Shown piece by piece: positions 1 to 45,099 of a stretch of DNA of 45,099 nucleotides. The notes beneath the pieces were generated by a model that saw only the letters and a program-made list of their open reading frames with translations, had not been told where the DNA came from and ran no database searches. How positions within the stretch are numbered: position 1 is the stretch's first letter; each line of letters begins with the position of its first letter. A program made the position numbers and the translations under genes. The DNA is from Heliobacteriaceae bacterium (GTDB lineage: Bacteria; Cyanobacteriota; Vampirovibrionia; Gastranaerophilales; Gastranaerophilaceae): contig JAISCP010000089.1 in the NCBI GenBank assembly GCA_031265495.1, positions 1 through 45,099 of the forward strand. The letters are read 5' to 3'.

Positions 1-521
1 TAAGCGTTCGCACCCTCTCCCGCAGGGAGAGGGTCAGGCATAGCGTGGCACCCAAAACACCGGGTTCTACCCAAAATTTATTCAACCGTTCAACTATTCA
101 ACTAGCCATCCATCAATCCCTCCGGCCCTCTATACCCCACCCCTGTCATGCTGAATTTATTTCAGCATCTGCCTTCTGTACGGGGAAGAAAACTTTACAG
201 TAATTGTATATTTTTATCGGTGGCCAGATCCTGAAACAGCGGATTTCGGCGGGGCTGAAAGCCCCATGTGAGGCCGGACGTTACTCCGGCCGAACGCCGA
301 TAATCCAAGGCAAGTTCAGGATGACGGGACGATTATGGTGTGAGAGGCTGTTTCTTCATTCCTATTTACCTATTCACTTGTACCGGCATGACAGGGAGGT
401 TATGGTGTGATTTTCTATTGGCTGTTTCAATAAAACCCTCATCCGTCACTTCGTGCCACCTTCTCCCAGAGGGAGAAGGAATTTCAGCCATTCAACTATT
501 CAACCGTTCAACCTTTCAACC
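1..521. repeat. Intergenic block of interspersed repeats
   Basis: No convincing gene is seen here; the short open frames are made of repeat sequence. The block holds a hairpin of the CCCTCTCCCGCAGGGAGAGGG type, a 'gatcctgaaaca...aagttcaggatgac' palindromic repeat, and a 71-bp inserted element at 239-309 that splits that palindrome. Degenerate runs of 'ttcaaccnttcaac' and 'tagtaaatag' type are also present. The same families recur in nearly every intergenic gap of the window. Confidence 0.8.
239..309 (+). repeat. 71-bp inserted hairpin element, copy 1
   Basis: The element starts GCGGATTTCGGC and ends GCCGATAATCCAAG, which are imperfect inverted repeats. Two internal hairpins lie between them, GGGGCTGAAAGCCCC and GGCCGGACGTTACTCCGGCC. 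It interrupts a 'cctgaaacaagttcagg' palindrome, with ACA on the left and GCA on the right where later copies show a perfect 3-bp duplication. Related copies are at 7481-7551, 30277-30347, 33575-33660, 35981-36060 and 37402-37472. Confidence 0.75.
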
Positions 522-2351
522 CTATTGGAACATAGAAAAAGTCTTTTCCACGTTCTTGCCTATAAGACCTTTAACCGAATCATACTCCGCAGTAAGAGAA
601 GATATTTCCATATCAACATTTTTCAGGTCAATATCCAGTCTCTCTTCTTTGTAGTTCAATTTAATTTTAGCCTTGTTGTATTCCGCTTCTGCCCGTGCAA
701 TTGCGTCTTCATCGGTAATTTCGCTTACAAACCCGTTTCTGGTGTACTCATTTTGGTAATAATTACCGTCATCATGTATATACGCAAGGAACAATTGAGC
801 GTTTTTCAGCGCATGGTCTAAATAATCTTTATCATGAACATCAGCTTCATCAATTGTTGTCCAGCCTTTCAGGCAAATATTATTAAATAACGCATTATAA
901 AAATCCGCAGTCATAACAGCTTCTTCGGTTGCATAAAGGTCTTTGTTATAAACGTTTTCCACAATATAGAGGTAATTGAGGTCGTCTGTAACATAATTTG
1001 AGTCGGCAGCTTTTGTTTTAATCCCGTAACCTGAGTCATAGCCGCCAAGAGCCTGTGCATAGTAGGTTAAGAAAGACTCTGCCAGATTGGACAAGCTGAT
1101 TGCCTGAGTTCCGCAGTGACCGCTTTTTGTAGCGGCGGAATAAACCCAGCCGTTGTAATTATTGGTATTAGTCACGGCTTTGTTGTAAGGACCGCTGCTA
1201 TATCCGTCATCACTGCCTAAATCAGTAGTCTGGTTTAACAGTTGAACAGTTGCCTTAAAAGCATAATCCAAAGCCTGCGAGTCAATAGTCGCCTGATCCT
1301 CTTCCAACAAATTCTTAAATGCATCATACAAATTAGCTACAAATTTAAGTATCTCGTCACTAATAGTACCCGCCTCGGGCGCGGTACCACTCCAGTTATT
1401 ATGTATTGCGTCATAAACAGAACCTGAACCGCCGCACATTGCGTAAATACCTAAGCTGGCTACCTGGACCAGACCTTCAACAAAACCCCCGAACGCTGAA
1501 CTCCACCAGTTACTATCATTATCCGGACCGGTCAAAGCGAGAGCAATATCTTCCTTGAACAAATCTGAAAGAGTGAAGTTTGTATTTGTTGTTCTGCTGC
1601 CGTTCACAATAAAGAAATTGCTGTTCTGAGGATTACCATCGCCGTCTGACTTGAAATCCATCTGGGTCAGGGTACTAGCACTAGGCGTAGCTTTATAATA
1701 ACCGAATGCAAACTGTAATTTTTCAGCCAAAGCGTCAACAAGCGGTCTCTGAGTGTCTGTTAAAGCTTCTTGGCCATCCGCTGTTTTGTGGTCTTTAGAA
1801 CTTTTTATTACTTTGTCCGTGTACGTCAGCATATTGTTAATATTCATTGTAAATGAAGCTGTTTTATCCAGAGGCTGCCCGCCTATACCTACATTTGAGT
1901 ATAATTTATTCTTAGGGTCTGTTATTTGGTTAAATACATTCCGGGTAATAACACCTTTCTCCATCAAACCTCTCAGAAAAATATTTCTTGCGTCTGCATT
2001 CGGAGGTGTGCCGCCGTCTTTGGGAACTCCGCAGGCGGCATATGCCAAAGTCGAGTCTAAAACGACTTTTCCCACCTGATTTGTTACAAGAACAGGGGTA
2101 TAATCATTCAAAGGCGACGGTTTCATAATGGTGTTATAAGTTAAATCCGTTTTTATACCGTCAGTACCGGTACCGCCCATAGTCCATACCAGTTTTGACG
2201 CATTCATCGAATTGCTGTACTTTTCTGTTGCACGCTGCAAATCACCGGTTATGGAAAGTTTTTCCTGCGTTATTTGCATGGACTTAAATTCACAGCTTGC
2301 CTTGCGCGCTGTTATTGCCAAAAACCTTGTTTGTGATGCCGCTAAGCCCAT
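522..2351 (-). CDS. 609-residue protein with helical ends, possibly secreted or axial
   Basis: The family is not recognised with certainty. The first 60 residues (MGLAASQTRFLAITARKA...) and the last 60 are predicted amphipathic or coiled-coil helices, and the C-terminus ends SVKGLIGKNVEKTFSMFQ. The long middle is rich in Asn, Asp, Gly, Ser and Thr with a hydrophobic glycine-rich stretch near residues 285-300. A polar, variable centre bracketed by helical ends resembles flagellar or type III-exported axial proteins in layout only. There is no signal peptide. The ATG at 2351 follows an AAAAGGAAAT ribosome binding site. The upstream region carries a degenerate copy of the pentamer-array leader seen before four other genes. 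Confidence 0.7.
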   Translation of the reverse strand: MGLAASQTRFLAITARKASCEFKSMQITQEKLSITGDLQRATEKYSNSMNASKLVWTMGGTGTDGIKTDLTYNTIMKPSPLNDYTPVLVTNQVGKVVLDSTLAYAACGVPKDGGTPPNADARNIFLRGLMEKGVITRNVFNQITDPKNKLYSNVGIGGQPLDKTASFTMNINNMLTYTDKVIKSSKDHKTADGQEALTDTQRPLVDALAEKLQFAFGYYKATPSASTLTQMDFKSDGDGNPQNSNFFIVNGSRTTNTNFTLSDLFKEDIALALTGPDNDSNWWSSAFGGFVEGLVQVASLGIYAMCGGSGSVYDAIHNNWSGTAPEAGTISDEILKFVANLYDAFKNLLEEDQATIDSQALDYAFKATVQLLNQTTDLGSDDGYSSGPYNKAVTNTNNYNGWVYSAATKSGHCGTQAISLSNLAESFLTYYAQALGGYDSGYGIKTKAADSNYVTDDLNYLYIVENVYNKDLYATEEAVMTADFYNALFNNICLKGWTTIDEADVHDKDYLDHALKNAQLFLAYIHDDGNYYQNEYTRNGFVSEITDEDAIARAEAEYNKAKIKLNYKEERLDIDLKNVDMEISSLTAEYDSVKGLIGKNVEKTFSMFQ

Positions 2352-2433
2352 TAATGATTTCCTTTTCGGTGTCTTTACCTCTTATTTGTTCTTTCGGCAC
2401 AAAAAAAGAATTTCTTCATTGAATTCCGGAGAG

Positions 2434-2515
2434 AGTGGGATGAGACAGGATAGGACACACTGCATAATCACCTTTTTGTAAGCCTTTTTTGAAAAAATTT
2501 TACAATCTGTTACAT
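2434..2515 (-). promoter_or_regulatory. Degenerate member of the conserved pentamer-array leader
   Basis: Read on the minus strand, TGTAACAGATTGTAAAA is followed by an A/T run and GGTGATTATGC. This lines up with TGTAACGAATTGTAAAA ... GCGGATAATGC of the leaders at 11173-11262, 16056-16140, 39886-39970 and 44761-44847. The downstream pentamer array is reduced to imperfect 'TCCTATCCTGTCTCATCC'. It probably drives the 609-residue protein gene. Confidence 0.45.
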
Positions 2516-2659
2516 CTGAGGGATTTGTATAGTTTTGTTAACAAAAAGTAAATAGTACTTAGTAAATAGGAAAGAGGGAACCGTTGAATTCCTCTCTCTG
2601 CGCCGCCTCATCTGCACCTGACAAATCACTCTATAACTTCCGCGTCATCCTGAACTTGT

Positions 2660-2978
2660 TTCCAGAACTGTCCCGTAAAAATTTTCAAGTGGATAAAGCA
2701 AGTTTACACTATTTTGTTCCTTTGAACTTATAGGCAATGACTCTCCGTTATGCTGAAATCTATCATATCAGCGTCATTCCGGGCTTGACCCGGAATCTAT
2801 CAATTTCAATTAAACTGATAGACCCTGAATCAAGTTCAGGGTGACGTGGAGGTTGTTGAATGTTTTTTACTAATAATTATGAGTATGAGAGATTACGGAC
2901 GAAAATGCTGGAAAAACCCGAACCAGCTGCAATTCGCATTCCGGATAACCTCTTAATTTTAACGGGACAGTTGTGGAA
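2660..2978. mobile_element. MITE-like element, copy 1 (319 bp)
   Basis: Terminal inverted repeats start TTCCAGAACTGTCCCGTAAA on the left, and the right end read inward is TTCCACAACTGTCCCGTTAA. It is flanked by the direct repeat CTTGT (2655-2659 and 2979-2983), and the flanks join to restore the palindromic repeat 'cctgaacttgtttcagg'. There is no internal coding frame of note, so it would be non-autonomous. A second copy in the opposite orientation is at 37604-37886; this copy has about 36 extra bases near the left end. Confidence 0.85.
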
Positions 2979-2983
2979 CTTGT

Positions 2984-3283
2984 TTCAGGATGACAGGATG
3001 GTTATTGCAGGTTTTTAACAATCCTATTTACTAATAATTTTTTATTTCAATAAAACCCTCATCCGGCTTTCAGCCACCTTCTCCCAGAGGGAGAAGGAAT
3101 TAAACCATTCAACTATTCAACCTTTCAACCTTTCAACTAATTTAGCTATACCTCTGAATTTCCTATTCACCTATTCTCTTAATCACCTATTCACTAATAA
3201 CTACTATTAAGCTTTGTTACAAACAGCCTCCGGCCTGAAATCTTCACCCTCATAATACGTTAATATATATATGAGGGCGAGCT
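2984..3283. repeat. Repeat-filled gap before the helical repeat protein
   Basis: This gap holds the right half of the palindrome split by the MITE, a 'ccttctcccagagggagaagg' hairpin near 3080, and runs of 'ttcaaccnttcaac' and 'tattcacctattc' type. A possible weak promoter precedes the start codon at 3284. No gene is seen. Confidence 0.6.
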
Positions 3284-4195
3284 ATGAGCATAATAGTTGA
3301 TACCGATTTATCATTTATAGTAAACAAACTTGGCATTCCCACCGAAAAAATTCGCGAACAGTATGCCAACAGTTCCGTTGAAGAAATTATTCAAGCCGAA
3401 GCTGCGCAGGGTAATCAGGCTGCAATCGCTCTTGCCCATGAACTTCTTACAAATGTTGCGCTTGTCATGGAACTCTTTCAGCTTGCCGACCCTAAAAATA
3501 AGTTGATGATTTTGCGCGAAATGACCGCCCAGCAAATGCAAATATTCCTGCCGCTTATGGAAGATAAAGATTTACAGCAAGGCTTATCCTTCTTTACAAT
3601 GGACAAGCTAATGAAAATGCTGCAAAAAATTCCGCCGGAGCAGCTTGTCAAAACCATGTTTGAAATGTTTTCCCAAGAAGAAGTCATAGCGTTAATGCCC
3701 GAAGAACAGCTTAACAAGTTCCTTAAAGACACTGATATTGACAAAAATAAAATATTAAAACACCTGATGTCTATTCCGCCGCAGTATTTGGCGCAAATGC
3801 TGGAAAGCGTAACCGGAAAAGCAGTTGAAGACTTAAGCAGCTACGATATGGTAAAACAAATCGGGGATTTAAATCCGCTTGAATTTCAGGATTCACTGAC
3901 TAACATGCTGCCGATACAAAAGCAGCAATTAGTATTATCTCTGGCAAAAGAACATCCCGAATGGTTCCAGATTTTCGACCCGGAAGCTTACACGCATATT
4001 ATGGAGGTTCAAAAAGACAAGGCTGATGTGGTTAAGGCAATGAATGTCATTGAAAATGAAGAAATGATTAAAATGATAGAGCAATTGCCCAATGACCTTC
4101 TGTCAATTGTCATAACCCAGATTGACACGGAAGTTTTCGCCGAAACCCTAATGAACGAACTTCCTGAAATTATGGCCGGAATTATTGTAAAATAA
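3284..4195 (+). CDS. FliG/MgtE-N-like helical repeat protein
   Basis: This 303-residue cytoplasmic protein lacks a signal peptide or membrane segment. It consists almost entirely of amphipathic helices arranged in short repeats with the recurring pattern 'hydrophobic-P-x-x-x-L' (MPEEQLNKFL, IPPEQLVKTM, IPPQYLAQML, LPNDLLSIVI). That layout resembles the right-handed superhelix of FliG middle domains and MgtE N domains, which are often linked to flagellar motors or ion transport. There is no C-terminal channel or FliG charged motif, so the function is unknown. It is monocistronic between repeat-rich gaps. The start follows GAGGGCGAGCT, a weak ribosome binding site. Confidence 0.7.
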   Translation: MSIIVDTDLSFIVNKLGIPTEKIREQYANSSVEEIIQAEAAQGNQAAIALAHELLTNVALVMELFQLADPKNKLMILREMTAQQMQIFLPLMEDKDLQQGLSFFTMDKLMKMLQKIPPEQLVKTMFEMFSQEEVIALMPEEQLNKFLKDTDIDKNKILKHLMSIPPQYLAQMLESVTGKAVEDLSSYDMVKQIGDLNPLEFQDSLTNMLPIQKQQLVLSLAKEHPEWFQIFDPEAYTHIMEVQKDKADVVKAMNVIENEEMIKMIEQLPNDLLSIVITQIDTEVFAETLMNELPEIMAGIIVK

Positions 4196-4599
4196 GCCGG
4201 AATTATCGCCGCAATATTAGTGAAATTAAGAGGGATAGCTAAATTAGTAAATAGTAAACAGGAAAGAGGGAACAGCAAATGATTGCCATGCTGTACATGT
4301 CAATTAGTTACATGATTAAGCAATTAGCAGGATAATTACCCTCCCCTTGAGGGAGGGTCGAAATTCCTGCAAGGAATTTCGGGGTGGGGTGTAGAGGGCC
4401 GGAGGGATTGAGGTATGGCTAGTTAATAGTAAACAGGAAAGAGGGAACAGCAATGAATTATCACAGCCCGCCTTAACCTCCCTGTCATCCTGAAACAAGT
4501 TCGACGGGACGGAAGCAGTATAAGAGGCTGTTGGCACTTTCCTGTTCCCTCTTTCCTGTCCACTAATAACATGGAGATTTTCCTCTCGCAAAACGATAA
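4196..4599. repeat. Intergenic repeat block
   Basis: It contains the pair 'ctccccttgagggaggg' and 'gaaattcctgcaaggaatttcggggtgggg', a common hairpin repeat of this window, plus 'agtaaacaggaaagagggaacagcaa' and a partial 'cctgaaacaagttc' palindrome. No gene is supported. Confidence 0.7.
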
Positions 4600-4818
4600 T
4601 TAATTAAGGGGTATAAGAGTATTCAAATCGACATTAAGCGCTTTGGCAATGGAAATTAATGTTGTTAAGGTAGGATTTGCGGCTTCTCTTTCAATCAAAC
4701 CTATTGTGTCAAGAGAAACATCCGCAAGCTCCGCAAGTTTAAGCTGGGAAATTCTCCTTCTGGCCCGCTCAATTCTTACATTCTTTGCAAGTTCTCTATA
4801 ATAAGTTTTAAATTTCAT
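4600..4818 (-). CDS. XRE-family HTH regulator
   Basis: This 72-residue protein is a single Cro/CI-type helix-turn-helix. RISQLKLAELADVSLDTIGL at about residues 22-41 supplies the two helices, followed by the typical ERxxANPTLTTLxxIAKAL segment. It has no other domain, so it probably acts as a dimeric DNA-binding repressor or activator. Its start codon lies 11 bases inside the 3' end of the CinA-like gene on the same strand, so the two are translationally coupled. The target is unknown. A second, similar solitary XRE gene is at 37008-37235. Confidence 0.85.
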   Translation of the reverse strand: MKFKTYYRELAKNVRIERARRRISQLKLAELADVSLDTIGLIEREAANPTLTTLISIAKALNVDLNTLIPLN

Positions 4819-5335
4819 AAAAACATTCCGTTATTATTTGTAACACCGTTTCCAGCGCCTTCTCCGTGAACATGAATTTCATGTTTTTTCGATTTAGACG
4901 CGGGCTGAGGCTGAACTTTTTGACAGTGGTTTTGCCGTCAAAAAAAACTGCAATATAGACGGTTCCGGCCGGCTTTTCGTATGTTCCGCCCGACGGACCC
5001 GCAATTCCAGTTGTACAGACCGCAATATCACACCCTGTCTTTGCGGCCAGACCTTCCGCCATTTCACGCGCGCATTCTTCGCTCACTGCACCGTATTTTT
5101 TAAGAGTTTCTTTGCTCACACCCAGTATTAAGCGTTTCGCCTCATCGGAGTAGGTTACAAAATTTGCTCTTGTATAAGCGGAGCTTCCGCTGACGTCCGT
5201 AAGCCGTGAACTTAAAAGCCCGCCGGTACAGGACTCTGCAATCCTCAGCTGCAAACCTCTTTCCATAAGGATTTTTCCTAGAATATATTCTTTGCGGGAG
5301 GTTAATTGTAAAATTTTTGCGGCAAAATTTAACAT
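4808..5335 (-). CDS. pncC: CinA C-terminal-type nicotinamide-nucleotide amidohydrolase
   Basis: This 175-residue protein matches the stand-alone CinA C-terminal domain, which deamidates nicotinamide mononucleotide to nicotinate mononucleotide in pyridine nucleotide salvage. It shows the family signature AESCTGGLLSSRLTDVSGSS (about residues 33-52), then the TTGIAGPSGG loop and the KPAGTVYIA strand. The MocF-like N-terminal half of full-length CinA is absent. It is transcribed away from dnaB, and the two start codons are about 40 bases apart, so the regulatory regions overlap. No strong ribosome binding site precedes the ATG at 5335; a later in-frame start at residue 24 would remove a helix. 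Confidence 0.88.
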   Translation of the reverse strand: MLNFAAKILQLTSRKEYILGKILMERGLQLRIAESCTGGLLSSRLTDVSGSSAYTRANFVTYSDEAKRLILGVSKETLKKYGAVSEECAREMAEGLAAKTGCDIAVCTTGIAGPSGGTYEKPAGTVYIAVFFDGKTTVKKFSLSPRLNRKNMKFMFTEKALETVLQIITECFYEI

Positions 5336-5376
5336 ATAAGAATATTATCACAAAATATCATTACTTTTATATTATC

Positions 5377-6759
5377 ATGCTAAGCATGGCTGTAAAAGAA
5401 CGACAAGACACGTCCGGGCTGCTGCCCCAAAATACGGAAGCCGAAGAAGCTGTTCTCGGCGCAATTTTAGTGAACCCGCAGGTTATCACAAAAGTTGTCG
5501 AAACGATTAAGCCGGAAAGCTTCTACAAGCCTGCGCACCGGTATGTTTACGAGGCAATGCTCCAGCTGTTCAATACTAATGAAAGAATTGATATTGTTTC
5601 GGTTTCAGATGTTCTGAATTACAACTCAAAGCTGGAAACTATCGGCGGACGGGCTTTTATCAATGATTTAAGCTACAAAACAATCACTACCGCAAATATT
5701 GAGTATTACGCAAAAATCATTCAGGATAAAGCAATAAAAAGAGCCTTGATTAATGCAGGTTCGGAAATTGTTTCGTTCGGCTATGATGTAAAACCTATTG
5801 ACGAGTCTCTGGACAGCGCGGAACGGCTGATTTTCGATATTGCATCTAAAAAAGCGACTTCCGACCTTGTTCATGTTAAGGATTTAGTCTTAAACACTTA
5901 CGAAAAGATTGAATACCGGTACGAGCACAAAGATGAACTTCTGGGGGTTAAAACCCATTACTATGAACTTGATACCATGACCAGCGGGCTTCAAAAGTCG
6001 GATTTAATAATTCTCGCAGCCCGTCCGTCTATGGGTAAAACAGCTCTTGCGTTAAATATGGCGGCAAATGTTGCCATAAAAGAAAAAATTCCGGTAGCCA
6101 TATTCTCGCTTGAGATGTCGAAAGAACAGCTTATGCAAAGGATGTTATGCTCTGAGGCGGAAGTGGACACCCAGCGGCTTAAATCAGGACACATGCAAAG
6201 CAAAGACTGGGAAAAACTTGCGAATGCAATGAATGAATTTTCTCAGGCGCCGATTTATATTGACGACACCAGCGGCTGTACGTTGACGGATATTCGCGCG
6301 AAGTGCCGCCGTTTAAAAATGGAAGAAAAAAATCTCGGACTGGTTGTAATCGACTATTTGCAGTTAATGGAAGGCGGCGGGCGCGAGGAGCGTATGCAGC
6401 AGATTTCCACGATTTCGCGCGGATTGAAAACTCTGGCAAGAGAACTTGATATTCCTGTTATAGCGCTTTCACAGCTTTCACGCGCGGTTGAGAGCAGAAC
6501 CGACAAACATCCTATGCTGTCGGACTTGAGGGAATCCGGCGCAATTGAACAGGACGCCGATATTGTAATGTTCATTTACCGCGAGGAGTATTACCGCAAA
6601 ACCGACGATGCTGAAGAAGAAGTTTCGCGCGCGGCGTCAAAAGGTGAAAGTGAAATTATCATAGCAAAACACCGTAACGGCCCTGTGGGGATGGTTAAAT
6701 TGCTGTTTCAGGGCAGTATTACAAAATTCAAAAATCCGATTAAGACGAACGTATTCTAA
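5377..6759 (+). CDS. dnaB: Replicative DNA helicase DnaB
   Basis: This is the hexameric 5'-3' helicase that unwinds DNA ahead of the replisome and recruits primase. The N-terminal domain begins PQNTEAEEAVLGAILVNP. The RecA-like C-terminal domain carries Walker A ARPSMGKTALAL, the EMS motif (IFSLEMSKEQL), VVIDYLQLM as Walker B, ALSQLSRAVE, and the LRESGAIEQDADIVMF/IYREEYY segment. Size (460 residues) is normal and no intein is present. I place the start at 5377; ATG at 5386 is equally possible, and an upstream GTG-like extension would run into the divergent pncC promoter. Confidence 0.96.
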   Translation: MLSMAVKERQDTSGLLPQNTEAEEAVLGAILVNPQVITKVVETIKPESFYKPAHRYVYEAMLQLFNTNERIDIVSVSDVLNYNSKLETIGGRAFINDLSYKTITTANIEYYAKIIQDKAIKRALINAGSEIVSFGYDVKPIDESLDSAERLIFDIASKKATSDLVHVKDLVLNTYEKIEYRYEHKDELLGVKTHYYELDTMTSGLQKSDLIILAARPSMGKTALALNMAANVAIKEKIPVAIFSLEMSKEQLMQRMLCSEAEVDTQRLKSGHMQSKDWEKLANAMNEFSQAPIYIDDTSGCTLTDIRAKCRRLKMEEKNLGLVVIDYLQLMEGGGREERMQQISTISRGLKTLARELDIPVIALSQLSRAVESRTDKHPMLSDLRESGAIEQDADIVMFIYREEYYRKTDDAEEEVSRAASKGESEIIIAKHRNGPVGMVKLLFQGSITKFKNPIKTNVF

Positions 6760-6975
6760 TTACATGATTATCCAAAGCCTCTCCCTGCGGGAGAGGATGA
6801 ATTTCTTAATGAACACAGTGAATTTAGAAATTCAGGTGAGGGGGCGCAAAACAGAATAAATCTTAGGTAGAACACATGTAACGGGTACACCTGCCCCCTC
6901 ACTCCAAACACTAAGCTCAACCTGTGGTTTCGCTAAGTGTTTGTTCTCTCTCCCGCAGGGAGAGAGCAATAGAAG
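6760..6975. repeat. Repeat gap with paired hairpin arms
   Basis: CCTCTCCCTGCGGGAGAGG at about 6777-6796 and 'ctctctcccgcagggagagag' at about 6945-6966 flank a unit containing 'gaatttcttaatgaacac' and 'aacactaagctcaacctgtgg'. This full-length form of the R1 repeat recurs near 11330-11500, 12540-12760, 29970-30180 and 44240-44450. The hairpins may act as terminators for the convergent dnaB and YkgJ-type genes. Confidence 0.6.
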
Positions 6976-7386
6976 TCACCAACGCCGAAAATTCCCGTTA
7001 ACCAAGTAATCGTCAAATGTCTTAGCGCTGATTTTATAACCGCAGCCCTGATGAAGCTTACCGTGATATGAGATTTTGTGCGCAGGATAATTCCTGCACA
7101 TGCGCGGACGGTTTTTGTAAACAGGACACAGCCCTTCCGGCGTCACAAGCTTGCAGGCAAAAATGAAATTCCCTTCCTCGTCTTTACCTTTGATATAAAA
7201 CCGCCTGTATGAGGGAAACAAAAACTGCATAAATTTAAATTCCCGTTCCGTATACGTGTCATAACTGTACATATAATTACAGCATTTGCCGCATTTTATG
7301 CATTCTCCGGTAATTTTATACTCTGCTTTTTCAGGCACAAACAGAGATAAAAATTCATTCCACAAAATAAATAAAAAGTCCTTCAT
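6976..7386 (-). CDS. YkgJ-family cysteine cluster protein
   Basis: This 136-residue protein has the CxxCxxCC signature (C29, C32, C35, C36), a further central Cys in FACKLVTPEGLCPVYKNRP, and RMCRNYPAH, the hallmark of the YkgJ/UPF0153 putative zinc- or iron-chelating family. Such proteins are cytoplasmic and their reaction is not established. It has no signal peptide. The N-terminal 20 residues are hydrophobic and could contact the membrane. It is convergent with dnaB across a repeat block and sits alone. Confidence 0.85.
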   Translation of the reverse strand: MKDFLFILWNEFLSLFVPEKAEYKITGECIKCGKCCNYMYSYDTYTEREFKFMQFLFPSYRRFYIKGKDEEGNFIFACKLVTPEGLCPVYKNRPRMCRNYPAHKISYHGKLHQGCGYKISAKTFDDYLVNGNFRRW

Positions 7387-7834
7387 GGTAACATTTTAGC
7401 ATAATTAGTAAATAGTGCTTAGTAAATAGTGAATAGGTTTGAATTACCCTCCCCTTGAGACTCTGCCGAGCGAAACGATTGCGGATTCCGGCGGGCGTGA
7501 AACGCCCATAGTGAGCAAAACCACGCTTTTGCGAACTGCCGGTAATCCAAGACAGAGTATCGTTTCGTGAGAGGTAGGTCGAAATTCCTGCAAGGAATTT
7601 CGGGGTGGGGTATAGAGGGCTGGAGGTATTGAATACTTTTTATCGGTGGCAGACCCTGAAATAAATTCAGGGTGACAGGGAGGTTAAGGCGGGCTGTGAC
7701 AATCCTTTGCTGTTCCCTCTTTCCTGTTTACTATTCACTCCTATTTACTATTTACTAACCACTATTTCCTATTCAACTAATTTGTTGCTCTTGTGCGTTT
7801 TTTATACTAAAATAATATTGAGAAGGGAATTATA
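7387..7834. repeat. Intergenic repeat block upstream of the PBP1A gene
   Basis: It contains the 71-bp hairpin element (7481-7551), the 'gaaattcctgcaaggaatttcgggg' repeat near 7582, an 'accctgaaataaattcagggtgac' palindrome near 7655, and 'tttactaaccactatttcc' degenerate runs. The last 40 bases hold a plausible promoter (TATACT near 7801) and the GAAGGGAATTATA ribosome binding site of the next gene. Confidence 0.65.
7481..7551 (+). repeat. 71-bp inserted hairpin element, copy 2
   Basis: It has the same GCGGATTCCGGC...GCCGGTAATCCAAG ends as the copy at 239-309 but different internal hairpins (GGGCGTGAAACGCCC, and an arm around AAAACCACGCTTTTGCG). Here it is not inside the usual palindrome; it sits within 'gagcgaaacgatt...acagagtatcgtttcg'. 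Confidence 0.65.
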
Positions 7835-9841
7835 ATGGCAAAAAATAAGTACGAAGAAGAAAATGACGAGAGTTTTTTTGATTTTGTAAAAGTGATACTT
7901 ACCGGCGGATTTGCAGTGCTTCTTGCCGGACTTGTTTCTTTGCAGCTTTACCTTGCTTCTCTGCCTCCGATTAATAACTTACAGGACTTCAAACCCAATA
8001 TCGTAACAAAATTCTATTCACACGATGATGAAATCATTAAAACCTTTACCGCATATACTTTCCGGCGGATTGAACTGAAAGACGTGCCGGACACCCTTAA
8101 AATGGCAATAATAGCCACCGAAGATAAAAACTTCTACCGTCATCACGGTTATGATTTGACCGGACTCGCGCGTTCAACCGTTCAGAATATTTTTGCCGGA
8201 CGGGTTGTTCAGGGAGCAAGTACAATTACCCAGCAGCTTGCCAGAGTGCTTTTCCTGTCAAACGAAAAAACTTTTACCAGAAAAATAAAAGAATTGTTCA
8301 TTGCGGCCAGAATTGAAAAAACTATTTCCAAAGACAAAATACTCGAAATGTATTTGAATAATGTTTATTTAGGCTCCGGCGCTTACGGCGCTGAAGGTGC
8401 AGCGCAGATTTATTTTAACAAACACCTGAAAGAATGCGATTTGGCGGAACTGGCGTTAATTGCCGGACTTCCGCAGGCTCCGTCGGTGTATTCGCCGTTT
8501 AATAACGTTGATTTGGCAATAAAAAGAAGAAATCAGGTACTCCAGCGCATGTACAAAATGCGTTATATCACAAAAGACGAATACGAAGCGGCCAAACAGG
8601 CAAAAGTAAAGTTAAGCGCACAGCCCAGCTTTTACACAACAAATAAAGCGCCGTACTTCTGCGATTTTGCAATGAAAGAACTTGAAAGACTGGGGTTTGA
8701 CGAAACGGAAATCATACACGGCGGCTACAAGATTGTAACGACTCTGGACTACAAAACCCAGCTGGCGGCCAACGAAGCTGTTATAAGAGAAATGAAGAAT
8801 TACGGACTGACGCGTGACAAACAGCAGGCCGCAGTATTTTCGTTCAATGCGGGCGACGGAAGAATTATCGCCTATGTCGGCGGAAAAGATTATACCCAAA
8901 GCCAGTATGACCGCGTAACTCAGGCAATTCGTCCGCCCGGTTCCGCGTTTAAACCGTTTGTTTACGCTGCCGCGCTTGAACGCGGTATAGGCCCGAATGA
9001 CGTCATTGACGATTCTCCGGTGAAAATAGGCAGCTGGGCGCCAAAAAATTACGGCAGTAAATACAGAGGAAAAATTCCGGTTTATACAGCCTTAATGATT
9101 TCCTCAAACGTATGCGCGGCCAAAATGATTCAGGTAGTCGGAATTCGTGCGGTAATCCAGACCGCAAGAGTGCTGGGCATAGACACTCCGCTGGAATATG
9201 ACTACACGATTTCTCTCGGGTCAAACGGGGTTAAGCTGTTTGAATTCACAAGGGCTTACGGGGCATTCGCAAACGGCGGCTACGTGGTTCAGCCTTTTGC
9301 AATAGAAAGAGTTGAAACTTCACGCGGAAAAGTAGTTTATGTTGCGCCGAAAGCAAGAATGTCACATCAGCTGAGCCTTCAGTCCGCAGCGGAGATGACC
9401 GCTATGTTAAAGACAGTTATCACAAGCGGAACAGGACGCGCGGCAAGTATCGGCAAACCGGCGGCAGGCAAAACCGGAACAACGGATGATTACAAAGACG
9501 CTTATTTTGTGGGTTATACTCCGAACATAGTAACCGGAGTCTGGGTCGGCAACGACGACAACACATCAAGCAATATTCAGGGCGGCACGGTTCCCGCTCT
9601 AATCTGGCGCGATGTTATGAAAGTTGCCACAGAACCTTACGGAACCGTTGAATTTAATTATCCGGCAGTGGAACTAACGCCTTATACTAAAGGTAACGAA
9701 ATTACCGAAGAAGAAGCTCAGGAGCCGGAAGCGCCGCAGGAAACAACTGCCGAAGCCGCTCCCGTTGAGAATTTGCCGGCGCCAAAACCCGCCCCTGTTC
9801 CGAGAGCGAAAGAACCGGAAAAAGCGCCCATACCGCAATGA
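7835..9841 (+). CDS. Class A penicillin-binding protein (PBP1A family)
   Basis: This bifunctional peptidoglycan synthase polymerises lipid II and cross-links stem peptides at the outer face of the inner membrane. The 668 residues are a short cytoplasmic tail, one membrane anchor (about 20-42), a GT51 glycosyltransferase domain with ATEDKNFYRHHG and QGASTITQQLARVLFL, and a transpeptidase domain with S370-A-F-K, S423-S-N and K546-T-G-T. The C-terminus (about 630-668) is a low-complexity Pro/Glu/Ala tail. The ATG follows GAAGGGAATTATA. It is co-transcribed with the RNase HIII gene 12 bases downstream. Confidence 0.95.
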   Translation: MAKNKYEEENDESFFDFVKVILTGGFAVLLAGLVSLQLYLASLPPINNLQDFKPNIVTKFYSHDDEIIKTFTAYTFRRIELKDVPDTLKMAIIATEDKNFYRHHGYDLTGLARSTVQNIFAGRVVQGASTITQQLARVLFLSNEKTFTRKIKELFIAARIEKTISKDKILEMYLNNVYLGSGAYGAEGAAQIYFNKHLKECDLAELALIAGLPQAPSVYSPFNNVDLAIKRRNQVLQRMYKMRYITKDEYEAAKQAKVKLSAQPSFYTTNKAPYFCDFAMKELERLGFDETEIIHGGYKIVTTLDYKTQLAANEAVIREMKNYGLTRDKQQAAVFSFNAGDGRIIAYVGGKDYTQSQYDRVTQAIRPPGSAFKPFVYAAALERGIGPNDVIDDSPVKIGSWAPKNYGSKYRGKIPVYTALMISSNVCAAKMIQVVGIRAVIQTARVLGIDTPLEYDYTISLGSNGVKLFEFTRAYGAFANGGYVVQPFAIERVETSRGKVVYVAPKARMSHQLSLQSAAEMTAMLKTVITSGTGRAASIGKPAAGKTGTTDDYKDAYFVGYTPNIVTGVWVGNDDNTSSNIQGGTVPALIWRDVMKVATEPYGTVEFNYPAVELTPYTKGNEITEEEAQEPEAPQETTAEAAPVENLPAPKPAPVPRAKEPEKAPIPQ

Positions 9842-9853
9842 TAAGGAGCAGTC

Positions 9854-10477
9854 ATGAAAAAACATATAGGCGTTGACGAATCCGGAAAGGGAGATTTCTT
9901 CGGGCCGCTGGTAATCGCGGGGGTTCTCGCTGACGAAAAAACAACCGAACTCTTTATAGAACTGGGCATTAAAGACAGCAAAAAAATCTCTGACAAAAAA
10001 ATTATTATTCTTGCCCAAAAAATTAAAGCAAACGCCCCGCATTCCGTTGTGGCAATTTCCAACGGCAAATACAACCAGCTTTACGCAAACATAAAAAACC
10101 TCAACAAGCTTCTTGCGTGGGGGCATGCGCGTGCAATAGAAAACATTCTGGAAAAAAACGACTGCGAATACGCGCTGTCGGACAAATTCGGCAGTGAAAA
10201 TCTGATAAAATCCGCACTAATGAAAAACGGACGCAGCATCCGTCTGGAACAAATGGTTCGCGCGGAAAGTGATACGGCAGTTGCGGCAGCGTCAATTTTA
10301 GCGCGTGCGGAGTTCGTACACAGAATGGAGCAAATGGAAAAAACTTACGGGGTTAAGTTCCCCAAAGGCTGTTCGGATTTGGTGAAAACCGCAGCAAGAG
10401 AGTTCATTGCCCGTTACGGAAGACCCCGCCTGAACGAAGTTTGCAAGACCCACTTCAAGACCTATAAAGAGGTATAG
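9854..10477 (+). CDS. rnhC: Ribonuclease HIII-like protein lacking the N-terminal domain
   Basis: It cleaves the RNA strand of RNA-DNA hybrids. GVDESGKGDFFGPLVIAG at residues 6-23 is the RNase HIII version of the active-site motif (D8, E9), with KDSKKISDKK, LLAWGHARAIENIL and the later acidic residue in VRAESDTAVAAASILARAEF. Typical RNase HIII is about 300 residues with a TBP-like substrate-binding domain in front. Here there are 207 and the ATG, preceded by an AAGGAG site 5 bases upstream, begins directly at the catalytic domain. RNase HII is the alternative label, but the motif spelling favours HIII. Confidence 0.85.
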   Translation: MKKHIGVDESGKGDFFGPLVIAGVLADEKTTELFIELGIKDSKKISDKKIIILAQKIKANAPHSVVAISNGKYNQLYANIKNLNKLLAWGHARAIENILEKNDCEYALSDKFGSENLIKSALMKNGRSIRLEQMVRAESDTAVAAASILARAEFVHRMEQMEKTYGVKFPKGCSDLVKTAAREFIARYGRPRLNEVCKTHFKTYKEV

Positions 10478-10784
10478 AGGGCTGGAGGGATTGAGGGATG
10501 GCTAAAATTAGTAAATAGTAAACAGGAAAGAGGGAACAGCAAAGGATTGCCACAGCCCACCATAACACCCCTGTCATGCTGAATTTATTTCAGCATCTGC
10601 CTTCTGTACGGGGAAGTAAAGCTTAATGAAGTTGAATGGTTTAAGGGTTTACAAAGCGAACAGGCAATGAGCCTGCCTGCATCTCGAGCGAAGCGAGGGT
10701 GAATAAATCTCGGGTAGAACCCGGCGTTTGGGGTGAGGGGGCAGTTGTTGAATGTTTATGTAAACTTGTTATTACCTTAACTTT
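10478..10784. repeat. Repeat block between rnhC and a small membrane protein gene
   Basis: It holds 'agtaaacaggaaagagggaacagcaaaggattgccacagccc' type sequence (here described by family only), a 'gtcatgctgaatttatttcagcatc' palindrome, and a partial R1 unit ending 'tttggggtgagggggca'. No gene is supported. Confidence 0.6.
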
Positions 10785-11102
10785 TTATACCTGTGTATTG
10801 CTCTGTGCTGTTTTATCCGCTTTGCCGCGTCTTGACGAGTTGACGCAGGCGTCAACAATAGCGCCCAGTCCGAGTCCGGCTGCAACAATAGCTGCCAATA
10901 CACCTGCCACAACTAATTTTGCCGCAGCGCCCTGCTTACATATCATTCCTAAAAACTCTCGTGTCTTATACGCGCGTATACCGACTACTGCCGCCCCTAC
11001 GCCCATACCAATCCATTTGCCTAAATTCGTTTTTTTGTACTGGTTGCCTTTATTTGTGTAAGCTTGCCCTGTAAACGATGTACCTGCTGCACTAACTTTC
11101 AT
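10785..11102 (-). CDS. Small glycine-rich membrane protein
   Basis: This 105-residue protein is of unknown family. Two hydrophobic glycine/alanine-rich segments are visible, about residues 30-46 (WIGMGVGAAVVGIRAY) and 60-86 (AAKLVVAGVLAAIVAAGLGL), separated by a basic stretch. The N-terminus is polar and without a cleavable signal peptide, and the C-terminus is charged. It could be a small inner-membrane or exported pore-like protein. The ATG at 11102 has a good AAGGAG site 8 bases upstream. It is preceded by the conserved pentamer-array leader, here with six TAGGA units, ending about 70 bases before the start. Confidence 0.75.
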   Translation of the reverse strand: MKVSAAGTSFTGQAYTNKGNQYKKTNLGKWIGMGVGAAVVGIRAYKTREFLGMICKQGAAAKLVVAGVLAAIVAAGLGLGAIVDACVNSSRRGKADKTAQSNTQV

Positions 11103-11172
11103 AATTTTTTCTCCTTGATTTTACCTACAATTAAATAAAACATAAAAGTCCGAAAAACTTGCTACAAGGGCC

Positions 11173-11262
11173 TCCTATCCTATCCTATCCTATCCTATCC
11201 TATAAGGCATTATCCGTTATTTTGCAACTGTTTTCAAAAAATTTTTACAATTTGTTACATTT
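11173..11262 (-). promoter_or_regulatory. Pentamer-array leader with six TAGGA units
   Basis: On the minus strand: TGTAACAAATTGTAAAAA, an A/T run, GAAAACAGTTGCAAAATAACG, GATAATGCCTTA, then six tandem TAGGA units (11173-11202). The same ordered blocks stand before the genes at 15972, 40046 and 44930, although the proteins are unrelated. Position and the GATAAT block suggest a promoter with transcription beginning at or near the array. Confidence 0.75.
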
Positions 11263-11568
11263 TGCGCTCTGTGTGGTTTTCTTAATAAATTAGGTGATTA
11301 AGCAGCAAAGCAGCGTTCCGCATCTCTTTATTTTTCCCTCTCCCTGCGGGAGAGGGGGCAAACACTTGGCGAAACCGCAGGTTGAGCTTAGTGTTTGGGG
11401 TGAGGGGGCAACAATAAAATCTAACCGCCACCTCACCTGAATTTCTAAATTCACACTACGTGTTCATCAAGAAATTCTTCCTCTCCCGTACGGAGAGGAG
11501 CAGCCTGCACCCAAAACACTGTACTCTACCCGAGACTTATTCAACCTTTCAACTATTCAACCCTATTA
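11263..11568. repeat. R1 repeat unit between leader and pilin-lectin A
   Basis: CCTCTCCCTGCGGGAGAGG, 'gttgagcttagtgtttgggg', 'ttcacactacgtgttcatcaagaaattc' and 'ctctcccgtacggagagg' make a full R1 unit, followed by 'ttcaacctttcaactattcaacc'. No gene is supported. Confidence 0.65.
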
Positions 11569-12732
11569 TCACTTCACACACCGAAGGTTGCCGTTGTTGT
11601 TCTTGTTGCCGACGGTCTGGCTGCCATCAGGAAAGGCCTGCCCCCACGCGCCGTATAGGGTCGTATCGTACTCGGTAGAAGACCAAAACCAGCCTGACAT
11701 GCCCAGCTGGGTCGCGTAAGGGACTAGCATGTTTAGTTTGTCCTGATCCGGAAGATGCAGACCCTGTTCTGCACAGGCTTTCTTCGCCCCAGCCCAATAA
11801 TTGGTTGCACACTGCGAATTGGCGCTGCCATGGGGGTCGTAGGAAATATCAGGCGAACCGTCACAGGTGTTTATCGGGCTGTATGCTACATTTGACAGTG
11901 AAAGACATACGTATATTCTCCCTATAACTATTTCCCAGCATGTGTGGAACGGGTTTGCATTTAACGTATATACATCCTTACCCAGCTTGTTTGGTTTTGA
12001 CTTCCCGTTTATATCGTATACCAAACTCAAACACGAAGTTGTTTCGGCGCCCGCTGCTCCTATGTCCAGTACCGGACAGTCAGGGTTATAGGATAGTATA
12101 GCTGTATAACCGTTTATCAGACCCAGACCCAAGGCTTTTGTTTTCCAGTTTCCTTTGTTTAAATCGCTTGAATTCTTTAAGTCTTTTGTTTCTACTGTTT
12201 CACTGCCGTCACCGTTCGTTATTGCAGGAGCAAAACAGCCGGATGGGTCACTCGGACATACTTGTGATATTTTTAGATATCTTTTTAATTCATCTACGAA
12301 TGTTTCTGTTGTAGTATAGCCGCTTAACGCTTCATTCGCATTCATTTGGCGCGTTGCTTCTTCAAGCCGCCTGTCAAATACTTCTTTTGCAGTTGAGAAT
12401 GATTTCTCCTGCCAGTTTGCTATCAAGGCAGGCATGGTTAAGGCTGCCACTATGCCGATTATGCCTAAAGTGATTAACACCTCTGCCAGTGTGAAGGCTG
12501 CCCCCCTTCGGAATTTACTCTGTAAATTCCGGTTCCCCCTCAAGGGGGGAACAAATATTCTTAGGCCCTCTACCTGCGGGAGAGGGCGCAAACACTTGGC
12601 GAAACCGCAGGTTGAGCTTAGTGTTTGGGGTGAGGGGGCGGGCAGCCTGCACCCATGACATTTGCTCCAACCAAGATTTATTCTGTTTTGCGCCCCCTCA
12701 CCTGAATTTCTAAATGCACACGCTGTGTTCAT
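11569..12732 (-). CDS. Pilin-lectin A: prepilin-like protein with DGR-variable C-type lectin-like tail
   Basis: From the ATG at 12732 the frame gives 387 residues. The first 80 or so are translated repeat sequence; the conserved protein begins at FTLAEVLITLGIIGIVAAL, the type IV prepilin N-terminus used for membrane anchoring and assembly, with A-F as probable cleavage site. A helical stalk (KEVFDRRLEEATRQM) and a Cys-containing middle follow. The C-terminal 100 residues (WAGAKKACAEQGLHLPDQDKL...SGWFWSSTEY...LRCVK) resemble DUF1566/FGE-like C-type lectin folds used as DGR targets. The last 126 bp match the template at 24270-24395. The pilin frame stays open upstream to a 15-G tract (12846-12860), so expression may depend on that tract. 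Confidence 0.85.
   Translation of the reverse strand: MNTACAFRNSGEGAQNRINLGWSKCHGCRLPAPSPQTLSSTCGFAKCLRPLPQVEGLRIFVPPLRGNRNLQSKFRRGAAFTLAEVLITLGIIGIVAALTMPALIANWQEKSFSTAKEVFDRRLEEATRQMNANEALSGYTTTETFVDELKRYLKISQVCPSDPSGCFAPAITNGDGSETVETKDLKNSSDLNKGNWKTKALGLGLINGYTAILSYNPDCPVLDIGAAGAETTSCLSLVYDINGKSKPNKLGKDVYTLNANPFHTCWEIVIGRIYVCLSLSNVAYSPINTCDGSPDISYDPHGSANSQCATNYWAGAKKACAEQGLHLPDQDKLNMLVPYATQLGMSGWFWSSTEYDTTLYGAWGQAFPDGSQTVGNKNNNGNLRCVK
11572..11697 (-). repeat. DGR variable repeat of pilin-lectin A
   Basis: This is 126 bp, exactly the length of the template repeat at 24270-24395. I count 26 differences from the template; 20 are at template adenines (changed to G, C or T) and 6 at other bases. 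The 3' flank GATAATAG also matches the template flank. Adenine-biased divergence is the DGR signature; the six others suggest an older or slightly different template. Confidence 0.85.
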
Positions 12733-12838
12733 TAAGAAATTCTTCCTCTCCCGTATGGAGAGGAAATCATAAAGTTTCTGAAGCGAGCTCGGAAGGACAG
12801 GTTTCTTATCTAAAGGCTGAAAGCCTTGCAGGAAGCAG

Positions 12839-12910
12839 CTAGAAGCCCCCCCCCCCCCCCGAAAGTGCCTCTATTACTGCATTGTAGCCATTTTTAATTG
12901 TTTTATCCAT
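12839..12910 (-). CDS. Leader peptide A with poly-G tract, frame out of phase with the pilin
   Basis: Starting at the second ATG (12910), which is 7-10 bases below the GAAGAAGG site, the leader reads MDKTIKNGYNAVIEALS, then glycines from the G tract, then F and a stop at 12839. The same 17 residues occur at 22446 and 31786. With the 15 G present here the ribosome stops 5 bases after the tract. With 14 G (or 17) the leader would read on as ...GGGGASSCFLQG... straight into pilin-lectin A, with no stop in between. Confidence 0.7.
   Translation of the reverse strand: MDKTIKNGYNAVIEALSGGGGGF
12846..12860 (-). repeat. Poly-G tract, 15 bases (locus A)
   Basis: This is a homopolymer of 15 G on the minus strand inside the leader A coding frame. 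Tracts of this length are prone to slipped-strand mispairing. Leader and pilin are out of frame by one base at this length and would be in frame at 14 or 17. Assembly of homopolymers is error-prone, so the stated length should be treated as approximate. Confidence 0.8.
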
Positions 12911-12943
12911 AACCATACCTTCTTCTTCAATTATCACAGCAGA

Positions 12944-12973
12944 ATTATACAACACTTAGGCAGATATTGTCAA
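12944..12973 (-). promoter_or_regulatory. Sigma-70-type promoter of leader A
   Basis: TTGACA (12973-12968) and TATAAT (12949-12944) are separated by 18 bases on the minus strand, 28 bases above the first leader ATG. Identical boxes with the same spacing precede leaders B and C. Confidence 0.75.
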
Positions 12974-13046
12974 ATTGTTATTATTTTATCATACGGGATA
13001 GGAATTCAGCTGTTCCCTCGTTCCTGTTTACTATTTACTAATTTAG

Positions 13047-14069
13047 CTATCCTGCCAGTTTTTCACGCACTAATGTTTCAACCTGCGATAAAACAGCAGG
13101 GTTTTCAGTAAGAAAATCTCTGGCTTTATCGCGCCCCTGACCGAGTTTTTCTTCATTAAAACTAAACCATGAACCCGCTTTTTTAACAATATCAAGGTTA
13201 ACCGCCACATCCAAAATGTTGCCGATTTTACAAATACCTTTGCCGAATATAATATCAAACTCGGCTGTTCTGAAAGGCGGCGCTACTTTATTTTTCAGCA
13301 CTCTGACTCTTACGTGGTTTCCAATGTCTTCACCGTCGCCTTTTACGCCTTCCGTGCGTCGGATGTCAAGACGGACGCTTGCGTAATACTTGAGTGCATT
13401 CCCGCCTGTTGTTGTTTCAGGGTTTCCGTACATAACCCCGATTTTCATACGCAGCTGGTTAATAAATATTACCGTTGTATTGGTTTTCCCGATAACACCC
13501 GCTAATTTTCTCAAAGCTTTGCTCATCAAACGCGCCTGCAAGCCCATTTGCTGGTCTTCCATAGAACCTTCAATTTCCGCTTTCGGAACAAGCGCCGCAA
13601 CAGAGTCCACAACAACAACGTCAACCGCGCCGGAACGTACAAGTTCTTCCGTTATATCAAGCGCCTGTTCGCCGGTGTCCGGCTGTGAAATAAGCAGGTC
13701 ATCCACTTGAACGCCCAAATTCCTTGCGTATTCAGGGTCAAGAGCATGTTCCGCATCAACAAACGCCGCTATACCGCCGCGCTTCTGGCATTCCGCAACA
13801 ATATGCTGGGCAAGAGTGGTTTTGCCCGAACTCTCAGGCCCGTAAATCTCAATAATTCTGCCGCGCGGAACTCCGCCTATGCCAAGCGCAACGTCAAGGG
13901 ACAAGGCGCCTGTCGGGATTGCCTCGACATTCACGGCAGTCTTATCGCCAAGCTTCATAATTGAACCTTTGCCAAAATCTTTTTCTATTTTATCAATAGC
14001 AAGCTTCAGGGCTTTACTTCTTTCATCGCTAATTACCGGCGTTTCAACTGTTTTCTCTTTTACTGTCAT
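13047..14069 (-). CDS. recA: Recombinase A
   Basis: RecA forms filaments on single-stranded DNA, catalyses strand exchange and triggers SOS autocleavage. The 340 residues contain Walker [10 protein letters not shown] (77-85), [17 protein letters not shown] (Walker B and L1 region), [22 protein letters not shown] (L2) and the normal C-terminal lobe. It lies 25 bases below the HTH/coiled-coil gene on the same strand and has an AAAGGAACCG site before its ATG. I see no obvious SOS box. RecA could mediate recombination among the near-identical pilin-lectin genes nearby. Confidence 0.97.
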
Positions 14070-14094
14070 AATAACGGTTCCTTTTTGTTGTATA

Positions 14095-14565
14095 TTATTC
14101 CCATATGTATTTCTGTTTTTTCTTATAAAGTCCCAATGCTACCGGTTTATAGCAGCTCAATTCATTTTTAAGCTGATAAATATCTTTATTAAGGTTAACA
14201 ATTTTCTGCCTGAGCGACTCGTTATCCGTTTTACAGCGGATTAGCTCCACAACTACTTCATCCATGCCTTCAAGCTTTTCGTCAAGAACCTTAGATATAT
14301 TATTGTTCAGGCTGGTTTCCATCGCCTTAATCGCATTCAAAATTCCTGTCAAAGCAGACACCTTTTCCTGCGGAATCACTGCCGTTTGATTTTTTTGTAT
14401 CCGTCTTAAATTTTTCACTTCATCATAAGAAAAATACGTCTGCCCTTTATCATTTTTCTTAGGCGCAATTGACGCTTTTTTACAGAGTTCCACGATTTCT
14501 CTGTTATCAATATTTAATATTTTTCTGACCTCCTGCGGAGACAGAATTTTTTCATTTGTTGTCAT
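14095..14565 (-). CDS. MerR-like HTH protein with coiled-coil tail
   Basis: These 156 residues begin with a MerR/HTH_17-like DNA-binding segment ([26 protein letters not shown], about 9-34, then a [12 protein letters not shown] wing). An extended amphipathic helix follows (about 60-140, including [24 protein letters not shown]-like heptads) that predicts a coiled coil. It has no ligand-binding domain. It is immediately upstream of recA in an apparent rpmB-HTH-recA order on the minus strand and may be an architectural or regulatory DNA-binding protein. The specific function is unknown. Confidence 0.7.
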
Positions 14566-14663
14566 TTAACTGTCCTCTGACAACATCCTAGTGTATTTAA
14601 ATAAAAAAGACAAATATTTTACAATTCCGTAACAAAACACTTACGGCAGCCGCAAAAAATTCG

Positions 14664-14855
14664 CTAAACAGCTTTTTTTACTTTACCTGCTTTTATGCAG
14701 GAAGTGCAGACGCTGATTTTTTTAACCGTACCGTTAACATCCGCTCTTACTGTTTGCAAATTCGGGGATTGGCGTTTTACTATTTGTTTATGCGAAAAAG
14801 TTAAACTTGCCGCTTTAATCGGTTTTTTACCGCATATATCACATTGTTTTCCCAT
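14664..14855 (-). CDS. rpmB: Ribosomal protein L28 (bL28), zinc-binding form
   Basis: This 63-residue large-subunit ribosomal protein has CDICGKKP at the N-terminus, the conserved SHKQIVKRQSPNLQTVRA core, and a second CxxC pair near the end (SVCTSCIKAGKV). The four cysteines (C5, C8, C50, C53) mark the zinc-binding paralogue type. The length fits the family. It is transcribed on the minus strand about 100 bases upstream of the HTH gene. Confidence 0.95.
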   Translation of the reverse strand: MGKQCDICGKKPIKAASLTFSHKQIVKRQSPNLQTVRADVNGTVKKISVCTSCIKAGKVKKAV

Positions 14856-15330
14856 GTTTTTATTCCTTTTCGAGTGTATAAGAATATATTATTATTAAAA
14901 AGAGCAGAAATCAAGAGGCAGCTAATAGTATTTAGTAAATAGGGGTTAGTAAATAGGGAACAGGAAACAGCGGAATTAAACGGTTCCCCGTTTCCTATTC
15001 CCTAATTTTAGCCATACCTCTATACCTCCAGTTTTCTATCTTTATTTCCTAATCACTTAGCCGCCTTCTCCCGCCGCGTCATTGCGAGCGACCGGCGGGA
15101 GCGCGGCAATCCAGTCAAACTTTCAACCAATTTAGCTATCCCTCCAGCCCTCTATACCCCACCCCGAAATCTGCGGCAAATGCGTTCGCTTCGCTCGCGC
15201 CTGCTGCCACAGAGATTTCGACCCTCCCTCAAGGGGAGGGTAATCTAACCTTTCAACTATTCAACCCTTCAACCGTTCAACCTTTTTTCCTATTCACTAT
15301 TTACTAAAAACTATTTACTAACCATGGCGG
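14856..15330. repeat. Intergenic repeat block
   Basis: It contains 'gtcattgcgagcgaccggcgggagcgcggcaatcc' type sequence (R3 family), 'ccccaccccgaaatctgcggc...gccacagagatttcgacc' hairpin arms followed by 'ctccctcaaggggagggtaa', and 'ttcaaccgttcaacc' runs. No gene is supported. Confidence 0.65.
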
Positions 15331-15972
15331 TTAAGCGGCCGCTTGGGTTTCAGCCGGAGCTTCCTGTGCTTGAGGAATCGGAGCTTCCTGCGCCGGTTTT
15401 CTTGTTGCAATTCCGGCAATCAGACCCGCTGCACCAAGAACACCTGCCGCAATAGCGCCGTATATAAGCGCCGCTCTGCCCTGCAATCTTTTTGCCGCTT
15501 TTTGTCCCATTGAAAATCCTTCTTGACTAAGTTTTTCAGCGTCATGAACAAATTTTCCGGCTTTGCTGTCGTATGCTTCTTTAAAAAATTCCTTTGCTCC
15601 TTCTTTAAAGGATTGCTTACTAGATTCCATGTACTCTTTTACCTCAGCTTTTATAGCATCCAAATCCATTCCTTTGAACTCTTCTTCAAAATTTATGCTG
15701 TATTTTTCGCAAATAGCCTTAACTTCATCCAATGTTTTTGCTTTTTGAATTTTTTTAGAACTTTTAAGTTCTTTTTTGAATTCCTTTTCTGCATCCTCGC
15801 CAAAAGATTCGATCAAATTTTTACCATATTCTTTTGCAAAGCTGTCGCTTGGGCCGCCGTCTTTCAGCCATGGTTTTGAATAGTACCCGCCAAGTCCGCC
15901 TGCTGTTAATCCTGTTACTACCCCGGCCGCGGTATACGGAACCGTATTATCTACATTATTCACACTTGTCAT
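15331..15972 (-). CDS. Helical protein with C-terminal membrane segment and Pro/Ala tail
   Basis: The family is unknown. I start it at the second ATG (15972, 213 residues), because the AAAGGGAA site is 8 bases from it but only 2 from the first ATG at 15978. Visible parts are a glycine-rich hydrophobic patch near residues 16-30 (AAGVVTGLTAGGLGG), a long charged helical region (about 40-165) with many Lys and Glu and repeated FKEGAKEFFKEAYD-like heptads, a membrane segment (about 170-190, IYGAIAAGVLGAAGLIAGIA), and a Pro/Ala/Glu tail. It follows the pentamer leader variant with TAGCA units. Confidence 0.75.
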   Translation of the reverse strand: MTSVNNVDNTVPYTAAGVVTGLTAGGLGGYYSKPWLKDGGPSDSFAKEYGKNLIESFGEDAEKEFKKELKSSKKIQKAKTLDEVKAICEKYSINFEEEFKGMDLDAIKAEVKEYMESSKQSFKEGAKEFFKEAYDSKAGKFVHDAEKLSQEGFSMGQKAAKRLQGRAALIYGAIAAGVLGAAGLIAGIATRKPAQEAPIPQAQEAPAETQAAA

Positions 15973-15978
15973 AGTCAT

Positions 15979-16459
15979 TTCCCTTTCATTTTTACACGTA
16001 ACGTACTACTACTTACATGAAAACATGAAGGGCCGCAAAAGTTGCTACAAGGGTATGCTATGCTATGCTATGCTATGCTATAAGGCATTATCGCTTATTT
16101 TGCAAGTGTTTTAAAATTATTTTTACAATTCGTTACAATTTAGTAAATAGTAAATAGGAATGATTAGGTGAATAGGAAATTAAGAGGTATAGCTAAGTGT
16201 TTGCACCCTCTCCCGCAGGGCGAGGGTACAAGAGCAAAAGCCTTCACGCGCTGCAATGACGTTATCAGTAAAACCCTCATTTAGAAACTATGGGTTAGAG
16301 ACTGAAAACTAGTATTTTCAACCCTATTCACTATTTACTAAACACTATTTACTAATAAACATGTTCTTAATCAATCTACATAATTTCACGTAAAACCGCA
16401 ATTTTCTTCTGAAAAAATACTTTATTTATATAATAAGTGTAGTTTAGTGTGGTAGTTCA
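15979..16459. repeat. Pentamer leader plus repeats between divergent genes
   Basis: The left part (15979-16140) is the 5' region of the 213-residue protein gene. The right part holds a truncated R1 hairpin near 16205, 'ggttagagactgaaaactagtattttcaacc' and 'tagtaaatag' runs, then an AT-rich stretch that should contain the HD-GYP promoter. No other gene is seen. Confidence 0.6.
16056..16140 (-). promoter_or_regulatory. Pentamer-array leader, TAGCA variant, five units
   Basis: On the minus strand: TTGTAACGAATTGTAAAAAT, TTTTAAAACACTTGCAAAAT, AAGCGATAATGCCTTA, then five TAGCA units (16056-16080). The flanking blocks are nearly identical to the other leaders while every array unit carries the same G-to-C change. 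This indicates concerted evolution of the array, and that the array matters for length or structure more than for the GGA core. Confidence 0.75.
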
Positions 16460-17236
16460 GTGGGAATTGAAATCAACAGCCTGGCCGGAGCAGGCGGAAT
16501 TAACTCTAATACAGGTATTTACAGGCAGAATTTCGGGAACAATACCGGCATGCCTGCAGATAGTTTTGAAAACAATTCTATCAGCCGTTACACAACAGAA
16601 GCCGCTATCAAAAAAATGATTTTGAATAACCCCAAAATAGACCGGATTATGAAAGAGATTAATGCCCCGATAGTCCTCAATATGGCCGAACTAAAAACAT
16701 TACAGGAAGAACACGCCGCTGACGTTAAAAACATTGCCGCAGGAGTTGCCGGAAATTTACCTTTTGCGTTAAAAAGTAAAGTTGACCTGAAATCCCTTGA
16801 AGATGCAGCTTATCTCCACGATATAGGAAAAGTTCTTATTCCGGCGCAGATTTTAAATAAAACAGGAGAGCTTGACCCGAAAGAAAAAGAGATTATGAGC
16901 AGACATGCCGAATTGGGTTATGAACTGCTGAAAACAACCGGCATTAACAACTACACGCTAAACCTCGTCCGCAACCACCACCAGAACGCAAAACGCACCG
17001 GCTACCCGTGGGTGCAAAAAGATTTTTACGCTGATATAAGTCTGCAGATACTTGCCGCTGCCGATAAGTATTCCGCACTGCTGGAAAAACGCCCTTACAA
17101 AAATTCAATACCCCCAAAACAGGCGCTAACTATCATTTATCAGGACGTTAAAGAAAATAAGCTTCATCCTTTTGTATTCCGCGCGCTGGTAGATTACGTA
17201 AATACACAAAAGCATGTTGCAATTAACTCTGTTTAA
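16460..17236 (+). CDS. HD-GYP-type phosphohydrolase domain protein
   Basis: These 258 residues contain an HD domain with YLHDIGKVLIPAQILNK (H120, D121), a downstream MSRHAELGYELL helix, and HHQNAKRTGYP in the place of the HHExxDGxGYP signature. HD-GYP proteins hydrolyse cyclic di-GMP; the altered 'HHQNAKR' may change activity. No response-regulator receiver or membrane segment is present, and the first 50 residues are low-complexity. It begins with GTG at 16460 with no clear ribosome binding site. It heads a cluster of envelope genes. Confidence 0.8.
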   Translation: MGIEINSLAGAGGINSNTGIYRQNFGNNTGMPADSFENNSISRYTTEAAIKKMILNNPKIDRIMKEINAPIVLNMAELKTLQEEHAADVKNIAAGVAGNLPFALKSKVDLKSLEDAAYLHDIGKVLIPAQILNKTGELDPKEKEIMSRHAELGYELLKTTGINNYTLNLVRNHHQNAKRTGYPWVQKDFYADISLQILAAADKYSALLEKRPYKNSIPPKQALTIIYQDVKENKLHPFVFRALVDYVNTQKHVAINSV

Positions 17237-17268
17237 TGATAAAATTTCAGGAAAAGGAGTTTGAAAGT

Positions 17269-17700
17269 ATGAAAAAATCAGTATTAGCGCTGGCGTTATT
17301 AATTATCGGAACTTCCGTGACGGCAATTGAAGACACGTGTCAGAAAAAATTATTTGGCAGATGCAAAAATGTTAATCCGGATAATTCCGTTAAGGAAATG
17401 ACTCTCGGCGTTGTTCAGCGGGAAATTAAAACCGGAATTTCTATGGATGAAGTTGTTATTGCGCTCGGTTCGCCAAACATTGTTACAAAAGATGCCGAAG
17501 GAAAAGATACATGGGTTTATGACAAGGTTTCACGCGTAACCTCGTACAGCGGTTCCGGTGCAGGCGCTACAATAATTCTCGCCGGTTATAACAAAAACAA
17601 AGAAAACTATGAAACCGCACAGAAAACTTTAACCGTTGTAATTAAATTCGACAAAAATAATAAAGTAGAATCTCTAACTTACCATATGAGTAAATTCTAG
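17269..17700 (+). CDS. BamE/SmpA-like exported protein
   Basis: These 143 residues start from the ATG at 17269, which has an AAGGAG site 9 bases upstream; an upstream in-frame ATG at 17236 lacks one. An N-terminal signal peptide (MKKSVLALALLIIGTSVTA) is followed by a domain of the small SmpA/OmlA type, with KTGISMDEVVIALGSPNIVTKD and DTWVYDK matching the 'G.s..eV...lG.P......W.Y' pattern. That fold occurs in BamE of the outer-membrane assembly complex and in unrelated periplasmic proteins. No clear lipobox is seen. Confidence 0.65.
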   Translation: MKKSVLALALLIIGTSVTAIEDTCQKKLFGRCKNVNPDNSVKEMTLGVVQREIKTGISMDEVVIALGSPNIVTKDAEGKDTWVYDKVSRVTSYSGSGAGATIILAGYNKNKENYETAQKTLTVVIKFDKNNKVESLTYHMSKF

Positions 17701-17710
17701 GAGCAGTCAT

Positions 17711-18226
17711 ATGAAAAAAATTTTAACAATGCTTTTAATCTGTCTGGCAGCTGCCGGAGTTTTCACAGCAGACTCCGTTTGGGCAAAAGAAGAAATAATC
17801 AAAACCCAGCTTGAAAAAAGAGAGTTTCAGACCAGAACATTTGACACAACCGATAAACCAATGATTATGAAAGCAATGTTGAACGTTTTGCAAGATGAAG
17901 GTTTTATTGTAAATAATGCAAACCCTTTACTGGGCTTTATTTCAGGCACAAAAGAGTTTGACGTTACCGATAAGACGATTGATTTAAAAAAAGAATTCGG
18001 CGCCAAAAAATTGAACTGGGCCGGAGTAAGGGTTGCAGCCATTGAAACAACCGCCAATGTTTCCGAGTACGGCAAACAAATAAGAGTTCGCATTAATTTC
18101 AAACGTAAACTTCTCAACGTATACGGAAATGCGCAATCTATAACCGAAATTGACGATTCACAGTATTATCAGGACTTTTTCGCGAAAGTAGACAAAGCAA
18201 TATTCCTGCAAAAACAGAAAATATAA
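17711..18226 (+). CDS. Exported protein, paralogue 1 of a tandem pair
   Basis: These 171 residues have a signal peptide (MKKILTMLLICLAAAGVFT...VWA, about 1-25). The mature part reads REFQTRTFDTTDKPMIMKAMLNVLQDEGFIVNNANPLLGFISGTKE, and the end is YYQDFFAKVDKAIF. The same pattern recurs in the next gene (REIQTHIFETPDTDAVFKAAVNTLQDNGFII...YQEFFNQLDKNIF), so they are tandem duplicates of about 25-30 percent similarity by eye. The function is unknown; a periplasmic or outer-membrane location is likely. It starts 10 bases after the BamE-like gene with GGAG at the correct distance. Confidence 0.75.
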   Translation: MKKILTMLLICLAAAGVFTADSVWAKEEIIKTQLEKREFQTRTFDTTDKPMIMKAMLNVLQDEGFIVNNANPLLGFISGTKEFDVTDKTIDLKKEFGAKKLNWAGVRVAAIETTANVSEYGKQIRVRINFKRKLLNVYGNAQSITEIDDSQYYQDFFAKVDKAIFLQKQKI

Positions 18227-18229
18227 TTT

Positions 18230-18808
18230 ATGAAAAAAATAATCGTTTTTTTATTAATTTTTTGTATTGCCATGCCTGCCGGTGCGGCGGTTTCCCAGCT
18301 TGAAATCCGTGAAATACAGACACATATTTTTGAAACGCCGGACACGGACGCTGTTTTCAAGGCCGCAGTTAATACTTTGCAGGACAACGGTTTTATAATA
18401 CAAAATATTGAAGATAACATCGGCTATATCAGGGCAAAAAAAGATTACAAGGACAAAATTCGCGATAAAAAGCGCATAATACTTTATTCTTCCCTGCTTG
18501 CATATTACGGTGTATGCACCGGTCTGTCTTACGGATTGACAGCCGGCTACATGCTGGACCCTTTAATGCGGCTTTCTAATGAGATGGCGCCAAAAACCGT
18601 TATTGTCGACAGCAACGTAAACATAGAACCTTACGGCAAGAATGCAACCAAAGTAAGATTTATCATAGTAATGAAAGTTCTTGAGAATGCAGACGGGTAT
18701 TCATACATAAAATCTTCACCGAGACAAGTAATACGTGTATATGACCAAAAAGTTTATCAGGAATTTTTTAATCAGTTAGACAAGAACATTTTTTACGAAA
18801 ATATATAA
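18230..18808 (+). CDS. Exported protein, paralogue 2 of a tandem pair
   Basis: These 192 residues have a signal peptide (MKKIIVFLLIFCIAMPAGAA). The same core as the preceding gene is present, but with an additional hydrophobic segment about 87-108 (YSSLLAYYGVCTGLSYGLTAGYML) that may insert in a membrane. It starts 3 bases after the previous stop, so translation is coupled. The function is unknown. Confidence 0.75.
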   Translation: MKKIIVFLLIFCIAMPAGAAVSQLEIREIQTHIFETPDTDAVFKAAVNTLQDNGFIIQNIEDNIGYIRAKKDYKDKIRDKKRIILYSSLLAYYGVCTGLSYGLTAGYMLDPLMRLSNEMAPKTVIVDSNVNIEPYGKNATKVRFIIVMKVLENADGYSYIKSSPRQVIRVYDQKVYQEFFNQLDKNIFYENI

Positions 18809-18845
18809 TCTTGCCAATTTACGTAATCTGATATAGGATTATTTT

Positions 18846-19187
18846 ATGTTCAGAAAAATACTTCTAATTTTAACGGTTTTTATTCTCGTTCCGGTATCTG
18901 CATTCGCCGCCGATTATGTAAGGGCAAGGCATATTCTGGTTAAAAGTCAGGAACAGGCTGTACAGATTAAAAAAGCAATCGACGACGGCGGAAGTTTCGG
19001 CTATTATGCCAAAAACTATTCAATATGTCCTTCCGGTCAAAGCGGCGGGAATTTGGGATATTTTCAGCGCGGGCAGATGGTTAAGCCTTTTGAAGACGCC
19101 GCTTTCAGTCTTCCTGCCGGCAAGGTATCCGAACCTGTAAAGACTGATTTCGGCTGGCACTTGATTATTGTTGATGACCGAAAATAA
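18846..19187 (+). CDS. Exported parvulin-type peptidyl-prolyl isomerase
   Basis: These 113 residues are a signal peptide (MFRKILLILTVFILVPVSAFA) and a single PpiC/rotamase domain: VRARHILVKSQEQA at the start, FGYYAKNYSICPSGQSGGNLGYFQRGQMVKPFEDAAFSL in the middle, and VKTDFGWHLIIVDD at the end. It assists folding of exported proteins. It lacks the SurA N-terminal chaperone part. It is the last gene of the envelope cluster beginning at 16460. Confidence 0.92.
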   Translation: MFRKILLILTVFILVPVSAFAADYVRARHILVKSQEQAVQIKKAIDDGGSFGYYAKNYSICPSGQSGGNLGYFQRGQMVKPFEDAAFSLPAGKVSEPVKTDFGWHLIIVDDRK

Positions 19188-19267
19188 TCGGCCATAAATA
19201 CTGCTAAGCATGGGAAGCAAATGCTATAATAGAATAATGAATATACATTTATAGGAGAATTTTATAA

Positions 19268-19984
19268 ATGGCAGAAGAAATTAATATATATTGCGACGAA
19301 AGTTGTCATTTAGAAAATGACAATCAGAAGGTTATGGTATTGGGAGCAATACTTTGTCCATGCACAGAGAAAAAAAAAGTCTTTAATAGAATTCGGGAAA
19401 TAAAAGAAAAGCATGGCTTAAAAAAAGATTTTGAAATAAAATGGACAAAAGTATCACCCGCAAAAGTTAATTTTTACTTAGATTTAATTGATTATTTTTT
19501 TGATAATGCTTCTTTATCTTTTAGGGGGCTGTTAGTGCCAAACAAAGCAAAATTACGCCATGAAGAATTCAACCGTAAACATAACGATTTCTATTACATA
19601 ATGTATTATACAATGTTGAAAATATTGTTTATACCTAAATTCAAATATAACATATATGTGGATATTAAAGATACAAGGGGTATTGAAAAGATTAACGAAT
19701 TAACTCATTTCCTTTCAGTGAAATTAGCACATCAGTATTCTATAAAATCATGTCCTATAAACAGGATTCAAGAGGTACGTTCACATCAAGTAGAACTTAT
19801 ACAGCTCGCAGATTTAATTATTGGAGCAATATCTTACTATAATAGAGGATTGTCATCAAATAATGCAAAAGTCAAAATTGTTGAAAGATTAACTAAGCGT
19901 GGTTATCCTTTAGATTGTAGCACTTTGCTGGGAGAACAAAAATTTAACTTGTTTAAATGGCGTTCCAGAGAGGAATTACCGTGA
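19268..19984 (+). CDS. DUF3800 family protein
   Basis: These 238 residues show the DUF3800 pattern: an N-terminal strand IYCDESCHLEN with the acidic CDES motif (D10), a central GLLVPNKAKL region, and a C-terminal HQVELIQLADLIIGAISYYNRG segment with the conserved Asp. The family has an RNase H-like fold and often occurs in mobile or defence-associated regions; no activity is established. The composition is visibly more AT-rich than its neighbours, suggesting transfer. The next gene starts in a GTGA overlap with its stop. An AGGAG site lies before the ATG. Confidence 0.82.
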   Translation: MAEEINIYCDESCHLENDNQKVMVLGAILCPCTEKKKVFNRIREIKEKHGLKKDFEIKWTKVSPAKVNFYLDLIDYFFDNASLSFRGLLVPNKAKLRHEEFNRKHNDFYYIMYYTMLKILFIPKFKYNIYVDIKDTRGIEKINELTHFLSVKLAHQYSIKSCPINRIQEVRSHQVELIQLADLIIGAISYYNRGLSSNNAKVKIVERLTKRGYPLDCSTLLGEQKFNLFKWRSREELP

Positions 19985-20511
19985 AATATAACGTCTCTTG
20001 GTTGCCTGATTTAGTTAAATATAACGGCAAAACGTCCTTTGATGAGTATTATGAAGCAGTTTATACATATTTTAAGAATGATTTTGTTGATAGTCGACCT
20101 ATTTTTAAAGGTAAGAACGTAGGACTACAAATAGAACCTAAAGTAAATGGCAAAGAACAAACTTTCCATCATATAACGACAGAAGGTGATGAACCTAACA
20201 GAAAAATATCATCATCAAGATGTGAGCGTATACGTTGGAATAAAGCAATTATTGAAAGCGATTGGGTTGGCTTAAAAATATGGACAACAAAATACCCTAA
20301 AAATCAGTTACGTACAATTATTTGGTTTGAACAAATGGATTATATGGTTGTTTTAAGGGAAGCAAAAGGCTATTATGTTTTCATAACGGCATATCCAATA
20401 GACAAAGAACATACTAAAAGAAAATTAACCAAATTATATGATGCTTATAAAAAGGCAGAAACCGCCCTTTTAAAGAGCGGTTTCGATACTCTTTCTACAC
20501 ATGGTAGATGA
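19981..20511 (+). CDS. Unknown partner of DUF3800, possible nuclease/toxin-like fold
   Basis: I start it at the GTG at 19981 (176 residues), which overlaps the preceding TGA as GTGA and has AGAGG 7 bases upstream. A longer frame from 19957 is possible. Its middle (IIWFEQMDYMVVLREAKGYYVFITAYPIDKEHTKRKL, seen as several short motifs) resembles by eye the strand pattern of phage Barnase/EndoU/colicin/RelE-like putative nucleases, where 'YxVVLR...GYxxxTAYPI...H..RKL' recurs. This is a tentative fold guess. Coupling to DUF3800 suggests the two proteins act together. The 3' end contains a GAAACCGC...GCGGTTTC hairpin that may help termination. Confidence 0.6.
   Translation: MKYNVSWLPDLVKYNGKTSFDEYYEAVYTYFKNDFVDSRPIFKGKNVGLQIEPKVNGKEQTFHHITTEGDEPNRKISSSRCERIRWNKAIIESDWVGLKIWTTKYPKNQLRTIIWFEQMDYMVVLREAKGYYVFITAYPIDKEHTKRKLTKLYDAYKKAETALLKSGFDTLSTHGR
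20458..20484 (+). terminator. Hairpin at the end of the DUF3800 operon
   Basis: GAAACCGC (20458-20465) pairs with GCGGTTTC (20477-20484) across an 11-base loop. It lies inside the last codons of the second gene and has no strong T run, so it is only a weak terminator candidate. Confidence 0.35.
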
Positions 20512-20926
20512 GCTAATACATTATATTCTATTATAAATTTTTTACATGTCAAAGGCTTTACAAATTTATTGTATACTTATTTTAAGTATCAGAAATCATT
20601 TAAATTGTGTAATTTGGGGTTTTTATTAACAACTATTTACATTATTAACTATTTTTGATATTTTTTCAATATATTTTTAGGCAATTTTTTACATTATGTT
20701 ATCATTTTAAAACATTCTAAATATTTCACAAGTTCCCGAAAATGTATAGACATTTTCAAAGGGTACTTGAAAATTTAGGGGTATTGGTATCTATGTCACT
20801 AAAATCAATCTCGATTTCATAAAATCTCTATCTGATTTAATGGTCAAATTTGAAACAACAATCAAACACTTAAAATCTGTTTAGTTATTGAGTTTGAGGC
20901 TATTTTTAAAGTCAAAAATAAATAAC
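20512..20926. other. AT-rich gap without a gene
   Basis: About 400 bases of strongly AT-rich sequence lie between the DUF3800 pair and tRNA-Leu. None of the interspersed repeat families of the window is present and no open frame has a start and codon use resembling a gene. The absence of the usual repeats supports recent arrival of the 19.2-20.9 kb segment. Confidence 0.6.
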
Positions 20927-21007
20927 TGTCGATGAGGAGACTCGAACTCCTAAGGATTGCTCCATGCGCACCTGAAACGCACGTGTCTACCATTCCACCA
21001 CATCGAC
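20927..21007 (-). tRNA. tRNA-Leu (anticodon CAG)
   Basis: Minus strand: acceptor arm GTCGATG (21007-21001) pairs with CATCGAC (20934-20928), then discriminator A. The anticodon stem TGCGT/GCGCA holds the loop TTCAGGT, giving CAG, which reads CUG. A long variable arm of the class II type is present, and the T arm contains GTTCGAGTC. CCA is not encoded. It sits 5 bases below dnaN on the same strand and borders an AT-rich island. Confidence 0.92.
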
Positions 21008-21012
21008 ATTTA

Positions 21013-22128
21013 TCAGTTTCTAATCTGCACGGGCATGATTAAACATATTAAATCTTCTTCGCTCTTTGGTCTGAAAACAGTAGCGGACAAAGAAGAATTT
21101 AATCCTATTTTTATTTCTTCGCTGTCTATATTTTTCAAAGCTTCAAGAACATATTTATAATTGAAAGCAATGGTTAATTCCTCGCCGCTGTAATCTATAT
21201 CAAGGCTTTCCTCAGACTTGCCGGAATCGGGAGTATCAGCGGTAAGCCTCAGACTGTTATTTGAAAACTCCATTTTAACAATACTTGTTTTCTCGTTGAC
21301 CATAATCGAAACCCTGTCCAGCGCAGCCGTCATTTGGGAAACATTCACAACAGCCTCTTTCGGGCTGTCTGCCGGAATTAACTGGTTATACTTTGGAAAC
21401 TGACCTTCGAGAAGCCTTGAAATCGTAGTCGTTTTCTCGGATTTTATTATTACTTTCGATTTCTCTTTATAAATTTTCACTGTATCTTCATCTACAAAAG
21501 AAGTCATTTTTATAAATTCGTTAAGAGCTTTAGAAGGAATAATGAGCTGGCTGTTTTTATCATCCTTATTTGAAATGCTTTCGCGGACTCTGGCAAGACG
21601 ATTTCCGTCCGTAGAGGCTATCTCCAGAACTTTGCCGGAAATATCACAAACTATTCCCGACAGAAGATTGCTTGTCTCGTAATTTGCCGCTGCAAAACCC
21701 GCCTGTTTAACAGCCTTAACAAAAGGTTTCAATTCTATTTCAAATCCGTCTTCCGGTTTAACTTCCGTCATGTCCGCAGGGAATTCACTTGCCGCGATTC
21801 CGTAAATATCAAACTTAGAATTCCGGCTTGTAATGCTCACAAGCGTTTGCTCGGCTTCAAAATTAATCAGGTCATTATCACCCAGCTTTGATACTATTTC
21901 ATTAAGTTTTTTTGAAGGAAGCGTTATTTTTCCTTCTTTTTCAACCTGCGCATCAATATTTGTTATAATTGTCATGTCCAAATCAGTTGCGGTAAGTCTT
22001 ACTGTTCCCTTATCAATCGTTTCTATTAAAATATTCAGTAATACAGGCTGTAAGGCTTTCATGCTTGTAGCCCGCTCAACTATTTTAATTCCGTTGTACA
22101 AATCATCTTTTTTAATTACAAATTTCAT
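21013..22128 (-). CDS. dnaN: DNA polymerase III beta subunit (sliding clamp)
   Basis: This 371-residue ring-forming processivity clamp starts MKFVIKKDDLYNGIKIVERATS, shows the LRLTATDLDMTI-type strands repeated in three domains, and ends AVFRPKSEEDLICLIMPVQI, the usual clamp C-terminus. AGGAG lies 7 bases before the ATG. It is transcribed away from a cluster of DnaA-box-like sites (22214-22367). Linkage of dnaN with an origin, without dnaA, recalls some cyanobacteria. Confidence 0.96.
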   Translation of the reverse strand: MKFVIKKDDLYNGIKIVERATSMKALQPVLLNILIETIDKGTVRLTATDLDMTIITNIDAQVEKEGKITLPSKKLNEIVSKLGDNDLINFEAEQTLVSITSRNSKFDIYGIAASEFPADMTEVKPEDGFEIELKPFVKAVKQAGFAAANYETSNLLSGIVCDISGKVLEIASTDGNRLARVRESISNKDDKNSQLIIPSKALNEFIKMTSFVDEDTVKIYKEKSKVIIKSEKTTTISRLLEGQFPKYNQLIPADSPKEAVVNVSQMTAALDRVSIMVNEKTSIVKMEFSNNSLRLTADTPDSGKSEESLDIDYSGEELTIAFNYKYVLEALKNIDSEEIKIGLNSSLSATVFRPKSEEDLICLIMPVQIRN

Positions 22129-22145
22129 CTTCCTACTCCTTGTTT

Positions 22146-22367
22146 TATAATTATTATAATATAAATAAAATAAATAGTAATATATTTAATCATAATAATA
22201 AGCTGTGATTATTTGTAGAAAACGGGGCGTGATTGAATAATAATAATAATTTTGACTGTATAAAAAATTGTAGAAAAGTTTTTACATAAAAGCAACAATT
22301 TGATGAAAGATATTTTTTTTGTAGAAAACTCATGGTTTTTCTACAAAAAGTCATGGGGTTTTCTACA
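22146..22367. other. Candidate chromosomal origin upstream of dnaN
   Basis: Five copies of TTTTCTACA occur within 154 bases: reverse at 22214-22222, 22269-22277 and 22320-22328, forward at 22337-22345 and 22359-22367. The 9-mer differs by one base from the TTTTCCACA form of the DnaA box. An AT-rich stretch (22146-22201) that could be the unwinding element lies beside it. In Synechococcus the origin is next to dnaN, which supports the placement. No replication data are available here. Confidence 0.55.
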
Positions 22368-22382
22368 ATAAATATGTTATAT

Positions 22383-22412
22383 TTGACAATATTTGACCGA
22401 GTGTTGTATAAT
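22383..22412 (+). promoter_or_regulatory. Sigma-70-type promoter of leader B
   Basis: TTGACA (22383-22388) and TATAAT (22407-22412) are 18 bases apart. A strong GAAGGAGG site follows near 22431-22438, matched to the second leader ATG at 22446. Confidence 0.8.
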
Positions 22413-22445
22413 TTTGCTGTGATAATTGAAGAAGGAGGTATGGTT

Positions 22446-22553
22446 ATGGATAAAACAATTAAAAACGGCTACAATGCAGTCATAGAGGCACTTTCTGGGG
22501 GGGGGGGGGGCATTTTAATGGCTCCCTGCAAGGCTTTCCGCCTGCTTCATTAA
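22446..22553 (+). CDS. Leader peptide B with poly-G tract, frame out of phase with the pilin
   Basis: The 35 codons are MDKTIKNGYNAVIEALS, five Gly from the G tract, then ILMAPCKAFRLLH and a stop. The second ATG (22446) is preferred because GGAGG stands 7 bases before it; the first ATG (22440) is too close. The pilin frame differs from the leader frame by the equivalent of one extra G: 15 G (or 12) would give ...GGGGGHFNGSLQGFPPASL... and continue without a stop into pilin-lectin B. Confidence 0.7.
   Translation: MDKTIKNGYNAVIEALSGGGGGILMAPCKAFRLLH
22497..22510 (+). repeat. Poly-G tract, 14 bases (locus B)
   Basis: This is a homopolymer of 14 G within leader B, directly after the codon TCT. 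In-frame fusion to the pilin is predicted at 12 or 15 G; the present length and 13 G both give early stops. Length in an assembly is uncertain. Confidence 0.85.
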
Positions 22554-22612
22554 TTTGTCATTGCGAGAAGCTTGCGCAGCAAGCGACGAAGCAATCCAAA
22601 AAATCAACAGTC

Positions 22613-23611
22613 TTGACATTTGTTCCCCCCTTGAGGGGGAACCGGAATTTACAGAGTAAATTCCGAAGGGGGGCCGCCTTTACTCTGGCAGAGGTATTGA
22701 TAACGCTATCGGTAATCGGTATAGTAGCGGCGTTGACCATGCCGGCATTAATGACAAACTGGCAGGAGAGAGCATTCTCAACTGCAAAAGAAGTATTTGA
22801 CAGACGGCTTCAAGAAGCAACGCGTCAAATGAATATAAACGAAGCGTTAACCGGCTATACCACAACAGAAACATTTGTAGAAGGCCTAAAGAAATATTTA
22901 AAAATATCACAAGTATGTGACACAGACCCGTCGGGCTGTTTTGCGCCTGCAATAACAAACAGTGACGGCAGTGAAACAGTAGAAGCAAAAGACTTAAAGA
23001 ATTCAAGTAATTTAAATGAAGGAAACTGGAACACCAAAGCTTTAGGCATAGGCTTAATTAACGGTTATACGGCAATCCTGAGCTACAATCCTGATTGTCC
23101 GGCATTAGATATATCAGCTACGGGTACCCAAACAACGTCATGTATGAGCTTGGTCTACGATATAAACGGGAAAGCAAAACCGAATAAGTTAGGTAAAGAT
23201 ATATATACATTAAATGCAAACCCATTCAACAACAGTTGCGGAGGAATAAAGATAGGGAGCTTATGTGTATCATCGTCAGATGTGTCATACAGTTCAATAA
23301 ACACTTGTGACGGAACATCCGAGTATGATAAGAGTTGTACAACAGCAAATGGTTGTGGCAGCTCTTATTGTACAAATAACTATTGGGCAGGGGCAAAGAA
23401 AGCCTGTGCAGAACAGGGTATGCACCTTCCGGACAATGACGAACTAAACGCGTTGGTCCCCTACGCTAGCGAGTTGGCAATGTCAGGCTGGTTTTGGTCT
23501 TCTTCAGAGTACACTACAAGCATAAACAACGCATGGGTACAGTTCTTTCCTGGTGGCACTCAGTTCAACCTCACTAAGCACCACAATGACGGCGTTCGGT
23601 GTGTGAGGTGA
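22613..23611 (+). CDS. Pilin-lectin B: prepilin-like protein, principal DGR target
   Basis: The frame is given from the TTG at 22613 (332 residues), but it is open upstream through the G tract to 22463, so the true start may be the leader ATG. The first 22 residues come from a hairpin repeat (CCCCCCTTGAGGGGG...). FTLAEVLITLSVIGIVAAL is the prepilin N-terminus, with cleavage probably at A-F. Then come a helical stalk, a Cys-containing middle (SCMSLVYDINGKAKPNKLG), and a C-terminal DUF1566/C-type lectin-like domain (WAGAKKACAEQGMHLPDNDEL ... GWFWSSSEY ... VRCVR). The last 126 bp are the variable repeat. Such proteins would display a hypervariable tip on a pilin-like fibre or pseudopilus. Confidence 0.88.
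   Translation: MTFVPPLRGNRNLQSKFRRGAAFTLAEVLITLSVIGIVAALTMPALMTNWQERAFSTAKEVFDRRLQEATRQMNINEALTGYTTTETFVEGLKKYLKISQVCDTDPSGCFAPAITNSDGSETVEAKDLKNSSNLNEGNWNTKALGIGLINGYTAILSYNPDCPALDISATGTQTTSCMSLVYDINGKAKPNKLGKDIYTLNANPFNNSCGGIKIGSLCVSSSDVSYSSINTCDGTSEYDKSCTTANGCGSSYCTNNYWAGAKKACAEQGMHLPDNDELNALVPYASELAMSGWFWSSSEYTTSINNAWVQFFPGGTQFNLTKHHNDGVRCVR
23483..23608 (+). repeat. DGR variable repeat of pilin-lectin B
   Basis: 126 bp aligned to the template at 24270-24395 without gaps show 16 differences, and all 16 are at template adenines (to C, T or G). The fully conserved 3' block GTTCGGTGTGTGAGG corresponds to the initiation-of-homing region. Codons affected include AAC to TTC, CTC, CAC and GGC. 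The last codon before the TGA stop is AGG. Confidence 0.95.
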
Positions 23612-23674
23612 TTGTTTATTTAAAAATTCAATTATTTAGCGCCGCTGAAGTCCGCAGCGTGTAACCCGAAAATC

Positions 23675-23712
23675 CGCGCCCGCAGGGCGCGCCGGCTCCG
23701 CCCGAAGGGCGG
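23675..23712. promoter_or_regulatory. Two tandem GC-rich hairpins below the variable repeat
   Basis: CGCGCCC-GCA-GGGCGCG (23675-23691) has a 7-bp stem and CCGCCC-GAA-GGGCGG (23698-23712) a 6-bp stem, six bases apart. They stand 66 bases after the variable repeat and before avd. In the Bordetella phage DGR a hairpin or cruciform just after the variable repeat raises homing efficiency; these could do likewise or act as a weak terminator. No T run follows. Confidence 0.6.
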
Positions 23713-23768
23713 CGGCCGCAAAACCGGAACTTTGTACCTCATAATAATTTTAACAAAAAGGAAACAAT

Positions 23769-24212
23769 ATGGCAAGACATGAACACTTACCTATATATAA
23801 AACAACTTACGACCTGTTAATCGCGCTTATGCACACCACAAAAAACTTTCCGCGTGAATTTAAATTCACACTCGGCGAAAAAATCCAAAACCACATACTT
23901 GAATTACTGGTGGATATTTACAGAGCAAACAGCGCAAAAGATAAACGTGCCGATATTATTTCGATACTTGAACACGTACAGTACCTGAATTTGTTTATGC
24001 GTATTTCATTTGACCTGAAAATTCTTACAACAGAAAGATACGCGGTATTCATTGAACAAACGGGTTCAATATCCAAACAGGCACAAGGATGGTTAAAAAA
24101 TGCCTTTGATACTACAAACGAGCCGGAGCCTGATTCATGCCAAGGCATAACAGGGAGCGCTCTATTATCACGTCAGCGGCGGTTGGACATAAGTTCAACC
24201 AAAGCCTTATGA
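23769..24212 (+). CDS. avd: DGR accessory protein, Avd-like
   Basis: This 147-residue protein is basic and all-helical: PIYKTTYDLLIALMHTTKNFPREFKFTLGEKIQNHILELLVDIYRANSA (several motifs) is the four-helix-bundle pattern of Avd and related 23S rRNA intervening-sequence proteins, followed by two more helices to about residue 125. Avd forms a pentamer that binds the DGR reverse transcriptase and template RNA and is needed for mutagenic cDNA synthesis. Position between variable and template repeats is the standard DGR order. The last 25 residues (CQGITGSALLSRQRRL...) are not conserved-looking. Confidence 0.9.
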   Translation: MARHEHLPIYKTTYDLLIALMHTTKNFPREFKFTLGEKIQNHILELLVDIYRANSAKDKRADIISILEHVQYLNLFMRISFDLKILTTERYAVFIEQTGSISKQAQGWLKNAFDTTNEPEPDSCQGITGSALLSRQRRLDISSTKAL

Positions 24213-24269
24213 AATATTAAGGATCGGCATGGCTGAAAGATTCGGCCGTACCGTTTGTAAGACCGCTGT

Positions 24270-24395
24270 TCAGGCTGGTTTTGGTCTTCTTCAGAGTACA
24301 ATACAAACATAAACAACGCATGGGAACAGAACTTTCCTGATGGCAATCAGAACAACAACAATAAGAACAACAATGACAACGTTCGGTGTGTGAGG
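24270..24395 (+). other. DGR template repeat
   Basis: This 126-bp non-coding template starts 57 bases after avd. Forty-six of its bases are adenine, mostly in AAC and AAT triplets in the target frame (translated it would read ...NTNINNAWEQNFPDGNQNNNNK...). It is identical to the variable repeat of pilin-lectin B except at 16 of these adenines. The 3' block GTTCGGTGTGTGAGG is shared; beyond it the template continues AGATAATAG. A reverse transcriptase should copy its transcript with random changes at A. Confidence 0.95.
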
Positions 24396-24415
24396 AGATA
24401 ATAGTCAAAGGCAGG

Positions 24416-24440
24416 GCGGCAGATTTAATCTGCCGCTTTT
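24416..24440 (+). terminator. Terminator below the template repeat
   Basis: GCGGCAGAT (24416-24424), loop TTA, ATCTGCCGC (24428-24436), then TTTT. A perfect 9-bp stem followed by T residues fits a rho-independent terminator that would end the pilin-avd-template transcript. Confidence 0.8.
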
Positions 24441-25289
24441 ATAAAATAGTGATTAGGGAATGGTATAGAGGGCCGGATAGCTAAAATTAGTAAACAGGCA
24501 AGAGGGAACAGCAAAGGATTGCCACAACCCAGCTTAACCTCCATGTCATGCTGATATAAGTGAATAGGTGACTAAGTGATTAGGTGAATAGGAGGTATTG
24601 AGGTATGGAATAACCACCTTGTCATGCTGAACTTGGTTCAGGGTCTCTTTGTTTTATTACTTAATATTAAATTATTTCTTAGAGATGCTGAAATAAATTC
24701 AGCATGACGCCGAAGGATTGATGGGATTTGCCATGTGCAGCTCCAGAACGTTGCTTAATTGCCCCCTCACCCCAAACACTAAACTCAACCTTCGGTTTCG
24801 CTAAGTGTTTGCGCCCTCTCCCGCATGGAGAGGGAAAAGCAAGTTCAGCATGACAGGGGATTGTTCAGGATGACGGGACGGTTGTTTTGACTGGATTGCT
24901 TTGTCCTTACAATTGTACATGTCAAGTAATTAGTTACACGATATTGGTGAATAGGATTGTTAAAAATCTACCATAACCTTTCTGTCATCCTGAACTTGTT
25001 TCAGGATCTGACACATGGTAAAATCAAACTAACAACCCTTTTCAATGCCTACTTACCCCACCCCGAAATTTGCTTTTGCAAATTTCGACCCTCCCTCAAG
25101 GGGAGGGTAATTTTTTCACCCTGCTAATTGCTTAATCATGTAACTAATTACTTGACATGTACAACAATGATGTGACGGTTATGGTGTGATTTGCCATGTG
25201 CAGATAAGGTGGCGCAGAGAGAGGAATTCAGCTGTTCCCTCTTGCCTGTTTACTCTTGCCTATTCAATTATTATGTTATTATATTAATT
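24441..25289. repeat. Repeat block where a DGR reverse transcriptase would be expected
   Basis: About 850 bases with no long open frame on either strand. It contains palindromes of the 'catgctgaacttggttcaggg' and 'cctgaacttgtttcagg' type, an R1 unit near 24760-24840, hairpin arms 'ccccgaaatttgcttttgcaaatttcgacc' (by family) with 'ctccctcaaggggaggg', and tagtaaatag-like runs. Canonical DGRs carry the reverse transcriptase just here; it is missing. Confidence 0.75.
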
Positions 25290-26255
25290 ATGATAGGTAA
25301 CGAGAAACTGGGAGCATTTATTGTTCCGACCGGAATAGGCGCCTGTACAGGCGGGTTTGCCGGAGACGCAAGCGCTGCGGCTCGGGAATTTTCAAAATAT
25401 TCCAAGCTGATAGTTAATCCGAATGTTGTTAATGCAGGCTGCTTTTCGGGAATTAACCAAAACATGCTTTATGTTGAGGGTTATTCACTGAACAGTTTTT
25501 TTAAAGGTGAAATTAATCTGAAGCCTTCCTGCGGCAATAAGATTGGCGTTGTGTTTGACAGAGCAATCCCGCAGGATGTTTTGAATGTCCATATTAATGT
25601 TATTAATGCCGTAAAAACCGTTTACGGAGTGAATATTACGGGATATGAGGTTACGGACGAATGTGTCCGGGTAAAGTTCGGTATCAATGAAAACGGTATT
25701 TCTTCGGGCAGCGTGGGGAATGCGGAAACGCTTTTAAGAGCGTCAAAAAGGTTCAAAGACGCCGACGCAGTTGCCCTTGTGTGTTTTTTCGATAACCCGG
25801 AGGAAGACAATCCGAATTATTCTGCCGGTATCGGGGTTGACCCTGTGGGAGGAGTTGAGGCGGTAATTTCCCATTATATTTCCAAAGAACTGAAAATCCC
25901 GTGTGCGCATTCTCCCGCCTTTGCGGATTGTCAAATCAGTACGCGGATTGTCAATCCAAAATCCGCTGCCGAGTATATTACTCCGTCATTTCTGCCCTGC
26001 GTGCTTCTTGGTCTTGAGCATGCTCCCGCATTAACAACAGAAGAAGGTATAAGCATTAACAATCTGGATTACCTCGTAATGCCGTATGATGCACTGGGTT
26101 CAACCCCTGTATATGAAGCTGTTAAGCGCGGAATAAAAGTCTTTGCCGTCAGAGAAAATACTTCCGTATTGAATGTAACAGCTTCCGCATTAGGGTTAAG
26201 CGGAAAAATTACCGAAGCTGTCTCTTATAAAGCTTTGGCTACATCCTTTAGATGA
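25290..26255 (+). CDS. DUF3326 family protein
   Basis: I start at the ATG at 25290 (321 residues); the longer frame to 25191 is repeat sequence. The N-terminus LGAFIVPTGIGACTGGFAGDASAAAREFSKYSKLIVNPNVVNAG matches the DUF3326 pattern known from cyanobacteria and plants (several short motifs: PTGIGA, GGxAGDA, HPNVxN-like NPNVVN). Later motifs are SAGIGVDPVGGVEAVISH and the conserved PYDALGSTPVYEAVKRGIKVFAV. No enzymatic role is established. It is cytoplasmic with no membrane segment, and its presence supports a cyanobacterial affinity. Confidence 0.8.
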   Translation: MIGNEKLGAFIVPTGIGACTGGFAGDASAAAREFSKYSKLIVNPNVVNAGCFSGINQNMLYVEGYSLNSFFKGEINLKPSCGNKIGVVFDRAIPQDVLNVHINVINAVKTVYGVNITGYEVTDECVRVKFGINENGISSGSVGNAETLLRASKRFKDADAVALVCFFDNPEEDNPNYSAGIGVDPVGGVEAVISHYISKELKIPCAHSPAFADCQISTRIVNPKSAAEYITPSFLPCVLLGLEHAPALTTEEGISINNLDYLVMPYDALGSTPVYEAVKRGIKVFAVRENTSVLNVTASALGLSGKITEAVSYKALATSFR

Positions 26256-26327
26256 GTTTTTATTTTTTTTTGAAGTTTTACGAAATTTTTTCCGTTATAA
26301 AACTTGATATATCTAACAGGTAGAGTA

Positions 26328-27209
26328 ATGAGCGAAACCAATATCAAAGAAATTATTTTCCCCCAAAAATTCAGTTCTCACGGGGTAAGACTTGACGAAC
26401 TTGTTGAGCACCGTGTTCTGGTTAATTTCTTTGTTAATATTGGTTTTGGGGGGACGAATTTCATTTACGCTACCGATGTGGCAAAGTTAAAAGCTCATTA
26501 TGACGGGGATAGGGACGGGAAAATTTCGCTCGGTGAGGCCAGACAAATGGGAATGCAGGGCAATGACAAAGAAATTTTGGCGGCATTGCAATTTTTGGAT
26601 ATTATTGTTTCGCACGAATTAACGGCGGAACAGGATAGTTTTCCGCTGAAAATAAGTGACAGGGAGGTTTTACAATACGACAGAAACGGAAAGCTTTTAA
26701 GCCGTACTTACATGGATGAAAGCGAGTTTTCGGAATTTATTTACCGGGACGGCAATCCCAACAGAGTTATGAAGAAATACCTGCGAAGACCGGACGGAAC
26801 ACTGCATTTTATTGAATACAATGAAATAGATTTGAGTAAAATCCAGAGTGAAGCCCTGATTTCGCCGTCGGGAACCAAGTTAAAAAGGGTTTACTCTTAC
26901 GACCAGCGTAATAAATTAAAATCATATTACGAAACAGGAAACAATTACAATAAGACCACTATACTTGACGATTACGGCCGCTGTGTGTTTGTGCGTGAAA
27001 ATCTTGGCAATATTGTGAAAAGAATAACGAATATTTATGATGACGCGGCACACACAATGCTTCAGGAGACGGAAGGAGACCCGCAATTGCTTAGAGAAGG
27101 CGTTATGCGCAAACAGTGTGTTTACGAAACAGATAAAGGCCGTAAAACGGATAAGCTTGTGTCGGAGTTAAATATACTAATTAACGGCAAGTCTGTTCAA
27201 ATTCAATAA
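26328..27209 (+). CDS. EF-hand protein with RHS-like repeats
   Basis: These 293 residues start from the ATG at 26328. A canonical EF-hand calcium loop is at residues 59-70 (DGDRDGKISLGE: D59, D61, D63, K65, S67, E70). The rest has recurring 'D-x-x-G-K-L-x-x-x-x-Y' and 'YDxxNKLKSYYETG' segments similar to YD/RHS or MORN-like repeats. No signal peptide is seen. The function is unknown. It is convergent with murI and overlaps its 3' end by 33 bases. Calcium binding is predicted, not shown. Confidence 0.7.
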   Translation: MSETNIKEIIFPQKFSSHGVRLDELVEHRVLVNFFVNIGFGGTNFIYATDVAKLKAHYDGDRDGKISLGEARQMGMQGNDKEILAALQFLDIIVSHELTAEQDSFPLKISDREVLQYDRNGKLLSRTYMDESEFSEFIYRDGNPNRVMKKYLRRPDGTLHFIEYNEIDLSKIQSEALISPSGTKLKRVYSYDQRNKLKSYYETGNNYNKTTILDDYGRCVFVRENLGNIVKRITNIYDDAAHTMLQETEGDPQLLREGVMRKQCVYETDKGRKTDKLVSELNILINGKSVQIQ

Positions 27210-27944
27210 TTCGGGAAGTTCTTTAACGTTATAGAACATTTTTCCGGCAGAAACAAAATTTTCGGGAGAAGCGCTCACGTAAAATTTTTCACTGCCCCCT
27301 GAATTAGCGGCCGTGTCATTTTGCATGTCCTTTGCTATAATTTGCGCAAAATGCCCGGCCGGGTCAATGAACATATCTTCGGGAGCAAATTTTGACAGAA
27401 CGGGAAGCAGATACGGGTAATGCGTGCATCCGAGAACGATTTTATCGGGATTATACAGGAGTATTTCTTTCATTTTTTCTTCAATAAGTTTATTTTCGGG
27501 TTCGGTACTCCTGCCCTCCACGATTTTAACCCACTCCGGACAGGCAGCTTCAATTACCTCCATTGCGGGATTTAGTTTTTGAATTTCCCTTGAATACGTC
27601 TTGGAATTTACGGTTGCCGGCGTTGCCGGAACGCAGATTTTTTTAACGGGGAGCTGTGCCAAGAATTTTGCAACGGATTGGATTACCGGATAAATTTTGA
27701 ACGGATATTTGTCTTTTAATTCCTCATAAACGGTTGCGGAAGTGGTGTTACAAGCCATTACAACGGCTTTAACATTCTTTTGTTCAAAAAAATCAAATAT
27801 CCGGCGTGTAATTTTCAGCAGCTGCGCGGAAGTCTTTTCCCCGTAAGGCATGTTTTCCGTGTCCCCGAAGTAAATATAATTCTCGTCCGGCAGAAGTTTT
27901 TTTAATTTTTCAAAAACAGTCAGCCCGCCCACTCCCGAATCCAA
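27177..27944 (-). CDS. murI: Glutamate racemase
   Basis: It converts L- to D-glutamate for peptidoglycan. Motifs: DSGVGGLTVFEKL, FGDTENMPYG, MACNTTSATVYEEL (first catalytic Cys) and VLGCTHYPYLLP (second catalytic Cys). The TTG at 27944 is the first in-frame standard start but would delete the first beta strand (GCIAFL just before DSGVGG is encoded upstream in the same frame). Between 27945 and about 28020 that frame has only ATT/ATA as possible starts; an ATG at about 27999 is one base out of frame. A rare start or a one-base error near a run of five C is likely. The 5' end abuts the amidase gene. Confidence 0.88.
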   Translation of the reverse strand: MDSGVGGLTVFEKLKKLLPDENYIYFGDTENMPYGEKTSAQLLKITRRIFDFFEQKNVKAVVMACNTTSATVYEELKDKYPFKIYPVIQSVAKFLAQLPVKKICVPATPATVNSKTYSREIQKLNPAMEVIEAACPEWVKIVEGRSTEPENKLIEEKMKEILLYNPDKIVLGCTHYPYLLPVLSKFAPEDMFIDPAGHFAQIIAKDMQNDTAANSGGSEKFYVSASPENFVSAGKMFYNVKELPELLNLNRLAVN

Positions 27945-28005
27945 AAAGGCAATACAGCCGGACGGGGGAAGAGAATTATTAGGAATGTTCTTTTGTTCAT
28001 TTATC

Positions 28006-29790
28006 TTATTTGTATTGTTTAAAATAATTGTTTACTCCTTCGGCTATTGCTTTCGCTGTGGCTTGCTTGCGGCCTTCTCCGGTCAGCTGCGCGCGCTCGG
28101 CGTCATTTGAAATAAATCCTATTTCAACAAGAATCGCCGGCATTGTAGTATGATTTATAACATAAAATTTTGATTTAAACAATCCGCGGTTAGTTGTCTG
28201 AATAGCGCTTGCAAGAGCGGCATGCACGGTTTGCGCAAGAGAAAGGCTTTCCTGATGATAGTAATGCGTTTCAATCCCGTTGATTTCAGGCCTTACACTG
28301 GAATTGACATGAATACTTATGAATATATCCGGCGTAAATTTTTCCGCAAATATAACCCTGTCTTCCAGTGAAACAAATACATCCGTATCGCGTGTCATAT
28401 GAACAAGATAACCCTGTTTGGAGAGTATATCCCTGACTTTTTTGGCAATATTAAGGTTGATGTCTTTTTCATTAATTCCTTCTCTTATGGCGCCGTAATC
28501 ACTTCCGCCGTGTCCGGCGTCAATTACGACTGTTTTTCCCGAAGCCGTACTTTTGGGCGGAATTATCGCCTGTATAACCGTTTTTCTGGGTTCCTTGACT
28601 TTTATCATAAAAGTTTTGCTGTCAGCTCCGAGATAAGTGCTTACCAGAGCGTCCTGCTCTAACGGAACAGTTAATTTTAAGCCTATATTAGGCAGTGCGG
28701 TTATGTTTGCGTTTGCAAAAATTGTACCTGCAAAAGTGCTTTTAAAGGTTTCTTCATTGTAATTACAAACGTTATAAAGATAGACTATAAGCTGATTTTT
28801 AGTTCTGTCTGTTCCGTGAATAACCGGTTCGTTGAAAGACAGAGTCATTGTACTTGTTTGTTCAATTTTTGCTTTTTTGTAAGAAATAATATTGCTTTCG
28901 CTGCCCGCAAGGCTTGCACTGTTAACTTTTTTGTAATCCGCTATGAGCAGAGATTGATTATCCGCTGAAAATATGGGAATGTAATTATTAACTTTTTCCG
29001 TGTTAATTACAATCCGCGCCTTGTTCACGGAAAACTGCCCGATTTTAACGGTATCTGTTTCGTTAATTTTGTATTCGGTATTTCGGATTTTTGTGTTCAT
29101 GAGAGTATTGGAAAGGTCATAGACAATTCTTGACGGATTGGTCAAAATCATCGGACGTTCAATGGTCAAAGCGCCAAAGCCGTTTATTAAAACGGCGTCC
29201 TGTTTCGGGGTTACATTTTGCATATAATACTGTGTATTTAACCGGAGTTCTTTTTTTGCCGGAGCGGTTTCCTGCCCTTCCTGCTCCATAACCGGTGCGC
29301 TCAGGGTTAAGTATTCGTAAAAATCGCTTGAGGAAGAATGTTCATCACGATATGTGTTTTGGAAGTATTCATTATTACAAAAATCGTTTTTGAATTTAAT
29401 AATAATATTATTTTTCACTCTAATGAATGTAATACTGTCTGTGTTAAAGTCGTCATCAAGGTGCATAACCACTCTTACAACATTGGGGTTTGTGGAAAAC
29501 TGGCTTATTTTAATCTGCTTTAAGGCGCCCGAATTAAAAGTCCAGTCTTGCTTGGGAAAGGTTAAAACAGAAGACTCAATGTCGAAATATGCGCGTTTCG
29601 GGTTTTCCAGCGCAACAAGCTTGTAATCTTCCATAACATATGCGTCTTGGGAATCCTGTACGGTTAATGCAATTATGGAATTTGAGGTATCAAGATTTAC
29701 CGATGTAATCTTAAAAATTTCATCAGCATAAGCTTTTGGAATAAATACAGTCAAAATCAATATAAAAAGTAACAGAAATTTTCTTATCAT
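28006..29790 (-). CDS. AMIN-domain N-acetylmuramoyl-L-alanine amidase
   Basis: This periplasmic zinc amidase cleaves the bond between MurNAc and the stem peptide during cell separation. The 594 residues are a signal peptide (1-22, ending AYA), two beta-rich AMIN-like domains (about 25-140 and 190-300) that target it to the envelope, a linker, and an Amidase_3 domain (about 415-590). The domain holds VVIDAGHGGSDYG (zinc His), EKDINLNIAKK, FISIHVNSS (zinc His) and ILVEIGFISN (catalytic Glu). It resembles cyanobacterial AmiC in layout. It forms an operon with murI. Confidence 0.93.
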   Translation of the reverse strand: MIRKFLLLFILILTVFIPKAYADEIFKITSVNLDTSNSIIALTVQDSQDAYVMEDYKLVALENPKRAYFDIESSVLTFPKQDWTFNSGALKQIKISQFSTNPNVVRVVMHLDDDFNTDSITFIRVKNNIIIKFKNDFCNNEYFQNTYRDEHSSSSDFYEYLTLSAPVMEQEGQETAPAKKELRLNTQYYMQNVTPKQDAVLINGFGALTIERPMILTNPSRIVYDLSNTLMNTKIRNTEYKINETDTVKIGQFSVNKARIVINTEKVNNYIPIFSADNQSLLIADYKKVNSASLAGSESNIISYKKAKIEQTSTMTLSFNEPVIHGTDRTKNQLIVYLYNVCNYNEETFKSTFAGTIFANANITALPNIGLKLTVPLEQDALVSTYLGADSKTFMIKVKEPRKTVIQAIIPPKSTASGKTVVIDAGHGGSDYGAIREGINEKDINLNIAKKVRDILSKQGYLVHMTRDTDVFVSLEDRVIFAEKFTPDIFISIHVNSSVRPEINGIETHYYHQESLSLAQTVHAALASAIQTTNRGLFKSKFYVINHTTMPAILVEIGFISNDAERAQLTGEGRKQATAKAIAEGVNNYFKQYK

Positions 29791-30439
29791 GGTTTATCTT
29801 CCCGACTAACATTATATGCGAATTTAAGCATGCATTCAAATTGTAACAAACTTTAATGTAGTTATTAGTGAATAGTGTTTAGTAAATAGTGAATAGGAGG
29901 TATAGAGGGCTGGAGGGATTGAGGTATGGCTAAATTAGTGAAGAGTAAACAGGAAAGAGGGAACCGTTGAATCCCTCTCCATACGGGAGAGGAAGAATTT
30001 CTTAATGAACACAGGGAATTTAGAAATTCAGGTGAGGGGGCGCAGAACCGAATAAATCTTGGGTAAAGCACAGTGTAATGGGTGCAGGCTCAGCCTGCCC
30101 CTCTCCATACGGGAGAGGGTACAAACACTAAGCGAAACCGTAGGTTGAGCTTAGTGTTTGGGGTTAGGGGGCAATTAAGCTTTGCTGCTCCCGCCACGTC
30201 ATCCTGAACTTGTTTCAGGGTCTCTTTGTTTTATTATTTAATATTAAATTCTTTATTTCATAGAGATGCTGAAACAGCGGATTTCGGCGGGGCTGAAAGC
30301 CCCCTGTGAGGCCGGACGTTACTCCGGCCGAACGCCGATAATCCAAGACAAGTTCAGCATGACAGAAAGGTTGTTGGCGGGAATGTTCTTTTTTTCCATA
30401 CCTCCTATTCACTATTTACTAACCACTATTTACTAATAA
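29791..30439. repeat. Intergenic repeat block with full R1 unit
   Basis: About 650 bases: an R1 unit (29970-30180) with both ctctccatacgggagag arms, 'gtcatcctgaacttgtttcagg' half-palindromes, the 71-bp hairpin element at 30277-30347, and 'tagtaaatag' runs. The promoter of the amidase is in the first 60 bases. No gene is supported. Confidence 0.65.
30277..30347 (+). repeat. 71-bp inserted hairpin element, copy 3
   Basis: Ends are GCGGATTTCGGC and GCCGATAATCCAAG. It is flanked by ACA on both sides (30274-30276 and 30348-30350); removing the element and one ACA restores the palindrome 'tgctgaaacaagttcagca'. It is nearly identical to copies at 239-309 and 37402-37472. Confidence 0.8.
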
Positions 30440-31012
30440 TCAATATTCAATTCCTTTACGGGCGGAAATTCCCGTATCCCAGTAATGCTTTACAGGCTCA
30501 ATTTTAGAAACAAGGTGAGCGATTTCTATAATTTTAGGATGTGCATTGCGGCCTGTCAAAACAATTTCCATTTCCTCAGGCTTGGATTTCAGAACCTCCG
30601 CAACTTCATCTGCGTCAATAAGCCCCAAATCTATTGCAATATTTGCCTCGTCTAATATTATAAGATTATATTCGTCGTTTTGAACAGCTTTTTTAGCGAA
30701 AGCCCATCCTTTCTGAATTTCTTTTATGTCATTTTCGTTTTTATTTGAGGCGTAGACAATTCTGTCCAACCCTGCCTGAACTATGGTTAAGTTCTGCGAG
30801 ATTTCGGGAGAAAGATTTCTGAAAGAATTGAGTTCCCCGTAATCATTGCCGCCTTTGGTGAACATTATAATAAGCACTTTCCAGCAGCGTCCGAGCGCAC
30901 GCATTGCAAGCCCGAGCGATGCAGTGGTTTTGCCTTTGCCGTTGCCCGTGTAAACCTGAATGTAGCCATGCTTTGCCCAATCAGGGTTTATTAGATTGTT
31001 GTCGTATTCCAT
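30440..31012 (-). CDS. cobO: Cob(I)yrinic acid a,c-diamide adenosyltransferase
   Basis: It transfers the adenosyl group from ATP to cob(I)alamin precursors (CobA/CobO/BtuR family). It has P-loop GNGKGKTTASLGLAMRALGR near residue 24, KGGNDYGELNSF, LIILDEANIAIDLGLID and the terminal VLTGRNAHPKIIEIAHLVSKIEPVKHYWDTGISARKGIEY (described as several motifs). ATG at 31012 has AAGGAT 8 bases upstream; a GTG one codon earlier is the alternative. No other cobalamin gene is in the window, so it may serve salvage. Confidence 0.94.
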   Translation of the reverse strand: MEYDNNLINPDWAKHGYIQVYTGNGKGKTTASLGLAMRALGRCWKVLIIMFTKGGNDYGELNSFRNLSPEISQNLTIVQAGLDRIVYASNKNENDIKEIQKGWAFAKKAVQNDEYNLIILDEANIAIDLGLIDADEVAEVLKSKPEEMEIVLTGRNAHPKIIEIAHLVSKIEPVKHYWDTGISARKGIEY

Positions 31013-31100
31013 CACACATTATCCTTATTATTAGTAAACGGGCCGGTCAGATAATAATTGCCATGCTGAAGCGCCGCTTTGTTTATTATATATTAAAAAA

Positions 31101-31613
31101 ATGGATAATAAAACACAACTGCGCACAAGAGCGAAAATTATAAGAAAAAACCTTGATATGAAGGCAATAAGTCTTGAATTAACAGCCGGACTGCGTGAAA
31201 AAACGTATTACCGGAGCGCCCGTAACGTTATGATTTTTCACCCGCTTGACGGGGAAGTTAACGTTTTAAACTTAACGGAAGATGACAAGAATTTTTATCT
31301 CCCTAAAGTTGAAGGGAACCGGCTGAAAGTTTGTCCTTACAGACCCGGCGGCGAACTTAAAATTTCGCGGTTCAGGGTTTTTGAGCCGTGCAGCGCTGCT
31401 GTTGATACGGACATTATAGACCTTGTAATTGTTCCGGCGCTTATGGCTGACCGGAGTAATTACCGTTTAGGTTACGGCGGCGGGTTTTATGACAGATTTC
31501 TTGCTGAAAACCCTCACATTTTGTCTGTTGTGCTAATCCCCGCAGAATTAACGGTTGACACCCTGCCTGTTGAAACTCATGATGTGAAAATCAACTATAT
31601 AATATCTGTTTAA
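31101..31613 (+). CDS. 5-formyltetrahydrofolate cyclo-ligase
   Basis: This 170-residue enzyme turns 5-formyl-THF into 5,10-methenyl-THF with ATP. N-terminal KTQLRTRAKIIRKN-like basic helix (KNLDMKAIS), FYLPKVEGNRLKVCPYR, and the signature YRLGYGGGFYDRFL near residues 130-143 followed by VDTLPVETHDVKINYIIS. The product feeds the FolD reaction encoded at 35064. It is divergent from cobO with about 90 bases between. Confidence 0.93.
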   Translation: MDNKTQLRTRAKIIRKNLDMKAISLELTAGLREKTYYRSARNVMIFHPLDGEVNVLNLTEDDKNFYLPKVEGNRLKVCPYRPGGELKISRFRVFEPCSAAVDTDIIDLVIVPALMADRSNYRLGYGGGFYDRFLAENPHILSVVLIPAELTVDTLPVETHDVKINYIISV

Positions 31614-31722
31614 CAGTTAGAATACATTAGTAAATAGTGATTAGTAAATAGTAAATAGGGTTGAAAATACTAGTTTCCAGTCTCTAACCCCCAGCCCCTA
31701 AGTTCCATTGGTATTTTTACAT
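31614..31722. repeat. Repeat sequence before promoter C
   Basis: 'tagtaaatagtaaatagggttgaaaatac' type runs and 'tagtttccagtctctaaccc', a short unit also seen near 16290 and 37260. No gene is seen. Confidence 0.5.
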
Positions 31723-31752
31723 TTGACAATATCTGCCTAAGTGTTGTATAAT
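31723..31752 (+). promoter_or_regulatory. Sigma-70-type promoter of leader C
   Basis: TTGACA (31723-31728) and TATAAT (31747-31752) are 18 bases apart, with the same boxes and downstream sequence as promoters A and B. Ribosome binding site GAAGAAGG follows. Confidence 0.78.
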
Positions 31753-31785
31753 TTTGCTGTGATAATTGAAGAAGAAGGTATGGTT

Positions 31786-31857
31786 ATGGATAAAAAAATT
31801 AAAAACGGCTACAACGCAGTCATAGAGGCACTTTCGGGGGGGGGGGGGGCATTTTAA
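31786..31857 (+). CDS. Leader peptide C with poly-G tract, frame out of phase with the pilin
   Basis: Reads MDKKIKNGYNAVIEALS, four Gly, A, F and a stop at 31857. One residue differs from leaders A and B (K4 for T4). With 13 (or 16) G the frame would be ...GGGGHFNGSLQGFPPASLVCHCEEG... and stay open into pilin-lectin C. The last serine codon is TCG, so this tract needs one G more than locus B (TCT) for the same fusion, which matches the predicted lengths. Confidence 0.7.
   Translation: MDKKIKNGYNAVIEALSGGGGAF
31836..31849 (+). repeat. Poly-G tract, 14 bases (locus C)
   Basis: This is a homopolymer of 14 G within leader C. In-frame fusion is predicted at 13 or 16. Sequence on both sides is nearly identical to locus B for over 200 bases. 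Confidence 0.85.
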
Positions 31858-31948
31858 TGGCTCCCTGCAAGGCTTTCCTCCTGCTTCATTAGTCTGTCAT
31901 TGCGAGGAGGGCATCAGCCCGACGAAGCAATCCAAAAAATCAACAGTC

Positions 31949-33094
31949 TTGAGATTTGTTCCCCCCTCGAGGGGGAACCGGAATTTACAGAGTAAATTCC
32001 GAAGGGGGGTAGCCTTCACGTTGGCAGAGCAGGCTGAGCCTGCCGCGTTAGTTCGTCATTGCGAGAAGGGCGTCAGCCCGACGAAGCAATCCAAAAAATC
32101 AACAGTCTTGACTGGATTGCTTCGCTCCCGTTGGTCGCTCGCAATGACGCGCCAAGCTTTTACACTGGCAGAGGTATTGATAACACTAACCGTAATCGGA
32201 GTTGTAGCGGCGTTGACCATGCCCGCCCTTATGCAGAATTGGCAGGAGAAAGCATTCTCAACAGCAAAAGAAGTATTTGACAGACGTCTTGAAGAAGCCA
32301 CGCGTCAAATGAATGTGAACGAAGCGTTAACAGGTTACACAACAACAGAAACATTCGTAGATGAACTAAAAAGATATCTAAAAATATCACAAATATGCCC
32401 AAGTGACCCATCCGGCTGTTTTGCTCCGGTAATAACGAACGGTAACGGTAGTGAAACAGTAGAAACAAAGAATTTAAAGAATTCAAGTAATTTAAATGAA
32501 GGGAACTGGGGCACAAAAGCCTTAGGGCTGGGTCTGATAAACGGCTACACGGCAATCCTGAGCTACAATCCTGATTGTCCTGTACCGGATATATCAGCAA
32601 CGGGCGCACAAACAACATCATGTTTGAGTCTTGTCTATGACATAAACGGAAAAGCAAAACCAAACAAGTTAGGTAAAGATGTCTACACATTAAACGCAAA
32701 CCCATTCAACACCTGTATAAAGATAGGGAGTTTATGCGTCTCAGCATCAGATGAGTCATTTATCCCGCTAGATACTTGTGGTAGTTCCCCCTACGACTCT
32801 AGTGGCAGCGGCAGTGTTGCTTGTGCAAATAACCGTTGGGCAGGCGCAAAGAAAGCCTGTGCAGATATAGGTATGCATCTTCCGACAATAGACGAATTAA
32901 GTGCTATGTACCAACATAAAGATGAATTGGGAATGACAAGCTGGTTCTGGTCTTCTACAGCGGGCGAGAGTACAAATAGCTGCGCCTATGCAATGGATTT
33001 TGGTACATCCAACTCTGATTATAATAAGAGTTGCACTGGTAAGGATACCGTCGGCGGTTACGCCAGCACCTTAGCCGCTCGGTGTGTGAGGTGA
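31949..33094 (+). CDS. Pilin-lectin C with duplicated prepilin motif
   Basis: From the TTG at 31949 the frame gives 381 residues and is open upstream through the G tract. It carries two AFTLAE segments 48 codons apart (32012 and 32156): the first is cut short, then an R3-type repeat in frame, then the complete AFTLAEVLITLTVIGVVAAL. An ATG at 32144 directly before the second copy would give a short basic leader (MTRQA) and could free expression from the G tract. Stalk and middle match A and B closely; the lectin-like end is WFWSSTAGESTNSCAYAMDF...LAARCVR, longer and different from A and B. It is probably a DGR target of another template. Confidence 0.82.
   Translation: MRFVPPSRGNRNLQSKFRRGVAFTLAEQAEPAALVRHCEKGVSPTKQSKKSTVLTGLLRSRWSLAMTRQAFTLAEVLITLTVIGVVAALTMPALMQNWQEKAFSTAKEVFDRRLEEATRQMNVNEALTGYTTTETFVDELKRYLKISQICPSDPSGCFAPVITNGNGSETVETKNLKNSSNLNEGNWGTKALGLGLINGYTAILSYNPDCPVPDISATGAQTTSCLSLVYDINGKAKPNKLGKDVYTLNANPFNTCIKIGSLCVSASDESFIPLDTCGSSPYDSSGSGSVACANNRWAGAKKACADIGMHLPTIDELSAMYQHKDELGMTSWFWSSTAGESTNSCAYAMDFGTSNSDYNKSCTGKDTVGGYASTLAARCVR
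32012..32173 (+). repeat. Duplicated AFTLAE coding segment around an interspersed repeat
   Basis: GCCTTCACGTTGGCAGAG (32012-32029) and GCTTTTACACTGGCAGAG (32156-32173) encode the same six residues with four synonymous differences. Between them is a 'gtcattgcgag...gaagcaatcc...ggattgcttcg...cgctcgcaatgac' repeat. The spacing of 144 bases keeps the frame. The synonymous divergence argues for recombination between paralogues, not a fresh target duplication. Confidence 0.7.
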
Positions 33095-33730
33095 TTGTTT
33101 ACATCAGGGATGAGTAAACAGGAAAGAGGGAACAGCAAAGGATTGTCACAGCCCGCCTTAACCGCCCTATTTATTATTAAAATCCATGTAACTAATTTCG
33201 TCATTGCGAGGCGCTTGCACGGCAAGCGACGAAGCAATCCAGAAAATCAACAGTCGTGACTGGATTTTCCTCTCTCAAAACGATAATTAATCGTTTTGCT
33301 CGGCAAGAGTGTCCTCATTACATTCGTCCTCGCAATGACGAAACAGGTATAGAGGGCTGGAGGTATAAAAGAACAATCCCTCCGCGTCATGCTGAACAAC
33401 CTTCCCGTCATCCTGAACTTGTTTCAGGATCTGGTACATGGTAAAATCACACCTTCCTTCCAATTTTATTTTGGCAAATTTATTCGTGGTAATTTATCAT
33501 TGGTCAGATCCTGAAACAAGTTCAGGATGACGCGGAAATTATGGTGTGATTTGTCATGTGCAGATGCTGAAATAGCGGATTTTCGCAAGAGTGAAGGGCA
33601 AAGCCCGAAACTCGTCTAAGTGAGCAGAAACGCGTTTCTGCTCACTGCGAATAATCCAAGACAAATTCAGCATGACAGGGAGGTTAAGGTGGGCTATCCT
33701 TTGCTGTTCCCTCTTTCCTAACCCCTAGTT
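33095..33730. repeat. Intergenic repeat block
   Basis: R3 repeat with 'gtcattgcgaggcgcttgc...gacgaagcaatcc' arms (about 33200-33340), palindromes of 'catcctgaacttgtttcagg' type, and the hairpin element at 33575-33660. No gene is supported. Confidence 0.65.
33575..33660 (+). repeat. 86-bp inserted hairpin element, copy 4
   Basis: Begins GCGGATTTTCGC and ends GCGAATAATCCAAG. Internal arms are GGGCAAAGCCC and GAGCAGAAACGCGTTTCTGCTC. It interrupts 'tgctgaaataaattcagca'. Its sequence is the closest match to the copy at 35981-36060. Confidence 0.7.
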
Positions 33731-35023
33731 TCAACACAACACCCTTCTGTAAATTTCCTCAATGTTTGTCAAAAATGCCTGTTTGTCAAAAATCTTGTCA
33801 ATTTCAGCAGGAGGCATTAATTTCGTAACCTCGCTGTCGTTAATTAAGTTCGCCATGAAATCCCCGTCGTGTTCAAATGCGTCCAGCGCATTTCTTTGGA
33901 CTATTCTGTAAGCTTCCTCACGGGTAATCCCTTTTTCAATGAGTTTCAGCATAACTTTTTGCGAAAAAACAATCCCGCCGAATTTATCCGTGTTTGCAGC
34001 CATGTTCTTCTCGTGAACAGCTATATTCGCCATAGTCGAATTAAACCGGCTGAGCATAAAGTCAACCAAAATCAGACTGTCCGGAAAGACTATGCGCTCT
34101 GCCGAACTGTGAGAAATATCGCGCTCATGCCAGAGAACAACATTTTCTAAGGCTGTTTGCGAATTTGCCCTGACAACCCGCGCAAGTCCGCATAAATTCT
34201 CGCTCAAAACAGGATTTTTTTTGTGCGGCATAGCTGACGACCCCTTTTGACCTTTAGCAAAACCTTCTTCCAGTTCAAGAATTTCTGTCTGCTGTGAAAG
34301 CCGGATTTCCGTGGCGAATTGCTCAATCACAGCGGCAATCAGCGCAAGCGACTGCATGAAATATGCATGGTAATCCCTTGCGATAATCTGTGTTGAAATT
34401 TTCGCCGGCTTTAATCCGAGATTTTCGCAGGCAATTTTTTCGATTTCCGGTGAAATGTTGCTGTAAGTTCCGACAGGGCCGGAGATTTGCCCGACGCGGA
34501 TTTGTTCCGCCGCATGAATGAAATTCTCCCGCTGGCGTTCAAGAATATCAATCCAGCTGCACAGTTTAACCCCGAAAGTCATAATCTCCGCATGAACTCC
34601 GTGTGAACGCCCTATGCAGATTGTCTGCCGGTGTTTTTGGGCAAGAGCGCGTACGGTCGCAATCACTTCATCCAAATCTTTAATAATAATTTTTGCGCTG
34701 TCGCGTATTTGGAGTGCAAAAGCGGTATCAATAACGTCGCTGCTTGTCATGCCGACATGCATGTACTTTGCCAGACCGCCCAGACTTTCATTAACGCTTG
34801 TTAAAAAGGCGATTACATCATGCTGTACTTCCGCTTCAATCTCGTCAATCCTTTTAACGTCGAATTTTGCACGTTTTTTCAATTTTTCGATTTCTTTTTC
34901 GGGAAAAACGCCGGTTTGTGCATAAGCTTCCGCCGCCGCGATTTCGACCTTCAAGTAGTACCCGAACTTCGACTGCTCATCCCAAATCTTTTTCATTTCT
35001 TCACGTGAATACCGGTTTATCAT
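33731..35023 (-). CDS. purB: Adenylosuccinate lyase
   Basis: This tetrameric enzyme acts at two steps of purine synthesis: SAICAR to AICAR and adenylosuccinate to AMP. The 430 residues begin MINRYSREEMKKIWDEQSKFGYYLKVEIAAAEA (short motifs: INRYSR, IWDE), contain HVGMTSSDVIDTAFALQ, GRSHGVHAEI and the fumarase/ASL signature GSSAMPHKKNP, and end in the usual helical domain. It is divergent from folD with 40 bases between the starts. Confidence 0.96.
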   Translation of the reverse strand: MINRYSREEMKKIWDEQSKFGYYLKVEIAAAEAYAQTGVFPEKEIEKLKKRAKFDVKRIDEIEAEVQHDVIAFLTSVNESLGGLAKYMHVGMTSSDVIDTAFALQIRDSAKIIIKDLDEVIATVRALAQKHRQTICIGRSHGVHAEIMTFGVKLCSWIDILERQRENFIHAAEQIRVGQISGPVGTYSNISPEIEKIACENLGLKPAKISTQIIARDYHAYFMQSLALIAAVIEQFATEIRLSQQTEILELEEGFAKGQKGSSAMPHKKNPVLSENLCGLARVVRANSQTALENVVLWHERDISHSSAERIVFPDSLILVDFMLSRFNSTMANIAVHEKNMAANTDKFGGIVFSQKVMLKLIEKGITREEAYRIVQRNALDAFEHDGDFMANLINDSEVTKLMPPAEIDKIFDKQAFLTNIEEIYRRVLC

Positions 35024-35063
35024 GTCTGTATTATATCACAAATATTTATGATATAATCTATTT

Positions 35064-35903
35064 ATGCCGATAATCTTAGACGGAAAAAAGTTAAAGGAAA
35101 AAATACTGGCCGACCTGAAAACCAGAGTGGACGCAAGACCTGAAAAACCGGCGCTGGCGGTTATTCTTGCCGGAGACGACCCTGCAAGCAAAATTTATGT
35201 GGGCAGCAAAGAAAAGACAGCGCAAAGCTTAGGGATAAATTCCGTTGTGCTGAACTACCCTGCGGATGTTGCCGAAAAAACCCTCTTGGATAAAATTAAC
35301 GACCTGAACAATGATGAAAATATTACTGCAATTCTGGTACAGCTGCCTTTGCCCAAACATATTAACAAAAATAATATAATCAATGCGATTTGTCCCCGGA
35401 AGGATGTTGACGGCTTTACTCCCGAGAATGCCGGCATGCTGTTTTCCGGCCAGAAACCTTATGCTTATCCGTGTACCCCGCGCGGGATTTTGCTGCTTTT
35501 GGACGAATACGGCATAGAACCCGAAGGAAAACATGTTGTGGTTGCCGGGCGTTCAAATATTGTGGGCAAGCCTGCCGCGCAGATGTTTTTAAACAGAAAT
35601 GCAACGGTAACAATCTGCCACAGCCGCACTAAAAATCTTGCCGAAATAACAAAAACAGCCGATATTCTGGTATCTGCGGTCGGGGCGAAGATTATAAAGG
35701 AAAACATGTTAAAGCCTGGCTGTGTTGTTGTTGACGCCGGAATATTCAAAGATGAAAACGGTAAAATAACGGGAGATGTCGACTTTGAGGCGGTTTCTAC
35801 AACTGTTTCCCACATAACGCCGGTTCCGGGAGGAGTCGGACCGATGACAATTGCAACGCTTATGCTTAACACAGTGGAGCTGTTTGAGGGACAGATAAAT
35901 TAG
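35064..35903 (+). CDS. folD: Methylene-THF dehydrogenase / methenyl-THF cyclohydrolase
   Basis: This bifunctional enzyme interconverts one-carbon THF forms and supplies 10-formyl-THF for purines. 279 residues: SKIYVGSKEKTAQSLGI with the catalytic Lys, VQLPLPKHIN, PRKDVDGFTPENAG, the NADP-binding VVAGRSNIVGKPAAQMFL and the terminal TPVPGGVGPMTIATLMLNT. Divergent from purB, so a shared control region serves two purine-related genes. Confidence 0.96.
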   Translation: MPIILDGKKLKEKILADLKTRVDARPEKPALAVILAGDDPASKIYVGSKEKTAQSLGINSVVLNYPADVAEKTLLDKINDLNNDENITAILVQLPLPKHINKNNIINAICPRKDVDGFTPENAGMLFSGQKPYAYPCTPRGILLLLDEYGIEPEGKHVVVAGRSNIVGKPAAQMFLNRNATVTICHSRTKNLAEITKTADILVSAVGAKIIKENMLKPGCVVVDAGIFKDENGKITGDVDFEAVSTTVSHITPVPGGVGPMTIATLMLNTVELFEGQIN

Positions 35904-36219
35904 TTAATAGTAAACAGGAAAGAGGGAACAGCAAAGGATTACCACAGCCCGCCTTAACCTCTCTGTCATGCTGGACTTGTCTTGGATTATTCGCAGTTCG
36001 CAGAAGTGTGCTCACTTAGACGAGTTTCGGGCTTTGCCCTCCACTCTTGCGAAAATCCGCTGTTTCAGCATCTGCCTTCTGTACTGGGAAGTGAAGCTTA
36101 ATTGCCCCCTCACCCCAAACACTAAGCTCAACCTGCAGTTTCGCTAAGTGTTTGCACCCTCTCCCGTATGGAGAGGCATTCAACGGTTCCCTCTTTCCTG
36201 TTTACTATTTACTAATCAA
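35904..36219. repeat. Intergenic repeat block
   Basis: It contains the hairpin element at 35981-36060 inside a 'ctggacttgt...tgtttcagca' palindrome, an R1 fragment with 'aaacactaagctcaacctgc' and the usual 'tttcctgtttactatttactaa' run. No gene is supported. Confidence 0.65.
35981..36060 (-). repeat. 80-bp inserted hairpin element, copy 5
   Basis: Reverse orientation: CTTGGATTATTCGC at the left, GCGAAAATCCGC at the right, flanked by TGT on both sides (35978-35980 and 36061-36063). Confidence 0.75.
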
Positions 36220-36915
36220 TTACCACGGGTAGTCGTCTTTAATCTCCCATCCGTCGTTCATTATTAAAGCTGAACACCAGTAGCCGGATTTAGTTTTGTT
36301 GCACGAGTCGTTATGATTTGTTCCGATTATTTTGTCATGGCTATATTCACCATAAGAGTATTGCGCAGGTATGCCTTTTCCTCCTACCGGCTGTAATCCA
36401 TGTACAGGCGAACAGAAAAATAAAAAAGTATCTCTGCCTATTTGATTAGGCTTAGCTAATCCGTTTACATCAAGGCCAACCCATAAACCGTTATCAGCAG
36501 TGCTATTTAAGTTTAGCGTAACCATTGCTCCGTCTAACAAGAAAAAACTGGTAGCATTAGCCCCTGTAAATGTTGTTCCCGTATAATTACTTCCGTTCAG
36601 CAGCTTCCGCTGAACCTTACTGCTTAACGAGGTATTATCTAATTCTTCTGTATATTGTACAAAATCTTTTATATATGTTTCAAAAAAATCATGCCCCTTT
36701 AAGGTAACATTCCAATCGACAATGGGTCCATTTTCCGCTTCAGAAAGCTTTATTGCCTGTTGAACAATACTATATGCCTTTTTCAAGCGTGTTATAGTTT
36801 CTGCCTTTTTATAATTAGTAATCAATGCCGGCATGGTCATAGCGGCAACAACTCCGATTATGCCGAGAGTTATCAATACTTCCGCGAGTGTGAAAGCTGT
36901 TCTCTTAATTTTCAT
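36220..36915 (-). CDS. Pilin D: prepilin-like protein without lectin tail
   Basis: I start it at the ATG at 36915 (231 residues), where AGGAG lies 7 bases upstream; a longer frame adds ten residues. MKIKRTA then FTLAEVLITLGIIGVVAAM is a regular short prepilin leader with cleavage at A-F. The helix continues into KKAETITRLKKAYSIVQQAIKLSEAENG, followed by a globular domain with FFLLDGAMVTLNLN and GLWVGLDVNGLAKPNQIGRDTFLF, a pattern common in pseudopilins of this lineage. The C-terminus (CNKTKSGYWCSALI) has paired Cys. No DGR repeat and no G tract. Confidence 0.88.
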   Translation of the reverse strand: MKIKRTAFTLAEVLITLGIIGVVAAMTMPALITNYKKAETITRLKKAYSIVQQAIKLSEAENGPIVDWNVTLKGHDFFETYIKDFVQYTEELDNTSLSSKVQRKLLNGSNYTGTTFTGANATSFFLLDGAMVTLNLNSTADNGLWVGLDVNGLAKPNQIGRDTFLFFCSPVHGLQPVGGKGIPAQYSYGEYSHDKIIGTNHNDSCNKTKSGYWCSALIMNDGWEIKDDYPW

Positions 36916-36956
36916 ATAACATCTCCTCTTTGACAAAACTATCATGTATTATGACC

Positions 36957-36985
36957 ATATTAACATGTAGAAGATAATTTGTCAA
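36957..36985 (-). promoter_or_regulatory. Promoter of pilin D
   Basis: Minus strand TTGACA (36985-36980), 17-base spacer, TAATAT (36962-36957). A palindromic ACATGT (36963-36968) abuts the -10 box and a second CATGT lies at about 36942-36946, a plausible operator for the divergent XRE regulator. Confidence 0.55.
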
Positions 36986-37007
36986 TATTATAAGATTAAC
37001 TTGCATT

Positions 37008-37235
37008 ATGAGAAGAAAACCAACAGAATTAGCTAAAAAATTTGGCATGAAAATTCGTATAGAACGTGTTAAGCTGGGAATGTCGCAGGAAAAACTTGCC
37101 GAAGCTGCTAACCTTACGCGCAATACGGTAAGCGCATTGGAACGCGGAGAAAATTCTCCAACGCTTGAAACCATTGCCGTTTTTGCAAAAGCTTTTAATC
37201 TGGATTTGCCTAAAATGCTGGAGTTTAATTTTTAA
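37008..37235 (+). CDS. XRE-family HTH regulator divergent from pilin D
   Basis: This 75-residue single-domain protein has GMKIRIERVKLGMSQEKLAEAANLTRNTVSALERGENSPTLETIAVFAKAF as a typical Cro/CI helix-turn-helix (several motifs: MSQEKLAEAANLTRNTVSAL is the recognition unit). Divergent from pilin D with 92 bases between start codons, so it may control that gene and itself. Confidence 0.88.
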   Translation: MRRKPTELAKKFGMKIRIERVKLGMSQEKLAEAANLTRNTVSALERGENSPTLETIAVFAKAFNLDLPKMLEFNF

Positions 37236-37401
37236 CAGAGAAGAAAAATTCAACCCTCCGTCAGAGACTAGGGGTTAAGGACTGGAAACCAGTATTTTCA
37301 ACGCTATTCTGTATCCCTCTCGGGAGAGGGTACAAACACTTAGGCAGTGTCACATTAAATATAAAAACATAATGCTGAGCGTCACGTCATCCTGAACTTG
37401 T

Positions 37402-37472
37402 CTTGGATTATCGGCGTTCGGCCGGAGTAACGTCCGGCCTCACATGGGGCTTTCAGCCCCGCCGAAATCCGC
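37402..37472 (-). repeat. 71-bp inserted hairpin element, copy 6
   Basis: Reverse orientation, CTTGGATTATCGGC to GCCGAAATCCGC, flanked by TGT on both sides (37399-37401 and 37473-37475) within 'cctgaacttg...tgtttcagg'. Nearly identical to copies 1 and 3. Confidence 0.8.
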
Positions 37473-37603
37473 TGTTTCAGGATCTGTCCACCGATAAAAA
37501 TATACAACCTCTATAAGGTTTTCTTCAATGTAAAGATAGACAGATGCCAGAACAAAATTGAGAAGATAGTGCTATTTGCCAAGTGCCAGATCCTGAAACA
37601 AGT

Positions 37604-37886
37604 TCCACAACTGTCCCGTTAAAATTATGAGGTTATCTGGAATGCGAATTGTAGCTGGTTCGGGTTTTTTCAGCGTTTTTGTCCGTAATCTCTCATTTTT
37701 AAATTCATAATTATTAGTAAAAAACATTCAACAACCTCCACGTCACCCTGAACTTGATTCAGGGTCTATCAGTTTAATTGAAATTGATAGATTCCGGGTC
37801 AAGCCCGGAATGACGCTGATACGATAGATTTCAGCATGACGGAGAGGCATTGAAGTTCAAAGGATTTTAACGGGACAGTTGTGGAA
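37604..37886. mobile_element. MITE-like element, copy 2 (283 bp)
   Basis: Perfect terminal inverted repeats of at least 20 bases (TTCCACAACTGTCCCGTTAA inward from both ends). Flanked by a 5-bp direct repeat ACAAG (37599-37603 and 37887-37891). Removing the element plus one ACAAG restores the palindrome 'gatcctgaaacaagttcagg'. Internally it carries a 'gtcaccctgaacttgattcaggg' palindrome and 'ccgggtcaagcccgg'. No open frame; probably mobilised by a transposase elsewhere. Confidence 0.9.
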
Positions 37887-38153
37887 ACAAGTTCAGGATG
37901 ACAGGGAGGTTAAGGCGGGCTGTGACAATCCTTTGCTGTTCCCTCTTTCCTGTTTACTATTTACTAATTTAGCTATCCCTCCAGCCCTCTTATTCACCTA
38001 ATCACTTATTCACCTATTCACTCCTATTAACTATTTACTAACCCCTATTTACTCATATATAACGAATTGTAACAGTATATACTTTTTATATATAAAATTT
38101 GTCAATTTTTTGCTGCTGGACTTTTTTATAATAATAAAGGTATAATAATAACT

Positions 38154-38318
38154 ATGGATGAAAAACGTAAATTAACGGTAATAGAAAAAACAGATGAAAA
38201 AATCGGCGAAACTCCTAAAAAAACCGCTCGCCAAACCAATCCTATCGCAAAAAAACTTCTCAGGTTTCATCATAATGAAATAGCTAAATTCTCCGTGAAG
38301 GATTTGTTTAAAAGTTAG
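38154..38318 (+). CDS. Small basic protein, 54 residues
   Basis: MDEKRKLTVIEKTDEKIGE... ending FHHNEIAKFSVKDLFKS. Unknown family. It is rich in Lys and Glu, with no membrane segment. One base separates its stop from the next start codon, and the three genes to 39619 read as an operon, which supports it being real. A TATAAT-like box near 38141 is the possible promoter. Confidence 0.6.
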   Translation: MDEKRKLTVIEKTDEKIGETPKKTARQTNPIAKKLLRFHHNEIAKFSVKDLFKS

Positions 38319-38319
38319 T

Positions 38320-38802
38320 ATGTATGCATTGAAAAAACAAATTTATCAGGATTTTTCAAAAACACAAAAGTCCGCTTTGTGTAATTTTTTGCGTGCGCTG
38401 GTGAAAAAATCTCCCGGTAATGCGCTTGAAAGATTTGTAGAAGATGAAAAATACTATCTGGAACAAGGCAGTTCAAGGTTTGGGTTTTTGGCGGACGTTA
38501 TTGATGATGAACGGTTTTTGAAAGATACCGCGCTCTTTATTAACGGGTGTAAGAAGTTTTACGAATACAAAAAGTCGCAGGAACCTTTAATTCAGGCGCA
38601 AAAAGCTTATGAAAAACAAAAACGGCAATTTCTTAAAGAATTAAAAATGAAAAGCGAAGCTCCGACCGGAAAACAGCTTAAGTATTACGGAAGCTTGTGT
38701 AAAAAATATAATATTGTTAAAATGAGTGAAGAAGAAATGACAAAATTTTCCTTAAAGGAAGAAATTTCAAGGATTTTGAATGAATATACCGGAAATAGTT
38801 AA
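38320..38802 (+). CDS. Unknown 160-residue protein upstream of prmC
   Basis: All-helical, basic. The region about 125-155 (PTGKQLKYYGSLCKKYNIVKMSEEEMTKFSLKEEISRIL, as short motifs PTGKQLKYYGSL and SLKEEISRIL) resembles the small 'PTxKQLxYIxxL...SkxEAsxlI' helical module found at the ends of some DNA- or nucleotide-handling proteins. Its stop overlaps the prmC start by 23 bases. Function unknown. Confidence 0.7.
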   Translation: MYALKKQIYQDFSKTQKSALCNFLRALVKKSPGNALERFVEDEKYYLEQGSSRFGFLADVIDDERFLKDTALFINGCKKFYEYKKSQEPLIQAQKAYEKQKRQFLKELKMKSEAPTGKQLKYYGSLCKKYNIVKMSEEEMTKFSLKEEISRILNEYTGNS

Positions 38803-39619
38803 AATACTTACCGACGGCGGAATAGAGCAAAATGAAGCGAATATTGAAGTAAGAATGTTGATTGAACATTTTTGCGGGCTTTCGGCAATGGACATTCTTT
38901 TGGGCAAAAAGCTCGATTATAGTAAGCTTGCAGAAGTCAAAGAAAAAGCGGAGCTTCGCGTTCGTACAAAGCGTCCGATTCAGCATATAACAGGCTTTGC
39001 ACACTTTATGGGGGAGCGTTTTATCGTAAATCCTAATGTCTTAATCCCCCGTGACGAAACGGAGCTTCTTGTGCGCAAGGCAATTCAGATTATTAAAGAG
39101 AATAATTTTAAGACAGCGCTTGACGTGGGGACAGGTTCGGGCTGTATTGCCTGTATGACGGCAAAATTTACCAATTGCCGGATAACGGGTCTTGATATTT
39201 CTTCGGACGCGCTCAACGTTGCTCTTGATAACGCAATGAGGCTTAATCTTAATAACAAAGCGGTTTTCAGGAAGTCGGATATTTTTTCAAATGTCAGAAC
39301 CGGTGAAACTTTTGATATTATAATCTCAAATCCGCCGTATATTCCGCCTCATGAGGCTTATAATCTGCAAAAAGAAGTAAAATTTGAGCCGCCGCAGGCG
39401 CTTTTTACAAGAGACGAATCCGGGATGGAATTTTATGAGAAAATTACTATACAAGCGCCTTCGGTTTTGAACAGGGGCGGGTATTTGCTGTTTGAGCTCG
39501 GCAAGGGGCAGGCTAAAGACGTTAAATCAATCATGGGCTATAACGGGTTTGAGAGCATGGAAATTACAAATGATTTGGCGGGAATTGAGCGGGTAATCTG
39601 CGGGAAACTGTGTTGTTAG
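38780..39619 (+). CDS. prmC: Release factor glutamine methyltransferase
   Basis: It methylates the Gln of the GGQ motif in release factors RF1 and RF2. The N-terminal helical domain is followed by RPIQHITGFAHFMGERFIVNPNVLIPRDETELLV (short motifs QHITG and VLIPRDETE), SAM-binding DVGTGSGCIA and the NPPYIPP active-site motif near residue 184. 279 residues is normal. It is translated from within the end of the preceding gene. Confidence 0.95.
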   Translation: MNIPEIVKILTDGGIEQNEANIEVRMLIEHFCGLSAMDILLGKKLDYSKLAEVKEKAELRVRTKRPIQHITGFAHFMGERFIVNPNVLIPRDETELLVRKAIQIIKENNFKTALDVGTGSGCIACMTAKFTNCRITGLDISSDALNVALDNAMRLNLNNKAVFRKSDIFSNVRTGETFDIIISNPPYIPPHEAYNLQKEVKFEPPQALFTRDESGMEFYEKITIQAPSVLNRGGYLLFELGKGQAKDVKSIMGYNGFESMEITNDLAGIERVICGKLCC

Positions 39620-40045
39620 TTGATAGGGTTGAACGGTTGAATAGTTGAAGGGTTGAAAGGTTTAATTCCTTCTCCCTTTGGGAGAAGGTGGTACGCAGTA
39701 CCGGATGAGGGTTTTATTGAAATTAGTAAATAGGGGTAAATAGTGAATAGGAATGAGGAAACAGGGAAGAGGAACTCGCGTCATTCTGAGCATCATCCTG
39801 TTTTACTATTAACTAATTTAGCTATCCCTCCAACCCTCTATACCTCTTAATCACCTAATTTATTAAGAAAACTACACAGAGCGCCAATTGTAACGATTTG
39901 TAAAAATAATTTTAAAACAGTTGCAAAATAGCGGATAATGCCTTATAGGATAGGATAGGATAGGATAGGAGCCACTACTGTCAATATTTTCCGGCTTTTC
40001 GGTTTTAATTATATGTAGTAGTTAAAATTGAAAGGTAAGGTCTAT
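39620..40045. repeat. Repeats followed by the pentamer leader
   Basis: 39630-39860 holds 'gttgaacggttgaatagttg' runs, a 'ccttctccctttgggagaagg' hairpin and tagtaaatag runs. 39886-39970 is the conserved leader. No gene is supported. Confidence 0.65.
39886..39970 (+). promoter_or_regulatory. Pentamer-array leader with five TAGGA units
   Basis: TTGTAACGATTTGTAAAAAT, then TTTTAAAACAGTTGCAAAAT, then GCGGATAATGCCTTA, then five TAGGA units (39946-39970). TAAA (39913-39916) and GCGGATAA (39931-39938) are 14 bases apart, close to the sigma-28 pattern TAAA-N15-GCCGATAA. The start codon is 75 bases below the array. Confidence 0.75.
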
Positions 40046-40369
40046 ATGTTCGGTGTTGAAAAAATTAATGGTTACAATGTTCAAAAATTACCAGACGGCA
40101 AATACAGTGTTGCTGTGAATAATGGTAATTGCGGCGCTTGTGTTATGACGGGAGAACAATTTGATATGTTTGTTAAAGAGCAAAAACAAAATCAAGAGTT
40201 AACAAAAGAGGAAATGTTATTATTAGCTAACCCTCTTACGGCTATGTTTACAGCACCTTTGTTGGCAAATCAGGGGAAGATTGATAGAATGTCGGCATTG
40301 ACAATAACAATGAACCCTCTTCTAGCACCTGGAATAGCATGTGGATTACAAAAGAAAAGTAAAAAATAA
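40046..40369 (+). CDS. Small unknown protein
   Basis: I start it at the ATG at 40046 (107 residues), with AAGGTAAGG upstream; a TTG at 40028 is less likely. N-terminal half is polar (INGYNVQKLPDGKYSVAVNN) with a CxxC-like GNCGACV. C-terminal half has two moderately hydrophobic segments (MLLLANPLTAMFTAPLLA and LTITMNPLLAPGIACGL). Ends in a basic tail. Family unknown. It is linked to the genes at 10785, 15331 and 44930 only through the shared leader. Confidence 0.7.
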   Translation: MFGVEKINGYNVQKLPDGKYSVAVNNGNCGACVMTGEQFDMFVKEQKQNQELTKEEMLLLANPLTAMFTAPLLANQGKIDRMSALTITMNPLLAPGIACGLQKKSKK

Positions 40370-40503
40370 CGTCAATCCGTGACTATTAGTCGAAAACGTA
40401 AGATATAATCGCCGCTTCGCGGGCGCCCCGGAATAATTAATAAAAAATAAATTTTTCTTGTTAATTTCTCTTGATAGCTTATAATATTATCAGGAGCGAA
40501 ATT

Positions 40504-41043
40504 ATGACCAAGAAAAATAACCCTTTTAACAAAGATTTGCAAATACAAACGGAAGAAACCGCCGAAACCGCGCAGGTTGAAGAAAATCCTGACGGGAGCG
40601 GGCTTCAGGAGAAGTTTGACGATTTAAACCGTCAGTATATAAGGCTTGCTGCGGATTTTGACAATTACCGCAAAAGAACGGACGCCGAACGGGAAGACCT
40701 TTTAAAATACGGCACCCAAAGCGCCATGACAAAACTTATAGAAGTTTTGGATAATTTTGAACGCGGCGCAAAAGCTCTGGAAGATGTTAACGAGTGCGAA
40801 CAGGCTAAAGAAAGTTTCGGCCTTGTTTATAAGCAGACATTGGAGACGCTGCAAAAACTGGGTATGGAGATTATTGAGACGGACGGCAGGGAATTTGACC
40901 CGAATTTTCATGAGGCTGTAATGCAGACTCCGACGGGTGATTACCCGGAACACACAATTATAAACGAGCTGCAAAAAGGGTATAAATACGGGGACAAGGT
41001 TTTAAGACCGGCGCTGGTAAATGTGGCGACGCACGGGGAATAA
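40504..41043 (+). CDS. grpE: GrpE nucleotide exchange factor
   Basis: It releases ADP from DnaK. 179 residues from the ATG at 40504 with AGGAG 7 bases upstream; the upstream in-frame extension is less likely. Disordered acidic N-terminus, long dimerising helix (LNRQYIRLAADFDNYRKRT), and the C-terminal beta part with GREFDPNFHEAVMQ and VLRPALVNV. dnaJ follows after 23 bases; dnaK is not in the window. Confidence 0.95.
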   Translation: MTKKNNPFNKDLQIQTEETAETAQVEENPDGSGLQEKFDDLNRQYIRLAADFDNYRKRTDAEREDLLKYGTQSAMTKLIEVLDNFERGAKALEDVNECEQAKESFGLVYKQTLETLQKLGMEIIETDGREFDPNFHEAVMQTPTGDYPEHTIINELQKGYKYGDKVLRPALVNVATHGE

Positions 41044-41066
41044 TCCGGGACAGTTAGGGAAAAATA

Positions 41067-42200
41067 ATGACAGACTACTATGAGATACTGGAAGTATCAA
41101 AAGAAGCGACAAAAGAGGAAATAAAAAATGCATTCAGGAAAAAAGCAAGGACGTTACATCCTGATGTTAATAAGTCGCCGGACGCCGGAGAGAAGTTTAA
41201 AGAACTTGGCAAGGCTTACGAAACCCTGTCGGATGATAATAAACGCGCTACTTATGACCGTTACGGAGAGGACGGCTTAAAGGATGCCGGGTTTGATACG
41301 GGCGGGCCGTTCGCCGCAGGTTTTGGGGATTTGAATGAAATTTTAAGTTCTTTAATGAGCGGCATGGGCTTTGGCGGCAATTTTGCCCATTTTGGTTTTG
41401 GCGGGCATGACACTGCGGGTGACGACTTGCGGCTTGATATAGAAATAGAATTTGAACAGGCGGTTTTCGGGGTTAACAGGGAAATTAAATTTGAACACTT
41501 GGAGACCTGCCCTTCATGTCACGGAACCGGCGCTGAAAAAGGCTCACGTCCGGTTACCTGCCCTAAATGTCATGGTTCGGGCCAGGTCAAACAGGTTATG
41601 CGGACTCCGCTCGGTTCGTTTGCGCATATTACGATGTGCCCTGAATGTGCCGGCTCGGGTCAGGTGATTAACAACCCCTGTAAGGATTGCAGAGGCTGCG
41701 GCAGAGTGAGAAAAGAGAAAACGGTTGAAATAAGAATTCCTGCGGGTGTGGATAATATGTCAAAAATCCGGCTTTCGGGCGAAGGCGATGCGGGCTTAGA
41801 CAGCGCTCGGGCGGGGGATTTGTTTGTGGTAATCCATGTTAAGCAGTCGGATTATTTTAAACGCGACGGCAATAATATTTTCACCGGACTGGAAATAACT
41901 CCGGCTCAGGCGGTTTTGGGCGATGAAGTTTCGGTGAGAACTCTGGACGGCGAAACAAAAGTTCACATTCATGCGGGCATTCAAAGCGGGAATTCCGTAA
42001 AAATAAGAAATGCCGGCGTTCCGTTTCTTTCAAAACCATCGCATCGCGGTGACCATGTTATAATAGTTTCAGTAAGAATTCCGACTCACTTGTCGGAAGA
42101 AGAAAAAAATCTGTACAGAAAACTTCATGAGATTAACGGCGGCGGAAAAAAGCCTCAAACAACTTTGAAAGATAAAATAAAAGGAGCGTTTAATGCGTAA
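41067..42200 (+). CDS. dnaJ: Chaperone DnaJ
   Basis: DnaK co-chaperone. 377 residues: J domain with HPD at 31-33, Gly/Phe-rich linker (about 75-115), four-repeat zinc domain (CPSCHGTG, CPKCHGSG, CPECAGSG, CKDCRGCG; the last Cys-x-x-Cys-x-Gly-x-Gly is CKDCRGCG with Cys for Gly), then substrate-binding C-terminal domains. Cys instead of Gly in the fourth repeat is slightly unusual but keeps the metal ligands. It overlaps the next gene by 8 bases. Confidence 0.96.
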   Translation: MTDYYEILEVSKEATKEEIKNAFRKKARTLHPDVNKSPDAGEKFKELGKAYETLSDDNKRATYDRYGEDGLKDAGFDTGGPFAAGFGDLNEILSSLMSGMGFGGNFAHFGFGGHDTAGDDLRLDIEIEFEQAVFGVNREIKFEHLETCPSCHGTGAEKGSRPVTCPKCHGSGQVKQVMRTPLGSFAHITMCPECAGSGQVINNPCKDCRGCGRVRKEKTVEIRIPAGVDNMSKIRLSGEGDAGLDSARAGDLFVVIHVKQSDYFKRDGNNIFTGLEITPAQAVLGDEVSVRTLDGETKVHIHAGIQSGNSVKIRNAGVPFLSKPSHRGDHVIIVSVRIPTHLSEEEKNLYRKLHEINGGGKKPQTTLKDKIKGAFNA

Positions 42201-43617
42201 GCTGCTTATTTTGTTAATAATAATAATAACAGTAACATCTTCGGCGGTTTTTGCCGCAAAAATTCCCGAAGATGTTAAACAATATGTTAACGGAGTTTTT
42301 CCGGGTACTAACTTCCGCTTTGACGGGGTGGTTATTCTGCCGGATAACACGATTTATCTGCCTTTATTTCCGGCGAAGATTATTAATCCCGAAAAACTTG
42401 AAACTAAACAGACAATTCCCGAACAAAAGACATTAAATGCAAAACCGGAAATAGTTATTTTCAACAATGATTTTGTTTTGCTGAAAGTTATTACGGACTC
42501 AAAAGGCCAAAGAACGGTTTATTACATGCAAAACCCTCCGCCGGAAGTTAAATCGGGCCTGCTTCCGCAGGATATGCTTGTTCCTGCGGGGCTGGTAATC
42601 CCCGAAAACCTCAAAGGTATTATCGGGAACCTTGAAATAGGACGCGCGCAAGACCCGTCTATTAAAGTGACCGTGAATACAAAACCCGGATTTAACACGC
42701 TGGCAAATATTGAACAGCTGCGCGATAAGACTTTTTATATAGCAACTTCCTATAATAAAAATATTCAGGTTGTCAATCAGGGCAGTAAAACTCCTGAATA
42801 TATGCTTGCTCAGAAAAATATTCCTATTAATATAAAACCGTTTGATGATAAATTCCTTCTGGTTACCTCTTATGAAAAGCGGTCTTTGGACGTAATTTCG
42901 CTTCAGGATGACCGGGTGATTAAGCAGATTGATTTCAAAACACAGCCGGACGAGATTATTGTGGATAGCCCGAATAAACTGGCTTACATCTCAAGCGCGG
43001 AAGACTCAAGCATTTATGTCGTAAATCTGGAGACCATGACGCTTTTGAGACAGATTAAAATTAACGGCATGTGCGAGAAAATTACTCTGAGCAAGGACGG
43101 CGCAAAATTATTTTATTTTGATAAAAAATCCCGTGATATTTGGGCGGTTGAACTCAATAACAATTATCTTCTGAAAAATATCGGGAAATTCCCGAATGTT
43201 TCAAAAATTTTATACGCGAATGACAAACTCTACGTTACAAGCCGTACAAAAAACAGACTGGCAATAATTGACTATAAAACAGCCGGACTTATTGCGGAAA
43301 TTTCCGTTTGCGAAAAGCCGATAGATATGGCTTTTTACGACAATGACTTATTTATACTCGGAGCGGCGGAAAATATTATTCAGGTTCTTGACGCCCGGAC
43401 TGACAAGATAACAGATGATATTTATCTGAATACTAACGGATTTTCCACTAAGATTTATCAGATTAATGATACGGAAATCGCGGTTGTTACGGATACTAAA
43501 GCAGCCATGTACACGGTTTTTGACCTGAAAACCAAGCAGGTTTTGCGCACTAACCCGCTTGATGTTCCCGTAAGCTCCATTGCTGTTACGAAAAAAGTCC
43601 AAAAGATTAATAAGTAA
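42193..43617 (+). CDS. Exported YVTN-type beta-propeller protein
   Basis: These 474 residues have a signal peptide (MRKLLILLIIIITVTSSAVFA). The first 150 mature residues form an unrecognised domain. From about 170 on there are repeats of the 40-residue YVTN/YncE type (SIYVVNLETMTLLRQIKI, LAIIDYKTAGLIAEISV, IIQVLDARTDKITDDIYL), enough for a propeller. Such proteins are surface or periplasmic binding scaffolds. Start overlaps dnaJ, so it is translated in the grpE-dnaJ operon, an odd place for an exported protein. Confidence 0.82.
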   Translation: MRKLLILLIIIITVTSSAVFAAKIPEDVKQYVNGVFPGTNFRFDGVVILPDNTIYLPLFPAKIINPEKLETKQTIPEQKTLNAKPEIVIFNNDFVLLKVITDSKGQRTVYYMQNPPPEVKSGLLPQDMLVPAGLVIPENLKGIIGNLEIGRAQDPSIKVTVNTKPGFNTLANIEQLRDKTFYIATSYNKNIQVVNQGSKTPEYMLAQKNIPINIKPFDDKFLLVTSYEKRSLDVISLQDDRVIKQIDFKTQPDEIIVDSPNKLAYISSAEDSSIYVVNLETMTLLRQIKINGMCEKITLSKDGAKLFYFDKKSRDIWAVELNNNYLLKNIGKFPNVSKILYANDKLYVTSRTKNRLAIIDYKTAGLIAEISVCEKPIDMAFYDNDLFILGAAENIIQVLDARTDKITDDIYLNTNGFSTKIYQINDTEIAVVTDTKAAMYTVFDLKTKQVLRTNPLDVPVSSIAVTKKVQKINK

Positions 43618-43627
43618 AAGGAGTGAA

Positions 43628-44185
43628 ATGCAGGAAATACTTGCAAAGCTGGAAACTTCCCAAAAAGAATTCTGGAATATTTCCCGCGTAACAGGCCGGT
43701 TCCTGAATATTCTGGTGCGCGAAGCAAATGCTGAAAACGTGCTTGAAATCGGGACTTCCAACGGGTATTCGGGAATATGGCTGGGGTCTGCCGTGAGGAG
43801 AACCGGCGGAAAGCTTATCACAATTGAATACTGGGAAAAACGGCTTTCTATCGCAAAGGAAAACTTTATAAAATGCGGGCTTGCAGATTATATAGAAGCG
43901 ATTCAGGGGGATGCAATTGAGGTTTTGAACGCTTTGCCGGCGGACTATACGGCTGATTTTGTCTTTATAGATGCGAATAAATCCCAGTATTTGCAGTATT
44001 TTGAAATTATTGATAAGCATCTAAAACCCGGCGGTATTATCGCATGCGACAATGTTTTATCGCACAAAGAGAAATGCAGGCCTTTTATTGAAACTGTTAA
44101 TGCCCGTCCTGATTATTACAATGTAATTTTAGACCTTCCGGCAGGATTGTCTCTGGCAAAGAAATTAGCTGTTAAGTGTGATTAG
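43628..44185 (+). CDS. SAM-dependent O-methyltransferase (family 3)
   Basis: These 185 residues start from the ATG at 43628 with AAGGAG 4 bases upstream. Motif I VLEIGTSNGYSGIWL (about 40-54), acidic ITIEYWEKRL, FVFIDANKSQYLQYF (metal Asp) and GGIIACDNVLSHKEK (second metal ligand region) place it with the catechol/caffeoyl-CoA O-methyltransferase-like family. Substrate unknown. Last gene of the grpE operon. Confidence 0.9.
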   Translation: MQEILAKLETSQKEFWNISRVTGRFLNILVREANAENVLEIGTSNGYSGIWLGSAVRRTGGKLITIEYWEKRLSIAKENFIKCGLADYIEAIQGDAIEVLNALPADYTADFVFIDANKSQYLQYFEIIDKHLKPGGIIACDNVLSHKEKCRPFIETVNARPDYYNVILDLPAGLSLAKKLAVKCD

Positions 44186-44760
44186 GTGACTAAGTGAATA
44201 GGTGAATAGGAAAGAGGGAACAGGAAAGAGGAAACAGCTGAATTCCTCTCCTTACAGGAGAGGAAGAATTTCTTAACGAACGTGTGAGTTATTCAGGTGA
44301 GGTGGCGCAAAACAGAATAAATCTCGGGTAGAACACAGGTCATGGCTAACCGCATTCAGCCTGCCCCCTCACCCCCAAACCCTAAACTCAACCTTCGGTT
44401 TCGCTAAGTGTTTGCACCCACTCCCGCATGGAGAGGGGCAGGCTGAGCCTGCACTTTCTCCCGTCCCGTCATGCTGAACTTGTTTCAGCATCTGCGCATG
44501 ACAAAAGCACATCATAACCTATACAAGAAAGGCCGGATTGTTTCAGGTTCTGACCACCGGTAAAATATTCAATACAGTTTTACTTCCCCGTACAAAAGGC
44601 AGATCCTGAAACAAGTTCAGGATGACAGGGAGGTTAAGGTGGACTGTGGCAATCCTTTGCTGTTCCCTCTTTCCTGTTTACTATTAACTAATTTTAGCCA
44701 TACCTCAAGTCCTCCATACCTCTTATTCACCCAATTTATTAATAAACCTTAACAAAACCT
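44186..44760. repeat. Intergenic repeat block
   Basis: Full R1 unit (about 44240-44450), 'gtcatgctgaacttgtttcagca' and 'gatcctgaaacaagttcagg' palindromes and tagtaaatag-like runs. No gene is supported. Confidence 0.65.
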
Positions 44761-44847
44761 CCAATTGTAACGAATTGTAAAAATAATTTTAAAACAGTTG
44801 CAAAATAGCGGATAATGCCTTATAGGATAGGATAGGATAGGATAGGA
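44761..44847 (+). promoter_or_regulatory. Pentamer-array leader with five TAGGA units
   Basis: Same blocks as at 39886-39970, almost base for base through the array (five TAGGA, 44823-44847) and on into 'attgtcaatattttcc'. The next start codon is 82 bases below. Confidence 0.78.
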
Positions 44848-44929
44848 GCCCCTATTGTCAATATTTTCCACCGAATTGTTTTTATAAAAATACGGGATAT
44901 TTAATTTAAAACACTAAAGGGGAAAAATA

Positions 44930-45099
44930 ATGACAGGAGAAATTACACCGCAGACTTTAACGATAAAAAAAGGTCAAGGCCTTACGTACGCGCTTTTAGA
45001 TTTGGTAAAAGCACAGAAAATGGAAATGTCCGACGGAAAAATTACGCTTGCAGAGTGGAATGCAACGATTGATAAACTTGTAGAAATCCAACAAGCACG
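44930..45099 (+). CDS. Unknown protein with degenerate EF-hand-like loop, cut by window end
   Basis: Fifty-six codons are present before the window ends. MTGEITPQTLTIKKGQGLTYALLDLVKAQKM and then SDGKITLAEWNATIDKL, which resembles the second half of an EF-hand loop (DGKITLAE) but lacks the first two acidic ligands. AAAGGGGA stands 8 bases before the ATG. It is preceded by the pentamer leader. Family unknown. Confidence 0.65.
   Translation, partial: MTGEITPQTLTIKKGQGLTYALLDLVKAQKMEMSDGKITLAEWNATIDKLVEIQQA

Follow-up and report, generated by a model that had tools for sequence, protein, structure and literature searches.

Where does chromosome replication begin in the Gastranaerophilales (Melainabacteria/Vampirovibrionia), uncultured and non-photosynthetic relatives of cyanobacteria? 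The question is raised by an intergenic region beside dnaN in a stretch of 45,099 nucleotides (here called the window), for which a first-pass annotation had proposed a candidate oriC. The window belongs to a 95%-complete assembly of 2,054,806 bases in 153 contigs. The closest named relatives of its dnaN share 69-81% protein identity, and most carry the label Candidatus Gastranaerophilales or Melainabacteria. Four records labelled Heliobacteriaceae, Fusobacterium sp., Clostridia, and Clostridiaceae (L033, L039, L058, and L063) also carry a Gastranaerophilales-like dnaN, at 45-79% identity; on this basis L033, L039, and L063 (79, 72, and 70%) look like mislabelled records. The elements of the region are listed below.

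21013-22128, minus strand: dnaN, DNA polymerase III beta clamp, 371 aa; the protein matches dnaN across the order
22129-22367, no strand: putative oriC core, intergenic, from the dnaN start to the last DnaA box; based on boxes, DUE, and comparison with relatives
22143-22202, no strand: candidate DNA unwinding element (DUE), the least stable 60-mer by nearest-neighbour energy (rank 1 of 45039)
22193-22201, plus strand: three putative DnaA-trios, TAA-TAA-TAA, 5' of box 1; sequence reading, same layout in relatives
22202-22213, plus strand: 12-nt spacer from the trios to box 1; sequence reading
22214-22222, minus strand: putative DnaA box 1 (TTTTCTACA), the box of the basal unwinding system (BUS); exact match
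22257-22265, minus strand: weaker DnaA-box-like site TTTTATACA, with a second TAA run just 5' of it at 22239-22250
22269-22277, minus strand: putative DnaA box 2 (TTTTCTACA); exact match
22320-22328, minus strand: putative DnaA box 3 (TTTTCTACA), left arm of an inverted pair; exact match
22337-22345, plus strand: putative DnaA box 4 (TTTTCTACA), right arm of the inverted pair, separated from box 3 by the 8-bp spacer CTCATGGT
22359-22367, plus strand: putative DnaA box 5 (TTTTCTACA); exact match

Outward from dnaN, the order is thus the unstable 60-mer, the TAA trios, the 12-nt spacer, box 1, the weaker box, box 2, the inverted pair, and box 5. The five exact 9-mers within 154 bases lie where the first-pass annotation had placed them and are the only copies of TTTTCTACA in the window; shuffled sequences contained 0.84 copies on average and 3 at most, and 0 of 100 reached 5. 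In the whole assembly TTTTCTACA occurs 24 times, versus 47 times for the reversed 9-mer, and its distribution is uneven, with 5 of the 24 copies in these 154 bases, the other 19 scattered, and no second cluster of the exact 9-mer among the 24 sites. A box cluster above chance, as expected of a bacterial oriC, is therefore present, with boxes of a shifted consensus. The cyanobacterial DnaA box TTTTCCACA differs from the 9-mer at one base (excerpts of PMC4674748), which bears out the earlier description of the 9-mer as one base from a known box. The assembly has a single DnaA match (459 aa), encoded on a different contig (C20) from dnaN; so far as the contigs permit a judgement, the origin is thus linked to dnaN without dnaA, as had been suggested.

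The cluster also adjoins an AT-rich stretch as well as dnaN, as annotated, and the DUE expected next to a bacterial oriC is represented by the least stable 60-mer of the window. GC content is 15% over 22129-22213. The window has three TAA trios at a spacer of 12 from box 1 and so conforms to the published definition of a BUS (at least three DnaA-trios no more than 16 bp from a box); an additional TAA at 22187-22189 is separated from them by TCA. Under this rule, 20 of the 29 regions with boxes had trios on the 5' side of a box, versus 5.7 expected when boxes were kept and the rest was shuffled, while opposite-facing controls gave 9 regions and wrong-side controls 5 and 7; the remaining 9 of the 29 lacked trios. 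The spacer was 12-14 nt in 17 of the 20 trio-bearing regions. The rule of three was adopted after a stricter one (at least four uninterrupted trios), which found 11 of 31 regions versus 1, 1, and 0 of 31 in controls and rejected box 1 of the window because TCA interrupts its trios. A scan with the rule of three returned the box at 22257, at a spacer of 7, and not box 1, as the best match in the window. Judged against E. coli R1, which we take to be the reference for orientation, box 1 would be oriented as in known systems. The C. difficile sequence given in PMC7561715 points the same way, as far as that excerpt goes. In B. subtilis the orientation of trio-adjacent boxes is reported to matter (PMC6669920, in part), and spacer lengths in basal unwinding systems are reported to peak at 10-13 bp (PMC8287927, in part).

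Conservation was assessed in 52 distinct dnaN-upstream regions of at least 600 bp, the window included, drawn from 58 distinct regions. Within 600 bp upstream of dnaN, at least three exact boxes were present in 22 of the 52 regions, at least two in 29, at least one in 34, and none in 18. Boxes occurred there at 4.23 per kb, 64 times the 0.066 per kb measured across relatives' contigs (2.29 Mb), so that the 9-mer is unevenly distributed among relatives too. The dnaN adjacency that characterizes a cyanobacterial-type oriC is present in the window. The inverted pair, searched as TGTAGAAAA-N5..14-TTTTCTACA, was found in 21 of 116 genomes, once each except for one genome with two, and its reversed control in 0 of 116. 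Spacers in the 22 pairs measured 8 bp in 17, 7 bp in 3, and 10 bp in 2. Eight further genomes yielded the pair in seven, one of them being, by coordinates, a genome already among the 116. In some genomes the pair (22320-22345 here) is a perfect 26-bp palindrome, TGTAGAAAACTCATGAGTTTTCTACA, occurring once per genome.

Where dnaN was located in pair-bearing genomes (n = 13), the pair lay less than 500 bp from the dnaN start in 10, about 5 kb away in 2, and on another contig in 1. The cluster is displaced from dnaN by about 5 kb in G003 and G009, 1.5 kb in G117, 9 kb in G120, and 2 kb in G122, and recA and a MerR-like neighbour lie between cluster and dnaN in G003 and G120. At least 6 of the 18 box-free dnaN-upstream regions belong to genomes with an inverted pair elsewhere (G003, G009, G117, G118, G120, and, on another contig, G005). 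Since the cluster sits farther from dnaN in several genomes, it stands as an independent unit and does not belong to the dnaN promoter.

GC skew, proposed earlier as a check on the origin, was examined in relatives: for 12 stretches of contig, each between 55 and 400 kb long, the best skew change point was compared with the boxes. In 4 of the 12 the switch came no more than 1 kb from the cluster, and in 9 no more than 6 kb from it, which favours an origin at the boxes; the other 3 disagreed. Distances from switch to box were 9 bp in G033 (switch at 131,101, box at 131,092), about 70 bp in G046, 242 bp in G117, and 713 bp in G122, followed by 1.6 kb in G119 and G003, 3.3 kb in G012, 4.7 kb in G008, and 5.1 kb in G009. 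G046, an assembly of three contigs from another family, has a skew of about -0.12 over 262 kb and of about +0.12 over the 100 kb that follow. The sign changes there at 262,801; the densest group of boxes begins at 262,873 and dnaN at 263,115. The switch was not at the boxes in G015, G116, and G120, and G116 is nearly without skew; in these three and in G008 the skew was weak, the contig short, or the switch misplaced. In the window itself the cumulative minimum lies near 16 kb and not at 22 kb, in a stretch of 45 kb that is too short for the purpose and whose skew depends on gene strand. Many cyanobacteria also show weak strand bias (excerpts of PMC4674748). Taken together, the clustering, the conservation, the DUE, the trios, and the skew switch in most of the relatives' stretches strongly support the candidate, and 22129-22367 is very probably the chromosomal replication origin.

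Clusters of DnaA boxes also occur outside the origin in E. coli. A titration or regulatory cluster of the datA/DARS type, with the true origin elsewhere, could in principle be such a case here, and the three discordant skew tests would fit it; we consider this extremely improbable, given the skew switch and the DUE/trio architecture at this very site and the scattering of the 19 other copies, with no second exact-9-mer cluster in the assembly. Alternatively, the 9-mers may be operators of a transcription factor controlling dnaN and the divergent prepilin gene. They do lie in a divergent promoter region, and the near-palindromic box pair, its spacer set at 8 bp in 17 of 22 cases, is the kind of arrangement favoured by dimeric repressors. 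Operators are nevertheless very unlikely: the boxes stay together up to 9 kb from dnaN (G003, G009, and G120), the GC skew switches within 1 kb of them in four contigs, and the most unstable DNA of the window, with trios at 12-14 nt, adjoins them. The single-base difference from the cyanobacterial DnaA box (PMC4674748, in part) argues in the same direction.

If the region is an origin, DnaA, supplied from another contig, would bind the five TTTTCTACA boxes and would be handed from box 1 (22214) onto the single-stranded TAA trios at 22193-22201. DnaA would then open the AT-rich DNA at 22143-22202, in the layout of a basal unwinding system. Helicase loading and assembly of the replisome would come next, with the beta clamp encoded alongside.

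How DnaA recognizes a box of shifted consensus is a further question. The E. coli and cyanobacterial DnaA boxes have C at position 6. Among 148 matches to TT[A/T]TC-N-ACA upstream of dnaN in the 52 regions, N was T in 138, A in 9, G in 1, and C in 0, compared with a background of C at this position in 66 of 700; none of the regions checked had a copy of TTTTCCACA in the 600 bp preceding dnaN. The other C positions of the box were mostly kept (position 5, 138 of 205; position 8, 132 of 141). Boxes with T6 were also found at dnaN in other families of the order and class, namely f2, f3, f4, f6, f8, f10, and f13; f8 and f13 have dnaA and dnaN as neighbours with the boxes in between. One genome of family f9 carries TTATCAACA three times, and in families f11, f12, and f14 no clear box cluster was found near dnaN or dnaA.

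On the protein side, Asp433 of the DNA-reading helix of DnaA is, to our knowledge, near-universal in bacteria. The recognition helix of the DnaA in this assembly reads K-K-H-T-T-M-L-Y, compared with R-D-H-T-T-V-L-H in E. coli, so that KKHTT stands in place of the canonical DHTT signature of domain IV. Asp433 was found in 0 of 29 DnaAs of the class; 20 have Lys at this residue, 2 have Arg, 4 have Thr, and Gln, Asn, and Gly occur once each, making it basic in 22 of 29. Within family f1, two genomes depart from the basic residue, with Thr or Asn in its place. Families f9, f11, and f12 have lost Asp433 with no gain of Lys, and f9 differs within the class in combining Gln or Thr at 433 with A6.

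For comparison, 79 genomes of the phylum were considered, 31 of them from the class itself; of the other 48, 8 were dropped (7 with no match and 1 cut at a contig end), leaving 40. Codons for Asp-His-Thr-Thr-Val lay inside the DnaA domain in 32 of these 40, and the remaining 8 lacked this pattern there. A first signature pattern requiring Arg432 had in-domain matches in just 5 of the 40 non-class genomes, and residue 432 was removed from the pattern for that reason. Seven of the 79 genomes (G128, G147, G154, G164, G165, G167, and G168) gave no match to DnaA domain IV; G165, G167, and G168 are 99% complete, and DnaA may therefore be absent from them.

The losses of Asp433 and C6 co-occur at the level of the class. 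Based on these comparisons, we propose that initiator and box specificity may have shifted clade-wide, with the two losses matched. T, sometimes A, at box position 6 would then be paired with Lys, Arg, or another non-Asp residue at 433 of recognition helix 5. We lean towards the view that the Vampirovibrionia/Melainabacteria class rewired its initiator-origin recognition, C6 giving way to T or A after the split from the photosynthetic Cyanobacteria, in which Asp433 and TTTTCCACA were kept. With confidence only a little better than even, we infer that one change caused or allowed the other. The independent events are few, because they consist of a single deep split and minor variation inside the class (f9, with A6 alongside Gln or Thr). 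Asp433 is, moreover, reported to contact box position 7 and not 6 (excerpts of PMC8235120), and on that evidence the match between residue and base is not direct.

Both the box change and the loss of Asp433 could also be products of unrelated drift in genomes rich in AT, an explanation that would rival the specificity part of our reading while leaving the origin itself unaffected. C to T is the favoured direction in such genomes, the reported contact with position 7 (PMC8235120, in part) loosens the link between the two changes, and f9, f11, and f12 lost Asp with no gain of Lys. Against drift, C5 and C8 are mostly kept where C6 is 0 of 148, and 22 of 29 class DnaAs have a basic residue at 433. 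We regard drift as possible but somewhat doubtful, and a coordinated change in specificity as the preferred reading.

The putative origin resembles several described systems. Cyanobacterial origins (Synechococcus PCC 7942, Anabaena PCC 7120, and Cyanothece ATCC 51142) likewise adjoin dnaN and carry an AT-rich stretch and boxes, TTTTCCACA, one base off those seen here (excerpts of PMC4674748); unlike them, the present system has T instead of C at box position 6 and a DnaA without Asp433. The inverted box pair with an 8-bp spacer, a conserved trait among the relatives compared here, may be a further difference. A DnaA box, a 12-nt spacer, at least three trios, and then unstable DNA are shared with the BUS of Bacillus subtilis and others (PMC8287927, in part); unlike in those systems, no tandem second consensus box lies directly at the spacer, and the function here is a predicted one. 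The origins of epsilonproteobacteria (Helicobacter and Arcobacter) offer a parallel in their clade-specific box consensus and changes in DnaA helix 5, but there position 5 and residues 435 and 438-439 vary and the 433-434 pair is described as highly conserved (excerpts of PMC5043019), whereas here position 6 and residue 433 are affected. No description of a Melainabacteria origin, or of TTTTCTACA as a DnaA box, was found in the literature searched, a search with subscription papers and DoriC mostly outside its scope. A word search of the eLife 2013 Melainabacteria paper (PMC3787301) gave no occurrence of dnaA, dnaN, replication, or GC skew.

The first-pass annotation had further placed the phase-variable locus of a diversity-generating retroelement (DGR) beside the origin. 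The features concerned are these.

22440-23611, plus strand: prepilin-like gene, target of the DGR, containing a poly-G tract; neighbour outside the origin, out of frame at 14 G
23483-23612: variable repeat (VR), the last 130 bp of the prepilin-like gene
23769-24212: Avd-like gene (PF22296), between VR and TR
24270-24399: template repeat (TR)

The Avd-like gene and the VR/TR pair, 130 nt long with 17 of 17 differences at TR adenines, bear this part of the description out, but a search for a reverse transcriptase (PF00078) found none in any part of the assembly, which is 95% complete; the RT of the DGR may be remote, missing, or unusual. With 14 G, the frame at the poly-G tract (22497-22510) yields 37 aa, and with 12 or 15 G it yields 389-390 aa. 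Long poly-G/poly-C tracts lie near three prepilin-like genes, at 22497-22510 (14), 31836-31849 (14), and 12846-12860 (15), suggesting that phase variation adds to the variation produced by the DGR. Over 133 nt, the promoter, start, and poly-G tract of two of these genes (22377-22509 and 31717-31849) match at 93% identity, which implies that a recent duplication or a gene conversion took place next to the origin. An interspersed repeat, TCATTGCGAG...GACGAAGCAATCC, occurs at 22554-22617, 32049-32112, and 33197-33260 and forms part of the coding sequence when the prepilin product is in frame. A survey of 18 related neighbourhoods (17 genomes) found no Avd-like gene close to the cluster, so that the adjacency of the DGR looks like a local accident. 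Nothing suggests selection for its position beside the origin, and a gene-dosage effect on the DGR locus is something we can only infer.

In sum, this analysis provides a location and a box consensus for the probable origin of replication in a major gut lineage that is uncultured, with the inverted DnaA-box pair and its preferred 8-bp spacer as a good origin marker. Knowledge of the origin position would allow growth rates to be estimated from read depth and replicating plasmids to be designed. Furthermore, the combination of one base and one residue may offer a natural example, open to direct testing, in which an essential initiator and the site it binds have changed in concert.

Follow-up and report, generated by a model that had tools for sequence, protein, structure and literature searches.

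Why should genes that are mostly unrelated share one kind of leader, each time ending in a short run of tandem pentamers? An earlier note had listed five such leaders in the window, which is the whole stretch of 45,099 nt analysed here and corresponds to contig C76 of a genome of 2.05 Mb that is 95% complete. By inspection of the sequence, we found all five where the note had placed them. Four carry perfect arrays (TAGGA six times in one, TAGCA five times in another and TAGGA five times in the remaining two). The fifth, at 2434-2515, is degenerate, as the note had said; it has no perfect tandem copies and represents a second sub-type, in which the sense unit is TATCC and the TAGGA-like text is the antisense side.

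The layout can be followed in the leader of gene 40046-40369, on the plus strand. A direct repeat of the HLR1 type, ATTGTAAC-GA-TTTGTAAA, lies at 39887-39904 (about -59 to -42) and is a putative operator of RpaB. A putative -35 element, TTTAAA (39911-39916), is placed 17 nt before the -10 element and was kept in the alignments A1 and A2 and in independent loci. The -10 element is GATAAT (39934-39939; TATAAT in most relatives) and is followed by a 6-nt spacer, GCCTTA. Five TAGGA units then occupy 39946-39970, and their first base is the likely +1. The ORF, preceded by the Shine-Dalgarno sequence GAAAGG, encodes 107 aa beginning MFGVEKINGYNVQ and had no Pfam match. In the other plus-strand leader, the HLR1-type repeat (44764-44781), GATAAT (44811-44816) and five TAGGA units (44823-44847) precede an ORF that begins MTGEITPQTLTIKKGQG at 44930 and continues past the window end at 45099. 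Its paralogues are on contigs C92 (leader L084, 3 units) and C11 (L085, 7 units).

The remaining three leaders are on the minus strand. One has the HLR1-type repeat at 11244-11261, GATAAT at 11209-11214 and six TAGGA units at 11173-11202, ahead of a 105-aa ORF (10785-11102, beginning MKVSAAGTSFTGQ) without a Pfam match. In the next, the repeat (16122-16139) and GATAAT (16087-16092) are followed by five units at 16056-16080, and every unit is changed to TAGCA, just as the note had reported; elsewhere in the genome, the leaders L097, L099 and L100 also have TAGCA units. Its ORF (15331-15978) encodes 215 or 213 aa, beginning M(TM)TSVNNVDNTVPYTAAGVV, again with no Pfam match. The degenerate leader has the HLR1-type repeat GATGTAACAGATTGTAAA at 2499-2516 (model match 2462-2517), the -10 element GATTAT at 2464-2469 and, at 2433-2457, the TATCC-type units TGTCC, TATCC, TGTCT, CATCC and CACTC, which retain a pyrimidine-purine (Y-R) step every 5 nt. 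It precedes a 609-aa ORF (522-2351, beginning MGLAASQTRFLAITARK), which belongs to a paralogous family with the same kind of leader (L088, L102, L104, L105 and L106). The window also contains many degenerate tandem repeats of 7 or 8 nt, such as TTAGTAAATAGTG, GTGAATAG and ATTCAACC (for example at 7402-7436, 14932-14958, 30405-30436 and 37989-38063). They are intergenic and have no relation to the pentamers.

Chance is excluded as the source of the recurrence of GCGGATAATGCCTTA in the window. With up to 3 mismatches it occurred 7 times, compared with 1.36 ± 1.19 times in shuffled sequences, and none of 100 shuffles reached 7. Random or non-promoter copies across the genome would have spoken against the note's proposal, and none appeared in a genome-wide search for the block and the pentamers. 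All 12 exact copies of GATAATGCCTTAT were inside array leaders, and so were all 40 matches to three TAGGA units with at most one mismatch. Therefore, the pentamer repeat is not an ordinary dispersed repeat. We then searched the genome with a sequence-only model, R1, built from 15 leaders, and obtained about 30 members at E < 1e-3. They belong to separate genes and, with few exceptions, have a start codon downstream at a similar distance. These results support the proposed regulon, in which many genes for small and mostly unrelated proteins have a common leader. The shared block described earlier is real, but it is larger than GCGGATAATGCCTTA alone. By its sequence it is a complete promoter, consisting of HLR1, a -35 region, a -10 element (GATAAT or TATAAT) and then the tandem pentamers. 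That the leaders form a promoter class with its own regulon seems to us nearly certain.

R1 also matched sequences in many other genera. With a second promoter model, R2, which was built without the array, matches were found in 33 of 39 genomes of the family, covering 32 of the 38 sampled genera. Among 23 genomes outside the family, there was only one clear member, in a neighbouring family. We also scanned GTDB genomes for a -10 element, CC and then TANGA units, ignoring HLR1 in the selection, and retrieved at least 96 stretches. Among the matches listed, most titles that named a group were of Gastranaerophilales or Melainabacteria, and others read only "bacterium". Two loci among the matches listed, L263 and L302, were titled Muribaculaceae and Clostridiales; both have the full promoter and array, and they are possibly mis-binned Gastranaerophilales DNA. 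Among the matches listed, 78 array-selected loci were compared with HLR1, and 74 of them had at least 8 of its 10 core bases, a criterion that random windows of the same loci met in about 4% of cases. In 71 of these 74 listed loci, the core was 44-45 bp before the -10 element. Because the same design recurs across a bacterial family, a real control system is likely. Several HLR1 leaders were also seen on contig C10 of genome G016 (near 2459, 16665, 19391 and 23695); at least one precedes an MGLSASQ gene, which suggests a local cluster of this gene family.

The first base of the array is exactly 6 nt past the -10 element in 82 of 99 leaders. We infer the +1 at this base, its position being derived from that of the -10 element. 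In the independent GTDB loci, there is another conserved block, GgCTnAAAcCC, at -26 to -16, between the -35 and -10 elements, with mostly 1-2 bits per position. A factor may bind there, or the block may represent two further half-sites of a regulator.

In the aligned leaders, ATTGTAACGAATTGTAAA is followed by TTTAAA and, 17 nt further on, by GATAAT. Read on the opposite strand, ATTGTAACGAATTGTAAA gives HLR1, the RpaB operator, whose consensus is KTTACAWW-N2-KTTACAWW (PMC13421787; cf. PMC6331805). The activating position of HLR1 is about -66 to -45 (PMC13421787), and in our leaders it lies at about -59 to -42 relative to the inferred +1. The strict pattern WWTGTAAM-N2-WWTGTAAM occurred 44 times in the genome, compared with once for a reversed-pattern control. 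The strict consensus was present in 75 of 115 leaders, and the spacing from the HLR1 core to the -10 element was 44-45 bp in 104 of the 115. About half of the 44 strict sites are outside array leaders and may mark the rest of the RpaB regulon, so RpaB binding would not need the array. Contigs with array-free HLR1 sites include C12, C13, C15, C22, C45, C55, C64, C105, C111, C129, C142, C143 and C149. One MGLAASQ gene, L105 (contig C60 of this genome, 11103-11147), keeps HLR1 and has lost a recognisable -10 element and array. In cyanobacteria, RpaB is a conserved OmpR-type regulator that responds to light. The genome encodes three OmpR-family regulators in total, and L137 is the RpaB equivalog (NCBI model NF045944, 363 bits, cutoff 330), with scores of 207 and 214 for the other two. 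Gastranaerophilales are known to retain rpaA, rpaB and nblS (PMC4040986; PMC5877343). We consider it quite probable, from these matches, that RpaB controls the promoters.

The array itself is variable in sequence and strict in register. Over 99 leaders, identity at a lag of 5 nt in the initially transcribed region was 0.605, compared with 0.288 after shuffling (z = 44), and this signal was absent upstream of the array and further downstream. The unit differs between and within genomes (TAGGA, TATGA, TAGCA, TAGAA, TATGG, TAAGG and TATCC), and the number of units ranges from 2 to 8. The constant features are the period of 5 and the Y-R step, mostly TA, that opens each unit. This step was found in 86-95% of units 1-4; for unit 1, TA was present in 83% of leaders and TAnnnT in 75%. 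Among TA units, 94% have A at the position equivalent to -8. In leaders without two perfect copies, Y-R occurred at 79 of 130 positions in phase 0 and at 94 of 520 in the other phases; as the leaders are related to one another, the nominal p-value of this difference serves as a rough guide only. Units 2-4 of such imperfect arrays often keep Y-R alone, TA being lost. In many arrays outside the home genome, the unit switches in register to TGGGG, CGGGG or TGTGG near +21. The sense strand is mostly purine-rich, with a drift from A to G along the array (41 vs 4 at position 2). Two arrays stand apart by their form. L102 (contig C71, near 600), ahead of an MGLAASQ gene, has in sense a perfect TATCC array, which is TAGGA inverted, and L234 has a TAGGA array of unusual length, with more than 11 units and one TAAGA unit.

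The note had also described the arrays as evolving in concert, and we could confirm that they are homogenised and change quickly in length. The paralogous leaders L080, L084 and L085 have 5, 3 and 7 units, and their upstream flanks are nearly identical (62-64 of 66 bases). Between L094 and L096, by contrast, the imperfect array itself is conserved (about 50 of 56 identical by eye, against 36 of 66 upstream and 48 of 126 downstream). From these two comparisons, the repeat number turns over while the register is constrained. Of the note's suggestion that array length may tune expression by slippage, the fast change in length is supported, but slippage alone is insufficient, as imperfect arrays also hold the 5-nt Y-R register.

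How might such an array act? As the period of 5 and the TA step persist, perfect arrays read as overlapping TAnnnT hexamers, which resemble -10 elements. Taken with the first base of the next, the units are TATGAT, TAGGAT, TAGAAT, TATGGT, TAGCAT, TATCCT and TAAGGT, and TATGAT, TAGAAT and TATGGT are near to TATAAT. We propose that RpaB would bind the HLR1 repeat at about -59 to -42 and activate a sigma70-type promoter, with transcription starting at the first pentamer unit. Sigma retained by RNA polymerase might then re-engage the -10-like hexamers and hold the enzyme in promoter-proximal pauses. The sharing of one T by neighbouring hexamers would explain the period of 5. The pause strength would be set by copy number, which is itself quick to change, and the in-register TGGGG and CGGGG units in relatives would provide extra Y-G steps close to where the RNA 3′ ends are expected. 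Relative to the true -10 element, the first hexamer is offset downstream by 12 bp in most leaders and by 11 bp in 8 of 99, which is close to the position of sigma70-dependent pause elements in E. coli. GreA and GreB relieve sigma70-dependent pauses in E. coli. None of the 39 family genomes had a GreA/GreB N-domain protein that exceeded the curated cutoff, and cyanobacteria have been described as lacking GreA and GreB (PMC8421135). In E. coli, sigma70-dependent pauses require a -10 element, a 6-7-nt spacer and YR at +1; those of a distal class also require, 11 bp downstream of the -10 element, a second hexamer that resembles it (PMC7876045). AlpA promoters have a -10-like element at -1 to +5 and a factor-binding element between -35 and -10 (PMC9371919). 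Tandem sigma-dependent pausing was favoured because of the hexamer placement, these published pause rules and the absence of Gre factors.

The resemblance to -10 elements adds little beyond the conserved TA, since any TA-containing tandem pentamer reads TAnnnT, and many unit types are one base apart and hence not independent. The purine-rich sense strand and the A-to-G drift could equally well reflect an RNA-level signal. For the explanation as a whole, an RpaB-activated promoter class with the repeats as a tunable sigma-dependent pause, we see about an even chance of being right. The role of the array as a sigma pause, taken by itself, is plausible but falls short of probable. A fuller version, in which tandem arrays of -10-like hexamers at +1, changing in length, form a tunable pausing device without Gre factors and with RpaB, and the spacer element possibly loads a processivity factor, is a tentative and rather doubtful idea.

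Among the other readings, it is unlikely that the array acts in the RNA, with an mRNA 5′ end of (UAGGA/UAUGA)n and G-rich units serving as an RNA-binding-protein, ribosome standby or stabilising site that sets translation or decay. The array does coincide with the inferred 5′ end, its purine-rich sense strand is without stable structure and is predicted to be somewhat more open than shuffled sequences (0.60 vs 0.50 unpaired), and AGGA is like a Shine-Dalgarno core. However, the unit varies, AGGA being missing from TAGCA, TATCC and TATGA, and an RNA binder specific for UAGGA or UAUGA is hard to reconcile with TAGCA, TATCC and the imperfect arrays. A normal Shine-Dalgarno sequence (AAGG) is already present near the start codon, TRAP is absent (PF02081), and this reading leaves unexplained why the array starts a fixed 6 nt after the -10 element. 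A contingency locus, kept for slippage that switches surface or secreted proteins in a graded manner as in Moraxella uspA2, we regard as quite unlikely. The 3, 5 and 7 units of nearly identical paralogous leaders, the perfect homogenisation and the range of 2-8 units would all suit it, and AGAT repeats in the uspA2 5′ UTR alter the mRNA level (PMC7302503, PMC4679880). On the other hand, the arrays are short, their start is fixed at +1, a length of 4-5 units is common to many relatives, and imperfect, non-slipping arrays are conserved with their register kept.

The most general constraint, a Y-R step every 5 bp, might instead point to the DNA itself, with flexible steps at each half turn past +1 that serve as the site of a nucleoid or repressor protein or make melting and escape easier. 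The TATCC array of L102 equals a TAGGA array reversed in orientation, as such an element would allow. Yet all arrays except this sub-type share one orientation, such an element would not predict the shift to G-rich units near +21, and there is no candidate protein; we therefore consider this reading improbable. A functionless dispersed repeat or a recent duplication is hardly credible. Some leaders are indeed paralogous duplicates (the MTGEIT, MRNGNVGG and MGLAASQ groups) and the genome is rich in other short intergenic repeats, but 32 of 38 genera share the architecture with different units, the position is confined to promoters and the downstream genes differ.

Several narrower candidates were tried and rejected. 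TRAP (MtrB) binds NAG triplets spaced by 5 nt. The genome lacks MtrB (PF02081; the B. subtilis control was positive). CsrA binding at GGA sites and Shine-Dalgarno mimicry fail for TATGA, TAGCA and TATCC arrays, which have no GGA or AGGA. The note had considered a 5′ UTR structure; this was not upheld, as the mean folding z was -0.56 over 70 leaders, and a common RNA structure was rejected. Among the common units, GG tracts for a two-quartet G-quadruplex occur in TAGGA only. A leader peptide is contradicted by in-frame TAG in the TAGGA units, as seen by inspection, and the G-10/Y-1/G+1 elemental pause matches only the later G-rich units.

The downstream proteins fall into several unrelated groups, and many have no Pfam match. 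Paralogous sets begin with MGLAASQ, MTGEIT, MRNGNVGG and MSLSV. Other products have RHS repeats (PF05593) or resemble EF-hand proteins (below cutoff) or L,D-transpeptidases (PF03734, just below cutoff). No obvious N-terminal (Sec) signal peptide was seen by eye in the downstream proteins inspected. The distance from the array to the start codon is about 75-100 nt, and the Shine-Dalgarno sequence of the array leaders near the start codon is normal.

The leaders thus provide a concrete candidate RpaB-HLR1 regulon for non-photosynthetic gut bacteria, in which the regulator is known and its targets were unnamed in the literature searched. The regulon names dozens of uncharacterised, possibly exported proteins in a group known mostly through gut metagenomes. 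It also offers a natural promoter series. Since only the repeat number and the unit vary across these promoters and everything else is fixed, whether the array acts in initiation, pausing or slippage is directly testable.

HLR1 with RpaB, sigma-dependent pausing and simple repeats in 5′ UTRs are each already known. The literature searched, which excluded most subscription journals, yielded no promoter class that unites the three in about 30 genes and dozens of genera, and it gave nothing relevant on repeats or promoters in Gastranaerophilales either. The control system in these gut bacteria, non-photosynthetic relatives of cyanobacteria, thus seems to be undescribed. It resembles the HLR1/RpaB system of photosynthetic cyanobacteria in the 18-bp direct-repeat consensus, the placement of the activator site ahead of the core promoter and the RpaB equivalog. 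Unlike that system, which targets photosynthesis, it precedes genes for mostly unknown small, EF-hand-like, RHS-repeat and L,D-transpeptidase-like proteins, and it has a pentamer array at +1, of which no counterpart was described in the literature searched. With sigma70-dependent pausing (lambda PR′, lac, E. coli G1d and the Q/AlpA type), it shares the -10 element, the 6-nt spacer and the Y-R start, and perhaps also the presence of a -10-like hexamer among the first transcribed bases (PMC7876045, PMC9371919). GgCTnAAAcCC, a candidate factor site, lies between -35 and -10, where AlpA/Q-type promoters have their elements. The differences are 2-8 tandem -10-like units instead of one, and an offset of 12 instead of 11 bp. 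The uspA2 (AGAT) and uspA1 (G tract) genes of Moraxella catarrhalis also have a short, length-variable repeat between promoter and start codon, whereas here about 30 genes and many genera are involved and the unit is free, with the period of 5 and the +1 position fixed. The TAACTGA heptamers of Beggiatoaceae and some cyanobacteria (PMC4679880) are likewise short tandem units before many unrelated genes, but they lie directly before start codons and have no reported shared promoter, whereas the pentamers described here lie at +1.
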